From Neofusicoccum parvum (taxonomy: Eukaryota > Ascomycota > Dothideomycetes > Botryosphaeriales > Botryosphaeriaceae): a stretch of 64,000 bases of DNA. The number at the start of each line of letters is the position of its first letter. The first letter of the stretch is position 1. Positions 1-64,000 of the stretch are shown in pieces. The DNA is taken from positions 186,001 through 250,000 of the forward strand of contig CP087223.1 in NCBI GenBank assembly GCA_020912385.1. The letters are read 5' to 3'. The position numbers and the translations under genes are program-made. The notes below the pieces were generated by a model that saw only the letters and a list, made by a program, of their open reading frames with translations, had not been told where the DNA came from and did not search any database.

Positions 1-328
1 CCCCGGCTACTGCGGAAACGCAGGGGCGGCAGCGGGACGTGGGCCAAGGTCTGCTTGGCAAGTGCGGCGAGCTCGCCAAGCTGACGGACGCAACCAGCGC
101 CGTGAAGCTGCTGATTGATTGGCCGCGACGGTTCGAACCGTGCGGGTGAATCTCTGCATCGCACGCTTGGAAACCTCGTCTCCGGGCGCGGACAGTGCCG
201 GGCCGGCTGGCGGAGCTGGCTCCTCCGGTCCAGCGGTGATGTCGGATATAGACAGTCTACAGCTCCAATGTCCTGACGCCGTGTGTCTGCTACGTCTCCT
301 GGGCGAGCGTCAAATGGAAGGCGTATAA
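1..328 (+). CDS. 3' end of an unidentified gene cut by the window edge
   Basis: A reading frame is open from the left edge to about 145 and contains the helical-looking stretch GKCGELAKLTDATSAVKLL. A GTGAAT donor at 146 and an acceptor AG at 194-195 would remove a 50-bp intron. They join it in phase to a Gly/Ser-rich exon containing MSDIDSLQLQCPDA that stops at 328. The family is not recognised. Splicing is inferred only from the frame change and from intron signals typical of this genome. Another short open frame follows at 343-645, but it has no clear link to this gene. The 5' part lies outside the window. Confidence 0.35.
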
Positions 329-1640
329 GAAGCCGCTCCTAAATGGTAGCGCTCTTGTTGGCCGGAGGAGGCATGCTGATGAAAGACGAGCTTTTAACTG
401 ACGTCTTGATGGTACGCTCACCTTCCGATGTTTCAAACCCAGAAGCGCATATCTTATTTTACAAGGCGAAGATGGCTCTGAGAAACATTATTGGGATACT
501 AGACATCGTAAACTCGACTCCTGAAATATCTCTGGGCAATGTAGATGGATCGTCGTCTACAAGCGCAATGAGAGAGGGGTGGATACTCAGTGTACCAGTA
601 AATGACCTTCCCGGGGCTTTGGAGCCCCTTCGTCCAGATTCATAAGTTTCCACCAGGGCAATTAAGCTCCTGCTCGGAGCAATGTGGAGATGCTAAGACA
701 CTTACATAATTGACGGCTCGTTTATGTCTCTTGACGTGATTGAGAAGTGTAAGAAAGTCATGTTGGGCAAAATGATCGGGCGATGCTACATCATGGGTCT
801 CATTCATCACGCTGACCACTGGACTGTGGTACATATAGCGGTCAATCATTATAATTCGGTAACAATCATGAAGAAGCTCAAAGTCGGCTGCTAGAATGAT
901 ATACCGTCTTTTTTATCTCGCAAAGCGTCTCCAAAAATAAAGTGGGATGGGATTTAAGCTTTACAAAAAAGGCCAAGCTAAATTCTCCTTTTATTAAAGA
1001 ATATACACGTAGCTATTTAAGGAGACTAGAGAGAAAACTAAGCTCCTCGGTTTATAACAAGAGCTATAACACCTCCTTACAATTCGTAGTGGTAGACGTG
1101 GAATTTCTACGGTAATTTTTATACATTATTAAGTGGCTCCTTGGATAATACGCCCTGAAGAATTATCAAAAACAAAACCACGGTAGAAAATGGACGTAGA
1201 TAGCTACAAACAATAATCTGATTCTTCTACCGTAGCACTGATAAAATGGCCAGAAAATCTCCTTTGTACCCTGGCTCGACATCGACTAAGCACTGGATCA
1301 AGCACCCCTTATTATACCCACCCAACGTAGAGAAAGCCTCAAAATCTCTGGTGATGTAGTGGAACCCAGCTGGTAGATCTTGGTGCGCATCTTAGGGGTG
1401 CCTGTCCGCCACTCTTGTATCATACATACATCGAATCAGATTGAATTGCGTGTCTACTTCCTGTAATTTCGGTGTGGCCTTCGCTGCTCGGGCTTAGAGC
1501 ACTCGCTGCTCCTCCAGAAACCGCAGTGCGGTATTACATTCGAAGACCATACTCACTAAAGCTAAGCTATCAGATCGCCTGAGCCAGGAGACGCGCAAGC
1601 ACCGCGCAAAGTTATTCCATGGAATGCATCAACTCCTCGT
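329..1640. other. Gene-poor, partly AT-rich stretch
   Basis: Apart from a 100-codon open frame at 343-645 with no recognisable domain, nothing coding is supported. From about 850 the sequence becomes AT-rich with many TA dinucleotides (for example 900-1250), the look of RIP-eroded repeat sequence. No repeat boundaries or terminal repeats were found. Confidence 0.5.
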
Positions 1641-1659
1641 CCATTACCATCGTCGGAGC

Positions 1660-2064
1660 CTACGTAGCTCGCTCATCAGCCCCATTCCCGACCGCATCTT
1701 TGGCGGCGAGACGCCGGCTCGCGAGCGCAACAGGGTGACGCTCGGGGTCGAGATCTGCCCAATCCCAACCGCCGGGTGCTCCATGCAGCAACCAAGGAAT
1801 ACGTTGTCGTAGGCTGCTGGTGTTCTGGAGAGAAGTTGAAAAAGGTGGTCCAGTCGCGCTTTCCGCTCCGGGCGGCGTCTTCGGCTCCAGCAAAAGACCG
1901 ATGGTATCAGAGAGAACGTCGCCATGCCTCTCGTTATCTGTGAGCACTGGCGTTTCAATTTTATCTCGTGTGTCACTCTCGAGGTTTTGTGAGGTCCAGC
2001 TGTTGTCGTTGAGCATTCGGCGACCTGGAAAGCCTGCGCCGGCATCGGAGCGGTTATTGTACAC
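1660..2064 (-). CDS. Possible exon or gene remnant, unknown function
   Basis: A 134-codon minus-strand frame contains protein-like text such as GGWDWADLDPERHPVALA near its C-terminus and a Ser/Thr/Pro-rich middle. Two other frames of similar length overlap it, so the choice rests only on sequence texture. No start context, intron or domain fixes the gene model. It may be a remnant or chance. Confidence 0.22.
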   Translation of the reverse strand: MYNNRSDAGAGFPGRRMLNDNSWTSQNLESDTRDKIETPVLTDNERHGDVLSDTIGLLLEPKTPPGAESATGPPFSTSLQNTSSLRQRIPWLLHGAPGGWDWADLDPERHPVALASRRLAAKDAVGNGADERAT

Positions 2065-2620
2065 CTTCTCAGCGCTCGCCCTCTTTATTCCCTTTTCGCG
2101 GACTGTAAAGTTGTCCTCCTTGCTTTGCTGCTAAGCATGGACTTGTCCAGGGCAGAGACTTTGATGCAAATGCACCTCTTCCGCCCTTGTCTCCCCCAGA
2201 GCACTGATGTCGAAAGGCCGTGCATGGAGATTCTTATTGTATCATGCAGGTCGGAAGCATTCTTTTGTTGGAGCAAGGTCTCAGCATGAGTCCACGACCG
2301 CTCGGATAAGGGTGCGGTAGGACAAACCGGCGTACAAGAATACGTGACAGCAGCAGGATAACACCGAGAGATATGAGTGCGGCTCGGCGAGAGAGACTGC
2401 ACGCACGGCTTGTGTCCTTAATCATACCGTCATCGCAGCCACGCCCGCCATTATTATCAGTGGCAGCAGCGCGGCGGCAGCGCCAAACTCGGTCCGAGCC
2501 GACCAGACAAAGGGGGGCGCACCATGGCTCTCTGCTATCGTTGTGCTTCGCGGGAGCAGACCCCTGGGTATGCGATGAACGCAGAGTGCATATGCCGCTG
2601 GTTGCGGTTCGTGTCGGAAG

Positions 2621-2745
2621 CTACGGAAGCTCTTGTCGGAGCTCTTATCGGAGCTCTTATCGGAGGTTCCTGAGGGAACCGCTGATAACTTCCGTAGGAA
2701 CCTTCGATAAGAGCTCCGATAAGAGCTCCGATAAGAACTCATAGA
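2621..2745. repeat. Large imperfect hairpin (inverted repeat) of a 12-bp unit
   Basis: The left arm (about 2628-2670) holds three copies of the 12-bp unit GAGCTCTTATCG. The right arm (2697-2739) holds the reverse complement, GATAAGAGCTCC units. The ~26-bp loop contains a smaller palindrome: GGTTCC at 2665-2670 and GGAACC at 2675-2680. CTACGGAAG (2621-2629) and CTTCCGTAG (2689-2697) form a further inverted pair. Both strands therefore read Ser-Ser-Tyr-Arg repeats, which explains the short open frames here. It lies about 90 bp upstream of the start codon at 2836, inside the presumed promoter or 5' UTR of the protease gene. Confidence 0.85.
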
Positions 2746-2835
2746 ATCTACGACGCTGCCGCAGCTTCTCTCGCCTTCCATCACCAAACACACACGGAAC
2801 ACCACCCATCACCCGCCACACACCACTCGCGCGCG

Positions 2836-5584
2836 ATGGCCTCGCTCGAGGAGGAGGTGCGGCGAATCAACGCAATTGCGAATGACGCGTTCACGCAGCT
2901 GCTGTCCGAGTTCCACCGCGTGAGGCGCAAGTTTGGGCAGCGGACGACGACACTGCTGGGGCTGTTCCAGCCGCAGGTGGGCAAGCTCGTCGCAACGGCC
3001 GAGGCGACGGTCGGCCGCACCGCACCCATGATTGCCAGCCTTGGCCAGTCGCCGTGGCAGCTCGACCTCGAGCAGCTCATCGACGCGTTTGGCCCGGCCA
3101 CCATGCTCTCGTACGACTTCCTCTCCAACCTGCGCGACCTCGGCGCCGGCGCTGCCTGCAGCTGGCAAGACGCGCTGCACGCGCTGCAGCTCGCCCGCAG
3201 AGCCCGCCAGTGCAACCACAGCATGCACCCCGGCGCCTCGACCTCGCAGGACTGGTGCCCCATGGATGTCAAACGCGCGGCAGAGGCGCTGAATGTGCAA
3301 GGCGGCAAGCTGGCGAAGCGCCGCGTCAAGAAGCCGAAGGAGGGTCTGCACCCGCACAAACGCCGCAAGACTGAAGCGGCCCGTCTGGAACCGGAATCCT
3401 CCCCCGAAGTCGGTCGTGGCGTCAGCAGCGCTGAGTTGGACGACGGCGTTGGCGATTTCCTCGGCACCAACGACGACGACGGCGACGGTGGTGATTCTGA
3501 GGCTGACGTGACGCCGTCGACCTCTTCTGTCCGCCGGACGCCCGTCCTCACACAGTCCGTGGAAGAGATGCCAGGCAACCTGCTTTCGCCGCGTGCGTCC
3601 GATTCGGACGAGACTCTCGGCGATGCGCCCCAGCTTTTCGGCGAAGAAGCCTCACACCTGCACAGCATTCCATCGACGCCGCAAAAGCGCCGCACACCGG
3701 CTCTCGACAACACCCTCAATTCCAGCGGCGAAGAACCCTCGCATCCGCATCAACGTCTCGACATCACTCCTTCCCGCGTGCAACAGTGGATCGAGACCCC
3801 CTTCAAGCCCCGAAAGCTTCTCACCTATCCGCAAGTTCCTCCTCAGCCCAGAGCATCTTTCTTGCCATCGCCGCAGCTGACGGTCTCTGAGGAAACGACT
3901 TCTGTGCGCTCGGAAGTCACTTCAGCACCTTTGCCAGGAACAACTTTGGAGGAGACTGCCTCAACACATTTGAAGGAGACTACTTCAGGACCTCGGGAGA
4001 CAACTGGAGTACCCTTGGAGACAACTGTAGCACCCTTGGAGACAACTTCGGTGCCTTTACATGAGAAGACTTCAGAGGAGGCGACCGCAGAGGAGACAGC
4101 CGCAAAGGACACTATTGCGAAGGAGACTATTGCGAAGGAGACTATTGCGAAGGAGACTTCCGCAAAGGATACTTCCACAAAGGATACTTCCACAAAGGAG
4201 ATTTCCGCAGAAGAGATGACCGCAGAAGAGATGACCGCAGAAGAGATGACCGCAAAGGAGACGACTTCGCAAGAGATGGCGGTAACAATTTCAAAGGAGA
4301 GTATCTTGGTACCTTTGCAGACAGGTTCAAAGCCTTCACAGGATAAGATCCCAGTGCATTCGGAGGATATGACTCCAAAACCTGTGGCGCCAATATCCGC
4401 CGATGTATCCCAAGGTTTGATTCAACACGTTGACAACGCAAAAATACTCCAACAACTCCAACCCACGGCTTGGCTTGGACATGAGACCATCTGGTCAGTC
4501 TTACAGGCCCTGGTTCCTCGAGAGGTACGTCTGGTAGAGGTTTGCTCTGCTCCAGATAATGCAGCTGCATGGCAATCATGGGCTGCTACATCGAAACCAC
4601 GGTACTCGCTACAACCCAATCATCGCACGGTGTGGATTCCGCTTCATCAAGTCACTCGCGCGCACTGGGCGCTCCTTTCCCTCGACCTCTGCAAGCGCCA
4701 TGCAACTGTCTATGATTCCATCGCCACCAAGCAGGACGCCATGCAGCCGGCGGCGGAGGCCATCGTCAGTGCTTTCGGCTTGGACTGGGCTAAGGAAGGC
4801 TGGAAGCTGATCCGACATCCAGAGGTGAGCCCATCCGCTGTTCGGGTTTGTTCCATGCTAACCGGGTGTCTAGGCTATTCAACAGCAGAACACTCATGAT
4901 TGCGGACTCCTGACGCTGGTCACCTGTTTCTACAACGCAGCCGGCACCACCCTTCCCAAGGGCGTTGACACTCAGCTCTGGCGCACGCTGCTCCGCACGG
5001 CCTTGGAAGCTGAACACCTGGACAGCACCAGCTTCGAACATTCGCTCATCGCACGACAGGACGATGCCCCTCGTGGAGCCGCCACGCCATTCGAGACGCT
5101 GATCCCGACGCACCGCGCAGCCAAAGCCGAGCAGAGTCGCCTCAGGACTGTGCGCGGCCATCTCGAGGAAATGCGCAAAGTCGTGTCGGTGCTCCTTGCA
5201 GACACCAGCTCTCAGGCTGACCACGCGGCCGCGGAGTGTGCAGACATGGAGGCCGACATGCACCGCCGCGCCCGCCGGCTGGAATCGTTACGCAGCAACG
5301 CGCTCGCAGCCGCTCTGCCAGAAGACCGGGAGGCCGAACGGCTGATCCACATGGCGGCCGAGCAGGCAACCGTGCATATGTCCAACCTCAGGAAGACCAG
5401 AGGCCACGTGCAGGCGCGGCAAAGCTTCCTCGGCACCCTGCTTGCGGCGGCGCATCGCATGCGTGGCGGACTGGACGAGAGGTGGGAGAGGGGCGAGGCG
5501 GAGTTGGAGCGGCTGAAGGAGAGGATGGACGAGGCGGTGGGATTGCTCAGGCAGATTGAGGTGTATCGTCGGGAGGGTTCTTAG
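2836..5584 (+). CDS. Ulp1-type (C48) cysteine protease with repeat-rich linker and coiled-coil tail
   Basis: Two exons, 2836-4824 and 4874-5584, encode 899 residues. The 49-bp phase-0 intron 4825-4873 has GTGAGC, GCTAAC and TAG signals. The C48 domain spans about residues 550-700. It contains a Trp-Leu start (TAWLGHETIW), HWALLSLDL with catalytic His610, VYDS with Asp627, and QQNTHDCGLL with the oxyanion Gln (667/668) and nucleophile Cys673. The full H-D-Q-C set falls into place only when the intron is removed, which strongly supports the model. This family cleaves SUMO or related modifiers from Lys side chains. Before the domain come a helical N-terminus, a KRRK basic patch near 185 (possible nuclear signal), an acidic Asp stretch and a Thr/Glu/Lys tandem-repeat linker. 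After it, ~200 residues look coiled-coil (many Glu/Arg/Leu heptads). The order protease then long coiled coil is unusual, since Ulp domains are usually C-terminal. Whether it acts on SUMO is unproven. Confidence 0.9.
4090..4262 (+). repeat. 15-bp coding tandem repeats in the protease linker
   Basis: Variants of a 5-codon unit follow one another: three copies of the type GCGAAGGAGACTATT, two of ACTTCCACAAAGGAT and three of GCAGAAGAGATGACC. They encode AKETI, TSTKD and AEEMT units at about residues 418-478. All are multiples of three and keep the frame, so the linker probably varies in length between strains. Confidence 0.8.
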
Positions 5585-6433
5585 AGGTCTGTGTACTGTT
5601 GTGAATGTGCAGGGTGGTTTCAGGAGGAGTGTTATGTGGCGCGCCCGGAACTTGGGTGTAGTAAAGCAAGCCTTGGAGTGGGGAAAGGGACTGATATGGT
5701 CAATATGGCGGATACTGGGACTACTAGCTACGGGAACTTGGGAAGACGGAATTTCTAAAGTTCGAACAAATAGAATGTCTCGGTGTCTAAGTATGCTCTT
5801 AATTTGTCTTACCTCTATCAATAAAGGGTAGATGTCTTTAAAGAAGCTCTTTAATACAAAGCACGGTCGGAATACGCCATGTGCCATAACCGTTCCAAAC
5901 ACTACATGAGACATGAGTTGGATTGGGAGAGTGTTGGATGGAAGGTTGTGAGCCAACAGCAGAAGGACGGCCTTTCACCTGTCATCTTAGCCACGCCGAA
6001 TCATCTAGCCGGCGGAGCAGAGTTCTTGAATCTACTCCCACGTTCTCTCTGCATCACTGCAACTTCCCGTCTAAGCGAGACAGCCCATCCCACAACCCGC
6101 GGTCACCCCGCCGTTTGTCCCCTTCACAGATCGGCGGATGTCAACGGTCACCTTCCGCAATCACTTTAACAATACAAATTCTTAAAAGCGTACGCTCCCC
6201 TCTTAATCCTCCCATCGTCCTCCTCCCTGCCTCTCGCAATCTCCCCTCTGCTCCTTGCTTGGGTTTCTCTCTGCTGTAGGAGAGGATCGCGTCTCTTTTC
6301 TGCCCTTCCCGCATCCTTCTCATCCACCTTTCTGCCACGTTCTACTCCCTTCAAGCTCCTTCCGCCCTCCAGTCTGGCTTTGCCGTTCGTCTGTTCGCCT
6401 CCTTCTCTCCATCCAGCTTTTATTTCGCACAAG
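5585..6433. other. Intergenic: protease 3' UTR and next promoter
   Basis: No coding capacity is supported. Pyrimidine-rich, CT-repetitive sequence at about 6190-6430 resembles the leader of a fungal gene and runs into the start codon at 6434. Confidence 0.4.
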
Positions 6434-7331
6434 ATGCGGCCGAGAGAGGACCCACGGCACTTCCGCCATGAACTCCACGGGCTACCACCTCAGCCGATGC
6501 AGGCGAACCATCCAGCAGCCGAAGATCTCTCTCGCCTTGCTGTCGCTTGCCAGGGTGTGACCGTTCGCGGCACGCTGTGCGGAAACGTCATCCGCTACTC
6601 TCGCTGGGCCGATGGCGTGCGCTACTGCGACCACCACTTGGGACAGGATCCTTCGGCACGGCGCCGGGATCAACCGCCACCACGCAGACAGCGGAATCGG
6701 CGTCAGGAGCGAGACTTGCGAGATGCGTTTGCTCGAGACGAGCAGTACCGGCAGCAGGACTAGTAGGATAGATCAGTTGAAGAAGAGCAGCACCACGGCC
6801 AAACCACAGTCCACCACCACCACCATCACCACGTCCACTCCCACATCACCATCCACCACAGCCACGACACCGCCAGCCACTCCCACTCCTTCACCCTCCC
6901 CCCCACCCGCCCCCCTCGCCCCGCCGCCCTCACCCCTCCACCCGCTCGACCAACCACACCCCCGCCTCGCCCCGTCCCGCCGCCCCGCCCACCCACTCCC
7001 CTCCGCCACCCCGCCTCCTCGTCCCCGCCCGCCGCCCCCTCCCGCTCCCGCTCCCCGCGCCGCCGCCGCGCGACCACGCCCGCCGCCACGTGCCGCGGGC
7101 GAGGGCGACGCGGCGGACCTGCACCGATGCGCACGGCTGCGGCGAGAGCTGGGGGTGCTGGAGCAGGAGATGGGGGAGGTGGAGCGGAGGCTGCGGCGGG
7201 TGCGCGAGGAGGGTGGGGGGGCGGTGAGCGTGGAGCGGGCGGAGGAGTTGAGGGAGGAGCTGGGGGTGCTGGAGAGGGAGCTGGGGGGGCTGTGGCGGGA
7301 GATGTGGAGGGTGGTTGAGATGGGGTTGGTT

Positions 7332-7589
7332 GATGATGATGATGGCGATGATGATGATGGCGATGATGATGATGGCGATGATGATGATGGCGATGATGAT
7401 GATGGCGATGATGATGATGGCGATGATGATGATGGCGATGATGATGATGGCGATGATGATGATGGCGATGATGATGATGGCGATGATGATGATGGCGATG
7501 ATGATGATGGCGATGATGATGATGGCGATGATGATGATGGCGATGATGATGATGGCGATGATGATGATGGCGATGATGATGATGATGGC
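7332..7589 (+). repeat. 15-bp minisatellite GATGATGATGATGGC, 16 perfect copies plus an 18-bp copy
   Basis: Sixteen identical 15-bp units occupy 7332-7571. A final unit with one extra GAT occupies 7572-7589, followed by decayed units (GGCGACGACGGCGAT). In the likely frame it encodes (DDDDG)16-DDDDDG. The other frames read Met/Ala, Ile/Ala or His/Arg repeats and stay open, which is why long open frames exist on both strands here. Complete identity between units points to recent expansion. Confidence 0.95.
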
Positions 7590-7689
7590 GACGACGGCGA
7601 TGCGGGTGGGGATGGGGATGGGGAGGGTGGAGGGCTGGTTGGCGACTCTGCGCGAGGAGATGATTCTGGCGGCGCGGAGGGAGCAGGGC

Positions 7690-8217
7690 CTGTCGAGGAA
7701 GAGCGTGGCGAGGACCAAGGTCTGCTTTCCTGCAGCAGCGCGGACGGACTGGAGCCTTCTGGAGATGGGGACGCGAAGCGTCGACGTCTGGTTTCCTCCA
7801 GCAGCGCGGAAGAGCCAACACCTACCAGAAAAAAGCACGTGAAGCGCCGACGTCTGACTTCCGGCTCCAGCAGCGCGGAAGAACCAGCGCCTGTCAGTGA
7901 AAAGCACGGCAAGGACCAAGGTCTGATTTCCTCAAGCAATTCGGACGAGCCAGCGCCTAACCGAGAAGAGCTTGTGCAGCGTCGACGTCTATTATCCAAC
8001 TCTAGCAGCGCGGACGAACCAGCGCCTGTGGAAGAAGAGCATACGAACCTCCGACCTCTGCTTTCCTCCGGCAGTGCAGACGAGCCAGCGCCAACCGGAG
8101 AAGAGCTTGTGAACTCCAGTAGTGTGGACGAACCACCGCCTACCGGAGAGGAGCTTGTGAACTCTAGCAGCGCAGAAGAGCCAGCGCCTGTCAGAGAAGA
8201 GCGCGACAATGGCCAAG
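7690..8217 (+). repeat. Degenerate ~60-75 bp coding repeats (Ser-Ser-Ala-Glu-Glu-Pro-Ala-Pro)
   Basis: About eight diverged units each encode a Ser-rich start, a SAEEPAPV-like core and a basic or acidic tail (for example VKRRRL or REELV). Spacing shortens towards the end, with a 48-bp step near 8110-8190. The repeats share one frame and end at the GTATGT donor at 8218. Confidence 0.7.
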
Positions 8218-8585
8218 GTATGTCCTTCCCCTCTTCTCTACGCGCGGAGCTAACGGCAGGACTGAAGAAGACAAGACTCTGCCCCTTCTTGGCCACACCC
8301 CAACTCCCAGGGGTTTCTGGTGCACTGGGATCACGGAGGAGGGGGAGAGATTCCAACGCACGGCGATACCATCCACCAGACGTTGCGAGCAGCATCCAGA
8401 CACCGACCCCCCCAGTCCCAGCACCCACGAGCCATCCGACACGACAAGGCCACGCGAGACGCTTTCCACACCTCCCCGCCGCCGCCGCCACCCCAGCCCC
8501 TACCCCGACCGCGCCGGCCTCGGCTACGCCTCGCCCCGCCCCCACATCGCCGCCTTCTACCGCCGCGCCGCCGCCGCTATACTGA

Positions 8586-8989
8586 GTGGAGGTATGGGAA
8601 ATGCTCCTTATAGAGGTGTTGATTCTATAACGCCTCGCTTCGAACGTGTAGATTCTACTACGTCTTACCTTACCTACCTTACCTTGCCTACCTTACCATG
8701 TCTACCTTATCTATTTATTACTAGAGCGTATTTAAAGAGTATATTAAAACATATATTAGTAAGAGAATAAATAGTTGAATAAAAGGGCTAGATAAGAATG
8801 AGGTGAGGGAGAAGGAAGATAAAGTAAGAAGGAGATGTTATTGGGAGGTAACGTATATTTACAGCGAGTTGAACTACACTATTTGCGATTAAGATAGGCA
8901 GCGCTTCTTAGTCCCTACAGGTGCCCACACGTATGAATTTTATTATAGAAGTGTATAGAGGGCTACTTTGCACACGATTGGTGTGGATT
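8586..8989. other. AT-rich intergenic with CTTAC-rich microsatellite
   Basis: 8664-8713 is a degenerate CTTAC/CTAC repeat. The rest is AT-rich with no supported coding capacity. Confidence 0.5.
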
Positions 8990-9298
8990 CTATTTTATAC
9001 CGTTTAAAGAAACCATGCAGACAAATCCCTTAAGCTCCGGACATTCTAGGCACAGGCGTGCTGAGGCAGAGATGCGGGAAGTGATGTAGATTGGGGCGAG
9101 CACGGCTGCTAGCTGCTGAGGCGTATGTACGGGCTCTACCTCGGGGAAGTGCGCTGAGGCCGAGGTGATGCAGCGGCTTAACGGGCTGTCGAGATCGAAG
9201 TACGCGCGAATAGCCGGACCCACGGTTGCATTGTTGGCATCCTGCAAGACCGAGTCGTCGAGAAGAGATGTAATATTGAGTTGCGATGCCGCGAGCAA
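8990..9298 (-). pseudogene. Gene fragment of unknown function
   Basis: A 102-codon minus-strand frame without an ATG reads like a real protein (LLDDSVLQDANNATVG, then FPEVEPVHTPQQLAAVLAP, ending in SLNGIK). It is cut on its 5' side by Ala/Gly-poor low-complexity DNA and a 22-base poly-C tract. No domain is recognised. It may be the last exon of a dead gene. Confidence 0.3.
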
Positions 9299-9321
9299 CT
9301 AAAAGGCAAGCAGAGGATGAT

Positions 9322-9343
9322 CCCCCCCCCCCCCCCCCCCCCC
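9322..9343. repeat. Poly-C tract, 22 bases
   Basis: An uninterrupted run of 22 C follows GATGAT and precedes TTGCTGAG. Length here is prone to slippage and sequencing error, so frames crossing it should not be trusted. Confidence 0.95.
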
Positions 9344-9705
9344 TTGCTGAGTGCAATGGGCGGGATGACTTCAGGGGTTTCCCGGCCGCCTTGACGGTAA
9401 CGAAGAGGGAGAAGAGCACGGGAATTCTCTGTGTTGCTGCATGGTGAGCCCGGGGGCTTACTTGGTGGTGAGCGAGCGAGCAGGAACCCAGCGAGCACGG
9501 CTGTCTCGTATCCTCATGCAACCATTCTGCCAAAACTCGCCCTCTGATTGTGATGGCGGTTCTGAGCATAGTCAGGCTGGCGTTGCGGGTTCGGCAAGAC
9601 AAAACCCAGACACCCGACTGCAGTAGGGCTGGATGTTCCCACCCACCCAGGCCTTCTTTGTCCAGAGCGGCCTTGACTCGACAAGCGCTGAAATCCAGGC
9701 CGGCG

Positions 9706-9952
9706 ATCACCGGAGAACTGGACCGCCGCGCGGACCGTGTGGGGTCCGTTCCAGGAACGAAAGACCGCACAAAGGCACCGCGAGGGCGGTTCTGGGTGTT
9801 CAGTGGGTTAATTTGGAAGTTGCGATGCCGCACGCGCGCGCCAACACTTGACCACCGGAGGAGTATGCCCCCGCGTGAACCGTGTAGGAGCCATTCAAGG
9901 AACGAGCTACTACGCAAAAAGGCACTGTGGGGGCGGTTCTGGGTACTCGTAC
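9706..9952 (+). repeat. Imperfect ~100-bp direct duplication
   Basis: Copy one (9706-9805) and copy two (9851-9952) share GA(T/C)CACCGGAG, CGTGTRGGRGCC, CAAGGAACGA or CAGGAACGA, AAGGCAC and GGGCGGTTCTGGGT in the same order, about 145 bp apart. Differences are mostly transitions. Neither copy has a recognised gene. Confidence 0.75.
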
Positions 9953-10421
9953 AAATAGTTGTAGATAGTCAGCCCCTTACATATCAGGAAGGGAGCTATG
10001 TCGGGAGAAATGAATTTATCCATCTCTAAAGCTTCTCGAACGCTTCCAGGCTTGCAACCATCGGAAAGTGTCGAACGGCGCGAGAAAGTAAGACACCGCT
10101 GTCTTGTAAATTAAGGCTATCTGAGCTAACTATATACTACTCGTTTGAAAGAACACGGTGGCTCTTTCATTAACCTTAGCTATAGTAAGAAGGGGAGCAA
10201 GGGGTAGTGTTGAGGTTAGTGTAGCTTTTTGTTGAATGAAAGATGAAGCACGTGATTGCAGGCACGTGTGGTTGACAGAAAGTCATTAAGGACAGTTGAA
10301 TGTGTGAATCCGTAGCAAGGAAAAGGAAGGAGTAGGAAAGACCTCCCTCTTATCCTCTGGCTAAGCTAAAACTACGCTAAGAAAGCTAGTTACACGTAAT
10401 TCAAACATTAACCTCTTCGGA

Positions 10422-10874
10422 TTAGGCCGGTGCAGTAAGAATGAACCGGAAATAACCAAGGCTGCGGTCAGTACTCTCGAGGCAATACTCGAATGCACCA
10501 TCACCACCACCCGTAAATTGCTGACTGATCGTTGAGTCGATAGTAATCCCGGTGTCTTCCGCGTCAAGTATAGGAACGAAGAACCACAGGTTGAAGTCAC
10601 CACTTGTCGCCGAGACATCGAACACTTCAAAGTCGACCTTGAAGTAACGGTCGTTCGTTCCCTCCTCATTCCACCAGGCCCTCGCTTTCCAGACCCCAGA
10701 TTCTCGCGCGACATTCGGAATTTCTGTCCATGTAGCCTCGGACTCTTTGTTGGCAATGTCCAGGTCGACCGCACCGGAACGTAAAGACTCCTGACGGGTT
10801 CCGGTAACGCAGCTTTGGCGGGACTCTAAAGCATGAGAGAGCGGCTGAATCCCGTGAGGGATAGAAGCAGCCAT
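10422..10874 (-). CDS. Small conserved-looking protein, possibly secreted, unknown function
   Basis: The frame encodes 150 residues, starting at ATG 10874, with a well-mixed composition: Trp-rich middle (SGVWKARAWWNEEG), FEVFDVSATSGDFNLWFF, and two Cys (SCV near residue 22, EYCLES near 128) that could form a disulfide. Upstream of the ATG the same frame stays open and reads LLGNALPFLGALVPFT just before MAAS. This is a hydrophobic run typical of a signal peptide core, so the true start may lie upstream, either lost by mutation or on another exon. The surroundings are AT-rich and eroded. No family is recognised. Confidence 0.5.
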   Translation of the reverse strand: MAASIPHGIQPLSHALESRQSCVTGTRQESLRSGAVDLDIANKESEATWTEIPNVARESGVWKARAWWNEEGTNDRYFKVDFEVFDVSATSGDFNLWFFVPILDAEDTGITIDSTISQQFTGGGDGAFEYCLESTDRSLGYFRFILTAPA

Positions 10875-10904
10875 AGTAAATGGTACTAGAGCCCCAAGAA
10901 AGGG

Positions 10905-11590
10905 GAGAGCATTTCCGAGTAGCCTTGTATTAATTAGTAGAGCTACGTAGAGACTAACTTGTTGAACTGAAGCTTACATTTTGGATGGAGCGGTAGTAGG
11001 CTTAGTAAGAGCTTCGCGTAGCAGTCTTGTAGGAAACTAAATGGAGTCAGACGATGATGAGTAGCTCTGCGATTATCAGAGCTAAAAGGCCTTTATATAT
11101 TTATTTTTTCTATAATATCTACAAGCCAAACCTTTAGACTTCAATCGCCCGGTAAGTGACGGAAACATTCGTACGGGTAAGATCATCAATTATGTTCTTG
11201 GTATCTTAGCATTGGTTTTAGTTCTAAAATGTAATTGGTTAAACTTATATCCTCTAACTACTTGAACGCTGTAGTTGGAGGCCGTGTCAAGGTTTGACTA
11301 CTCCCGGAAGTAGACGGTGATAACCGACGTCTACTACGTAGTTATTCGGCGATTACCGAGGGATTCTTCAATAGGGGCTCACTCGGGTCGAAGTCGGTGG
11401 GGCGCCAAGGGTCGGAAAAAATATTGGATGTAAGGCGTAGATCCGGACTACCCCGTGATTCGGGCCGAGACAGCCAGCATACCTGACCGCTCAGACCTGA
11501 TCACCTTGATCACTGGTAGTGATTGGCGGGTACGAAGCAGAAAGCGCTTACTTCCTATTGGAGCGCCCTCGTTAGGTAGATCTCGGGATT
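10905..11590. other. AT-rich intergenic
   Basis: No supported gene, RNA or repeat boundary was found. Frequent TA-rich runs (for example 11090-11130) suggest RIP-eroded DNA. Confidence 0.4.
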
Positions 11591-11593
11591 AAA

Positions 11594-12130
11594 TTGCAAG
11601 TCGACCCAGGAAGCGAATTCAGAGATCTCATGACCACCATCTCGAGTTGTGGTGGTATCATGCACGTATACTCGAGCCGGTGGCGGAAAACGTGTCGGCA
11701 ACGATCACCAGCGGCAATTCATACACGCTGGATGTCGGGTACCTGTTCCTGTACGGCAGGCAGAGCGCCGTCAACTGGACGGCCGCGAATGGGTCGGCCG
11801 TGGCCCTGAATATCACGCTGCCGCGGACCTACACGGCTCTTCGCCGCCAAGCTGATGCGGCTACTTCACGTACGTGGAGATCACCCTGTTCCTCCCCTCC
11901 AATTCCTACTCTGGCTTAGCGAACGCGTCGTACGGCAGGTGATCACCGAGCTCCTCGCCCGCGCCGAGGGTAACCACCTTGGTCGAGTCGAGAGAGAGAT
12001 GGCCTACTCGAGCGTGATGTCCAGCCTCTTCGACGCAAACCGTAGCTTCTAGCCTCTGCTCGACAACGTGAGTGGCCCCCAAATGTGGCGTGCTCTGACA
12101 CTGAGCACTATATGCAACAGACGAGCGAGT
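11594..12130 (+). pseudogene. Frameshifted remnant of a protein-coding gene
   Basis: One frame reads VAENVSATITSGNSYTLDV followed by GYLFLYGRQSAVNW to about 11850. The following sequence makes sense only in another frame (FTYVEITLFLPSNSYSGLAN), which soon stops, so a frameshift lies near 11850. A further piece (REMAYSSVMSSLFDANRSF) precedes a perfect-looking intron, GTGAGT at 12070 to CAG at 12120. The exon texture and intron indicate a former gene, probably for an extracellular or membrane protein judging by its Asn-x-Ser/Thr sites. The family is not recognised. Confidence 0.45.
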
Positions 12131-12596
12131 AGGACCCTATCCTGACTGACAGGCTTAATAGCGCCTAATCATAGATCTATGACGATACTGGCCACTGTGT
12201 CGGCAACGTCCACTAAGACATTGCGGCCCGCGTACGCGCCCTGCTTCTGCTACGTTGCGACATGGGTCTCCAGTACCGTCCCTCGCCTTTCTTTTTTTAG
12301 CTGTGCCGCAATGCTTTCTTCGAAAGACTGGCTCCCGCCTACTTCTCCCGGTATACTCCTCGTATTGGCGTGGCTCGAAAAACTCTCCACCGTTTCTATT
12401 TTAAGCGCGCCAAACTATGCCGCTGTCTCTCAATTAAATCTACGAGATGATATAAAATACACACTATATATAAATAAAGTAGTACTTTCCATCCTTATAA
12501 TACCGTTTCTACACTACTTATACCTATACCTTATATAAATCTTCATAACGTATAAATAAAATTCAACTATTACTTTTTACTTTTATACTCTTTTTT
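12131..12596. other. AT-rich flank, target of the miniature retroelement
   Basis: AT content rises steadily to the insertion site at 12597-12601. No gene is supported. Confidence 0.4.
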
Positions 12597-12601
12597 TCAA
12601 A

Positions 12602-12669
12602 TGTCAGAATATAAGGCAGATTAGCACGCACTAGTAACAGTGCGGCGTCGTACTTTTGCCAGTTCGACA
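12602..12669 (+). repeat. 5' terminal repeat (68 bp) of the miniature element
   Basis: It is identical at all 68 positions to 12983-13050, with TGTC...GACA ends. Identity between the repeats indicates a recent insertion. Confidence 0.9.
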
Positions 12670-12982
12670 GTTATGAGCCCGGAATCACTTCTGCCGCGGT
12701 AGTCTAGTGGTAGACTTGGACACAAAACGCGCGCATCATCCACACGCACCATCACGGGGTTTGGCTGTGCCCCACACAATCCACGTTTCAAGGGGCTTGG
12801 TGTTCCCCAATCACAACAACGACCTTGTGGTGCCGGGGTCCGTGTCAGTCGCAAGTAGGCCATGCGTTCGAATCACAGCAAGATCAACCATGCCTCACCA
12901 CAGAGAGAGACTATTCCTCCACTACAACGACATGAGATCTCTCCACCTGTGCCTCAAGCACTTCGCCACAGGTGAGGGGGTG

Positions 12983-13050
12983 TGTCAGAATATAAGGCAG
13001 ATTAGCACGCACTAGTAACAGTGCGGCGTCGTACTTTTGCCAGTTCGACA
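12983..13050 (+). repeat. 3' terminal repeat (68 bp) of the miniature element
   Basis: It is identical to the 5' copy. It is preceded by a purine-rich tract and followed directly by the TCAAA duplication. Confidence 0.9.
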
Positions 13051-13149
13051 TCAAACTAAAAAGTAGTCAAGATAATATTAAAAGAAGGCTACTTTATATG
13101 TATATAGTGTAGGTTCTGTATTTTCCCGGTAAGTCTAGTAATCGTCACC

Positions 13150-15570
13150 CCTGGAGGCTTATACGCGTTAGCCCTGCTAGCCGATCCGGCTCTAGTCCCA
13201 GTCCCCACGAATCTTCCAAGCTCTTTTGGAGTCTGGAGCAACTCCCAGTATTATTAGTCCCCATGGTGTGGAGATACCTCTCTGGTTTGCCGCTGTCAGG
13301 GAGCCCAACCTCGAGAGCGTCCACGCTATGCTCAGGCACGGACCACGAGTACTCCCAACCGCCGCTTTTGAACGAGGTCGTTAGGTTAAGCTACAAAATC
13401 GAGAATCTCGTGAGCATCTGCAGAGCAATCTTCAACGGGGGGGCAACCCATCGACATTAACGCGTGAGACAGGCAAGGCGTGACGGCGCTGATACTCGCC
13501 TCTAAGCCATGAGAGTTGCTCCTTGTACATTGGCTACGCAACAACGGTGCTGATATCAACAAGCTAGATGATGGAGAAAAAAGCGCGCTCTATTATTCAT
13601 TCTCTGCCGAATGTGCTCTTGCGGTCAAAGAACTACTCAAGGCCCGAACAAACCGTGCTGTACTTCCCACCCATGGGCCGATCTTGATCACCGCGGCCCA
13701 AGTTTAAGATCTTAGAGATTCTTCTCAATGAAGAAGTAAATCCTACTCTGGCCGACGGTCGCGGATACACCGCCATCAACAAAGCCTCTACAGAGGCCAA
13801 GATAGACACTGCCAAGCTACTCATCCAAAAAGGGGCTGACATCAATAACGAGGACGATGCTGGATGGTCACCCATTCCCGACGCCGTGGGCTCCGTCTGA
13901 GACGCTACTATGGTACGGCTACTTGCTGACGACGGCGCTAAAATAGATATCACCCTCCACGGTGAGAGCTTTCTACACGTAGCCCTTGACGGGCCACTTG
14001 AGATGCTAAAGGTTTTGGTTCAATTTTGCATGGCCCTGGATATCAACACTAGGGGCAATGGACAATGTACAGCGCTTTACATCGCCTCCCGTTTGGGCTG
14101 AATTAGTCAACTAAACATTCTTCTCAAAGTCGGAGCTGACGTTGACACTCGCAACGTGGATGGGGAGACTCCTCTGTATGAAGCTGCAGTGTGGACACTT
14201 TGTGCTCTCTTCTTAGTCAACCAGATATTGAAGTGAATAGCATCGCCCCCGGACACCACGGCCCTCTCCACATAGCCTGCCAGTCGCTCAACGTCGATGG
14301 TGTCCGCACTCTCATCCATTACAGAGCCAATGTTCACATGGCTAATGCCATCAAGCTTCGCAGCACGCCACCGATAGCCGCCCTGTTGCGCACCACAAGG
14401 CGAACCGCAAAGAGGACGCGACAGTAAACGTCTTCCATTGGAAGAGCAGCGGGGATGCTATGGTTGATGTACAACAGGAAGTGCACAGGAGTCACTTTTA
14501 CACGGCGTTCTCGGCGGCGTGTCAGGGCGCCGGTATGGGCACGCTGGACAGGGTGGCTCGGCCCAGCTGCAGGACCACGTCTCGGGCCGCCTCCCGCATT
14601 ACTTCGCCGCGGTCAACCGCCTTGACAGCTTTCCATCATCCGGTCTTAAAGGGTGCCATACTGCCCCCCGGAAAGGTGGATAAGAAGTGTCTCTCTCCAC
14701 TGGGCCGCGCAGTTCGGCAATCTCAGGTTCACCCTGACCCAACGCCGCGACGCCGGCTCACAGGGAAAGCTGATGCAGTACATCAACCAACAAGGCAGTG
14801 ATAGATGGGCTCCCTTATGCTAGGCGGCACGCCTATAGGAGTGCTATTTGGTGGAAACCATGCGGTTGGAGAAGTGATATCTCGCTGGCTTTCTCTGCAA
14901 ACCCCCGGAGAATGGAGCCTGCCACACTGTCCGATGTACACTGGGGAACGGAAAGTCGGCGAGAGGTCAGATATGCTGACACGGCTGGAGCTGGCGCGGC
15001 AGTGTGACGCCGACGACGACGTCCTTCACCCGCTTCGATACGGCCCTGAGAGAGAACCCGAGCCCTCTGACGGTACGGTCGTGGAAAAGAGCGCTTAGCA
15101 GGTGCGAAGATATACGTTGCAGTTCTTCACGTGCGGTATCTGCTTGAATATATGGCTCGATTTTACTCGCTCTTTTCCATTCTCTCATATTCAGTTCTAA
15201 GCCCGTGGACTCACAGCTCTTCCAGCACATCTTTAGTCTCATATTCTCATGCCGGAATATGACGACTATGGTGTCTGCACTAAATGTGTTCCCTACGTGA
15301 AGATATTTCACACTATGGACATGCAACGCGTTGGCAAAGAATACAATTCCACGCGGGATTCTGACTGGGTCGAGTACCGAGACCCGCCACTCCCCCACTA
15401 CTTGAGTGGTAAGACAGACGGAGAATCGTTGTCTGTTGCGCAGGAAGAAGAACCTAAAGCTGGCATTGACCGGTCCAGGAACAGGTGAAACGGCGAGGAT
15501 TTGGATGGCGTTGAAATGAACTCAGACATCATCGATACGGACTTGGATGATATGGACATTTAAAAACAAG
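13150..15570 (+). pseudogene. Ankyrin-repeat protein gene, decayed
   Basis: Ankyrin-like units occur across several frames: LLESGATPSIISPHGVEIPL (13210 on), NPTLADGRGYTAINKASTEA and TAKLLIQKGADINNEDDAG (13740-13860), MVRLLADDGAKIDITLHGES (13910), LNILLKVGADVDTRNVDGET (14110-14175), and LHWAAQFGNL-like text near 14700. Stops at several points and frame changes every 200-400 bp break it, so it is dead. The C-terminal part (14800-15570) is protein-like but unrecognised. Ankyrin arrays mediate protein binding and in fungi are common C-terminal sensors of NLR-like proteins, but no NTPase part is visible here. Confidence 0.75.
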
Positions 15571-16998
15571 CCGAAACTCGTAACAATATAATCACGAATG
15601 TTGTCCCTTTATTTACGGAAGAATGATTATACTTAAAGTCACTTGGTTATAAAAATAGTTGAAGATAGAAAGGGCCGGGAGATTACGGATTATCCCTTTA
15701 CGTTGCTCGGAAGATGTGAGGAAGACAGACTCCGCATTGAGTACCCCGGCTTACTCTTTGAATAAGGACCCGTTACTGTTCCGCTTAAGTCCATACTCCT
15801 TAAAACAATTAACGGGGGCATATACTAGTTGCCGCTGGCTTTATCCAATAGCTCGCTACTAACGGTTAGTTATATAGAGCGTTGTACTTTAGTCTTCATA
15901 ACTAATATCTATTTTAACGTTATAATTACAGCTCGAAAATCTAAGATGGTTCTTAAAGCTCGGATAAATTTCTACCTAGTAATTCCAGAGATAGTACGGT
16001 AAAGAACTGCAACTTTTATTAGAATAAACCTATTCCTATATGTTTAAGCGTACTTAGGCGTACCCGTATAATATTAATAAGATATTACTACGTCTTCGTA
16101 GGTTTGTACGGTTATACGAATATAGAAACAATAAGGAATGAGTAAATGGTAAAATATGTAGCTTGGAGAAGAACTGTGAAAGCGGAATACCTCTTCCGGG
16201 TAGTGCCTCTTCAAATAACAAGCCTACCATCTTTAACACTCTAGAAATCCTATAACCGTAGACGAGTCTCGTGTTGCTTGCCCAGAACTATTGAGAGGAA
16301 CGACAATCACTACAAGGTTGGAGAGGTCGTCCCTTTGTGGAGCACGACAGGCGGCCGTTCTGCTCTCGTCAATGGCTGTACGATGGGGCACCTGAAGCTT
16401 CAGCTACGTCTGGTAAACGGAAGTCAACGGGTAGCCCGGTAAGATGTAAGGTTCCAGGTAAAATATATAAACCTCTCCCGACTTGGGAGCACGCTTGACA
16501 AGACGCTTGCCGCGGACGTATATGCGCACGTTCCAGCTCGATTTAGCAATGCGCACTCATCTGGACGCGTTTGAGAATTGTTGGTATGGCGCTCAGTACT
16601 ATAGGCATCGCCAGGCATTCTCTCAATCTTGATTGTTTGAATGAGAACGATCCCTTCAGCGTGATTGTGGCTTTGACACGTGAGATTCTCCTTTGAAGAG
16701 GGAGGAGATGCTGGCCGGGCATCACGATTACTCTTCCCTTGTAAACCGAAATAGCAGTATTCCTTTTCTACTTCTTACACTATAAGGAGACAAAATATCG
16801 TTGCGAGAGGTAGAAAAAGCAGCGGAGACAAGAGTAATGTTTCACTGTTTCTTATGTGGTCGTGGTAAAGGACACTTCGTTCCGTTATCATCTCATATCC
16901 TTCAGTCTTCTACATTCAACTTAAGTCGAGAGCGGGCTGAGGCGGATCTGCGATGGTGCGTACTGCAGCGGATACCGGTCCTGACATCCAAGCAGCAC
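15571..16998. other. AT-rich, eroded intergenic DNA
   Basis: No gene is supported. TA-rich runs between 15600 and 16250 resemble RIP-mutated repeat DNA, but no terminal repeats or domains could be seen. Confidence 0.4.
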
Positions 16999-18225
16999 CT
17001 ACGCACCCATCTCCGCTATCCTTGTCCGTCCGTCCATCTCCATGACCGGCCTCTGCACCCCGCCTCCATCCCCAAGCTCAGCGTAGTCCTTGTAATGGTT
17101 TCCCTGGTAGGCGCTGTAGCCCTGTCCCTCCACCTCCGCAGGCTGCCTGTAGCCCTGCCCCTCCACCTCCGCGGGCGGCCTGTACCCGAACCCCACCGGC
17201 TGCTGGAGCTCGTGCACGTCCGACGGCGGCAAGTTCGCGCCGTCCGGCTGCTGCCGCTGTTCCGGCGCAGCAGCATCCCTCTTCCTCCGCCTCATCAAGC
17301 AGCAGAGCATCACCGCCGCGGCGACCAGCCCGACCAGCCCGACAACCGCGCCCACCACACCCCCGACGATGACGCCGGTCGGCGTGCCGCCACCGCCGCC
17401 TCCGCTCGCCCCCGCAGCGCTCGACGAGGCCGCCGCCGACGCCACCGTCGACGCCGACGCCGCCGCCGAGCCAGACGCCGCCGACTCCGAGGACGATGAG
17501 GCGTCCGCCCTCTTGGCCGACAGCGCCGACGCCGGGGCCCACGTCACGTTGACAGCGTAGCTGGTGGGGTCGCTGAAGAAGGTATCGACGGCGCTGATGG
17601 CCATGGTGGTCCAGTTCGTGGTCGCGGTGATGGTGCTGCCGGCGTCGTCCTCGGCGTACGTGCACGCGAAGTCGACGACGCCCAGCGCGGGCCAGGTCCA
17701 GCGCGCGCAGCGCGGCGACGACGTCTCGGTGCAGCGCAGCGCGAGCGGGTCGGACTGGCAGGCGGCGGCGGTGCAGGCGGTCGACAGCTGCGCGCTGTCG
17801 TAGCACGTGCTGTACCAGTTGCACGTCTGGTACGAGGTGTCGGCGCAGCAGCCGGCCATGCCTGGCGTGTTGGCCGTCGAGCTGAAGAACACGCAGCTGT
17901 AGGCGCCGCCACAGTAGAGCGCTGAGTCTGCGCGGGGTGGTTAGCGACGGGCAAGGCGGGGAGGGGGGGATTGGGGCGCACTGGCGTCGCTGTTGATGAA
18001 GCCGCAGGTGTTGAAGATGGCGGTGGAGGAGTCGCGCGGCTGGATGGCGGCATGTTGCAAGGATGGGGCGGCGGTTGTGGATGGGATGGTGGTGCGATCG
18101 GCTGCGCGGACGTGGACCCGTTTGAATTGGGTGGTGGTGGGAGCGAGTGCTGATGCGGGGGACATGATGGCGGCGATGATGCTGCCGAGCTGCAGCCAAT
18201 CGCGAATGGAGTTGAAGCCTGACAT
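16999..18225 (-). CDS. Type I membrane protein: Cys-rich ectodomain, Ser/Ala stalk, one TM, cytoplasmic tail
   Basis: Two exons on the minus strand (18225-17982 and 17927-16999) encode 390 residues. The 54-bp intron 17928-17981 has GTGCGC, GCTAAC and CAG signals. Residues 1-27 (SIIAAIMSPASALA) form a signal peptide. The ectodomain holds the fungal pattern TCGFINSDAN, then LYCGG, SCVFFS, MAGCC, TCNWYSTCYDS and further Cys to about residue 175. This arrangement is seen in many fungal surface proteins of unknown function. A Ser/Ala stretch (residues ~220-260, probably O-glycosylated) precedes a Gly/Val-rich transmembrane helix at about 265-292 and an RRRKR stop-transfer. The cytoplasmic tail has a tandem repeat (two copies of AEVEGQGY). 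The layout recalls wall-stress sensors (WSC/Mid2-like), but no WSC domain is claimed. Confidence 0.85.
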
Positions 18226-19260
18226 GGTCCGTTCAGGCTTTACCCAGCACCAGGGGCTCTGCAAAACTGCAGGCAGATCTCTCGACCGGCGAGGCACGAA
18301 ACGGTGCGGCAAGTCGCGGAATAAATAGCAGCAGCCCCTGTGGAGATGGGCATGGCCGGATGTGGCTGCGGCGACGGTTGCCGATGTCGAAACTTACCGG
18401 TTCTGGTAAGGCTGCTGCCGGCTCAGCTAGGCAGAAGCCCTGTGGCGCTGCCCACGGACCCGCTGCTAGTCCGACTCTGCGCAAAATAGCCGTGGCCCTG
18501 CCAATCATTTGCTGATGGTGAAATAGATCATCCTTTGGGCCCGAATGCTGTTCCTTCTCCACATGCTGTCTGATTAAATAAGAAAAGCAGCGTCCCGAAT
18601 TTCTATACTGGTACATCAATTATCAGACACGCTAGAGGGTAAAGTGGAAATCTCGTAAGACCATCTGTGTTGCGCGTCCTCGGATTTCATCCGTGCCTGG
18701 TTTCGGGAATCTCGTGTCTGGATTGGTGTAGACTGTTGCTGCATCCATCGTCGTCTACCGTGAGAGCACAAGCGGAACAGAATCCGTCCATTGGGCAGCC
18801 CGAACGCCGAATATGCCTGAGCTCAGCATTCTGACAATCTCGCACTGCTGTTTCGTACATGGCTTCCTAGTCCTCGGCCGTACATGCTGAGAACTTCGAC
18901 CGCAACGTCGCCCTTACGACTACTTCAAGGCTGTCGTATGTCTGGTTCCTTCGTCGGGTTTCACCAAGCCTATACTGGCTTCATTGGGACCCTCTGTTAT
19001 TATGTATCTTCAGCCGATAGCTTTTATATTCGAAATGGCAATTGCCGTGACAAGCACAGGAAAAGCGCTAGTCGGTGGCTTGCCGCCCCTCGCGCAAGCG
19101 GGATCCCGCCGACCAACCGGATTCCCCCATGCGGCAAGCACGCGGCCGATCGATTCCAACCGCCCAAGAAGAGGGGCAACGCCTATCCACACGTCAACCC
19201 ATCATTTCCATCACACTCCAGCCCCGACAAGCCCAACACCACACCAAAAACCCACGACTT
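18226..19260. other. Intergenic between divergent membrane-protein genes
   Basis: It contains the presumed promoters of the minus-strand gene starting at 18225 and the plus-strand gene starting at 19304. A long frame upstream of 19304 is in phase but has no protein-like texture. Confidence 0.4.
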
Positions 19261-19303
19261 GACTACTACTACTACCACCACCACCACCACCACCACCACC
19301 ACC
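19261..19303 (+). repeat. ACT/ACC trinucleotide microsatellite
   Basis: Four ACT-type units pass into about ten ACC units directly before the ATG at 19304, so it lies in the 5' UTR. The matching run of Thr codons in frame upstream is more likely untranslated. Confidence 0.9.
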
Positions 19304-19699
19304 ATGTCCACCACCACATCCTCCACCCCCCTCCCCCCCTCCCTCCCCCTCGCCTTCACCCTCGCCCTCGGCGCCCTCGGCATCACCACCGGCTGCGCCG
19401 CCCTGGCCCCGTCCACCGCCCCGGCCTTCGCGCGCCACTTCGGCCTGCCCGACCGCGCCGCCTGGCACCACTTCGTGCGCGCGACGGGCGCGCGCAACGT
19501 CTCCGTCGGGCTCTCCGTCGTCGCGCTGGGGCTGCGGCGCGACTGGCGCGCCGTCGGCACCGTGCTGGTGTGCGGCACCGTGACGGGGCTGGTGGATGCG
19601 GTCGTCACGTGGAGGTATGGGGTGAGGGAGGCGGGCTGGGGGCATTTGGTTGGGGCGGTGGTGTTTGGGGGGGTGGGGGTGGCGATGTTGGTGGGGTGA
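19304..19699 (+). CDS. DUF4267-type small integral membrane protein
   Basis: It encodes 131 residues from the ATG directly after the ACC repeat. The start was chosen because the upstream in-frame extension is low-complexity. Features are: a hydrophobic segment at about 15-37 (LAFTLALGALGITTGCAAL), AFARHFGLPDRAAWHHF, the conserved ATGARNVSVGLSVVALGL, a third segment VLVCGTVTGLVDAVVTW, then AGWGHLVGAVVFGG at the C-terminus. The GARN motif, the G-x-D before the last segment and the GH-x-V pair are what I recall of the fungal DUF4267 family, ~130-residue four-helix membrane proteins of unknown function. The gene appears intact and intronless. Confidence 0.8.
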   Translation: MSTTTSSTPLPPSLPLAFTLALGALGITTGCAALAPSTAPAFARHFGLPDRAAWHHFVRATGARNVSVGLSVVALGLRRDWRAVGTVLVCGTVTGLVDAVVTWRYGVREAGWGHLVGAVVFGGVGVAMLVG

Positions 19700-20165
19700 T
19701 GGAGGCGCTGGGTGGGCTGCTCGTTTTGGGGGCGGTGTCTCGTGGGCTGGATGTGGTGTGGGATTGGAGATGGTTGGGCAGGCGAGCCTCCTGCGGTGCG
19801 CGCTCACGCTTGCGGTGGGTTCGGTTGCCGGAAACACGTTTGGGCTTCTTGGTGCCTTGAAGAACAGACCCGATGAGGTCGATGAATAAATTGACAGTGT
19901 CCTTTTACCAAAATCTCGAAGTGAACTCCGTCTCAGCCGCTATCCTCTCCATTAGCCACCCGCTCAATGGAATGAGAGCAAATACCATGTTGAAAGAGCA
20001 AACCCAGATCTCCAGAATCTCAACTCAGTCACTAATTGTAAATGCCATTTACCATGGGAACATTTTACAGCAGTACTGGAGCATGTTCCGCCCGCCGGCA
20101 GCCGTGCACGCATCATCTCACTTGCACTTGTCAAGCAGGGCATCACCAACAGTATTGGGAGAACA
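19700..20165. other. Intergenic (convergent 3' ends)
   Basis: Short frames only. It lies between the 3' ends of the DUF4267 gene and the minus-strand small ORF. Confidence 0.4.
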
Positions 20166-20333
20166 TCAGTGAGAAATTAAGCCTTTTTGGATCTTGAAAG
20201 TCTGGTGGCGGAGGTACTGGAACATGGCTACCTGATGGAACGGCTCATCGGAATAAGTAAAAGTGTCCAGCTCCATGTCGGGGTAGCGGTCGTAGGCGGC
20301 TTTGGTGACGGCATCGTTTTGTTGCTGAGACAT
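20166..20333 (-). CDS. 55-residue small protein, unknown function
   Basis: ATG 20333 to TGA 20166. The product begins MSQQQNDAVTKAAYDRYPD and continues with MELDTFTY, SDEPFHQV and FQYLRHQ. Composition is well mixed with no low complexity. A CT-rich leader (CACTCAGCTTCCCTCTCAC) stands directly before the ATG and a TATA-like AATATAACC lies about 60 bp further upstream, both usual for fungal genes. No family is recognised. It could also be the first exon of a longer gene, because CAG/GTAGCC around residue 34 could be a donor. Confidence 0.45.
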   Translation of the reverse strand: MSQQQNDAVTKAAYDRYPDMELDTFTYSDEPFHQVAMFQYLRHQTFKIQKGLISH

Positions 20334-21103
20334 GGCTTGTGAGAGGGAAGCTGAGTGAGAGAGGATTGGGGTAGCGTACGCCGGTTATATTGTCGTAGTA
20401 CTTGAGCGCAGACGCTGCTGTCAACCGCGAAGAGAACGACGAAGCTGGTATTGGATGAGATTACGTGTGTAGACCCGCAAGCAGACACTCTACTCAGGCA
20501 AGAAACGGACTGTCATTACCGGAGTACCTTTTTAAATGAAACTCTTCACTAAAGGGGGTTATGTCCGTCCGCAGCGCTGTTCCATGCCCACAGCCAGAAT
20601 ACGTCCATTTCAACCGCGAGTGTGCCTGTCACAACACCCGGGACCCCAAAAGAAACCCCCAAGCATAGCATGGTCCGTCTTCAAGATAATCAATAGCAAA
20701 GGCGGAGGCTCTCCCGATAGCGTAATGGTCGTAGCAGATGGAACGCTTGGTCAAATGATCGATGGACCTCGAGCACCCGGCGTGAGAGTAGCGTGATACC
20801 AGCATGATTTGGTGCATGCTGACAGTGTGGACAGTAAGTAGTCACTGGTAAGACCAGAAAAGTCAGCGTGCCTGGCAGTCAGAAATCAGCCCGCACTTGC
20901 AGAAAGCACTTCTCATCAGCGGTGAACCCAACATGCCGTTCGGTCAAATCTGCGTGCGTGAAATCCATCCTCTTCGAATAGCAGCATGGCCGTGATCCGG
21001 CTTAAGAAACACAAAGTCGAACGGCGTCAGCTAAGCAAGGCAGGTGGAAGAAACTGGGGCGGCATGGGGAGAGGCACATGGTAGTATCTGGGATAGTGAG
21101 CGG
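20334..21103. other. Intergenic
   Basis: No supported gene. The region at 20340-20420 holds the probable promoter of the small minus-strand ORF. Confidence 0.35.
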
Positions 21104-22234
21104 TCATCGTGGTATCAGTGCGGCGGGTGTTGTGGGTGGCAAATCAGTCAAAGGAGGGTGGCTACTGTCGCCGGCAGGGTCTGGTTGCATCATGGCCCGA
21201 GTCCATTGTGCGTCAAGCATGTGGCATATGGAGTTGCGATATGACGAGACACTCCAGTCAATAATGTTGTGAACGTGGCGATAGAGGCGCTCGAGATGGA
21301 GCGGGTCGGCTAGAAGATAGCGATGCACGGTAGACACGTAGTACTTGGTAGACTCGTCGAGATGATAGACGAGGAGCTCGGCAGTCCGGCCGTCAATAGC
21401 GCAAGAGAAGGCAAGCGGAGTGTAGTCCGCGGGAGTCTTGAGCGTAGCTTGGGCTTTGATGTAAGCCGAGCCCGAGCCTGCACACTGGTTGACTGCCACG
21501 TAGATGCTCCCGCCCTTCGCCTGCGCCTTGTATTCCAGAACGAAGAAGGGCCAGTACAGGAACGAGATTGGCTCGCAGACGGAGGATGTGGGAGGGGTGG
21601 TCATGGTGAGGAGCTCTTGCCTCGCGAAAGCCGTGTCGCTGAGGCCAAAGGTCACGTCGGGCACGGGCGTCCTGACGCGGGGCACGTTAGCGGCGATCAG
21701 AGTTGGCATATCGGCCACGCGGGGCAGAGGGTCCTTTGCGTTGGCAAATGGGAGCTCGTCTATGCCCTAGAGACTGGCGCAGTAGGAGGCGTCTGGCAGC
21801 AGTCCACCGGAACCGTTCAGCGCCACAGCGGTGGCCTCCTCTCCATTGTCCTGTATGTGGATGATGTTCTGCGCCCAGCGATCGAGCTGCTCGGCCGCAA
21901 CTGGGGCACGAGGCGCTTCCAGCAGAGCGTGGACCTGGTCTCTCACGGACGACGGAGCGGAGGAGGCATCGAGACTGGCGGCGATGAAGACGCCGTTCAG
22001 CTGGAGGTTGGCAGAGCGTTATCGGTCAGAGCGGGGCGAAGGGCTGGCGCGGTCGTCAGCATCGGATGCAGAAGCATTGGACGGTGGTATAGATGAGGAC
22101 GAGGGCGGCGCGGGCGAGGGCGGATCGCAACGGCGGCGCTTGGACACGGCGGGCGAGTGCGCTCTCTTGCGCGCCGGAGGCGACGGTGGCGGCGCAGTGC
22201 CTTCAAGCAAGCGCTAGATGGCACCAGCATCCAT
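21104..22234 (-). pseudogene. PD-(D/E)XK nuclease-fold protein (DUF7924-like) with three in-frame stops
   Basis: From ATG 22234 a single frame of 376 codons runs to TAA/TGA at 21104. It is broken only by TAG at codon 7 (22214-22216), TAA at codon 72 (22019-22021) and TAG at codon 156 (21767-21769). Text on both sides of each stop belongs together (LLEGTAPPPSPPARKRAHSP; RSANLQLNGVFI; then GIDELPFANAKDPLPR). The nuclease-fold core is visible: TPVPDVTFG (Asp193) and FLYWPFFVLEYKAQ (Glu234, Lys236), followed by YVAVNQCAGSGSA. This matches the fungal families whose PD...ExK motifs resemble restriction endonucleases and whose function is unknown. Each stop is one C-to-T step from CAG or CAA, as expected of RIP or deamination. 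The C-terminal ~140 residues are intact. Confidence 0.75.
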
Positions 22235-22789
22235 GGGCGCGTGGAAGCCGGTGGAGGAGTGCGACGACGTGGAGCTGGGTGGAGGAACATGACGACGTGG
22301 AGCTGGACAAGCAGAGGAACGCGACAGGCGGCGAAACGAGTCAAAGCGACACCGAATCATGAAGTGATTAAGTCAAGAAACACACGAGTCACCGAGGGCC
22401 CCACGGCCCCAGCCTCCCCATTAAACGTCGCGACGCGTCTCTCCCCACCATCATCTCTCCCCACCAACCAACTTTATTACGCATTATCCTGAATTTGTCC
22501 GCCTTCTACGACCAGCACCTGTTCATTTCCAGCCTGTCCGCTCTGGCATCGACCTGTCATCCTTCGTGGATCGGCTTCACCTGACGCTGGGGCAGGATCG
22601 TGTTTGCCGGCCGTCAGCACCTGGGGATCAGCCTTAAGACACTGGAGGAGGTGACGAACCGAGTCAGGGCTACTCGAAGTCAAAGCCCGGGTGGGTGGGA
22701 TCCCGCTTTGTCGGGGGCAGTTTTTTTCCTCGCCGGTTCCTGCTTCTGATCCTTTCGCTGAATGTTCCCAGGTATACTGATTCGTGACC

Positions 22790-24184
22790 ATGCCCACCAA
22801 ACGTCGCCGCACCACCTCCTCCGCTTGGCTCCTACGCGATCTGAAAGCCCTTGTCCACGCTGGCGCTTCTTGGGAGTTTTACAGCCTATACATCAAGTTC
22901 AGCGAGGATCGCCGTGAAGCGCTGTTCAGCATCCGGCTGCTCATTGACCTGGAGGGCTTTCATAAACCTCAGACGCTTTGTCTTCTGGTTCGGCCCGAGG
23001 ACCTTAGCCCAAAAGCTATATCTCTTAGTCCCGGGCCGGTGCCGCGGGACATCATGGCTCGACTTATGGCCAAGGGGGCTGTCACTTCTGAAAGTGATGT
23101 GCTTGTTCTCGCCCTTGACCTCAATGACGTCAGCCGTGTTCTTGCTCCGAGCACTGCGCAATCTATCAGTCCCACGGCGGCATCTCGCGACCGGCTAGCC
23201 ACCTTCTCCTCCCTTTGCCAAGCGCCTTCAATGAACATCTACTTGGCAGCCCGCGACATGCGTGACTGGCAGCAGCAGAGTCTTAGATTGCTTGTCGATC
23301 TTGCCACAGCAGGACAACTTCGTGCTTTATCAGTAGACTTGCGCCGGTTTGGAGGTGGTGGGAGCATGCAGGAAGCGGACTGGCGCCTTTTCAGCATTGC
23401 TGAGCCCCCGCCTTCATATACGGATTAAGCTTCACAGCTGGACGAACAAGCATCTGCGGCCACCAAGCGAATGCGAGCAACGCCTTCCTCCAGTCCGTCC
23501 GTCCGCCCCACCAAAAGAAGGAATAATCTCTCCCTTTCCCCTACGCGCCTCGCGTCTCCCGGTGCGCGCACCCATGTGTCTAACTCGGAAATTAACCCCA
23601 CCCCGTTCATGTGCAGTCCGGCACCCGAGTGTGCAGGGGAAGCTGGGAAAGGAGGCCCGCCCGGTTCCGATCTGCGCCAAGCTGTTCGTGAAGTCGTCGA
23701 AGACATGCTGTCAGGATCAACGTGTGACCTACTTGAGCAAAAGCTCGATTCTCTGATTGCGAAGCAAATTGACGCCCGTTCAGCGGCAATGATGCCGGAT
23801 TTCCTTGCCTCTCTTGTCGAGGATCATATGGACAACTTCGTTGGGCATTTGGATGACATGTAGATAGGGATAGAGCTGACGCTCGGCGAGTTCGTCGACG
23901 ACGCGAAGCTTGAGCTCGCAGACGCGCGGAGCCAGCATCTTAGAGAGGTAGAGGAGGTGTTGCAGTGCAGGATTGAAGATGTTCGTAAGGCTGCGGACGA
24001 GATTAGGGAAGAGGTGGGATCGAGGTTTGTGGACGAGACCGAGGAGCTGGGCGGCCGGATTACGGAGCTCACTCAGGCGGTCAGGCGTGTAGAGGGTGAG
24101 CAGGCAAGGCTAAGAGGAGCTTTACGGCGGTTAGAGCGACAAGAGCAGCAGCAAGGCCGGGGTCGAAGAGCAAGATCGGTTTGA
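22790..24184 (+). pseudogene. Unknown fungal protein, 464 codons with two in-frame stops
   Basis: ATG 22790 (TMPTKRRRTTSSAW region) opens a frame that continues to 24184, interrupted only by TAA at 23426-23428 (codon 213) and TAG at 23861-23863 (codon 358). The N-terminal ~210 residues look globular (FYSLYIKFSEDRREALFSIR, LCLLVRPEDLSP, LVLALDLNDVSRVL). A Pro/Ser/Arg-rich linker follows (SVRPTKRRNN). The C-terminal ~200 residues are helical and coiled-coil (EELGGRITELTQAVRRVEGE). It diverges from the nuclease-like pseudogene at 22234 across ~550 bp. Both stops fit CAA or CAG having become TAA or TAG. No domain is recognised. If only the first part were translated, a 212-residue protein would result. 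Confidence 0.65.
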
Positions 24185-24477
24185 ATTTATGTCGTGACGG
24201 TTATATAGGATACGAATTGATGTCGAGATTCTTTTTCCTGCCCTGTCCGCCCGGCGTCATTGAAACTTTTCGTTCTTGGGTGGTGTTTACGTGCTCCTTG
24301 ACGCATGAGGCAGATAGCAGCTAAGCCCAACTCCCGGCTAAATGTCGGCCCACATCATCGCCCGGTCGGTCGCGTCACGAGACTTCTCCAGCTCTTACGC
24401 CCCACCGTCACCGTCGCCCGACGTTGTGGAGCCCCGCAAAACATCGTCGCCGCGCCGCTCCTCTTCCTCTGCTTGCG

Positions 24478-25159
24478 ATGGAGTTGGGCGACGCCACTCC
24501 GCCCGCCGAGCTCCGTCCGCTCCTGCGCTCCTTCCACGCGCCCGCCACCGTCGAGCCCGTCGTGTCCGTCGAGTCCGTCGAGTCCATCGAGTCCATCGAG
24601 TCCATCGAGTCCGCCCGGCCGCTCGACTCTCTCGACGACTTCCCACATCCGCCCAAGAAGCCCAGCCTGCTCGCCCCATAATTCGACGCCCTTCTCGCCA
24701 TCCAACCACCTCACGTCGAACCTCCGCCGCCGCGCCAGTCGCCCCAACCGCACAACCCGCGGCGGCCGCAGTCACCGCGAGACACGGCCCACGATGACAA
24801 CGCGAGCTTGCACACGATGACGCGGCAGCGCGGCTCCGGGGGCCAGCGGCGAGGAGCCACCGAGCCACCGCATATCACCTTCAAACCGCAGGAAGAACCT
24901 ACCCATCGAGATACCATTGGCGTCCAGGCACGGAGAAGAGCTTTGGCAGGGGGTCCACATATTCCTTGTTCGCAGCTTTCAAGCGGACTTGAATCTTAGG
25001 CGCGGCGGACCGGGCACGTCACCGAAGCCTCGGATCCTTGCCGAAGCGGTCTACGATGGTCGTTTCTGGGTCGCCGTCGTCCAGGCGTGGGCTGGTCAGG
25101 GGCACACGTGCCTGATCCGTGGCCTAAGCCGTGTGGAAGCACATGACGTGATAGGATGA
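24478..25159 (+). pseudogene. Unknown Pro/Ser-rich protein gene with a stop and a frameshift
   Basis: ATG 24478 starts MELGDATPPAELRPLLRSF, then a Val/Ile-Glu-Ser repeat and FPHPPKKPSLLAP before TAA at 24679-24681. The same frame resumes directly with FDALLAIQPPHVE and stays open to 24999. From about 24917 a second frame gives the more convincing end (EELWQGVHIFLVRSFQADL; ILAEAVYDGRFWVAVVQAW; HTCLIRGLSRVEAHDVIG). One C-to-T nonsense change plus a frameshift or missed intron near 24920 would explain this. The aromatic, beta-rich C-terminus could be a small fold, but I do not recognise it. Confidence 0.5.
24550..24611 (+). repeat. 9-bp coding repeat GAGTCC(A/G)TC
   Basis: Six to seven units of GTCGAGTCC / ATCGAGTCC encode Val/Ile-Glu-Ser steps. 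On the minus strand the same DNA reads Asp-Gly-Leu, so that long minus-strand frame is a shadow. Confidence 0.8.
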
Positions 25160-25189
25160 TCTCGAAACGACGCAGGATAAGTCGTCTTT

Positions 25190-25610
25190 GCCTCTGGTGG
25201 GGTTCAAGAGTTTTTGTCCCAGGCGAAGGACATTTTCCTTGCTCTTGAATTTCGGCGGAATGGAAACAAAGAGAATTATGTTGACTGAGCGCCTCCTTGT
25301 CAGCCGCAGAAAGCTTATGGTCTCCAGCGAATGCGGCGATCAACGCAAAAGTCTCGGTTCCTGTAACCAGGTCTGTTGATACGTCGTCACTTTGCATTTT
25401 ATCAGGGTTCGTCAGAAGGGGGTTACCAGGTTTCCTGGGGTCCAGCCGTTGAGGAGCCGGGAGGGTTTCGCCGAAGCGATCCTTGGTGGAGTTGTCGTCG
25501 TCCTCAGAAGGTTGTTCGTCTAAGGGAAAGCGGCCGATTTTGTCACGGTTCGGTTGTTTGGCCGACCGGTCGGGCTTCGCTTGTTTCTTCAGGCGCTGGT
25601 CCTGTGGTGA
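25190..25610 (-). CDS. Possible exon of an unidentified minus-strand gene
   Basis: An open frame starts after an acceptor-like CCATGCCAG (complement of 25611-25619). It reads KKQAKPDRSAKQPNRDKIG, EQPSEDDDNSTKDRFGETLP, GNPLLTNPDKMQSDDV and FALIAAFAGDHKLSAADKEA to about 25190. Charged, well-mixed composition argues for coding use, but there is no start, end or domain. The DNA upstream (25620-26800) is eroded, so the gene is probably dead or truncated. Confidence 0.3.
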
Positions 25611-25620
25611 CTGGCATGGT

Positions 25621-26832
25621 TACCTGTAAACCTTGCCAGCGTTGAGATGACTGAAGGTAAAGGAGACCCTTTATGCACCTTTGGCGGGATTAGATACTCG
25701 CTTTAGGCTGCGGGTTGCCCCCTTTCCTGTTACCTACCCATTCAACACCTATTTCTCTATAGTGGGTAATTCTAAGACGGGGTTGGGTCCGATAAGGCGG
25801 CACCATACCTCCGGCACTTTTAAGATGACCGGATCTCCGGGCTTGGGTGTTAGGTGGCTATGACTGGCCTGTATTATCTCAAGTAGTGCCCTACGGTGGT
25901 AAATACTACAACAACTTTTCAGTTCAATGATAGTTCCTACTACGGGTATTACGTTTTACCTTAACCACAGGACTTTCCAGAATTTCTCCGGTTCAATGCT
26001 CTTAGCCAGTACAACGCATGTTAAACGTCCTTGATAGGTGATTGAAAAACTGCAACGCACGCCTACTATTTTGCCAGCCCACCATGGAGAGGTGACATTA
26101 AATCAGGCGTCCGTTATTCCTACTGCCGTCGCCACTGCCCTTTCCTCTTCAGGCCCAACAAGAAGCCCGTAGACTCCATTCATTCTTTATTTATCCCTCG
26201 GGCCCCGGCGCTATAATCTTCTCCTAAGAGCGCGAGACGGCAGTAAAGGTGCTCGGCGAGGAGCGGGCAACGTTAAACGAAGTTGAGGCGTTGGGGTATC
26301 TTGCATACTCTCGGCGGAGGGCTAGCTTTCATGCAGTTGTAACCGGCCGGAAATCTTAGGGTATAATTGAATTATCAACGAAGTGGTCTTTTTTAGAGTT
26401 GTGAGGTAGATGTTGCATCGAATTCTAGCCTTTTGGCTCGTGGTTTTCCTATCCGATCACCTATATAGCATCGACCAAGGTCTTGCCGAACTGGCGCTGC
26501 CTGGCCGGGAGATCCCCTTCGTCCACAGTTGAATGACTGTTTCATCAATGGCTATTGGCTTTGTAGATTAGCTGAGGCAACGCTACTAACAATTTCTTAA
26601 GAAATAGGGTGGTTTACTGCCTAAAGTAATAATAGCGCATAACCTCCTTCGCGAGTGTAGGCTCCCTTGGGCATTCATCGTTCTTGTAAGCATATAGCCT
26701 TTCTCCCCTACATTATCTGAACCGATACCCCCATTTGCTTCCTTGTTATATTGCTCGGTAATATAATCATCCTCGTCTTTCGCTGCCGTTCCTTCGGACA
26801 AACTACCAGAGCGTTGGCCATAGCCATCGTAC
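25621..26832. other. Eroded, AT-rich stretch next to the LTR elements
   Basis: No gene is supported. The sequence is rich in TA and poor in intact frames. It ends at the CGTAC target duplication of the solo LTR. Confidence 0.4.
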
Positions 26833-27286
26833 TGTTACGGCGCAGCCTTCACAGGCAGAGAGTTGAGGATCAACCCGACGGAACAGCGAGAAGTCGGAAG
26901 GCACAAAAGATCCGAGGTCACAAGACTCCTCACGTGAGACAGCACGTGCGCCCCACTTGTGCCCTCAATAAACGGCACGCCAACTTGTGCCCTCAAGTAA
27001 CGGCACGCTCAGCGGTGCCCTTGAGGGACGGCACCACCAGATTGTTACAACTTTCCTACAGTATATAAGCACACTCACTTAGCTAGATACTTGACCCTTC
27101 GTGGTCAACTTCGATAATCAATCTACACCATTGATTAGTAACACGGCCTTCGCACGCAGTGCTCAGTCACGTGTATTCATTCATACTTGTTCTCTCCCCC
27201 TACCTTATACCCACTTAAGGTAAATCCTACACGGCTTACCACCCTCTTTAGTATTTAATCCTTAGAGGCAGAGGCCCGCCGTTACA
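26833..27286 (+). mobile_element. Solo LTR, 454 bp, Ty3/gypsy-related
   Basis: It begins TGTTACGGCGCAGCC and ends GCCCGCCGTTACA, with the inverted ends TGTTACG/CGTTACA. A 5-bp duplication CGTAC flanks it (26828-26832 and 27287-27291). Its last ~220 bp closely match the LTR at 27375 (AATCAATCTACAC, CCTTAGAGGCAGAGGCCCGCC). Its first half is diverged and less RIP-mutated. A TATA-like GTATATAAGC lies near 27061. It arose by recombination between the two LTRs of a full element. Confidence 0.9.
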
Positions 27287-27374
27287 CGTACTTCTTAAAA
27301 TACACCCCTTATATGTAGTGCATATCCATAAGGCAGTTTAATAGGACAATTCATACAGTTATATTTTATTATAG

Positions 27375-27833
27375 TGTTACGGCACAGCCTCTATAAGGTG
27401 AGGAAGTTAGGGGATAGCCCTATAGCAGGTGAAGAACATAAAGATATATAGGTTAGGAGTCACGTGACTCCCGCGATCAGCTAGGACCCACCCGCTTAGT
27501 AACTAAGCCGGCGGTCTTAACTAAGCCGCCTACTTAGTTAGAGCCAGGCGCTTAGGACGTGAGCACTACTAACTTACTAAGTATATAGATTATAGATACT
27601 TTCCTATAGTATATAAACCACACTCCTTAGCATAGCTTTAACCTTCGTAGTCAACTTTAATAATCAATCTACACTATTAATTAGTAATACGGCCTTCGCA
27701 CGCAGTACTTAGTTACGTATATTCATTTATACTTGTTCTCTCCCCCTACCTTATACCCACTTAAGGTAAACCCCTATACGGCTTACTACCCTCTTTAGTG
27801 TTTAATCCTTAGAGGTAGAGGCCCGCCGTTACA
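27375..27833 (+). repeat. 5' LTR of element 1
   Basis: 459 bp, TGTTACGG...CCGCCGTTACA. A TATA-type promoter (GTATATAAACC) lies near 27608. The first bases after it, CTTTAACTACCATCC, match the position of the primer site; the nested element has CTTTGACCACCCTCC there. Confidence 0.9.
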
Positions 27834-28019
27834 CTTTAACTACCATCCTTACAAGGAAGGGCAAGAGAACATCAGGTAAGGTATCATCCCCTAACAAGTT
27901 TAGGAAATAGCAATAAGTATAGTTAATATAGAGGACGTTAGCGCAGGATAGAATCGTCCAGCGATTCCTTAGACACTGGCTTAAGAGGCCGCTTAGCCTA
28001 CTCACTAGGAGTAAACGGA

Positions 28020-31000
28020 GCCTACCATAAGAGAACTCATATAGATAATCTAGGAGCTACGAGTCAAGAACCGCATCCTAAAGAACCGATAGAATCAGGC
28101 CACCAGGCTAGATACCGTAAAGAAACTATCCGCCCAGGTTAAGGTACCGAAGCCGGACCTTTACTATAGTGAGTATACTAAGACGTAAAGCTTCCTTATA
28201 CAGTTAGAGGACTACCTACATTTCGCTAAAGGATAGTTTAGTAACGACGTAGACAAGGTTCGCTACGCTAGTACCTTCCTTTAAGGAGCAATAGAGAAGT
28301 AGTTTAGACTATATAAGAGAGAGACCTAGGAGAAGCCGTATTAGTAATAGTCGTCGCAGACCTAGGCCATCTTCTCCAACTATAGGACCTTCGCTAAACA
28401 GCTACAAGACGCATTTAGCACCATCGATAAGACTAAGTATACTAACTAGATCCTCTTTAGGATCTAGTAGAAGAAGTTAGTACTCGACTACACGGCCGAA
28501 TTCTAGGAAGCAGCCTACGTCGCCGGAGAGTACTTAGACTACACACTCCAATAGCTATACTACCGAGGCCTAAAGGACGAAATCAAAGAGGCTATATCTT
28601 ACCACGACGAACCCGAAACGCTCTCAGAACTAGTCCGCCTAGCCACCGACATGGATAGGAGACGCACTAATAGGTAGTTTAAGAAGAAGGGCGGCTACTA
28701 AGTAAACACGAACAAGCCACGCTATAAACGTACCACGCTAGAGGGAGGCGATACTATAGCTCTCGACACTACTAGTAGATAGGACTCTAAGAAGGGCAAT
28801 AATAGTAGACACAACGATAGGAAGCCTAAGAGGCCTAATCTAAACTAGACGGACGAGTAGAAGCAGCGGTACAAGGACCGACTTTATATCATCTATAGCA
28901 GCGACAAGCACTTCTCGCCTAAGTACCTAGAGAACCGCAATAAGAAAGGAGGAAAGTAAACCTCTAGTACTTAACGGGAAGCTTCCGTCGTGTCTTAATA
29001 AGAAAACCACGACGCGCTAAGCTGGACTGCCTGCTTTAACGACGACTATACAACCCACCAGAGCGATAAGGACACTACAGGATGGTACCTAAAGAAACTA
29101 AGAGGCATCGCTATACTTACTAGGAATAAGGAAGTACTCGACCTTAACGGTATTATCAAGTCATTCCTACACGACGACGAGATCGTCAACAGTAAGGATA
29201 GTAAATTCTACGATAGTATCAAGGCCGAGGAAGATAGCTCCGACGAAAAGAACCTTATAGAGGTAGAGGAGAGCCTATTAGTAGGCGCTATTAACAGGCT
29301 CCTTAAGAAAGTAGAGGAACACGGCATCATTACTAAGATCCCCCTCCACCACAGCGAGTCGGAGCAAGGCATTTAGATCCTAGACAACCAGCTAGGACTC
29401 GCGCTAGTCACTTAGCAGGTATAGAAAGATCAAATATAGGAGACCCACATCTATAAAGACCGTTATACGGAGACAGACGAAGTCACTCTCGAGGATAACC
29501 TAGCAACTCAAAAGACTCTTATTTAAGAGGAAGAACGGGCTAGAATATTTCCAAGTATAGAGATAGCCATCCTAGGTATCCAATAGAAGGCCCTACGGTA
29601 AATCTCTAAGCCGAGCCTATAGATCCTCCCCGAGGATGACGAGCGTCTAGATCCATAATACAAGAAACATAGGCAGATTACGTAGATCTCGTATATTACT
29701 CACCATTACAGGATGCATAGGAGCAAGAAAAACAAAAACCATTAGTTCCCAGTACGCGTGTAACAGGACGGCGTGCACCGAGTCATTAAAGAATAGGAAA
29801 TAGAAGGCTAGAAACCTTATAGGTAAACCCGTAGCAACCTCTTCCTACTCTAGAAAGGCCAGGGAAACCAGTTAAAAAACTAGACGGCCCTACAGCCAAG
29901 GGATAACAGTAGAGGCCGCAGCCTAGGTCCCTTAATATAGTATCACGCACCTCGAACACGGAAGCTCTTACCGGACTAAACCTATAGAAATAGTTTAAGA
30001 CGAAAGGGACACTTAACGGGGTACCTACGAGGATCCTAATTAACACAGGATCATACGGAAATTTCATCTACAACGAGCTTATATAGAAGATAAATATACC
30101 CTACCGTAAGAAACAGGAACCATACCCTCTTAGCGGGTTTAACGGTTCCTAGGCAGCCTATAGACAAGGCTGGGTAAGGATAGAAACAGAGGAAACAACC
30201 CTCTAGATAGGGAACCATTAGGAACGGATTTCCCTCGACGTCTAACGTGTCCCCGGGCACGATATCATTCTAGGTATGCCCTGGATTAGGACACAGAAAC
30301 CTATCTTCGACTTTAAAGAAGGAGACTCCATCATCTTTTAAGAGGACCTTAAGAACCTCTTACGAAAACAAGGGCTGAAGAAGGAAAAAGGGTTGTTAGA
30401 TACCCTAAGAATACTCCTATTAGCAGTAACACGGGAAGTAGCTAGTGTAAGGCCTAAATATAGTAACTATATAGGCAACTCCGATAGTGGTATAAGTTAG
30501 GACCAGGACTACGACGCAAGTAGCGAAGCCTCCTCGGTAAAATACAGCCCATCGGTAGGAATAAGCCCTACTGAGCGAAACGATACCCCCATCAGTACAG
30601 TCAATTAGGATGGCATAAGACCTAGCGACGGTAACATTAACGGCCACCTTAAGGACGGAATAAGTCAGAACTAGGATAGCAACGAGGCCTCCTCGGTAAA
30701 ATATAACACCTCAAGTAGAGTAAGACCAACTAGGACTAACACTTCTCAGGAACCAGAAGTACAACACACGACACAAAGGACTACGAGAAAGCGGCGTAAG
30801 GCTAAAAATAAAGCTTCACAGAAGTAATTAGCAGCCCTAGAACCCTAAACCGACGTCCAGATAATCTTAGGAGAGGCATTCAAGCGTATAAGACGCTAGG
30901 GACACCGGATCTACCTTATATACATTAAACCCTTATAGGTAGTGTAACAGAGAGCACTAGCCAAAGCCTAAAGAGAAAGACTAAAGAATAAGAACACTCC

Positions 31001-34000
31001 TACTCCTCTAGGAGGAGATAATCCCGCGAGGGTCGTAAAGAGACAATACAGTAGTCTAGAAATATAGAACAACCCGTATAGATATCCTCTAATACCCGAA
31101 ATGAAAACGGTACCCAGCGAGTACTGGGATCTACAGGCCGTTTACTAGGAAAGAGGAAAAGGAGACTTACCTAAGCATCAGCCATAGGACCACAAAATCC
31201 CACTTAAACCAGGCATAAAGCCAGCCTACAAACCCATCTACTCCTTATTAGAGAAGGAGATGACAGCACTCAGGGACTATATCGAGAAGAACCTTAAACG
31301 AGGATATATCTAACCTTTAACATTATCAGCCGGATACCCAATCCTCTTTATCCCGAAAAAGAATAGCAAGCTACGCCTATATATCGACTACCGACAGCTC
31401 AACGATATCACAATCAAGAACTAATACCCGCTCCCGCGCATTAACGAGCTCTAGGACAAGTTAAGGAACACAAAGTACTTTACAAAGCTGGACCTCCGGG
31501 ACGGATACCATCTAGTCAGGATTAAAGAAGGGGAAGAATGGAAAACAGCCTTTAGAACAAGGCTAGGACTCTACGAGTACACGGTAATACCATTTAGGCT
31601 TACCAACGCTCCGGCAACATTCCAGAATCTCGTTAACGATACACTATAAGAATACCTAGATATCTTCTATATAGCTTACCTTGATAACATCCTCATCTTT
31701 TCAGAGACCCTTAAGGAACATAAGAAGCATATACGAAAGGTCCTAGAAGCCCTCTAAGCAAAGAACCTCTCTATTACACCTAAGAAGTATGAATAGCACG
31801 TCTAGAGAACGGAATTCTTAGGCTTTATCATCACCCTAGGCCACGTCGGTATAGACGACTCGAAACTGGATTCCATTAGAGAATAGCCAGTACTAAAGAC
31901 GATCAAGGAAGTACAGTCCTTCCTAGGATTCGTAAACTTCTATAGGAAGTTCATCTAGAACTACTCCAGAGTTACGGAACCTTTAACTAGGCTTATACGA
32001 AAGGAGCATGGCTTTAAATAGAAAGACGATTAGCAACGGGCATTTAACTCGCTTAAACGGATGTTTTACGAAGCCCCAGTACTCAGGATATACGACCCCG
32101 ATAAGCCCACCGAAGTGGAAACTAATGCGTTAGGATTCGCCCTTAGAGTATGTCTCAGCCAGCCTGATAAAGAAGGCAGATAGCACCTAGTCGCGTTCTA
32201 TTCTAGAAAGTTCACCCCGGTAGAGCTCAACTATAACATCTACGATAAGGAGCTCTTAGCCATCATCGTAGTATTTAAGCAATAGCGACACTATCTCGAA
32301 GAAGTAAGCCACTAGGTGGTAGTACGCTATAATTATTAGAACCTTATACGCTTTACCACGACCAAGGAGTTAAACCGACGACAGGTTCGCTAGTTAGAAG
32401 AAATAGCCTCCTATAACTTTAAGATCACCTATAGAAAGGGATCCGATAACGCCGCAGCTGACGCGCTTAGCCGAAGAGTGGATTATATAGAAGGAAAGAC
32501 TAAGCCGCACCCTATAATCTTCGTAGCGGATAGCGATGGATCGCTTCTCCTTACTAGACAGGCTCTACCTATGCTTCGTATAGAAACCAATCCATAGCAC
32601 TAGAAGATCTAAGAAGTATACGCCTAGGACTCCTTCACGTAGGAACTTTTAGCGTTTGAGGACGACCCGCGTATTGCTTAAGATAGAGAAGGAACGCTTC
32701 TCTTTAAAGGACTCATCTATATACTAACACGACTATAAGAAGTACTAGTAAAAGACATCTACGAAGCCCTAGCACATAGACATTAGGGCAGCGATAGGAT
32801 AATAGAAAGAATTATAAGAAACTACTACTTCCCAGGACTAAGGAAAACCGTACAGCGTATAGTCTCGTAGTATGATCTTTACATCAGAAGCAAGGCCGCG
32901 ACATATACACCTTATAGCTTCCTACAGCCGCTAGAAGTACCAAAACGACTATAGCAGTCCATTATATTAGACTTCATTACTAAGCTACCTAGGTCGAAGA
33001 ATCCTCTTATAGGAGTCTTATACAACTCGATTCTCGTCTTCGTCGACCGACTCACGAAGTACGCATACTTCCTACCCTACCTTAAGGCATCTAACGCAGA
33101 ATAGCTCGCCTACACGTTCCTATAAACCATCTTCGCGGATCACGGAATGCCGGAAGAAATAGTATCAGATAGAGACAAGCTCATAGCCTCTAAATTCTAG
33201 CAAACAGTTATACGCCAACTAGGAATAAAAAGCAAGCTCGCTACCACAGCATACACGTAAACCGACGGTTAAACAGAGCGAATAAACCGGACTCTTAAAC
33301 AATACCTCCGCTATTATATCAACTACCCACGGGAAAACTAGGTAGAACTACTACCTATAGCCCAATTCGCCTACAACAGCTCCAAATAAGAATCCACAAA
33401 CGAATCACCGTTCTTCGCCAATTACGGGTTTAAACTAGAAGCCTACAGGGAAACAATCCCGAGTAGAAAGCTAGCGTAAAGTGGTATCCTTAAAGCCAAG
33501 TAGCTAAAGGAGCTATACAAGGCTATCAGCCTTAACCTTAAATACGTCCGAATCATAATGTCCAAATACTATAATAGACGGCACCAGGCGGCACCGAACC
33601 TAAAGAGGGGGGATAAGGTCTATCTCCTAAGAAAAAACATTAAGACTAAACGGCCAAACGATAAATTAGACTTCAAAAAAATTAGCCCATTCAAGATTGA
33701 AGAGAAACTCGGAGAAGTCACCTATCAACTCAAACTATTAAACACGAGGATGAACTCTACTTTCCACATCTTACTACTCGAGCCAGCACCCGAGAACGCC
33801 AACATCCTAGAAACCCAAGAAGAAATTATACTAGAAAACCTAGACGCCGAAGAAAAGCAGTACCTAGTAGAGAAGATCCTAGACTATAAGCGGTTCGACT
33901 ATCAGCTTAAGTACCTGGTTAAATAGGAAGGATACAGGAATAAGGATAACTAATAGATACCTAAAGACAATATACATCCAGAACTAGTTACAGAGTTCCA

Positions 34001-34065
34001 TCGCTAGAACCCTAACCTCCTACGAAAACGAGGTCGCCCTCGAAAACAAACAACGGTAAACCCTT
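28020..34065 (+). pseudogene. Element 1 gag-pol remnant: Gag, protease, RT, RNase H, integrase, chromodomain
   Basis: Across many stops the frame shows, in order: Gag (GLKDEIKEAISYHDE, LSELVRLATDMDRRR near 28570-28680), a zinc knuckle with all three Cys changed to Tyr (Y-x2-Y-x4-H-x4-Y near 28895), protease (LINTGSYGNFIYN for D-T-G, 30040; GHDIILGMPWI, 30257), and RT ([42 protein letters not shown] in place of x-x-D-D, 31345-31700). These are followed by RNase H (KITYRKGSDNAAADALSRR, 32420), integrase (FVDRLTKYAYFLPYL; EEIVSDRDKL; YNSS, 33030-33400) and a GPY/chromodomain tail (KVYLLRKNIKTKR; LVEKILDYKRFDYQLKYLVK, 33560-33930). A chromodomain at the end of integrase targets integration to marked chromatin. 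The element cannot be functional. Confidence 0.92.
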
Positions 34066-34804
34066 AAGAAGCACAGGATCGAGAACTAAGCGAGCAGAAT
34101 CTACTAACTTAGGTGAATAAGGAGACCTTACACCCGTCGCGGGCTTACCGGTAGACTCGGTAGACTTAGCTAACTGTAGTATAGCAGGACCCACCGCCTT
34201 ATAACATGGCCGTTTTAACGCGGACGGACCCTTAGAACTCTTAGGATTAGGAACGTACCCCTTATCCTTAGCTAATACTACTAGCAGCTCCTCCACCTCT
34301 CGATAATCATACTTATCCAACGCAGCCAAGCTACTAGACTCAGCAAGAAGAGCCTTATAGCTATACTCCTCTAATAAACGCTGATTCTTACGTATCCGCT
34401 CTAGGCGAGCCGCGGCGGTTCCTAGCTCTTTCTATTACAACCGTAATGCCTCTTAAAGACGATCCATCTCTGCTAACGACGCCTAAAACCTCTCTTAGGC
34501 CTCTACCTCCTTCGCCTTTAACTTCTCCTATTCCCGTCGCAAGCTTTGAGCTAAAGCTAGTTAATAAAGGAACCTTAGAAAGAAGCCGCTATATACCTCT
34601 AGCTAAAGACAAACCCTTAGCGTCATACATCGTGAACCCCTTTAAAATACAAGAACCACAGCGCTCCCGACCGGGAACCACCTTACAAACACTACCGTTC
34701 AAGTCGTAATCGAAACAAGGATATATAGCGGGTAGAGGAACTAACTCTACTAGGACCGCTAAACGATAGCGCTCCTTAGTCGTATCCCACTTACGCTTCG
34801 ACAT
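34012..34804 (-). pseudogene. Antisense ORF of element 1: Cys-rich, coiled-coil protein (decayed)
   Basis: It lies on the strand opposite gag-pol, between integrase and the 3' LTR, with the start at 34804. The N-terminus reads MSKRKWDTTKERYRL, then AIYPC..SVCKVVPGRERCGSC, and stops at 34589. The frame goes on in pieces (KLKAKEVEA, SLAEMDRL) into a coiled coil (ARLERIRKNQRLLEEYSY, DYREVEELLVVLAKD) and an open tail to 34012 (GLPLFVFEGDLVFVGG). The same order of parts, with MSKRK at the start and RIRKNQRLL against RVRKQRELL in the coil, recurs antisense in element 2. It is therefore a conserved part of these elements and not chance. Function is unknown. Confidence 0.75.
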
Positions 34805-34903
34805 AATGCACTTACAGAGAAGGAATGTATCCAGGCAGTAAGACTTAAGAAATAGGCCACGCGGAAGAATCTTCAGGCCGAAGATCCTAAAAGGGGGGGA
34901 TAG

Positions 34904-35261
34904 TGTTACGGCACAGCCTCTATAAGGTGAGGAAGTTAGGGGATAGCCCTATAGCAGGCGAAGAATACAAAGATATATGGGTTAGAAGTTACGTGACTCC
35001 CGCGATCAGCTAGGACCCACCCACTCAGTAACTAAGCCGGCGGTCTTAACTAAGCCGTCCACTTAGTTAGAGCCAGGCGCTTAGGACGTGAGCACTACTA
35101 ACTCACTAAGTATATAGATTATAAATACTTTCCTATAGTATATAAACCACACTCCTTAGCATAGCTTTAACCTTTATAGTCAACTTTAATAATCAATCTG
35201 TACTATTAATTAGTAACACGGTCTTCGCACGCAGTACTTAGTCACGTGTATTCGTTTATAC
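34904..35261 (+). repeat. 3' LTR of element 1, first part
   Basis: It matches the 5' LTR from its first base (TGTTACGGCACAGCC) up to TTCGTTTATAC, where element 2 is inserted. Differences from the 5' LTR are almost all transitions. The last five bases, TATAC, are the nested element's target site. Confidence 0.9.
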
Positions 35262-35707
35262 TGTAACGGAGTGCCTTCTACTACACGACTTCGGAGTCGT
35301 CGGGTAGGAGTTGGGTAACCGAAGGGTTTACCTTGAGGACAAGAGTGGGTAAGGATAAGCGAGAAGAGAAGTGGGATGTTTACGTGCGGACTGGAATGCA
35401 CGCGATAAGACTCGTTACCAGTAATGAGTGAGATTGCTACTTTGAGTTGACCATAAAGGGTTAAGTATCTAGCTAAGTGAGTGTGCTTATATACTATAGG
35501 AAAGCTATGACAATCTGGATGTCCCTTATAGATATGAGGGTTGGATGGCCCTTATGGATTTGAGGGTTGGATCTGTTCTGATCCAATGTGGGTCCTTGTG
35601 GAGCCGCACGTGGTGTAGTACGTGATGTCTTCCTTGGCGTTTATTCTTGCGCCCGTTGTCTGCGCTTCCCGTCTTCCCTCATCTTAGTCGGACTGGGGTT
35701 CGTAACA
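35262..35707 (-). repeat. 3' LTR of element 2
   Basis: In element orientation it starts TGTTACGAACCCC and ends GGCACTCCGTTACA. It shares the terminal TGTTACG/CGTTACA with element 1 and the solo LTR, but the body is different. Confidence 0.92.
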
Positions 35708-35811
35708 CTACCTCCCCCCTTAAGGATCGTCGGCCCGACGATTTCCCCGTGGGATTATATCTTTCTATCCGTGGGTTTCTTCCTTCCTCTTACTCCCTAT
35801 GTTCCTTCGCC

Positions 35812-36582
35812 ATGTCCAAGCGTAAGCGTATTGACCAGAAGGCTGAGCGAGAGTCTTTAGCTACGAAGATCGATCTTTTTGGTGAAGTAATACCGGTTCC
35901 CTGTAGTGCTTGCCTCCTCGCGAATGCGAAGCGTAAGGCAGGTACGCCTGAGGTTGTTTACCGGATGGATCTTGGTTATGACCGTTGTGGCGAGTGTGCT
36001 CGTAGGGGTTTAACCGCCTGTGATGGGAGCGGTTTAGAGGATTCGGACTGTTTGTTTCTCTCCTCTTTTTAGTTGGTCTTTTTATTGACTTCTCTAGTTT
36101 CCCGATTGAAGCGCGCCATCGACAAGGCTGAGGCCGAGGAGCAGATGGTTCTCGACCTGCTTTAGAGGAATATGAGTCGATTACAGCGTGTACGGAAACA
36201 ACGGGAATTACTAAAGCGGCGTGGTAGCTTGATGATTTCCAAGAAGGCTCAGACCGTCGAGGAGTTAGAAGAGTTGGCTCGGTTAGAGGACGCTGCGGAG
36301 GCTGGGGATGTTATTGACCCTGAGGGCGCTGAGGAGGGGCGATCGCCAAAGCGTTTACGTGGCGCGTCCTCAGCTAATACCGTTGCGGGTCCGTCCCGGT
36401 CCGTTGGGTCTCCTGGGGCTGGTTCTGGTGCTGTGCCGCCCGAGGGTTCCGAGCTGGTTAATCAGGCGCGGCAGTCTCCGCTTCCTGAGTATAGTCCCGC
36501 CTTTTTTAAGGGTTACGTTCCCTTCGAGTATTCTGAGACGGCGGCAGTGGGCGTTCTGGGTTTCGACGGTGGAACTCATTAA
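35812..36582 (+). pseudogene. Antisense ORF of element 2: Cys-rich, coiled-coil protein
   Basis: It is on the plus strand, opposite gag-pol, between the chromodomain end (36632) and the 3' LTR (35707). ATG 35812 begins MSKRKRIDQKAERESLATKI. A Cys cluster follows: VPCSACLL, then DRCGECARRGLTACDGSG (C-x2-C ... C-x2-C-x6-C, a probable zinc-binding site). A TAG at 36070-36072 and another at 36163-36165 interrupt one continuous frame. Between and after them comes a coiled coil (RLKRAIDKAEAEEQMVLDLL; SRLQRVRKQRELLKRR; KAQTVEELEELARLEDA), then a Ser/Pro/Gly-rich tail ending FDGGTH at 36582. The pyrimidine-rich DNA at 36050-36096 could be an intron. The reading frame is much longer than chance expects and matches element 1's antisense frame. 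Role unknown; nucleic-acid or Gag binding is a guess. Confidence 0.8.
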
Positions 36583-36631
36583 TGAGTTCCCTGCATCCGT
36601 CGCAGTTTTCTGGTGGTTCCCAGGTATTGTC

Positions 36632-39600
36632 CTAATCTCCTTCCCACTGGAGGAGGTATCTGAACTGACCGTTGATGTAGCCACTGTCGAGTACCTTTTC
36701 CACGACCCAGTCTTGGTTTTCGTCGGCGTCGGGATTCTCTGGTCTCATTTCTTCTGTTTGGCGCAACGGGGTGGCGTTGGCTGGTACGGGTTCGAGTAGT
36801 GCTACATGGAAGACTGGGTGTATCCGCATTGTTTTTGGCAATTTAAGGCGGAAGTTTAATTTTCCTAGTTTCTCTGCGATCTCGAATGGCCTGATTTTCT
36901 TGAAATCCAGCTTGTTGTTTGGTCGTTTGGTCTTGATGTTTTTCCTAAGGAGGTAGACCTTATCCCCCTTCTTAAGCTTTGGTGCCTCCTGGTGCCGTCT
37001 GTCGTAGTACCTTGACATGAGGTATCTGTTGAATTCGAGGTCGAGCTGGAGTTGCTGATGGAGCGCTTTTAGTTGGTCGGCTTTAAGGATTCCTTTCTGG
37101 GCGAGGCTTTGGCTCGGGATTGGCTCTTGGTAGGCGGTTGGTTCGAATCCGTAGTTGGCGTAGAACGGAGACTCCTGTATGGCTGATGCCTTTGCGCTGT
37201 TGTACGCGAACTGAGCCAGTGGGAGTAGTTCAACCTAATTGTCTTGGCTGTAGTTCAGGTAGCAGCGGAGGTATTGCTCTAGAGTCTGATTCGTTCGTTC
37301 CGTCTGGCCGTCTGTTTGCGGGTGTGCCGTTGTTGAGAGCTTGTGTTTGCTTCCGAGTTGCCGTGTGAGGGTTTGCTAGAAGTGAGAGGTGAATAGGCGA
37401 TCCCTATCCGATACCAGCTCGTCTGGTAGCCCGTGATTGCCGAGGATTGTCCTGAGGAATGTATATGCCAATTCCTCTGCGTTTGCCGATTTGAGGTAGG
37501 GTAGGTAGTAGGCGTACTTCGTGAGTCTGTCTACTATCACGAGGATGGAGTCGTATTTGATCTTCGTAAGCGGTTCTTCTGACCAGGGTAGATCCGTAAT
37601 GAAGTCGAGGGTTATCGACTGCCATGGCCTTTCTGGCGCCGCTAGGGGCTGGAGGTTTCCATATGGGGCGTGTCTCGAGGCCTTGCTACGTAAGCATAGG
37701 TCGCACTGTGAGATTACTGCCTTGACGGTTCTTCTCAGTCCTGGGAAGTAGAAGTTTCTCGTGATTCGCTCGATCGTTTTTTCGATGCCTTGGTGTCCGT
37801 GTGCTGGAGCTTCGTGGAGGTCCTTGACGAGTGTTTCACGGAGTTTAGTAGGTACGTAGACCAGTCCTAGGAATAGGAGGGTTCCTTCTTCGTCCCTAGT
37901 AATCTGAGGGTCGTCTTCCTGTTTTCCAAGTTCTTCTGCACCGGTATCTCCTTCGTAGGCTTCTCGAATTTATTGTGTCCAGGCATTGCCTTCTCGGCGT
38001 ATTGCTGGCGCTAGGGCCCTTATAGGGGTGAGCGTACCGTCTGCCGCTTCTTCTAATACCGCGGGTTGATGCCCGGGTTTTCCTATACTATGGTCTGCCC
38101 TTCTGCTTAGCGCGTCTACGCGAGCATTCTCTGATCCCTTTCTGTAGGTAATCTTCATGTCGTAGGATGCTAGCTCTTCTGTCCATCTCACCTGTCTCCT
38201 TGTGAGTTCCTTGGTGGTGGTGAAGTAAGAAAGGTTCTTGTGGTCGTAATAGACCATGACCTGGTGCGTAGCTCCTTCTAGATAGTGTCTCCATTCCTTG
38301 AACGCGGTAACGATGGCTAGGAGTTCCTTATCGTGGACGTCGTAATTGAGCTCTGGGGGCGTCATTTTCCGAGAGTAGTACGCGATCGGGTGGAGGCGAC
38401 CTTGTTTGTCTGGTTGACTAATATAGGCGCCAATGGCGTAATCCGATGCGTCAGTTTCAAGGGTAATGGGTAGGTCTGGGTTATAGATGCCTAAGATAGG
38501 CGCCTCGCAGAACATTCTCTTAAGCGAGTCGAACGCCTCTTGCTGTACTTGTTCCCATTTAAACCCATGTTCCTTTCGGGTGAGCCTGGTTAAGGGTTCC
38601 GTCACCTTGGAGTAGTTCATGATGAACTTACGGTAAAAGTTAGTAAATCTAAGGAAGGACTGCACTTCTTTAACCGTCTTAGGTACGGGCCAATCCCTTA
38701 TTGCGTCGAGTTTGGTTTCGTCCATGCCAATATGTCCAGGGGTGATGATAAACCCTAGGAACTCTGTCCGTTGTGTGTACCATTCGCATTTTTCTGGCGC
38801 GATTTGGAGATCCTTTTCCTGTAGTGCCTTTAGGACTTGATGGATATGCTTAGTATGTTCTTCAAGCGTGTCTGAGTAGATGATGATGTCGTCCAGGTAA
38901 GCCGTACAAAATACATCTAAATACGGACGTAGGGTATCGTTGACTAGGCTCTAGAATGTGCCTGGGGCGTTGGTAAGCCCAAAAGGCATGACGGTATACT
39001 CGAAGTGTCCTAGGCGTGTTCTAAACGCGGTTTTCCATTCTTCTCCTTTCTTCATGCGGACTAGGTAGTATCCTTCACGGAGGTCGAACTTCGTAAAGTA
39101 TTTTGCCGTCCTGAACTTGTCCTGTAGTTCGTCTATCCTTGGGAGTGGATACCGGTTCTTCACCGTGATGTCGTTTAGCTGCCGGTAGTCGACGCAGAGT
39201 CGTAGCTTGCCGTTTTTCTTCGGGACGAATAGAATAGGGTATCCTGCCGGTGATAATAACGGGCGGATGTATCCTCTTTCTAAATTCTTGTCGATATATT
39301 CCCTTAAAGCCTCGAGCTCCTTTCCTGATAGGGAGTAGATTGGCTTGAACGCTGGCTGCGTTCCTGGGATAAGGGGTATCTCGTGGTCCTATGGCTTATG
39401 CTCTGGTAGCTGTCCTTTGCCTTGTTCTTGGAAGATCCTTGGATATTTCCAGAATTCCTGAGGTACCGTTTCTAGCTCTGGTATCGGTGCTGATTCTTTC
39501 TTAGTAGGCCTTATAAATCCGTCCTGGTCGCTGTGCCTGACTGCTGAAATGCCTTTCCCTAGGGAGCCTGCCTTCCTGTAGGCATTCCTTATGGCGTATC

Positions 39601-41990
39601 CCTGGTTGATCCTCTGGGGGCAGTCCCCTCTGACTGGCTTTGGGTTGTTATTCTCTTCTGGTGAGACCCCGTTGTAGGAGCTTCGTTGCATCTATGCGAT
39701 GATTCTTTGCTCCATTTCTCGGCTAGGCTTAACGTAAACCACGTACGCTTTCTCACCTCTGTGCCTTATACGCCTTAGCGCCGCAGCGGATATTTCCCTT
39801 ATTTCGACCGGGTCTTTTTGCCTCTGGCGGCTCAGGCCTTCTTGGCCCTGGCGGCTCTCGGTGGCGGGTTTCCCTGTGCTACGTTTCGTGCTTGCTAAGT
39901 GGCGCTTGCATGCTTCGTTTGGGAACGTAATCTCGTTCGTTCCCCAGCGGATATGGGGCTCGTGTGTCCTGAGCCATGGTATGCCTAGGATGATATCGTG
40001 TCCTGGCATCTTCGTGATGTCGAGGTTGATTCTTTCTCGGTGGTTGTTGATGGTGACCGTTGACTGGTCTGTTTCCATCCTAACCCATCCATCGCCGTAG
40101 TCTGCGGCTGATCCATCTATGGTTGAGAGGCGATAGGGCTCGCTCTTAGTAGCGTAGTGTAGGCCGTGCTTAATGATGAAGGTGTGGCTGATGAGGTTTG
40201 TACTTGCTCCACTATCGATCATAGCTCTAGCTGGCTTATTGTTGATTCGTATAGGGACTACAAGTTGTCTCCATAGATCTGGTCCGGTGAGTGATGTGCC
40301 GTTCGCTGTGCGTGATACCTGGTTGAGGGACCTAGTTCCCGGCCCCTCCTGTGGGTCCTGACATTCAGGGAGGCCGTCTAGTTTTTTGACTGCTGGGAGT
40401 CTTGAGCTGGGTACTCGCCTTCTGGGACTTGGATCCATTCAGTACGCGTGCCATCTTGGTGGGAGCGCCGTTCGTAGGGCTTATTATCCCGGATTTCCCA
40501 TTCGACCATGTAACAGTCTTTGATGTCGATGCCTGGGATCCATATTCCTTTAGCTGGGTTGCTATTTTCGGCGGGGAGCTTCCACGTGAGGCCTCGGTTG
40601 CTGGCTTAGCTAAGCATCGTATCGAGGAGCTCTTCTTCCTGTAGGGGCTCCTTCTGTTCCTCGGTTCCTAGATTTTCCTCTGGTTCTGGGGTGCTGTCGT
40701 ATATTTCCCCTATATCGCTGTTGACCAGTTCCTCGTCCTTTGGGAAGTTATCGATAAAGTCATCGATCTCTATTACTTCCTCATTTCGGGTTGCTGGCGC
40801 GATTTGCCGCTTCCTAGGCTTCTTTGGGTACCACCCTGTGGCGTCTTTATCGCTTTGGTGGGTTCGACAGTTGTCGTTGTAGTACGCTGTCCAGCTTAGG
40901 GAGTCGTGGTTGTTTAGCTGTCGTGCTGTTACCGTAGTTTCTCGGTTTACCGCGGAGGAGTTCTTCTCCTTTCGGTTACGCGGGTTTTGCGGGCAGTTGT
41001 GGCCGTATTTCCAGTCTTTACTGTAGTGGATGTAGAGCTTATCCTTGAAGCGCTGCTTCTGTTCTTCTGTCCACTCTGGGCGTGGGCCTCGGCTTTTATT
41101 GTTCCTGTCCTTGCCTCAGCGTGGGTTCTGGTTGTTTCCTCGGTTGACGTTATTAATTTCCATGGCGTCTCCTCCTTCCTGCGTATGTCTTGGGCGTGCT
41201 GGCCGCGTTGTGTTGGCTGGGTAGTGCTCGGAGCGTCTTTCCCAGAAGCGGTCGTCGAGTCGCCTAGCGAGTTCGATCATGTCGTCGAGTTTTTCAGGGT
41301 AGGAATGGAAGGCCATGGCGTCTTTGATATTGGGCTTGAGTCCCTTGTAGAAGTGGTCCCTTTGTGCTTGATCTGACCATCCTTCAAGGAAGGCGGCTGC
41401 CTGCCTAAAGTTGGAGGTATAGTCGGCCACTGACCCCTTCTGTTGGATTCCTATGATCTTCTGGGTTGCTTGTCGGACTTCATCGACGTCGTTGAATGCC
41501 CGTTTTAACTGAGCCACGAATTTGCCGTAGTCGTTAAACATATCCTTAGTAGTCTGGGACTGTACCGTCTTGGGTTTGTGGAGATGTTCGTTGAGATAGG
41601 GTTCGAACCATCGTTCTACCGTTCCGCGTAGGTAGGTTGAGGCGAAGAGGACCTTGTCTTCTTTATACTCGAATTGGTCGCTATAGATCCTGATATACCG
41701 TTCGAGCTGGGATACGAAGCCTTGTAGCTTCTGACGGTTCCTGTTAAAGGTATTAGGGTTTCTGATTTTGACCTTACGTGCCCTTGGTGTTGCCTGTTCT
41801 TCTTGGAGCTCCTAGAGCTGTTCGAGGCGGCCTTTGAGAGCCTTGATCGTGGCGACGAGATGCTCTATTGTTGGCTATGGGGCTGTTATGTTGTCGTCCT
41901 GCTTGTTAGTTCGCTTTTACAGGGATATACTTCTCTTTCCTTCTCGGCGGACCTTCTTGGCGGAACTTGAGCGCCAAGACGGTCTGTCCT
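36632..41990 (-). pseudogene. Element 2 gag-pol: long open pieces, several stops
   Basis: Open pieces in order on the minus strand: Gag 41541-41116 (KLDDMIELARRLDDRFWERR), knuckle remnant near 41000 (KYGHNCPQNPR), protease 40438-39692 (ARAMIDSGASTNLIS; MPGHDIILGIPWLR), linker 39691-39389, RT including 39163-38951 ([28 protein letters not shown]), then the RNase H region 38725-37970 (PITLETDASDYAIGAYISQ; YRKGSENARVDALSRR), integrase about 37960-37050 (readable with stops; VDRLTKYAYYLPYL), and the GPY and chromodomain end 37018-36632 (KVYLLRKNIKTKRPNN; VVEKVLDSGYINGQFRYLLQ). Few stops, mostly TAG. Some point changes in motifs suggest it is inactive, though less decayed than element 1. Confidence 0.92.
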
Positions 41991-42015
41991 TCTCTTGCAA
42001 GGAGGGTGGTCAAAG

Positions 42016-42461
42016 TGTAACGGAGTGCCTTCTACTACACGACTTCGGAGTCGTCGGGTAGGAGTTGGGTAACCGAAGGGTTTACCTTGAGGATAAGAGT
42101 GGGTAAGGATAAGCGAGAAGAGAAGTGGGATGTTTACATACGGACTGGAATGCACGCGATAAGACTCGTTACCAGTAATGAGTGAGATTGCTACTTTAAG
42201 TTGACTATAAAGGGTCAAGTATCTAGCTAAGTGAGTGTGCTTATATACTGTAGGAAAGCTATGACAATCTGGATGTCCCTCATGGATATGAGGGTTGGAT
42301 GGCCCTTATGGATTTAAGGGTTGGATCTGTTCTAATCCAATGTGGGTCCTTGTGGAGCCGCACGTAGTGTAGTACGTAATGTCTTCCTTGGCGTTTATTC
42401 TTGCGCCCGTTGTCCGCGCTTCCCGTCTTCCCTCATCTTAGTCGGACTGGGGTTCGTAACA
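42016..42461 (-). repeat. 5' LTR of element 2
   Basis: Same length (446 bp) as 35262-35707. It differs only by scattered transitions. It is followed, in element orientation, by CTTTGACCACCCTCC, the probable primer-binding region. Confidence 0.92.
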
Positions 42462-42567
42462 TATACTTATTCTCTCCCCCTACCTTATACCCACTTAAGG
42501 TAAACCCCTACACGGCTTACCACCCTCTTTAGTGTTTAATCCTTAGAGGTAGAGGCCCGCCGTTACA
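42462..42567 (+). repeat. 3' LTR of element 1, last part
   Basis: It resumes after element 2 with the duplicated TATAC and continues TTATTCTCTCCCCC to GCCCGCCGTTACA, matching the end of the 5' LTR. TATAG follows. Confidence 0.92.
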
Positions 42568-42572
42568 TATAG

Positions 42573-44677
42573 AACGTAGTGAAGTAGATTATTCAACTAA
42601 TTCTATGTATAAAAATAAATTACTGAAGAGAAAAGATTAAACTTAACGTAGGTAAATAAAGGCAAATGAATAGGAAAAAGCGGATTGATAATAATACATT
42701 AGCTAGAAATGGATTCGGATAAATCTTAACATATTTAATATGCATATATCCAGTATAAGCTTTTTACTATACTATACAACGAGTGGTGGTATTTTATCCC
42801 ACCATCGAATTAGATCGTTGATATAGCGAGGAAGAAAATAGATCGGTAAGCCCTACGGCTCGGCCACGATAGAAGTATCTTGTACATCAAGCGGCCTCTA
42901 CCGCGCGTTATTCTATGCCCGGTCGTGGCTTTATTAGGCACAGCGTCTGGTTGCTTGCACGGCTACGACCGTTTTAATTCCCGGTTTAACCTAGCTGGGC
43001 CGCGATTATAGAAAGAAAAGCCATGATTAACCCCTAAAGTTATGCTGGTTTTAATTAGCCAAGGCTAATAGAGCCTCTGAAGGAAGATATATGGAGCCAT
43101 GCAAGCTTTTTTCACGCCCTTATATAGAAGATTTTAACGGCTCGTACTTTTTTGCCTCCATCTCGCTCCCAGGATTCCTCTCCCGATAGCACCTTACTAT
43201 AGCCTAAACTGAGAGTTTGGACCTAGAGCTTAGAGACCTTAGACACTGGTACACGCTGCGGCCTTCGACGTTGACTCATGCCTTATTTGATTATACCACA
43301 CAACTCATATAATTACGAAATCTGATGGGCACACCCTTCTGTTTAAGTCTATCCTACACCTGCCACATCGGCTTTCCTCCTACTCTAATTACCCTGCTCT
43401 CCGTCTTATCCGGTTTCTCCTCTCGTGGTGGTGCTCAACCAACATTCCCTCGCCCACCTCCAGCGCTGGCCATTCCAGCATCAATGGAGTCAACTTTCGT
43501 TGCCGGCTCAGCATCCTAATCTCTTCAACAATGCCCTTGTTTAAGCTGGTTGGTATGACCCAGGCCTTGCAATCACGAGAACTCCTGCGGACGAGAAGTT
43601 CAAGCGCAACTATGCGACAGATAGGCCAGATCAAGCCGGGTGTGGTCACTCATGGTACACTTGAATTCCAGATTGAATAGTCTTTCACTTGATCGGACTG
43701 TACTTGAGGTTACCAAGACCCAAAAGAGAGCACAGCATCGACCTTTCTTGCACAGTTGATTCAGTATATCGGGTACAGCAGCATTTACTTTACTTTCATT
43801 ACGCAAGCTGCCTTGACCTAATCGGCATGTTTGCTGCGTTATAAGATTCTACCGGTTCAAAGGCCAAGGCGAAGTGTATTCGTTTACAGATTGATGGAAT
43901 TTCTACATGGACGGAACAGGAGAGCAGCCTTAAAACGTGAAAGCCCCTAATGGAACTCATCACCGCAATCCTGGCGAGATAATTCCTCTTGAGGCGAATA
44001 CTGGGACAGGAATACGTGTCTTTACTGTTTATTAAGGCGGGGGTGGAGACGGAGAGCTGGTGTGGCACTCGGTCGATGGCCTGGCTGATAGTTCCGCATG
44101 GTAACTGTTGGATCAAGAGAGGTTGATTGTTGGAATCGAAACAAGGAGATATGAACGGAGCAGCCACGTTGATTACCACGCACACATCTTCGACGCCCAC
44201 CATCCACAAAGCAGAAGATATTGACTAGCTGCTGACGGCGGCTTTACAGACACCGAGAACCCAGCAATCACCGTATGCATCCTCGGCCAGCAACATTCCA
44301 TGCGACTGCCGAGTGCCACAATCAACCTTCAAAGCGGGAGGCCAACACCCTGGCCCCAAAGATAAACGTAGCTGTGGGAGGTCATTAAAACACACAGGAG
44401 GGATTCGGTCCAGCTGGCGACGTCGCAGGCCTGCGGCAGATCAGACAGAATATGCGGCAGCGTTGACCGTCCAGCCGCAGGCTGTCAAGCTTTCGTTTCA
44501 CGGCCGTTTCACCGCGCATATGCTTTTGTTCGTCTCGGCGCTGGACGGCGAAGCACCAGCCAAGCTTGCTTCGCCTGGGCGTTTCGACCGCACCGTCTAC
44601 CTCTCCCCCACAGCACCAGCCATGCCTGCCTCAGAAACGCAGCGCAATCCCTGCCGCCCGACAGCGCGAGCCTGCGA
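42573..44677. other. Eroded DNA with weak gene traces
   Basis: 42573-43300 is AT-rich and without frames. A minus-strand open frame at 44209-43799 has some protein-like text (NNQPLLIQQLPCGTISQAID) but no domain or intron support. The overlapping frames at 44313-44867 disagree with each other. No gene is claimed. Confidence 0.35.
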
Positions 44678-44912
44678 TGCCGTCCGCCAGTTTCCCAACC
44701 CTCGACGACGCCGACCTGCGCTATCTCCGTCGCCGACCTGCCACCAAGGCTGCGCGACTCGCGCGACGGCTTCGCCGACGTTGTCCGCACGTTCCCCGTC
44801 CGATTTGTCTCCGCGCCCGTCGGCCCGGAGGCGCCGCAGCTTGGCGTTGACGTTGCGCGCCAGTTGATCAGGTCGCGCATAGCGATTTCGGCGAGGAAGG
44901 CGCGCGGGGCGT
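44678..44912 (+). pseudogene. Possible small gene remnant with a frameshift
   Basis: One frame begins MPSASFPTLDDADLRYL (44678 on). About 50 bp later the neighbouring frame reads better and runs to a stop at 44912 (SVADLPPRLRDSRDGFADVV, then FPVRFVSAPVGPEAPQLGVD and RQLIRSRIAISARKARGA). Both parts have a coding texture, so one base gained or lost near 44725 would join them. Unknown family. GC-rich shadows on the other strand are equally long, which lowers confidence. Confidence 0.28.
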
Positions 44913-45572
44913 AACAGCTTTGTTCGAGATTGCGAGGGTGGGCGGCGGCAACGGTGTGGAGGGGACGGCGAAGGGCCGGGCGGGAGGGAGGGGTTGGAAG
45001 ACGTGACGCGACGCGCTTTTTCCTTCCGTTTTTTTGCGAGACCCGAGTCCTCGGCCCAAGTCCAGCCCGGCACCGGATCCTTGCCGACCGAGGCCGGGGA
45101 TCGTGGCTCTCTGCACCCGAAATAGCCGAGTGGCGGCTTGCCGGTGGGTTCATCGCTCCAACGCCTCGGCCGCTCGCGGGCCTCTGAGCGCTGCGGAGGG
45201 AGATGGTGCAGTGCTGGCGCGCTGGCGTCTTGCGCTGTCCGAGTGACGCCCATGCATGCACTGACATGCTCGGATTCTTGCCGTCACAGCTGCATTTCGA
45301 AACGACTGGCAAAGACGACGCTGGAAGAAGCAGCAGTGGAGTCTCCACAAAGGCAGCCGAATTCCATCCTTTCCCGAACTCCTCTATAAACAGTGCGGCT
45401 TAATTCTCGACCTGCGGTCTAGCTTGTGGCTCCTGCTGGCACGCCATCGGTTGGCGCGAATAGCTTCGTTTCACATCTTCCGCGCTACCTACCGACTGCC
45501 GAAAGCATCCTCAGCTCTCCATTCCCAGAGATACGTTATCCATTCAGCTATAGCTTGCCCATTCCCTCCATG
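44913..45572. other. GC-rich to mixed sequence, no supported gene
   Basis: Several overlapping frames on both strands have low-complexity, Arg/Pro/Ala-rich products typical of non-coding GC-rich DNA. Confidence 0.35.
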
Positions 45573-46184
45573 TCCTGCGAGCCACGGAAGACCTCTTCGA
45601 TACACTCACCGGCCTCAGATACAAGGATGGACAGGTCACAATGCTAAATCCATTCCTTCCTTCCGGAACTATTCCAAACCCGCGTTTAGCCGTCAACCAT
45701 CTTTCAATCGGTTCTATTTTTGGGGTTTCTTCATCATGAGCGATCATGGGGACCGGTGAACTACAACCCGACTTTTGACTTATATTTCCCTGAGAATGGT
45801 CGCGTCTCACCTGGAGGTTCATTATTGGCACACGGTTAAAATCTACCTTGCTGGTGTGCTAATACTGGTGCAAATCTACAGGCGCAAGATGTATCCAACG
45901 TGAGAACCGGACTTGGACCCTTAAATATCTTCGGCAATCCATTAGACTCCTCGAACGGGACTTTCTGACGGAAGGGCATTACGGATACGAGAAAGGTTGT
46001 TCGTAAACCACTCGGATATGTTGAAGTTCCCGTGAGGTCTTACACCTTCCCGAATTGTTTAGCATGGACTGTCGCGTTGGGACAAGTCTATACTAACCCC
46101 GGACTTACTACCGATTGGCCAAGCATCCTCGTGCCAGATCACCGATCCACCTTAGACTTTATTGGAGCCAGCTGCTGCACATGA
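45573..46184 (+). pseudogene. Decayed gene, probably for an extracellular protein, unknown family
   Basis: Protein-like text crosses frames. One frame gives LRATEDLFDTLTGLRYKDGQ and VTMLNPFLPSGTIPNPRLAV (45575-45735) up to a TGA. A second gives NYNPTFDLYFPENGRVSPGG (from 45753), then TAA. It continues with CANTGANLQAQDVSNVRTGL, then TGA, then VEVPVRSYTFPNCLAWTVAL and QVYTNPGLTTDWPSILVPDH to 46184. One frameshift and several stops make it a pseudogene. The aromatic, Gly/Asn-rich beta-type composition suggests a secreted protein. I do not recognise the family. Confidence 0.5.
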
Positions 46185-47308
46185 TCGCGACAGCCTTTTG
46201 GTCTCATTCCGAGAACTCAAAAAATTTAGGCGATGCGCGGAAGCAGGTATATGTCTTTATATCACAGGGAAAGGGTGACAGTAGCACGTTCACTCTAAGC
46301 TCGACAAGCACGACAGCAGTTTGACAGACGTTGAGGGGCGATGTCTCCATTTTAACACATTAATTATCACGTTAGTGTAGTTTGATAAAGTTCGATATAG
46401 GGCTTAGCAGATGCGCGATGCGCAATCAGACGGTACCTGGCTCGGGAAGAACTGCTTCCCGAGAGCATTAAAGTCGAGCTAAGAAGAAAGTTTACCATCA
46501 CGTTCGTATTCGCCATGCTAGACTCTACTAGTGTTCCCGTGTATAGCGCTTTGTCGGTTCGTCGGTTTGGTTCGGTTTACTACCGTAACGTCCAAACAGT
46601 AGCTCGGGATTCGCCGAGCCAATTTCTACAAGTCTACACCCTAGCCTGCCGGCAACCCAAATGCCTGCTCAAATTCCACTGTGCGCTAAACTTGTGTATG
46701 CCATCGTATCTCGGGTTTTCAAAGACGCCTTTATATGAGCATCTCGCTATTATGCCTCGTAGTCGGCTCGAGCACGGCCGTTGCGGACGCGTGGTTGCGG
46801 TTTACAACACTACTACTACAGAGCTCACCACCCTGCTGTATCAGTTCTCCGCTTCTGGCATGTCGAGAAGTATCTTTCCAAGCCATTGAAGTAGACCACT
46901 CTCATTGCCCCCCTGGGCCTCATATACACGCTGCAAACCTGTTCTCTAAACCCAATTGATCACCACATCAGCGTGGATTCAAAGTGCATTCCAATTCGAG
47001 GCTTCTGTGCAGATTTATGCCAGGCTCCCATGTAGACCTTTCCTCCCATACGGCTTAGCTGTACATGCCTACGTATTTTTCTAGCACACACCATCGCCAA
47101 GACCACTGCTACTTGCACCTACCCGCCTCATCCGTCTCGTACTCTGGAAACTTCGTAGTCGTATAACCAACCCGAGTTTTGATGCTGCCACGAGCCCAGG
47201 CATGCCAGGACGGCGACGCGTCGGGTCAGACGTGGCTTTCTCACGCGTTACTGGAGTTCTTCCGGAATCACTGTCAGCGTGTTGTCCCGGTATGCAATTT
47301 GCATCCTG
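46185..47308. other. Intergenic upstream of the carbonic anhydrase gene
   Basis: It contains one weak secreted-protein candidate (46735-46959) listed separately. No other gene is supported. Confidence 0.35.
46735..46959 (+). CDS. Weak candidate: 74-residue Cys-containing secreted protein
   Basis: ATG 46735 starts with a signal-peptide-like run (MSISLLCLVVGSSTAVADA). The remaining ~55 residues contain five Cys, including an adjacent pair. This fits a small secreted protein, but the frame overlaps another open frame (46515-46889), has no intron or domain, and could be chance. Confidence 0.22.
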   Translation: MSISLLCLVVGSSTAVADAWLRFTTLLLQSSPPCCISSPLLACREVSFQAIEVDHSHCPPGPHIHAANLFSKPN

Positions 47309-47316
47309 TATATAAA
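47309..47316 (+). promoter_or_regulatory. TATA box (TATATAAA) of the carbonic anhydrase gene
   Basis: A perfect TATATAAA lies 126 bp upstream of the ATG at 47442, the expected range for a strong TATA promoter in a filamentous fungus. Confidence 0.6.
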
Positions 47317-47441
47317 GCATAGCCAGTGGCAGGTTCCAACAATCCAACAGCACCCACTTTCATTCGTTCCTCGGTTGCATACATCCATTTGTCTATCGTG
47401 CATCTCGATCGCTTCCAATCGTTCTTCAACATCTGCTCAAC

Positions 47442-48295
47442 ATGCTTCAGAAAATTATTTCCGTGGCCCTCTTGGTCTCCTCTATCAGCGCAAGCTGCCT
47501 TCACGGCACTTCGCTTGTGCCTCGCCGCTTGACGGAGCGAGCCGACAGTGTAGAGGTCAGCACCTTCGGCTACACTGGCGCTCGTGGGCCCCTCAAATGG
47601 CACACTCTCGACTCCGCGAATGCCAAGTGCAAGACAGGCCGCAACCAGTCGCCTATCAACATCGGTAAGCATGCAACCTTTCTTCGTGTCTGTCTCTGCT
47701 TAACCTTGCTCCAGACAGCAGTATCAAGGTCGCCTCAGAGACCCCGGTCATCAAAATCCCGAACGTTCAGTCTGCCGAGTTTGAGAACCTCGGCAGCACT
47801 CTCGAGGTTATCGTCAACGGTACCACAACTGTCGGTGGCACCACCTTCGACCTGGCTCAGTACCACCTGCACACTCCCTCCGAGCATCGCATCAACGAGG
47901 AGTACTTCCCTCTTGAAATGCACATGGTGCACGAAGCCGCCGATGGCTCCGGCTTCACCGTCCTTGGTCTCCTCTTTGAATTGACGACGGATGGTAGCAC
48001 CACCGAGCTGCTCACCGCCACGACCAAGAACCTCGCCGAAGTCGACACCCCCGGCGCGATCACCGAGACCGGCGCTCTCAACTTCAGCCCTCTCATCAAA
48101 CACTTTACGTCAAACCCGATTCTTAGCTACACCGGCTCCCTCACGACCCCTCCTTGCTCTGAGGGTATCAACTGGCTGGTCAGCCAGAAGCCGATGCCGA
48201 TCAACGTCGCCACTTTCAACGCCCTCAAGGATGTCATGAAGTTCAACAGCCGCTACACCCAAAACACGCTCGGTCAGACCAACCTGCTTGAATAA
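47442..48295 (+). CDS. Secreted alpha-type carbonic anhydrase
   Basis: Exons 47442-47664 and 47715-48295 encode 267 residues. The 50-bp phase-1 intron has GTAAGC, CTTAACC and CAG signals. Residues 1-17 (MLQKIISVALLVSSISA) are a signal peptide. The enzyme hydrates CO2 to bicarbonate at a zinc ion. Zinc ligands are His125 and His127 (QYHLHTPSEH) and His144 (EMHMVH). Glu131 and the Thr of LTTPPCSEG form the usual gate pair. NQSPINI stands at the exon junction, and two Cys (AKCKTG near residue 62 and TPPCSEG) form the conserved disulfide. The C-terminal FNSRYTQN is also typical. Length is normal for fungal secreted alpha-CAs. All key residues are intact, making this the clearest functional enzyme in the window. 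It probably works in the wall or medium on CO2/pH balance. Confidence 0.95.
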
Positions 48296-48317
48296 GGTGC
48301 CATGGCCACCGTTGCTG

Positions 48318-48364
48318 GTAAGTGCTGCAACGTTACTGACCTACCCATGAGCACTGGCTGACAG
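48318..48364 (+). other. Probable 3' UTR intron of the carbonic anhydrase gene
   Basis: A textbook 47-bp intron, GTAAGT...TTACTGAC...CTGACAG, begins 23 bp after the stop codon. Its position so close to the stop suggests either a spliced 3' UTR or an alternative transcript. Confidence 0.5.
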
Positions 48365-48459
48365 AACAATTCGTCTTCACAAACAGTCAAACCATGACAA
48401 TCTTGTTCTTGATCGTGGTGTTTGGACGGTGTTGGAAAGAGTATAACTGATGTCTTGTA

Positions 48460-48465
48460 AATAAA
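48460..48465 (+). terminator. Polyadenylation signal AATAAA
   Basis: AATAAA lies 165 bp after the carbonic anhydrase stop codon, within TTGTAAATAAAGC. Confidence 0.55.
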
Positions 48466-48469
48466 GCTA

Positions 48470-49134
48470 CATGGTAGAATTATATACTACGTGCTCAGCC
48501 GAACACGTAAGCAATTGTAGTAAAATTGGTTATTCGAAAAAAGAAATGTTCATTGAAGTTGCGTTGTACTGGATTTAATGCAATCTTTTTGTGTGGTATC
48601 AGCGCTTTCGTCCTCACCATCCCCCGGAACAGCTCAAGCCACAGTGACTATCAATCGAACCCAGATTCACAAAGTCCCTCGCAGTCAAACAAATCCGGTA
48701 GGCTAGAGCTCGACGCACCTCTCCAGAGCATGCCACCGGGGCTCCGAGAAGTCCGAGCAAGCGCCCCGTCTTCCGGGCCACATCTTACCTTGCGCGTTAG
48801 GCCGGCTTGCGTGCAGAGCGTGACGGCGGGCCACGAGCCGCTGACCCAGAACCAGCAAGAGGTTGGGGAAGCGGTCCCGGTGGTGGTGGTGGTGGTTGAT
48901 GGCGGCTTGCAGCTGCGGCGGCGAAGATTGGATGCGCTGCCCAGATGCCGTCGGCTGCCGCGAAGGACTCGCCCGCCAGCTACCCGGGGGCGACGAGCGG
49001 CCGGAGTCCAAGCGGGGTGGCTGCTGCTTGGTGGCAGGGAGGCGCGAGCGGCGTTCGGTCTTGAAGCTGTTGGAGGGCGGGGCTCCGTTTGGCGAGTGGC
49101 GGTGCCTCGGAGTGCAGGCTGCGGTACGTGGTGG
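48470..49134. other. Intergenic with GC-rich low-complexity tract
   Basis: Overlapping frames on both strands at 48526-49205 read Arg/Pro/Ser-rich or poly-His products from a GGTGGT run (48880-48900). None is convincing. Confidence 0.35.
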
Positions 49135-49506
49135 TTAGGTGTGCAGCCAGATGGTCGTCTTGCGTAGCGTTGGGACGACGGCGTAGTCATGGCTGGGTGG
49201 GACACTCTCTACGTTATAAGTCTCTGCCTCAAGACAAGTCGTCTTTGGTGATGCAGCAGCAGTGGGAGTAATAGCTCCAGCGGCAGCAATCCAATTCACA
49301 CGCCCGTCCCATTCTATATGCCATTCCCCGTGGCTACAACTTTTTATCAAAGTAGATGATCTTTCAATGCAGTAAGATTCTTGGCATGGTGTGGAGATGA
49401 GGACAGGGGAGATGCCCGATACATCTTCCTCTCGCGCCAACTGCAGATTGACTGGCATACATTCATATGGTTTGCTATAAAGTAATACTTTCACTGGAGC
49501 CTGCAT
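49135..49506 (-). CDS. 123-residue Cys-containing protein or terminal exon, unknown function
   Basis: ATG 49506 opens a well-mixed frame: APVKVLLYSKPYECMPVNLQ, EEDVSGISPVLISTPCQESY, SHGEWHIEWDGRVNWIAAAG, ending RKTTIWLHT. Five Cys and several aromatic residues suggest a small extracellular fold. The ATG lies in ATGCAGGCTCC, which could equally be an intron acceptor, so this may be the last exon of a gene whose upstream part has been replaced by the 78-bp repeats next to it. No family is recognised. Confidence 0.35.
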   Translation of the reverse strand: MQAPVKVLLYSKPYECMPVNLQLAREEDVSGISPVLISTPCQESYCIERSSTLIKSCSHGEWHIEWDGRVNWIAAAGAITPTAAASPKTTCLEAETYNVESVPPSHDYAVVPTLRKTTIWLHT

Positions 49507-49514
49507 TGAACTAC

Positions 49515-49810
49515 TCTGCTGGCGGCGGTTCCGATATGATTCAATTACCTACCGCCCGCTATTTTTTTTAAACATTTTCCAAACAAAAAAGCTTACTAGT
49601 ACCAGTTTTAATATATTTTAAGTATCTACCGCCCGCTATTTTTTAATAGTCTTCTCGTGTAAAAATAATCCCACTAGCAGTGTCTCTAATATAATTTGAA
49701 TACCTACCGCATGTTATTATTTTAATAGTCCTTTCGAGTAAAACTAACCACACTGGCGGCGGTTCCAACATAATCTGAACACCTACCGCCCGCTAATTTT
49801 CTACAAGTCC
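49515..49810. repeat. ~78-bp AT-rich tandem repeat, about 3.7 copies
   Basis: The core (A/T)CCTACCGCCCGCTATTTT recurs at 49551, 49628, 49706 (ACCGCATGTT) and 49785, spaced 77, 78 and 79 bp apart. The spacers also align (CTGGCGGCGGTTCC at 49519 and 49753; AATATAAT and AGTCTTCTCG or AGTCCTTTCG). Copies differ by point changes, so the array is not recent. Confidence 0.8.
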
Positions 49811-50101
49811 TGTTGAGCAACATGGTGTGGCTGATAATATTCCACGGATGTGCTTCGAGATTTACAAAAATCATGGCATGGTCAAGAAATGTCACGCAGG
49901 CCTGCCGCAGCTCGACGAAAATGCGCCGAACCGGTCATACACTCAGTCATACGGAACTAAAGCATTCTCGTGGGTAGCAATATTTATCCTGGTGCGCTGC
50001 CTCTTTCGTTTTAACGTCCGCTTTCAGGTATATATCCTCCTCCGCCACCCACCTCAAAGTCTATAAATAAACCTCCCTTACCCTTTTTCGTCCTCTTTCT
50101 C
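49811..50101. other. Intergenic
   Basis: No supported feature. An 80-codon frame at 49827 has no supporting context. Confidence 0.3.
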
Positions 50102-50737
50102 TTAACCCTCATATATCCTTCTGCTCTCAAACAAATTCCTCTGTTCGAGCTTCCCGCAGTGCCAGCCCGGCCATGACTGCTCTAACCGCCAACGGCCAAC
50201 CCACGGAACCTTGGAGTCTTTGTCAAAGCCTGAGTAAACGTGAGTGTTGGGCTTCCGGATCTCATCGTCTACCTTCGACACGGGGTCTGCGGTTGCATCG
50301 AGTTGAGGCCTCATATCGGCGTTGGACTTCACTTTAGCATGGCTTGCCTCCAGTTCAGTTTCTGGCGATGTCCGTGCTGTGGTAGGTGTCCATCGTATTG
50401 TTGAAGATGGAACTCCCGTCGGACGTGGAGTTGGCATCACCGGCATACGTACCTGGTCAGAATATGTGGTACTATCCACGATGGAGACCTCATCGGACGT
50501 AAAGCTGGCATCATCGGCGTCCGTGTTCTGGTCGGAGTCAGTGAGATGACCGACGGTTTCGGTTTCATCGTCAGACGCGGAGATGGAGAAGACCAACGCG
50601 TCGGAAGGCCTGGTAACAGTGATTGCCTTCGCCCAAATGGTCAAGCATGATGCGTCCCCTCCAAGCTCAGGTATGACCGTCAGGTAAGAAACCGGTGGTG
50701 TCTCTCGGCCCAGCGTCAATGGGTACTTCGACCACAA
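50102..50737 (-). CDS. Possible C-terminal exon, Ser/Thr/Asp-rich protein
   Basis: A frame of 212 codons without its own ATG (bounded by an upstream TAA and a possible acceptor CCTCAG at about 50760) reads YPLTLGRETPPVSYLTVIPE, LVFSISASDDETETVGHLTD, TPRPTGVPSSTIRWTPTTAR and PWVGRWRLEQSWPGWHCGKL. Composition is plausible for a surface or nuclear low-complexity protein. No domain is recognised and the start is missing. Confidence 0.3.
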   Translation of the reverse strand: MWSKYPLTLGRETPPVSYLTVIPELGGDASCLTIWAKAITVTRPSDALVFSISASDDETETVGHLTDSDQNTDADDASFTSDEVSIVDSTTYSDQVRMPVMPTPRPTGVPSSTIRWTPTTARTSPETELEASHAKVKSNADMRPQLDATADPVSKVDDEIRKPNTHVYSGFDKDSKVPWVGRWRLEQSWPGWHCGKLEQRNLFESRRIYEG

Positions 50738-51886
50738 ATTTCTCGGCCGCGTGTGAGCTGAGGCAAGCTCGCGTGTTGGTTATTTTGTTTGGGAGCAAAC
50801 ACTTCAGCAATCAAGGCGAAGCCAGCGATGATGACAGAGACGGATCAAGGCTCTCAGGAACGGTGCTCAGCTGCAGGAGCTTCGAGACGCGGTTTCTTGA
50901 GGCTCGTTAGTATAGCCGTCGACGTTGTGTAGGCTGGTGTGGGAGATCGTAGCCAAGGAGAGGAGGATGTGAGTGCCTAGCACGTATCAGGACAACTGAA
51001 TAGGCAGTGCGTGGCAATTCTCCCGTTCACCTACCTCCTTCTTTGCTTGTTGGCACAAGAGGACGGTGGGGTGATGATCGCTGTGATATGCAATTCGTGG
51101 CGAGCGTACAGGTTCACCGCTGGTGATTGATGGAGCGTAGTATCGACCGCCAAATGCAACAAAAAAATTCTGCAGGCTGAAGCTGTGCTATTATGCTCTA
51201 TGGAAGGAGAAAGGAGAAAAAAAAGGCTATAGTCCTCCTTCTACTGCTTTGATTTCTGCAGACGATACGATGGCTAAGATAAAGAGGTGGAGCTCCCCAT
51301 GTAGCTCGGCTGATTACGAGCATAGTCCGGCCCAGGAATGAGCAATACAACGGCGAAGATCGGCAGCTACTCCAGACGCAGTAGCGCATGGCGTTGTGGT
51401 TGAAACAGGGATGTTGTGGTAAGTCACCAAATGCAACTGCCTCCAACCAAAAAGCCTTTCCACACGAAACCGCCGAGAACGTTGTAATTACTTGTGAGGA
51501 CCCCCAATTAACGTCATAACAAGCAACGAAGAGGCCAAGAATATGTGGGGCGTAATCTGTCCATGATTGGACTAGCGTCAGGCCAACTGCTTGGACCGCG
51601 CCGTCCCGCCTCTTCCGCCTCCGCATCTTCGCGTCTCCGCATCCTCGCGCCACCACGCCTCCATTCGTCAACTCGTCCACCAGCCATCTTCCATCCCGCC
51701 CATCACTCCTGCCGACCTTGCGCCAGCGTTGCAACACTACCTCGATTGCCCGCATCAAACGGCCGCCTGCTACCCTAGCCCCGGTGACTCGGTTCTAACG
51801 CGTGCGAACTGCTCTGGGCGAAGTGGCTCGGTTCTGCGTACATGTAGAACTGCTCTTAACGCAGTGGCTCGGTTCGTGCGCGGTAG
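50738..51886. other. No supported gene
   Basis: Frames at 51198-51902 on both strands disagree. 51591-51770 has some coding texture (PSSIPPITPADLAPALQHYL) and could be a 5' exon of the next gene, with an intron ending at CCTAG near 51896. Confidence 0.3.
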
Positions 51887-53349
51887 CACTGTCCTAGGCT
51901 AGGGTGGCTCCGCGTTTGGTGCAGCAACGAGGAGCTGCTTCAACATCGAGTCAAGGCTGCTCTGGGAACGAAGCCTGGGAGGGAGGGTCGTCCGTACATT
52001 CTGCGGGGGTTCTCGTTCTCATCCACACTACATTGGCGACTTGCGTCAAAGAGCAGGCAGGATCAGCGCGGCGGACGGCATGTCCTCGGTTCGTTGGCCC
52101 CTTGCAACAAGGCCAGCTCCAAGCTTTTGCTTGTCGTGGATCTTGATGGAGCGTCGGGCGTCTTCGTGCGGCTCGTACTCCAGGTCTCCACCAGGGTCCA
52201 CGGACGTGGGCGCCATCGCGGCCTGGTCCTGGTCTATCCGCTCGACTCCCTTGCCCACCCCTCCTTTATGTTCGACAAGCTGGAGATCTCGCAGGTAGAT
52301 TCCGCATCCGCCACCCACGAGGCTGGACTCTCTCCCCACGGTCACATCCTCCGTGTCCGCTTCGTTTTGAACAGTCCTGGCAATGCGGTGCTGCCCAATA
52401 CCGCCTCTGACTCCATTGTCCCAGACACCAACACCGCCGCTGACATGCTTGCTCCGGTACGTTCGTTGTGCAGCGCTCGCCGGCTCCAGGCATACATCAA
52501 GGCCAGTGATTGTGCGTGTGCTGTCATAGAGCAACTCGCCGAAAAGCTTCAGAGCGGTGCCTTTAAGTCTATGGGTTGGATCGGTGTTTTTGACAACGGC
52601 ACTTGCAAGCTGGACTTCCGATCCAAAGGTTGGCCGCTCACGCTCTGCCTCGCCCCGCCGTCGTGACAACCCACCTCCTCCCGTCCCGCCACCTCGCAAA
52701 TACGCCCGGCTACCTCGGGTTTCGCGTTCCCTACCGACATTCCGCCAACGCCATCATTGCCGAGCTCTCCATCTGTTCAGGTGCGGCGATCAACCACTCC
52801 ACCACCGCCACCTGTGCAAGCTCCCACTACAGCAGTTCAGTTGTTCATGAGACACCGCAGCCCCCACCACTCCAGTCTGCCCTGCAAACCCTCCAATCTG
52901 GCTCACAACCACAGCAATGCATAAGCCCACACCTGGAAGCCCCATCTCATATTCGTGCCAGTCTCGCCGGCGCCGACGCTGCAGTGATCCGCGCGCATCT
53001 GGAGAGCATCATCACGGTCTGGCTCGCCAAAGCCTTCTCACGCAACAGAACCGTCTACAGCCACCGGCAACAAGTCCAGACTAGGGCGGAGCCCTGCTCC
53101 ATGGATCTACAGCGTCCGTATATGCCCAAGCTCCAAGCCATGGCACACCACGCACGCGCAGCTGACATCACAGCCTTTCACGTGGCACGCGTCTCCTGCG
53201 CAGCCCGGTTCTTCTTCGACCCAGTTGGCGTGGTTACCGAGGGACAAGCCGCGCTCGCCCACACGTTTCTTGTTGACATGGAGGAGTTGCTCGCGTGGAT
53301 GCTTGGCGGAGATGGAGACCCCTTCGCAGATCTGCTGGCGTGGTCATAG
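51887..53349 (+). pseudogene. Unknown fungal protein in two overlapping frames (frameshift or missed intron)
   Basis: Frame one is open from 51887 to 52666 with convincing text: GWLRVWCSNEELLQHRVKAA, KLLLVVDLDGASGVFVRLVL, HRGLVLVYPLDSLAHPSF, SARRLQAYIKASDCACAVIE, MGWIGVFDNGTCKLDF. A second frame, convincing from about 52700 to 53349, continues (LQSALQTLQSGSQPQ, RASLAGADAAVIRAHLESII, AHTFLVDMEELLAWMLGGDG). The join at 52640-52740 is Pro-rich and needs a frameshift or a small intron. The order globular N-part, Pro/Arg-rich linker, helical C-part resembles that of the gene at 22790, which may be a distant relative. No ATG is fixed for the start, and an upstream exon is likely. Confidence 0.42.
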
Positions 53350-54418
53350 ATGTTGAAGCTCGGCGAAGCAGCGCGGGCTGCTGCTGCTGGCGGCGTCAGG
53401 TTGGTGGATGGTGCTTCTACCACGGGCGATCCGCGCTTAAGGTTAATCGTTGCAAGAGCGCTTGCATCGCGCGCGTGTTGTTACAATGTGAAAAGTGACT
53501 TGTATATACTTTGGGTTTGGCTGCCTTGCTTTTAGCGAATTAGAGCTAATAGTCAAGAATGCAAATACCACGTCTCGTACTTCCCTATCAACTACGTATC
53601 ATCGGGTATGAGCACACAATCCAATCCAAGACGGCCAAGGTTTTTGTCTATGGTTTCGGAGGCTAACACTGCTTGGCCATCTAATCCACCTCGAGTTTAA
53701 AGAGCCGGATACACCGCACTTCAAACCGAGGTGTGCGCGTGCAGGCCTGGACGGCATCGTCAGCCACATTACCAGATGCGCGTCTGGGACGCCGACGCTT
53801 ATCCCGAGCACTTTAGCATGTAGACATCAACCTGGCTTGCTATGGCCTTAATGCGTGTTGGGTTGATTGTACAAGGGACCGGAAATGCGTGATGCAAGGA
53901 GAGAGGGAGCGAGTAGGAAAACGTGGATTTACAACTCACGCCTTCCACTGTCTTGCTTATTTAGGCAGGTCAGGATGGAGGCAATTAGCGTTGAAGATCT
54001 GATGACGAAGGAAATTGATTAATGTTGATCCTCTTCCCTTCGAGGCCGTCACCAGAGCATGCCTTGCAGCTCTCACCAGCGGCAGCGAAGGTACCATCGC
54101 CGTTCTACCGCCGTCGATACTGCCGCCGCCACTGGCATTTCGTACCGTGGCCTGCTGCTTCTATTGTGGTGGTGGCGGCGGCGGCCTTTTCCTTCGTGCC
54201 TTCGGTCAGAAGGCAGTGGACCGGAGAATTTTCATGCCAGGGATGGGCTTGGCTGGTCGATTGTGTGGGTGCTGACCGTTCGTTATACACTCCTGGATTG
54301 CCTGTTTATAGTTACAAGACGCTGAATTCTATTGGATTTCAATGGCGTTGGTGTGTTGCCGCATTCTTTGCTCCTTACTCTTCTCTCCACCACGCAACCA
54401 TGCAACCCGGCACCGAAC
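53350..54418. other. Intergenic with short coding-like traces
   Basis: A trace at 53660-53810 (LLGHLIHLEFKEPDTPHFKP) looks like a gene fragment but is too short to place. Nothing else is supported. Confidence 0.35.
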
Positions 54419-54664
54419 ATGTTCGATCAACAACGTCCCTCTTCATCGTGCTACGAAACCCAGTCGCCTTCGAATTCAAGTGCCCCTATCGACCAGAAGC
54501 GCCCAATATCTTTTGGATATGGTGCAGCGTCGCCCTCAAAGCCTGCTCCAGCATTGTCGCCATATCAAGCCAACGGCTACCCAATGACAGTACCGTTTTC
54601 TAGCCCTGGCACTTCGTTCACTCCTGCCCCGGTGCAACGCTCCACGTTCTCCTCGGTGAAGTAG
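54419..54664 (+). CDS. 81-residue Ser/Pro-rich small protein, uncertain
   Basis: ATG 54419 starts MFDQQRPSSSCYETQSPSNS and goes on QKRPISFGYGAASPSKPAP to a TAG at 54664. It follows a CT-rich leader (CTTACTCTTCTCTCCACCACG) usual for fungal genes. The composition suggests a disordered protein. A closely similar leader occurs at 60656-60702 before another gene remnant, so the two may share a duplicated promoter. An in-frame ATG at 54332 would add 29 residues but lies upstream of the leader. Confidence 0.35.
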   Translation: MFDQQRPSSSCYETQSPSNSSAPIDQKRPISFGYGAASPSKPAPALSPYQANGYPMTVPFSSPGTSFTPAPVQRSTFSSVK

Positions 54665-55306
54665 CCTCGCCGCTACAACTATAGACCGCATCCAGTCTTG
54701 GACGGACAAGGCGGCCCGCGGTCAGAGGGTCTTGGTGGGTGAGATTTTGAACCTGAGGGCACCCGGGCAAGGTGGTAGCGAGGGAGAAAACAAGAAGGAG
54801 AGCCGCCAGCGATTGTGACCTGTCCGCCCGGCCTCATTCGCCCGCCGCACGCACCAAACGCGCTGTCTCCTGGCACCGCGTCGCTGCCTGCCAGTCAGCC
54901 ATGTTGCCCGCGAGCACGCCCGCCCCCACCCACGACGATTCACCGTCCAACGCGGCCAATAGGGTGGTCGGCCGACCTCCGCCGCCCGCATTCCGCCGCA
55001 CCACCACCTCACCAAACCGCAGCCCGCCATCCCCTCCACGCCCTCCCCTCCCCTGTTGTGCCAACGAGAGAAGGGAGAAGAGCGTTACGTCTACAGCCAC
55101 GGCCATGTTCTGATGAGCCTGCTGAGGGTGTTGCGGTTCAGTCACGTGAATTGAACGTGATCTGGATGGATTGCTTGATTGAAGAATGGAGGCGGTAGGC
55201 CCAGACTATATACAGAGGGTGAAGGTTGCACATGACTTGACACGTGATATAGTGCACGTGATTCTCAACAGAGGGCATGTCGCCGCCGCAGCAGCCTTCT
55301 TCGTCG
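54665..55306. other. Intergenic, GC-rich, up to the LINE target site
   Basis: Overlapping Pro/Arg/Ala-rich frames occur on both strands with no convincing gene. The last bases, from 55307, are the target-site duplication of the LINE. Confidence 0.35.
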
Positions 55307-55320
55307 ACTTGTGCCTATAT

Positions 55321-57406
55321 AGAGGAATGGGAGGCAACAAGTGGTGCAACATTCGAAGCCGGGAAGACAACGCTTATCCACTTTACAAGAACGCCCCAAA
55401 GACTATCGGACCAAGCGGTGACAATAAAGGGGAATGAAGTACACCCAAAGACGGAGGCTAAAATTCTCGGTGTCATCTTTGACCAAGAACTGAAGTTTAG
55501 AGCCCACGCAGGCAGGATCGCGAAAAGGGGAATCCAGGCCGCCTTGGCGCTAAGAAGGCTACAGGGCCTACGGCCAAGCAGCGTACGCCAGCTCTTCATA
55601 GCAACGGTAGCACCAACAGTTGATTACGCCTCGCCGGTATGGGCACCAGCCGCCACGCACTTAACGCTCAAGTCACTTGAAGCGGTCCAAAGGATTGCAG
55701 GAAGAGCCATCACGGGGGCCTTTAGGACTGTTGCCCTGCCAATACTCGAAGCGGAAGCAGCAATCTTACCTACTAAGACCCGCCTTGAACAACAGATGCT
55801 CCGGTTTTGGGTTAACTGTCACACCCTCCCACAGTCTCACCCATTCTGGAGGTTAAAAAGAGCTATCAACCCAGCGAATAAAAGATTCGTATCCCCACTC
55901 CAGCGGATAATGCTCTTGGCTGGAGAAGCAGATATAGAACGACTAGAAACAATCCAGCCATTCGTAAGGATGCCCTGGGAGGATCGGCCGGTAGTAAGGA
56001 TCGAGAGCCTAGAGATAGCAAGCCTGCAAGCGAGCAAGCTTCCAACGTTAGAGGTGGCCATCTTCACCGACGGCTCGCAAAGAAACCAGAAAGTCGGCAC
56101 CGGTATCTCCTGCGTGGACAGCACCGGTATAACCGCTATAGCACACTCGCTTCTGATAGGCAGATCGGACTCAATCGATATCCTACACGCAGAACTACAG
56201 GCAATACAACAGGCTATAGCCCTAGTGCATGGCACGTGGTCTGCAGAAGCCGTCGCCTCGCGTCCGGATATAGCAAAGATAAAACACGTCATCTACAGTG
56301 ATAGTAAGACAGCACTACGATCCCTTCGCCGGCCGTGGCAAAGGGCGAGTCAAGAAATTATCAGAGCTATCCTCTACCTCCTTCGCCAGATTCGGCAGAA
56401 CAACGGACCGCCGGTTGAGTTCAGGTGGGTACCAGCGCACCAGGGTATCGCAGGAAACGAAAGGGCAAATCAACTGGCACTGCAAGCTACAGCAAGTACC
56501 CAAGAGCCCCCGCATAGTGTAGTACTACGGTCCCTAGCGCTTTCAAAATGCAAAGCCGCAACTATGAAGAAGTGGACGGAATCCTTTAAGACCGCTAAAG
56601 GAGGTGAGGCCTCCCGTAAGCTCGACCAGGCACTCGCTCAGTTTCATACGAAACGGCTTTACAATCAGCTTAGCTACAAAGAGGCTTCTGTAATCGCCCA
56701 GCTTCGAACCTCTAAGGCAAATCTCAACGAACCACTATATAAGATTAGGTGTGCGCAGTCAGCAGCGTGCGCCTGTGGAGCAGAAAAAGAGACAGTCAAG
56801 CATTTCCTTCTCGAGTGCCCGCGCTGGCTGGATCTTCGGGTAGAGCTACAGAACGGGCTTGGAGATAGGTTCGGTGACCTTGCGTATATGTTAGGAGGCT
56901 GGTCAGGAACAAAACTACCGAATGGGAAATACAAGGACGGACCTCCGGACAAGTGGCGGGCGGACCCGCGTACGATCAAAGCAACGGCAGCTTTCGCTTT
57001 GGCTACCGGAAGGCTTAACACAACTAGGGATTAGGAGACTGCGACGGCTACTCACTCCTCTATCCTTCTACCAGTTAGTTGTCACGCTGATATAGGGACT
57101 GACAACGCTCGGGAACTAGTCTCGACGAGGCCTGGCATGAAGGACTAAAGCAGTCAACCCCTCCTACCTCCCCTTAACATTCAGCAGTCTTAGCTTCATC
57201 AGTTTTACCTTTCCTCCCTTTCCTTTCTTTCTTTTCTGTTCTTCCTGTCTTACGCTCGTTTCAAGAAGGGTAGCGACTTCAATAATGTGTGGGCCTTGGA
57301 TGAACCGGGATCCCAATGTAGCTTAAAGCAGATTTAGCGATATTGTCCCTATGGCCCGCGGAGGCCGACGGGGTGTATGAATACTACTACTACTACTACT
57401 ACTACT
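55321..57406 (+). mobile_element. 5'-truncated non-LTR retrotransposon (LINE, Tad/I-like), recent insertion
   Basis: A ~2.09-kb insertion is bordered by ACTTGTGCCTATAT at 55307-55320 and 57407-57420. This is a 12-14 bp target duplication; the first two bases overlap the tail repeat. It holds the C-terminal part of ORF2, ~370 bp of 3' UTR and a TAC-repeat tail instead of poly-A. The 5' end is cut inside the reverse transcriptase, as usual for LINE copies made by target-primed reverse transcription. The open frame has no stops, so it is young. Confidence 0.92.
55322..57034 (+). CDS. LINE ORF2 C-terminal fragment: RT thumb, RNase H, CCHC-like end
   Basis: 570 codons without interruption. First comes the end of reverse transcriptase (SGATFEAGKTTLIHFTR; EAKILGVIFDQELKFRAHAG; IATVAPTVDYASPVWAPAAT). 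Then a type I RNase H: IFTDGSQRN (Asp), HAELQAIQQ (Glu), VIYSDSKTAL (Asp), VPAHQGIAGNERANQLA. In the last motif Asn replaces the usual Asp after GNE-x-A. Finally C-A-C-x8-H-x4-C (CGAEKETVKHFLLEC), the zinc-binding signature at the end of Tad/I-group ORF2. The catalytic YxDD of RT is missing because of 5' truncation, so the copy cannot move by itself. The frame is also open upstream to 55277, but those codons belong to the target DNA. Confidence 0.93.
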   Translation, partial: EEWEATSGATFEAGKTTLIHFTRTPQRLSDQAVTIKGNEVHPKTEAKILGVIFDQELKFRAHAGRIAKRGIQAALALRRLQGLRPSSVRQLFIATVAPTVDYASPVWAPAATHLTLKSLEAVQRIAGRAITGAFRTVALPILEAEAAILPTKTRLEQQMLRFWVNCHTLPQSHPFWRLKRAINPANKRFVSPLQRIMLLAGEADIERLETIQPFVRMPWEDRPVVRIESLEIASLQASKLPTLEVAIFTDGSQRNQKVGTGISCVDSTGITAIAHSLLIGRSDSIDILHAELQAIQQAIALVHGTWSAEAVASRPDIAKIKHVIYSDSKTALRSLRRPWQRASQEIIRAILYLLRQIRQNNGPPVEFRWVPAHQGIAGNERANQLALQATASTQEPPHSVVLRSLALSKCKAATMKKWTESFKTAKGGEASRKLDQALAQFHTKRLYNQLSYKEASVIAQLRTSKANLNEPLYKIRCAQSAACACGAEKETVKHFLLECPRWLDLRVELQNGLGDRFGDLAYMLGGWSGTKLPNGKYKDGPPDKWRADPRTIKATAAFALATGRLNTTRD

Positions 57407-57408
57407 AC
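57381..57408 (+). repeat. TAC trinucleotide tail of the LINE
   Basis: About nine TAC units close the 3' UTR directly before the target-site duplication. Such short tandem 3' ends replace poly-A in several fungal LINE groups. Confidence 0.85.
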
Positions 57409-57420
57409 TTGTGCCTATAT

Positions 57421-58068
57421 CGATATCGGCATGTTTCTGTAGGTCATTTGGCTCGAACTCGATTACCGGCGCTTTAACTTGCTTCCCGATCCAGCAGTGA
57501 CGTCGTATTGGGTCATATGTCAATAGGCCGTATCGCCACTCATGTGAGGGTAATCAGATGAAATGGTAGAGTTTAAAGTTGGGTTGCCGGATGCACCTTG
57601 TGTAGGATTTATGGGGTGGCTGAGGAGACAACGGTGGAAGCTCGATGGAAAGTATAGTATTTGATCGTCTGCATACGACATCCTCATTTGCCTTTTACAA
57701 CACCCATGGTGAGCGCAGGTGCAGTCCTATAGCAAGATCAACAGCCTTTATACCCTCGGAGTGTTCGACGAGATCCAACTAATGCAACATAATCCGTCAC
57801 ATATCCACATCATAACCGTGCTACTAAAGTACAACTACAACCTCACGAACTCCGCGGTAGATACCGGCTTACCGTGTGCACCAGGTACACGTGGTGGGAG
57901 CCCTAAGCATTACCATTGTAGTGGAGGATCTCATTTTGGGGGAGGATTCACAGCCGGTAGCGATGGATATAAAGACTCTTGAATTGATTGGATGCTTAGC
58001 GTTACTTGAGAAAACATTCAAAGAAATAAATAAAGGATGCCCTCATAAAGACAGCAGCTGACATAAAG
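57421..58068. other. Intergenic with half of a dispersed repeat
   Basis: 57711-57817 is similar to 62137-62257 (GAGCGCAGGT(G/A)CAGTCC, TATACCCT, TGCAAC, AATCCGTCACA, ATCCA, ATAACC in order). A 61-codon frame at 57876 is not convincing. The 3' end of the minus-strand SesA gene is at 58069. Confidence 0.5.
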
Positions 58069-58968
58069 TCATGTAAGATTCGTTTCTAGCGAGTGGTGTT
58101 CCGCTCGGTTAATAACACCGTTGTTCACAGTATTACCACCGGGCGTGCCTGATACTTTATTACCTCTAGTCCAATTAGACATACTCGGTTCCGTTCCACT
58201 GGTCCCAGATTGGATCCCGTTATTGACGTTGTGATCATGTCCATGAACTTCGTTGCTCTCGGCCTGGTTGGCTATCTTGTACGGCGAAGTACTCGCAGAC
58301 GCGTCTTGATCCCAGATTCTGGGACTGTCGTCTCCAAGACTGGAGGCGTCGTGGTGATCAGAAAAATCCTGCATTGGCGTGTCTTCATCACGCTTTGCAA
58401 TTTGCTTCTCCTGAGACTCCGTCTTGTACCGTTCGTCCTGTATGCGAATCAATTGGCAAGGCGCACACACCAAACTTTGTCAAATTTGACTCACTCGTTT
58501 CAAAACGTCTTCGGTCGACGGTGGCATTTTGAATCTCCCCGGATTGTCGTGAGGACCTTGCACTGCGATGTAAAGCAGCAAGTTGGTTTTATCCCCCTCG
58601 AGAGCTCGAAAACAATGCAATGCCTCCTTCTCTAACTTGAAGGCTACTACAGCTCTGAAAGCCTTCCGTACAGGGCCTCCGTTCGGTTGTGGAGTATTCT
58701 TGCCGAGAATTTGAAGGAGGCTATGAATCCTGTCCTGGATTTTTCCAAGATGTCTCTGAGCTCTTGGATTCTGGAGAGTTCCGTCGTTTTCAACAGATTG
58801 GAGTATAGATTTGAGGAAGCTGAGCTGTTCAGAATGTACTTTGATACGAAGTGGAGCCTCCTGAAGCTGGGTCCACAGCTCGTCGATGGTGAGGATGAGT
58901 TGGAAGATATAAGCGGCAATCTGGGCAGCGCCAGCCGCCACTCCGAGGGCCTCGATGCCCGATATCAT
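58069..58968 (-). CDS. SesA-domain effector-like protein with C-terminal paired Asn/Gly motifs
   Basis: Exons 58968-58495 and 58437-58069 encode 280 residues. The 57-bp phase-0 intron has GTGAGT and ACAG signals. ATG 58968 (MISGIEALGVAAGAAQIAAY) was preferred over an upstream in-frame ATG (59058) because SesA domains start this way. Residues 1-~150 match SesA (the N-terminal domain of fungal NLR-like proteins and stand-alone death effectors): LWTQLQEAPLRI, a variable helix, HLGKIQDRIHSLLQILGK, KAFRAVVAFKLEKEALHCF, LEGDKTNLLLYI. A polar linker follows. The tail has two motif copies about 29 residues apart: NEVHGHDHNVNNGIQ (220-234) and NKVSGTPGGNTVNNGVIN (251-268). This resembles HET-S-type proteins, where a death domain is followed by two amyloid-forming repeats. 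The gene is divergent from the membrane-protein gene at 59883, which has the same motif. Domain call is solid by pattern; amyloid function is inferred. Confidence 0.82.
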
Positions 58969-59882
58969 GAGGTTAGGCAACGATGTTGATAAGTATATGT
59001 TGAAGAGGCTTCGGGACACGTAAGCTGCCGGTCGAAAGAGATGATGCGGAAGACTCACGCTGGCTTTCTAGCCTGCCAGTTGCAGAAATTTTAGCGAGGG
59101 GGGCTTAGCAACCCTGATAATTGCTGAATAGCCTTGCTGAATTCCGTCTGCATATGCATTCTACCCTGCCAAACTGGCGTATAGCGGGCTGTGTTGTGCA
59201 CCAACCTCTAGGCTGCAAGGCGTCCTTCAGCCCTGTACAGAGTTATCAATACCATGAATCCAAAAGGGGAGATATTGCATACACTTGGCAGACCTTCAAG
59301 CAATGTGCGGGGAATGTGTGGCGTTTTAGTGTGACAAGGCTGAGGCTGTACCGCGTGGTGGTTAGCTCTTATAGGCTCCAATTAGTGATTCGTCTGACAC
59401 ACCTCATGCGTGTCATATCGTCACCGGTGAGTCTTCAATCTCGCTCAGCCTTGCATATTTCAAATGCTCAAATGTTTCGTGGTGCACGATCGGGCGTTGA
59501 GAGATTCGCCTTTGGAGAGCTGTGTGGACCTTGCGCCCACCCCAGACGTCAGCCGTAAGCCGTGAGAGCGGAAATAAGAAGATTTCAGGATATCAGACCG
59601 GAATATACAAAACAAACACAAGGCTGAGCGAGAAAGCAGGCTTCAGAGGCTGCGATAAGGCTCATCCGGACGCGACGTTGCACTTCAAGCCTCCTCAAGC
59701 TTATCTGGATACGACGTTGCATTTCATGCCTCCTCGGCCTATGCAGGATTTGCCTGAACCATCAGCACCGGCCATAAGCGCTGTGATAAATGCGGCCTCG
59801 CTAGGATCAGTGCGGTGGCCTTCTTTTCGAAAAGACCTCGACAACCTCGATTCACTTACTGCTGCGTTCAATATTCTTCAGC
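58969..59882. other. Shared upstream region of the divergent pair
   Basis: ~0.9 kb between the two start codons. Open frames at 59121-59558 and 59522-59929 have no domain and are judged non-coding. TCCGGACGCGACGTTGCA at 59668 and TCTGGATACGACGTTGCA at 59704 form a 36-bp direct duplication (each unit CTCAAGC-TTATC/GGATACGACG-like). Confidence 0.45.
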
Positions 59883-60551
59883 ATGGTCACCTCAGACGCA
59901 GGTTCACCAACACCCGACAATTCAGCTAGCAATAGAGCTAGTAATAATTTGGTCCACGGTGACGGCAATCACACAAACAATGGTATACAACAACTGTTCA
60001 GTCTCGTCGCTAGCTGTCTACCGGACTGGCTCAAGAAGAAACGCTGGATAGTCGCATTTCTTGTAATCATCGGGACCTTCAGCATCGTTGGTATAGTTAT
60101 TTCAAAAATAGATATCGACCATGGAAGCAATTCCCGACCAAGTGCGTAAGTACATACACCCGCTGGCTGATATCCTACGTCCCAACAATGCTGATCGATT
60201 ATTGTTAGGAGTACGACACCCCCGCCGACTTCTGCCACAAGCGCCACTTCAGCGAGCCGTATGCTGTCGACAAGGTCGTATATCTCAGATCAATCAGCAG
60301 TCCCAAGCCAAGGAGCATCGAGCATAGCCTCGAGTACAACATCATTGAGGGACTCAACAACAGCGACAAATACTGCCACCTCTGTGACCGCAGGGGTTTC
60401 TTTGATCGCTCTCTCAGACTTGACAAGCACTTGGGTATTCACATGCGATTGGGGATGTCCAGGTTGGTCGTGCGAGATTAATGAGAACTGTACGAGCCAT
60501 TACCCTTGTGAAACTCCAGCTTCTACCTGTGGTTCAACTCAAAGTATGTAG
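59883..60551 (+). CDS. Single-pass membrane protein (N-in, C-out) with cytoplasmic Asn/Gly motif and Cys-rich outer end
   Basis: Exons 59883-60145 and 60209-60551 encode 201 residues. The 63-bp phase-2 intron has GTAAGT and TTAG signals. Residues 1-50 are polar and hold NNLVHGDGNHTNNGIQ (21-36), matching VHG-HDHN-VNNGIQ of the adjacent SesA protein. KKKR (51-54) directly before the hydrophobic helix WIVAFLVIIGTFSIVGIVI (55-73) puts the N-terminus in the cytoplasm. There is no signal peptide. After the helix comes a Ser/Thr-rich stretch of ~80 residues (probably O-glycosylated stalk), then a Cys-rich end (FTCDWGCPGWSCEINENC, YPCETPASTCGS; six Cys). The layout is that of a receptor: an outer Cys-rich module, stalk, membrane helix and a short inner motif. 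No known family is recognised for the outer part. The start is the first ATG in this frame; an upstream exon cannot be excluded. Confidence 0.72.
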
Positions 60552-60706
60552 CCAGTCGAATTAGATTGAGTAGATAGTTATATATACAAACTCGGTTTTT
60601 ATTTATAACTTCTAAGGCCGTTTATACTAACATTCTTGATTAAAATATTCGTACTTGCTGCCGCATTCTTCACTCTTCTCTCTCCACCACGCAACCACGC
60701 AAGCCA

Positions 60707-61166
60707 TAGATGACAAGCTCGACGGGCTATTTGGCATCGTCTGCTTGGAGACCTCCCTCGCCGAGCTTGCCTCCTCTGCACGTGGGTACACCGATCTGAA
60801 AAAAGACTAGCCATTGATGAGGACGCGGCACGGTCACGGGCGGGCAGGCGCAATGGAGGAGCATCAACTGTGATCAAAGCTGGGTGAAGACGAACCTGGA
60901 CAACTCTGAGAGGGCGCTTGCAGAAGAGAAGGCTCCTTCATCACCCACTGCGGCAGGCGAGCAGACGCGCAAGCGCAGCCTACCACCCTCGGAGCAAGGA
61001 GAAGGCACGATGCTTCAGACTCGGGCATATAGCAATGGCAGTGGCAGTAAGCGTACACACCCCCGCCACGGACGAACTCAGTGAGGCCAGCATCGAGACT
61101 GATAACAACGACGGATTTATCGGACTGCCAAACTGGGAAGACGCTGACTCGTCCTCTCTGCGCTAA
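60707..61166 (+). pseudogene. Gene remnant after a duplicated leader
   Basis: A leader like that at 54353 (CTCTCTCCACCACGCAACCA) precedes ATAGATGACAAG. If ATA was ATG, the frame reads DDKLDGLFGIVCLETSLAEL and ASSARGYTDLKKD before TAG at 60808. Later pieces in other frames look coding: TNLDNSERALAEEKAPSSPT, EQTRKRSLPPSEQG, and TDELSEASIETDNNDGFIGL ending in SSSLR at 61166. A lost start, a stop and a frameshift near 61045 mark a dead gene of unknown family. Confidence 0.4.
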
Positions 61167-62337
61167 CGGATTCCTATGCTCATAGCCGCTCAAACTATCA
61201 ACCACCCCGCCGCTTCTGTTCCTCCACCTACAACCACCGCTTCTTACTTACTCTTACCGCCGCTCCCACCGCTCTGGCCGCAATCATGGAACTGGATAGC
61301 TAGTAGTAGGCCCTTAATTCTTTCCCCGGCCTCTCCTCAACCCTCCCACATTTGCTCTACACCGGCGGCTTTGTTCTCACGTCCTTAGATTTACTTGATT
61401 AGTGGGTGCTTGCATTTCTGCGCTGCGGCTACGACCTCTAAAATTCCAAATTCTTTCTTGATATTCAGCAAGTATAAGTGCCATTTGTTTATACACTAAT
61501 ACTTTCTACGACGTGATCCGTAGTACAGAACCGCACCTCAAACTAATTTTCAATAATCTCATTATTCGTTCTTTTTTACAAGCGTTATAATCTGCCTCTA
61601 ATAAAAGCTCTTTTCGAGCTGGCACTCTATATTAAAAAACTTGATATTATCATCTTCATCCGAGCCGTCTTCATACTCATCTGCCCATCATTCTCCACAG
61701 CCTACAACGCTCAACTCGGAGCTCCTCAAGATACCTCGCACGCGTATTGGGCACGGAGAAAGTTGGGACACCTTGCACCAACCTAGGCCTGTATTAGAGC
61801 CGGTAGGTTTGCCAAAAGATGCAGGCGCCGTATTGGCATAAGGCTTTTTTAGTCTCTTCCCGGCTTGACTGTTGCTTCAAAGGAGGGATCTTGCGAGAAG
61901 CCTACGCGGATTTTCGGGGACGACTCCCCTTTCCGAACAAATATCTGTGAGTTCTGCCTGCAAATTTCCACAAGGCTGGGAGAAGATACTCGTCGAACCG
62001 TTGTGGTAGCGCGGTATGAGCTAAAATGGCTTGAATAGGAGCTATCACGTTGATATCTTGGAAGTACCAACCATGTCTTTGACGAGAATATCCATCGTCA
62101 ACTAATTCCCTTCGTTATACCGGTAATCTCCATAGCGAGCGCAGGTACAGTCCCACAATACGATCAGCCTCCTTCATACCCTTGAAATGTTCAAGGAGAC
62201 AATGATGTCTGAAATCTGACTGATGCAACCCAATCCGTCACACATCCATATGATAACCACCACCTTCCTTCTCGTCCATGTTCTCGACATCGCCTTCATC
62301 CTTTGTAGAGTCATCATCACTCTCATAGATATTGTTT
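61167..62337. other. Mostly non-coding; second half of a dispersed repeat
   Basis: 62137-62257 is the partner of 57711-57817. No gene is supported. 61440-61640 is AT-rich. Confidence 0.4.
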
Positions 62338-62802
62338 CTATCCTCTCTTAAATCCTCCGAGGCAGCCAACACTGAAAAACGCTGGCACGGTTTGTTCCAA
62401 CATCAAGACCGTCAAACGTGCTTTCGGAGCCGCCTCTAGGAGGTCTGCGCCCACATCACAGTCCCACATATCGCCGAACAGAGACTCACCAAGGCAAGGC
62501 CCCGGCGTGGCCCACATCTCGTTGCCCATGAGAATATCCACTGCCGGCTCTAGGCACGGCCATTGCCGCATCTTCGCCCAGATCAGCAAGGCGAGCAGGT
62601 GGTGGTGGAAAAACCTCCGAGCGAAACGGATGGTGGTGTCGGCGGGGAACTGCAAGGGCCGTCGCCGGATGGGTTGCTTCTCGCCCCCCGCGACAACCGA
62701 GAACGGCAAGGAGATCAATCGTATCCCCTCAGATGCGGTCAGCTGCTTAACGGGTAGATGAGACGGAGTAGGTCGTTGATATCCGTATCGCGGATCAGCC
62801 AT
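62338..62802 (-). CDS. 154-residue protein, unknown function
   Basis: ATG 62802 to TAA 62338, uninterrupted, with a mixed composition: ADPRYGYQRPTPSHLPVKQL, GIRLISLPFSVVAGGEKQPI, then FHHHLLALLIWAKMRQWPCL and DMWDCDVGADLLEAAPKARL. Two hydrophobic patches (near 85-95 and 130-145) are too short for clear membrane helices. No domain, intron or homologous neighbour is recognised. It stands in a repeat-rich edge, so it may be a captured fragment. Confidence 0.38.
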   Translation of the reverse strand: MADPRYGYQRPTPSHLPVKQLTASEGIRLISLPFSVVAGGEKQPIRRRPLQFPADTTIRFARRFFHHHLLALLIWAKMRQWPCLEPAVDILMGNEMWATPGPCLGESLFGDMWDCDVGADLLEAAPKARLTVLMLEQTVPAFFSVGCLGGFKRG

Positions 62803-63139
62803 GTAGCCTCTGCAGGGAGTGTTCGCCGGGACTTGCTTTGAACCCGCCGTTGTACACTTGTGTGCAGAGTGACTTGATACGGTTCAGGAGACTCTCGCTC
62901 TTTGGGATAAACAATATCATTTCTGTTGCTTGTAGTAGTAAGGTTGAGGGAACTAAAAAATAAATAACACAGTCCGCCGGGAGAAATATAAAACGAGGTG
63001 GTCCGTTTTAAATAATAGAGAGGTACGTAGCGAGTAAGGAGCTTCAATCAGACATACAGAAGGAGGGAGGAAGAGTGATAGATAAAGATGACGGTGAACA
63101 GAGGACCAAGGAGATCTCAGTAGGTATAAGCATGCTTAT
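62803..63139. other. Intergenic before the repeat patchwork
   Basis: No supported feature; AT-rich in part. Confidence 0.35.
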
Positions 63140-63300
63140 TGTTACGGCGCAGCCTCCACAGGTTGAGGAAATCAGAAGACGACCCCGCAGGCCGCGAAGG
63201 AACGCGAAAGCCAAGTGGGTCAGCATCACGTGACCCCTGCGATCAGTCAGGATCCACCCGCTCAGTTACTGAGCCTAGAGGTATAACTGATCCACTCTCC
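63140..63300 (+). repeat. Truncated LTR related to the solo LTR and element 1
   Basis: It starts TGTTACGGCGCAGCC, then CACAGGTTGAGGA, and CACGTGACCCCTGCGATCAG as in the LTRs at 27375 and 34904 (CACGTGACTCCCGCGATCAG). It breaks off after ~160 bp, where LINE sequence begins. It keeps CpA sites lost in element 1, so it is less RIP-mutated. Confidence 0.8.
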
Positions 63301-63418
63301 TAATAGGCAGGTCGGACTCAATCGATATCCTACACGCAGAACTACAGGCAATTCAACAGGCTGTAGCCCTAGTGCATGGCACGTGGTCTGCGGAAGCCGT
63401 CGCCTCGCGTCAGGATAG
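63301..63418 (+). repeat. 118-bp fragment of the LINE family found at 55321
   Basis: It matches about 56152-56272 of the intact LINE RNase H region (CGGACTCAATCGATATCC, GCATGGCACGTGGTCTG) with only a handful of differences. It is bounded by the truncated LTR on the left and GATA repeats on the right. Confidence 0.85.
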
Positions 63419-64000
63419 ATAGATAGATAAATTCATTTCTTCCCGATATAGCTCCCTTACGGGTCCATGCGGGGCTGGCTATCTGCAATTATTTTACATG
63501 AGGGGGAAAACCATGTTTACCAGGCAAAAACCCCTCCTCTCTACTCAGGTATGTCTTCCTCTCCTTATTCCGTTTTTCCTGTTTACCAGTAGTGGCTGCT
63601 GTGGCAGCCCTTCATTCAATCGCTAGTGTACCCTTTCAGTCTTCGTACCAGTCCTCCTGGTAGTCCTCCTGGTGGTCCTCCTGATGGTCTTCCTGGTGAT
63701 CCTCCTGGTGGTCCTCCTGGAACATTTCCTTGGCTAGGCTGAACTGGTTTAGAAGCCCCGTGCGCAGGAACCATACTGTCGCTGCCTTAATCCCCTTCTT
63801 TGTGGAGAGGAGGGAGTGGTAGTCTGTAGTTCCCGCCTCTTGTAGCATTTGTGCCCTTCCCTGCTGGAAGTGGTGGCAGAAGAGAAGGATGTGCTTTGGG
63901 GTCTGCCTCTGCCACCCACACGGGCAGGCTGGGCTGGGGTGTCCCGGTACCTTGCGTCTGAAGAGAAAGTCCTCCAGTCCAATATTCTCTGTACGTAGTA
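63419..64000 (-). mobile_element. 3' end of a second LINE, minus orientation, running off the window
   Basis: In element orientation: ORF2 end (63998-63636), ~210 bp 3' UTR, and a TATC/GATA short tandem tail at about 63414-63430. The tail type differs from the TAC tail of the LINE at 55321, so it belongs to another family of the same broad group. Confidence 0.8.
63636..63998 (-). CDS. LINE ORF2 C-terminal end (partial)
   Basis: The open frame from the window edge contains CPCGWQRQTPKHILLFC (C-x-C-x8-H-x4-C, the same spacing as in the other LINE). It continues RAQMLQEAGTTDYHSLLSTK and TVWFLRTGLLNQFSLAKEM, typical of the end of Tad/I-type ORF2. It closes with a 12-bp repeat encoding (E/Q)EDHQEDHQ-type units (63650-63720) before TGA/TAG at 63636. 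The 5' part lies outside the window. Confidence 0.85.
   Translation of the reverse strand, partial: LRTENIGLEDFLFRRKVPGHPSPACPCGWQRQTPKHILLFCHHFQQGRAQMLQEAGTTDYHSLLSTKKGIKAATVWFLRTGLLNQFSLAKEMFQEDHQEDHQEDHQEDHQEDYQEDWYED

Follow-up and report, generated by a model that had tools for sequence, protein, structure and literature searches.

A divergent gene pair of Neofusicoccum parvum as candidate SesA-like effector and membrane-bound partner in a short-motif relay

Fungal amyloid signalling is described for pairs of an NLR receptor and a small effector that share a short motif; examples are NWD2/HET-S, PNT1 and the PP-motif effectors, the sigma proteins HET-eN/SESA/SESB, and the PUASM pairs (PMC4518210, PMC5485727, PMC9815663). 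In NWD2/HET-S the receptor motifs take up an amyloid fold and serve as template for the two motifs on the effector (PMC4518210, PMC10197012). Effectors of the SesA type with motifs at the C-terminus have been described (PMC4518210, PMC5485727), and in HeLo-type domains it is the N-terminal helix that attacks the membrane (PMC10197012). As far as the available portions of these sources go, fungal amyloid signalling starts at intracellular NLRs (PMC9815663, PMC12881547, PMC10197012, PMC7889193). The word "transmembrane" is absent from the main text of the fungal survey PMC9815663, and the accessible parts of PMC12261475, PMC12881547, PMC7889193, PMC5485727 and PMC10197012 make no mention of a membrane receptor of fungi that carries such a motif. 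In the titles and abstracts from searches of the open-licence literature we recognised no paper on a transmembrane protein of fungi that bears an amyloid motif.

The genome of N. parvum examined here comprises 44.0 Mb in 18 contigs, and the window, the whole 64-kb stretch of DNA analysed, corresponds to contig C18:186001-250000. All gene models, in the window and elsewhere, were built from open frames and consensus splice sites in this single genome. Near the end of the window lie two divergent genes, E18 and M18, whose start codons are separated by 914 bases (Table 1). The preliminary description had reported such a pair, and the open frames and canonical introns found for both genes confirm it. 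E18 encodes 280 amino acids, with exon 1 specifying a helical N-terminal domain and exon 2 a polar tail in which both of the motif copies claimed for the minus-strand protein were located. Residues 1-30 are hydrophobic (mean 1.28), which is the expectation for HeLo-type domains, and the AlphaFold2 model is helical with modest confidence (pLDDT 72; 63 in the other AlphaFold2 helical model). The sole E18 homologue found in the protein database is from Neofusicoccum ribis, with 56% identity across 95% of the query and 79% identity counting aligned columns; it retains both motif copies, the second with a longer spacer. A 58-residue stretch of E18 is missing from the annotated N. ribis model. M18 encodes 201 amino acids and combines one N-terminal motif copy, one hydrophobic segment and a six-Cys end predicted to lie outside. 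Its membrane segment has a hydropathy of 2.73 over 19 residues, no other segment exceeds 1.6, and Ser, Thr and Pro make up 45% of the protein downstream of it. The plus-strand protein had been described as single-pass with one copy near a cytoplasmic N-terminus, and the prediction agrees (one segment, positive N side, motif at residues 22-36). The NNGIQ codons of E18 and M18 indeed differ, as had been pointed out for the match between the two proteins.

Table 1. Features of the E18 and M18 genes, in window coordinates.
Feature	Position	Strand	Description
E18 exon 1	58968-58495	minus	158-aa helical domain, remotely SesA-like, with hydrophobic N-terminus (basis: open frame, splice site, hhalign, AlphaFold2)
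E18 intron	58494-58438	minus	57 nt, phase 0, GTGAGT...CAG
E18 exon 2	58437-58069	minus	polar tail holding both motif copies
E18 motif copy R1, NEVHGHDHNVNNGIQ	58210..58254	minus	retained in N. ribis
E18 motif copy R2, NKVSGTPGGNTVNNGV	58114..58161	minus	2 extra residues; retained in N. ribis with longer spacer
M18 exon 1	59883-60145	plus	N-terminal region with motif, then membrane segment
M18 motif copy, NLVHGDGNHTNNGIQ	59946..59990	plus	residues 22-36
M18 predicted membrane segment	60048..60104	plus	residues 56-74, KKKR just before
M18 intron	60146-60208	plus	63 nt, phase 2, GTAAGT...TAG, right behind membrane segment
M18 exon 2	60209-60551	plus	Ser/Thr/Pro-rich stretch and Cys-rich end
M18 six-Cys end (CxWGCPGWSC...YPC...TC)	60444..60530	plus	common to M3; without Pfam match

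Genome searches with E18 and M18 lead to a second divergent pair on contig C3, E3 (E 2.3e-20) and M3 (E 1.9e-5), with spliced lengths of 295 and 180 amino acids and start codons 0.8 kb apart. E3 has a domain of the E18 type, a phase-0 intron at the border between domain and tail, and two motif copies, NMIKGNGNKVTNGNI and NGVEGDGNEVINGNV; the same intron phase at this border is found in all four E genes tested (E18, E3, E13a and E13b). M3 has one N-terminal copy, NAIDGIGNLVQYG, one predicted membrane segment, a six-Cys end of the M18 kind and a phase-2 intron right behind the membrane segment, in the same place as in M18. Used as a genome query, M3 matches only itself and M18.

The weaker E18 matches point to a cluster at C13:862-878 kb with the order upstream X (+), M13b (+), X13a (-), E13a (+), M13a (+), X13b (-), E13b (+), E13c (-), X13c (+) and M13c (-). 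The M-X-E module thus occurs twice in this order and a third time inverted. The X proteins, whose start codons were picked by eye, are polar and carry two motif copies at the end; X13a and X13b, the two tested, are without a membrane segment. Neither the 64-kb window nor a 10-kb stretch at C3 (L021) holds a further motif frame that could be an X gene. The splice acceptor of M13a is uncertain, and its motif and membrane segment are kept with all six in-frame acceptors listed. E13c was assigned to E by its tail (E 4.4e-8 to E13b); a stop breaks its frame upstream of the tail, in a part that resembles the domain by eye. Around its membrane segment M13c shows homology to M13b (E 3e-8), and an N-terminal motif is absent from both its one-intron and its two-intron gene model. 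The third module thus looks decayed, given the broken frame of E13c and the missing motif of M13c. Two other candidates were discarded, as inspection and a matrix scan show no such gene at the C9 match of M13b (E 0.09) or at the C12 match of E18 (E 0.6). The features first described for the window alone, namely the pairing of the genes, one copy on M and two on E, their N- and C-terminal placement and the motif match, are therefore repeated at two further loci of the same genome.

Sixteen motif copies align with one gapped position. A Trp or Tyr in 13 of them is followed by x-x-N in all 16, and 8-9 residues further on comes an N-G pair (Asn in 15 of the 16 copies) that usually has a hydrophobic residue before it and two after it. 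Across all family genes found, two C-terminal copies are present in 5/5 E and 4/4 X, and one N-terminal copy in 4/5 M. The claim that E18 and M18 have the motif in common is upheld by the rarity of its NNGIQ core and by the score of M18 with a matrix made from effector copies. The 44-Mb genome has 10 places that could encode NNGIQ (0 for the reversed-pattern control), two of which are E18 and M18, on opposite strands and about 1.75 kb apart; at the remaining eight, V-x-G never occurs upstream. The effector-only matrix was trained on three copies (E3 R1, E3 R2 and E18 R1), E18 R2, with its two extra residues, being excluded from the matrices, and the background consisted of 224,575 nt in six frames, made up of the window's first 57 kb and 44 loci, among them 30 NACHT loci. 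M18 scores 32.3, a value reached by none of 238,909 background windows, and M13a and M13b score 27.6 and 26.0, reached by none of 245,642. M3 attains just 14.7, exceeded by one of 238,909 windows, a frame at window + 21045 that is not an NLR. Among the X copies, X13c R1 scores 5.6 (exceeded by 14 of 245,642 windows), X13a R1 10.3 against 10.2 for the highest background window, and the upstream X copies 18.4 and 20.3, which none of the 245,642 windows reaches.

A leave-one-out test with 19 copies (E18 R2 and upstream X left out) gives scores from 10.2 to 42.5, and the highest score of any unrelated window, in a scan of 679,910 residues, is 16.6, so that three of the 19 copies (10.2, 12.2 and 16.2) would not stand out alone. 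The top two hits beyond the training set (18.7 and 18.4) lie 30 residues apart in the same frame, just upstream of the C13 cluster. Since the protein that bears them is homologous to X13a (40% identity, E 6e-27), the scan recovered a family member that had not been listed, upstream X. The pattern Q-S-R-Q-h-N-G-[D/N] (h being I, L or a few others) occurs at three places genome-wide, all in the C13 cluster, with 0 for the control. Pfam scans of E18, E3, M18 and M3, of which models for PP, HRAM and PUASM were not part, list no motif family.

Within a locus the motifs resemble each other most. When each M motif is aligned locally with the effector copies and scored by BLOSUM62, the M18 motif reaches 61 with E18 (best elsewhere 49, with E3), that of M3 51 with E3 (best elsewhere 31), and those of M13a and M13b 49 and 50 with the C13 effectors (best elsewhere 30 and 36, respectively). 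For four of four M motifs the effectors of the own locus are thus the best match, while the motif differs between loci. With shuffled effector copies none of 5,000 trials each reaches the values of M18, M3 and M13a, whereas 4 of 5,000 reach that of M13b/E13a. Inside C13 the best-matching effector is not the one of the same module, M13a scoring 49 with E13a and 45 with E13b, and M13b 50 with E13b and 45 with E13a. This pattern, from four M at three loci and from pairwise scores in place of a phylogenetic test, suggests that M and effector motifs co-vary.

The preliminary description had given the minus-strand protein a SesA-type domain. The Pfam SesA model (PF17107) has no match at E<=10 in E18, E3, E13a, E13b or the N. 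ribis homologue, and a genome search with it does not return the E loci. The profile-profile evidence is on the other side: with hhalign, the E family aligns to SesA-type domains of the same genome with probability 97, E 8.3e-11 and a score of 70 over 127 columns, against 14.4 for the reversed template and at most 22.9 for 60 column-shuffled templates. Of the four template rows, three lie at places above the Pfam SesA cut-off; the fourth (L010), not Pfam-tested, first came up as a weak match of E18. When the template is cut down to the two Pfam-positive rows, the probability is 90.5 and E 1.4e-6, and single rows give probabilities of 50 and 37. Judged by these profiles, E is remotely homologous to SesA domains without matching Pfam, and the earlier assignment holds in this weaker form. 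UniRef names the N. ribis homologue after "NACHT-NTPase and P-loop NTPases", a label only, which we take to be linked to SesA. Compared by sequence with solved structures, E has a best E of 0.056. The fold comparison of the E models, with no match at E <= 0.001, is uninformative, and the absence of HeLo and MLKL among the 50 fold matches listed excludes nothing.

The five M proteins, 180-220 amino acids long, all have one predicted membrane segment with a more positive net charge on its N side. Over the 15 flanking residues the N/C values are 3/0 for M18, 3/-1 for M3, 2/0 for M13a (the C side resting on the 1 residue beyond its segment), 3/2 for M13b and 1/-1 for M13c; in the last two the excess is weak and K+R counts are equal on both sides. 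Because the N side is the more positive one, the motif is predicted to be cytosolic, and M a single-pass membrane protein with its N-terminus inside. The outer parts are diverse: M18 and M3 have the six-Cys end, M13a has 1 residue and M13b a Cys-free stretch of 72 residues, and nothing is common between the outer parts of M13a/M13b and those of M18/M3. The label of receptor is consequently least secure for M13a and M13b. M18 and M3 have no match in a Pfam scan. No protein-database homologue was found among 463 candidates for M18, or among 3919 candidates using an alignment of M3 and M18, though the N. ribis E homologue is present there; M is known from this genome only.

The layout of the fungal NLR/effector pairs, paired C-terminal motifs beside a gene with an N-terminal motif, is present at C18, C3 and C13. 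As in the described pairs, so far as the sources at hand portray them, the genes are adjacent, the partner carries one N-terminal motif and the small effector two C-terminal ones, the effector domain is helical (of HeLo/SesA type in those pairs, remotely SesA-like here), and genes of one locus have the motif in common while it diverges from locus to locus; the sigma locus likewise has three proteins, as C13 has E, M and X. Unlike in these pairs, the partner M is small, is predicted to be a membrane protein and has neither NACHT/NB-ARC nor repeats, the motif has no Pfam match, and one locus has the extra component X. In PGRP-LC/IMD of Drosophila, a membrane receptor with a cytosolic amyloid motif recruits a motif-bearing partner (PMC9496462). 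M and E follow the same logic of membrane starter and motif partner, a likeness by description only; the animal system differs, in the account available, in its cRHIM motif, its peptidoglycan-binding ectodomain and an adaptor that leads to NF-kappaB. PGRP-LC has type II topology. The yeast wall sensors of the Wsc/Mid2 type are single-pass proteins with a Ser/Thr-rich outer stalk, and Wsc1 has a Cys-rich outer domain; they too are likened to M by description only, and their topology, with the N-terminus outside, is opposite to that predicted for M. We know of no amyloid motif in Wsc/Mid2-type sensors.

We propose that E18 and M18 are probably the effector and the membrane partner of a short-motif relay like that of NWD2/HET-S, with a non-NLR starter and a SesA-like effector. 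M18 would span a membrane, its N-terminus facing the cytosol and its Ser/Thr-rich end, capped by the Cys residues, facing outwards. An outer cue would cluster M18 and bring its N-terminal motifs together, the gathered motifs may fold into a cross-beta seed, and this seed would template the paired copies in the E18 tail, releasing the SesA-like helical domain to act on a membrane, so that the cell is killed or walled off. In the C13 cluster, X, polar and with two copies, may amplify or tune the relay. The proposal draws on the observed gene structures, the motif, its copy numbers and placement, the within-locus match and the remote SesA relation, together with the predicted topology. Of the amyloid-signalling pair put forward in the preliminary description, the genomic layout stands and the SesA assignment holds as remote homology; the amyloid fold, templating, cell death and sensing are inferred. 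The broader idea is one that we advance tentatively, as plausible and somewhat short of probable: a fungal amyloid-type relay may begin at the membrane, with a diversifying M wired by locus-specific motifs to a SesA-like E, and with X as amplifier or brake at one locus in a repeated M-X-E module.

The same loci could be read in other ways. M might be a membrane anchor or guard that restrains E (and X) or fixes them in position, as partners do in killer/immunity or allorecognition pairs, and E would be set free once M is lost or mismatched. The tightness of the pairs and the repetition and partial decay of the cluster would suit fast-turnover conflict genes, and outside sensing is hardly possible for M13a with almost no outer part. 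However, one N-terminal copy on the partner and two C-terminal copies on the effector is the layout of activating pairs as described in PMC4518210, and the six-Cys outer end conserved in M18 and M3 would be superfluous for a plain anchor, so that we regard this reading as unlikely. Unlikely, too, is that the motif serves for docking without amyloid, through a loop or a short beta-strand by which M, X and E make contact in soluble, reversible complexes. It is short and Asn/Gly-rich, and several copies contain charged residues; yet the pairing of the effector copies at 30-residue spacing, the alternating hydrophobics and the locus-specific divergence are those of amyloid motifs as described in PMC9815663.

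A relay started by an NLR encoded elsewhere in the genome, with M as a side branch or second effector, is favoured by the many NACHT genes of this genome (76 matches, 42 above the cut-off), and by the fact that partners can be unlinked (PMC9815663, in the part available). Our scan took in 30 of the 76 NACHT matches with 1.5 kb on each side, and the motif was found in none of the 30; the C13 motif core, moreover, occurs at three genomic places, all in the C13 cluster. We consider this reading very improbable. Least credible of all is a chance likeness of Asn/Gly-rich stretches in adjacent genes. Such stretches are common, the starting observation concerned one pair only, and the M3 copy alone is within reach of chance, but the likeness recurs at three loci, matrix scores exceed the background, and the two best hits beyond the training set fall 30 residues apart in an X13a homologue beside the cluster. 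Chance similarity was rejected on this recurrence and the background scans.

Three loci in one genome suggest a membrane-started variant of the fungal "prion relay". If true, the relay would be a fungal counterpart of the animal amyloid signalling that is driven by surface receptors. The diverged motif pairs within one genome would form a natural test set for the specificity of cross-seeding. A membrane-anchored starter would show that the amyloid switch is a plug of general use, able to connect widely differing sensors and killers, and fungi would have in it a candidate for a surface alarm that acts ahead of cell death.

Around the 3' end of E18, the minus-strand candidate effector gene with two motif copies in its tail, lie a frame that looks like the terminal part of ORF2 from a non-LTR retrotransposon, at a distance of 1 kb, and a short trinucleotide run. 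By eye, the former has an RNase H-like part followed by a zinc-knuckle-like end (CACGAEKETVKHFLLECPRW).

Features at the loci discussed
Feature	Position	Strand	Remarks
Alpha-type carbonic anhydrase-like frame, 208 aa	window 47786	+	likeness by eye (VNGTTTVGG..FDLAQYHLHT)
Long open frame, non-LTR retrotransposon ORF2 end-like	window 55262-57034	+	likeness by eye
Short ACT run	window about 57382-57410		about 0.7 kb from E18 3' end
NNGIQ frame without V-x-G	L077 (C15:140637)		
NNGIQ frame without V-x-G	L080 (C4:226406)		
Upstream X frame, 372 aa	L025 8436-9554 = C13:862435-863553		
Open frame, SesA-like start (GVGDIIAVGELCFKLYRQVYQ...)	L037 2298-2801, contig C9	+	

The two frames that carry NNGIQ without V-x-G have similar, secreted-looking N-termini (MRF...SIRDNNGIQ) and apparently represent an unrelated secreted family. 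The SesA-like frame on C9 lies near a weak match to M13b, a predicted membrane protein of the C13 cluster; scanning of this locus revealed no motif.

The upstream X frame of the C13 cluster, in which X is the polar third component, exceeds the remaining X proteins in length. Sequence comparison revealed no counterpart to its first half in X13a, and this half may be part of another exon or gene. No X gene was seen next to the E/M pairs of candidate effector and predicted membrane-protein genes on C18 (64-kb window) and C3 (10-kb L021), indicating that X is not a constant component of the system.
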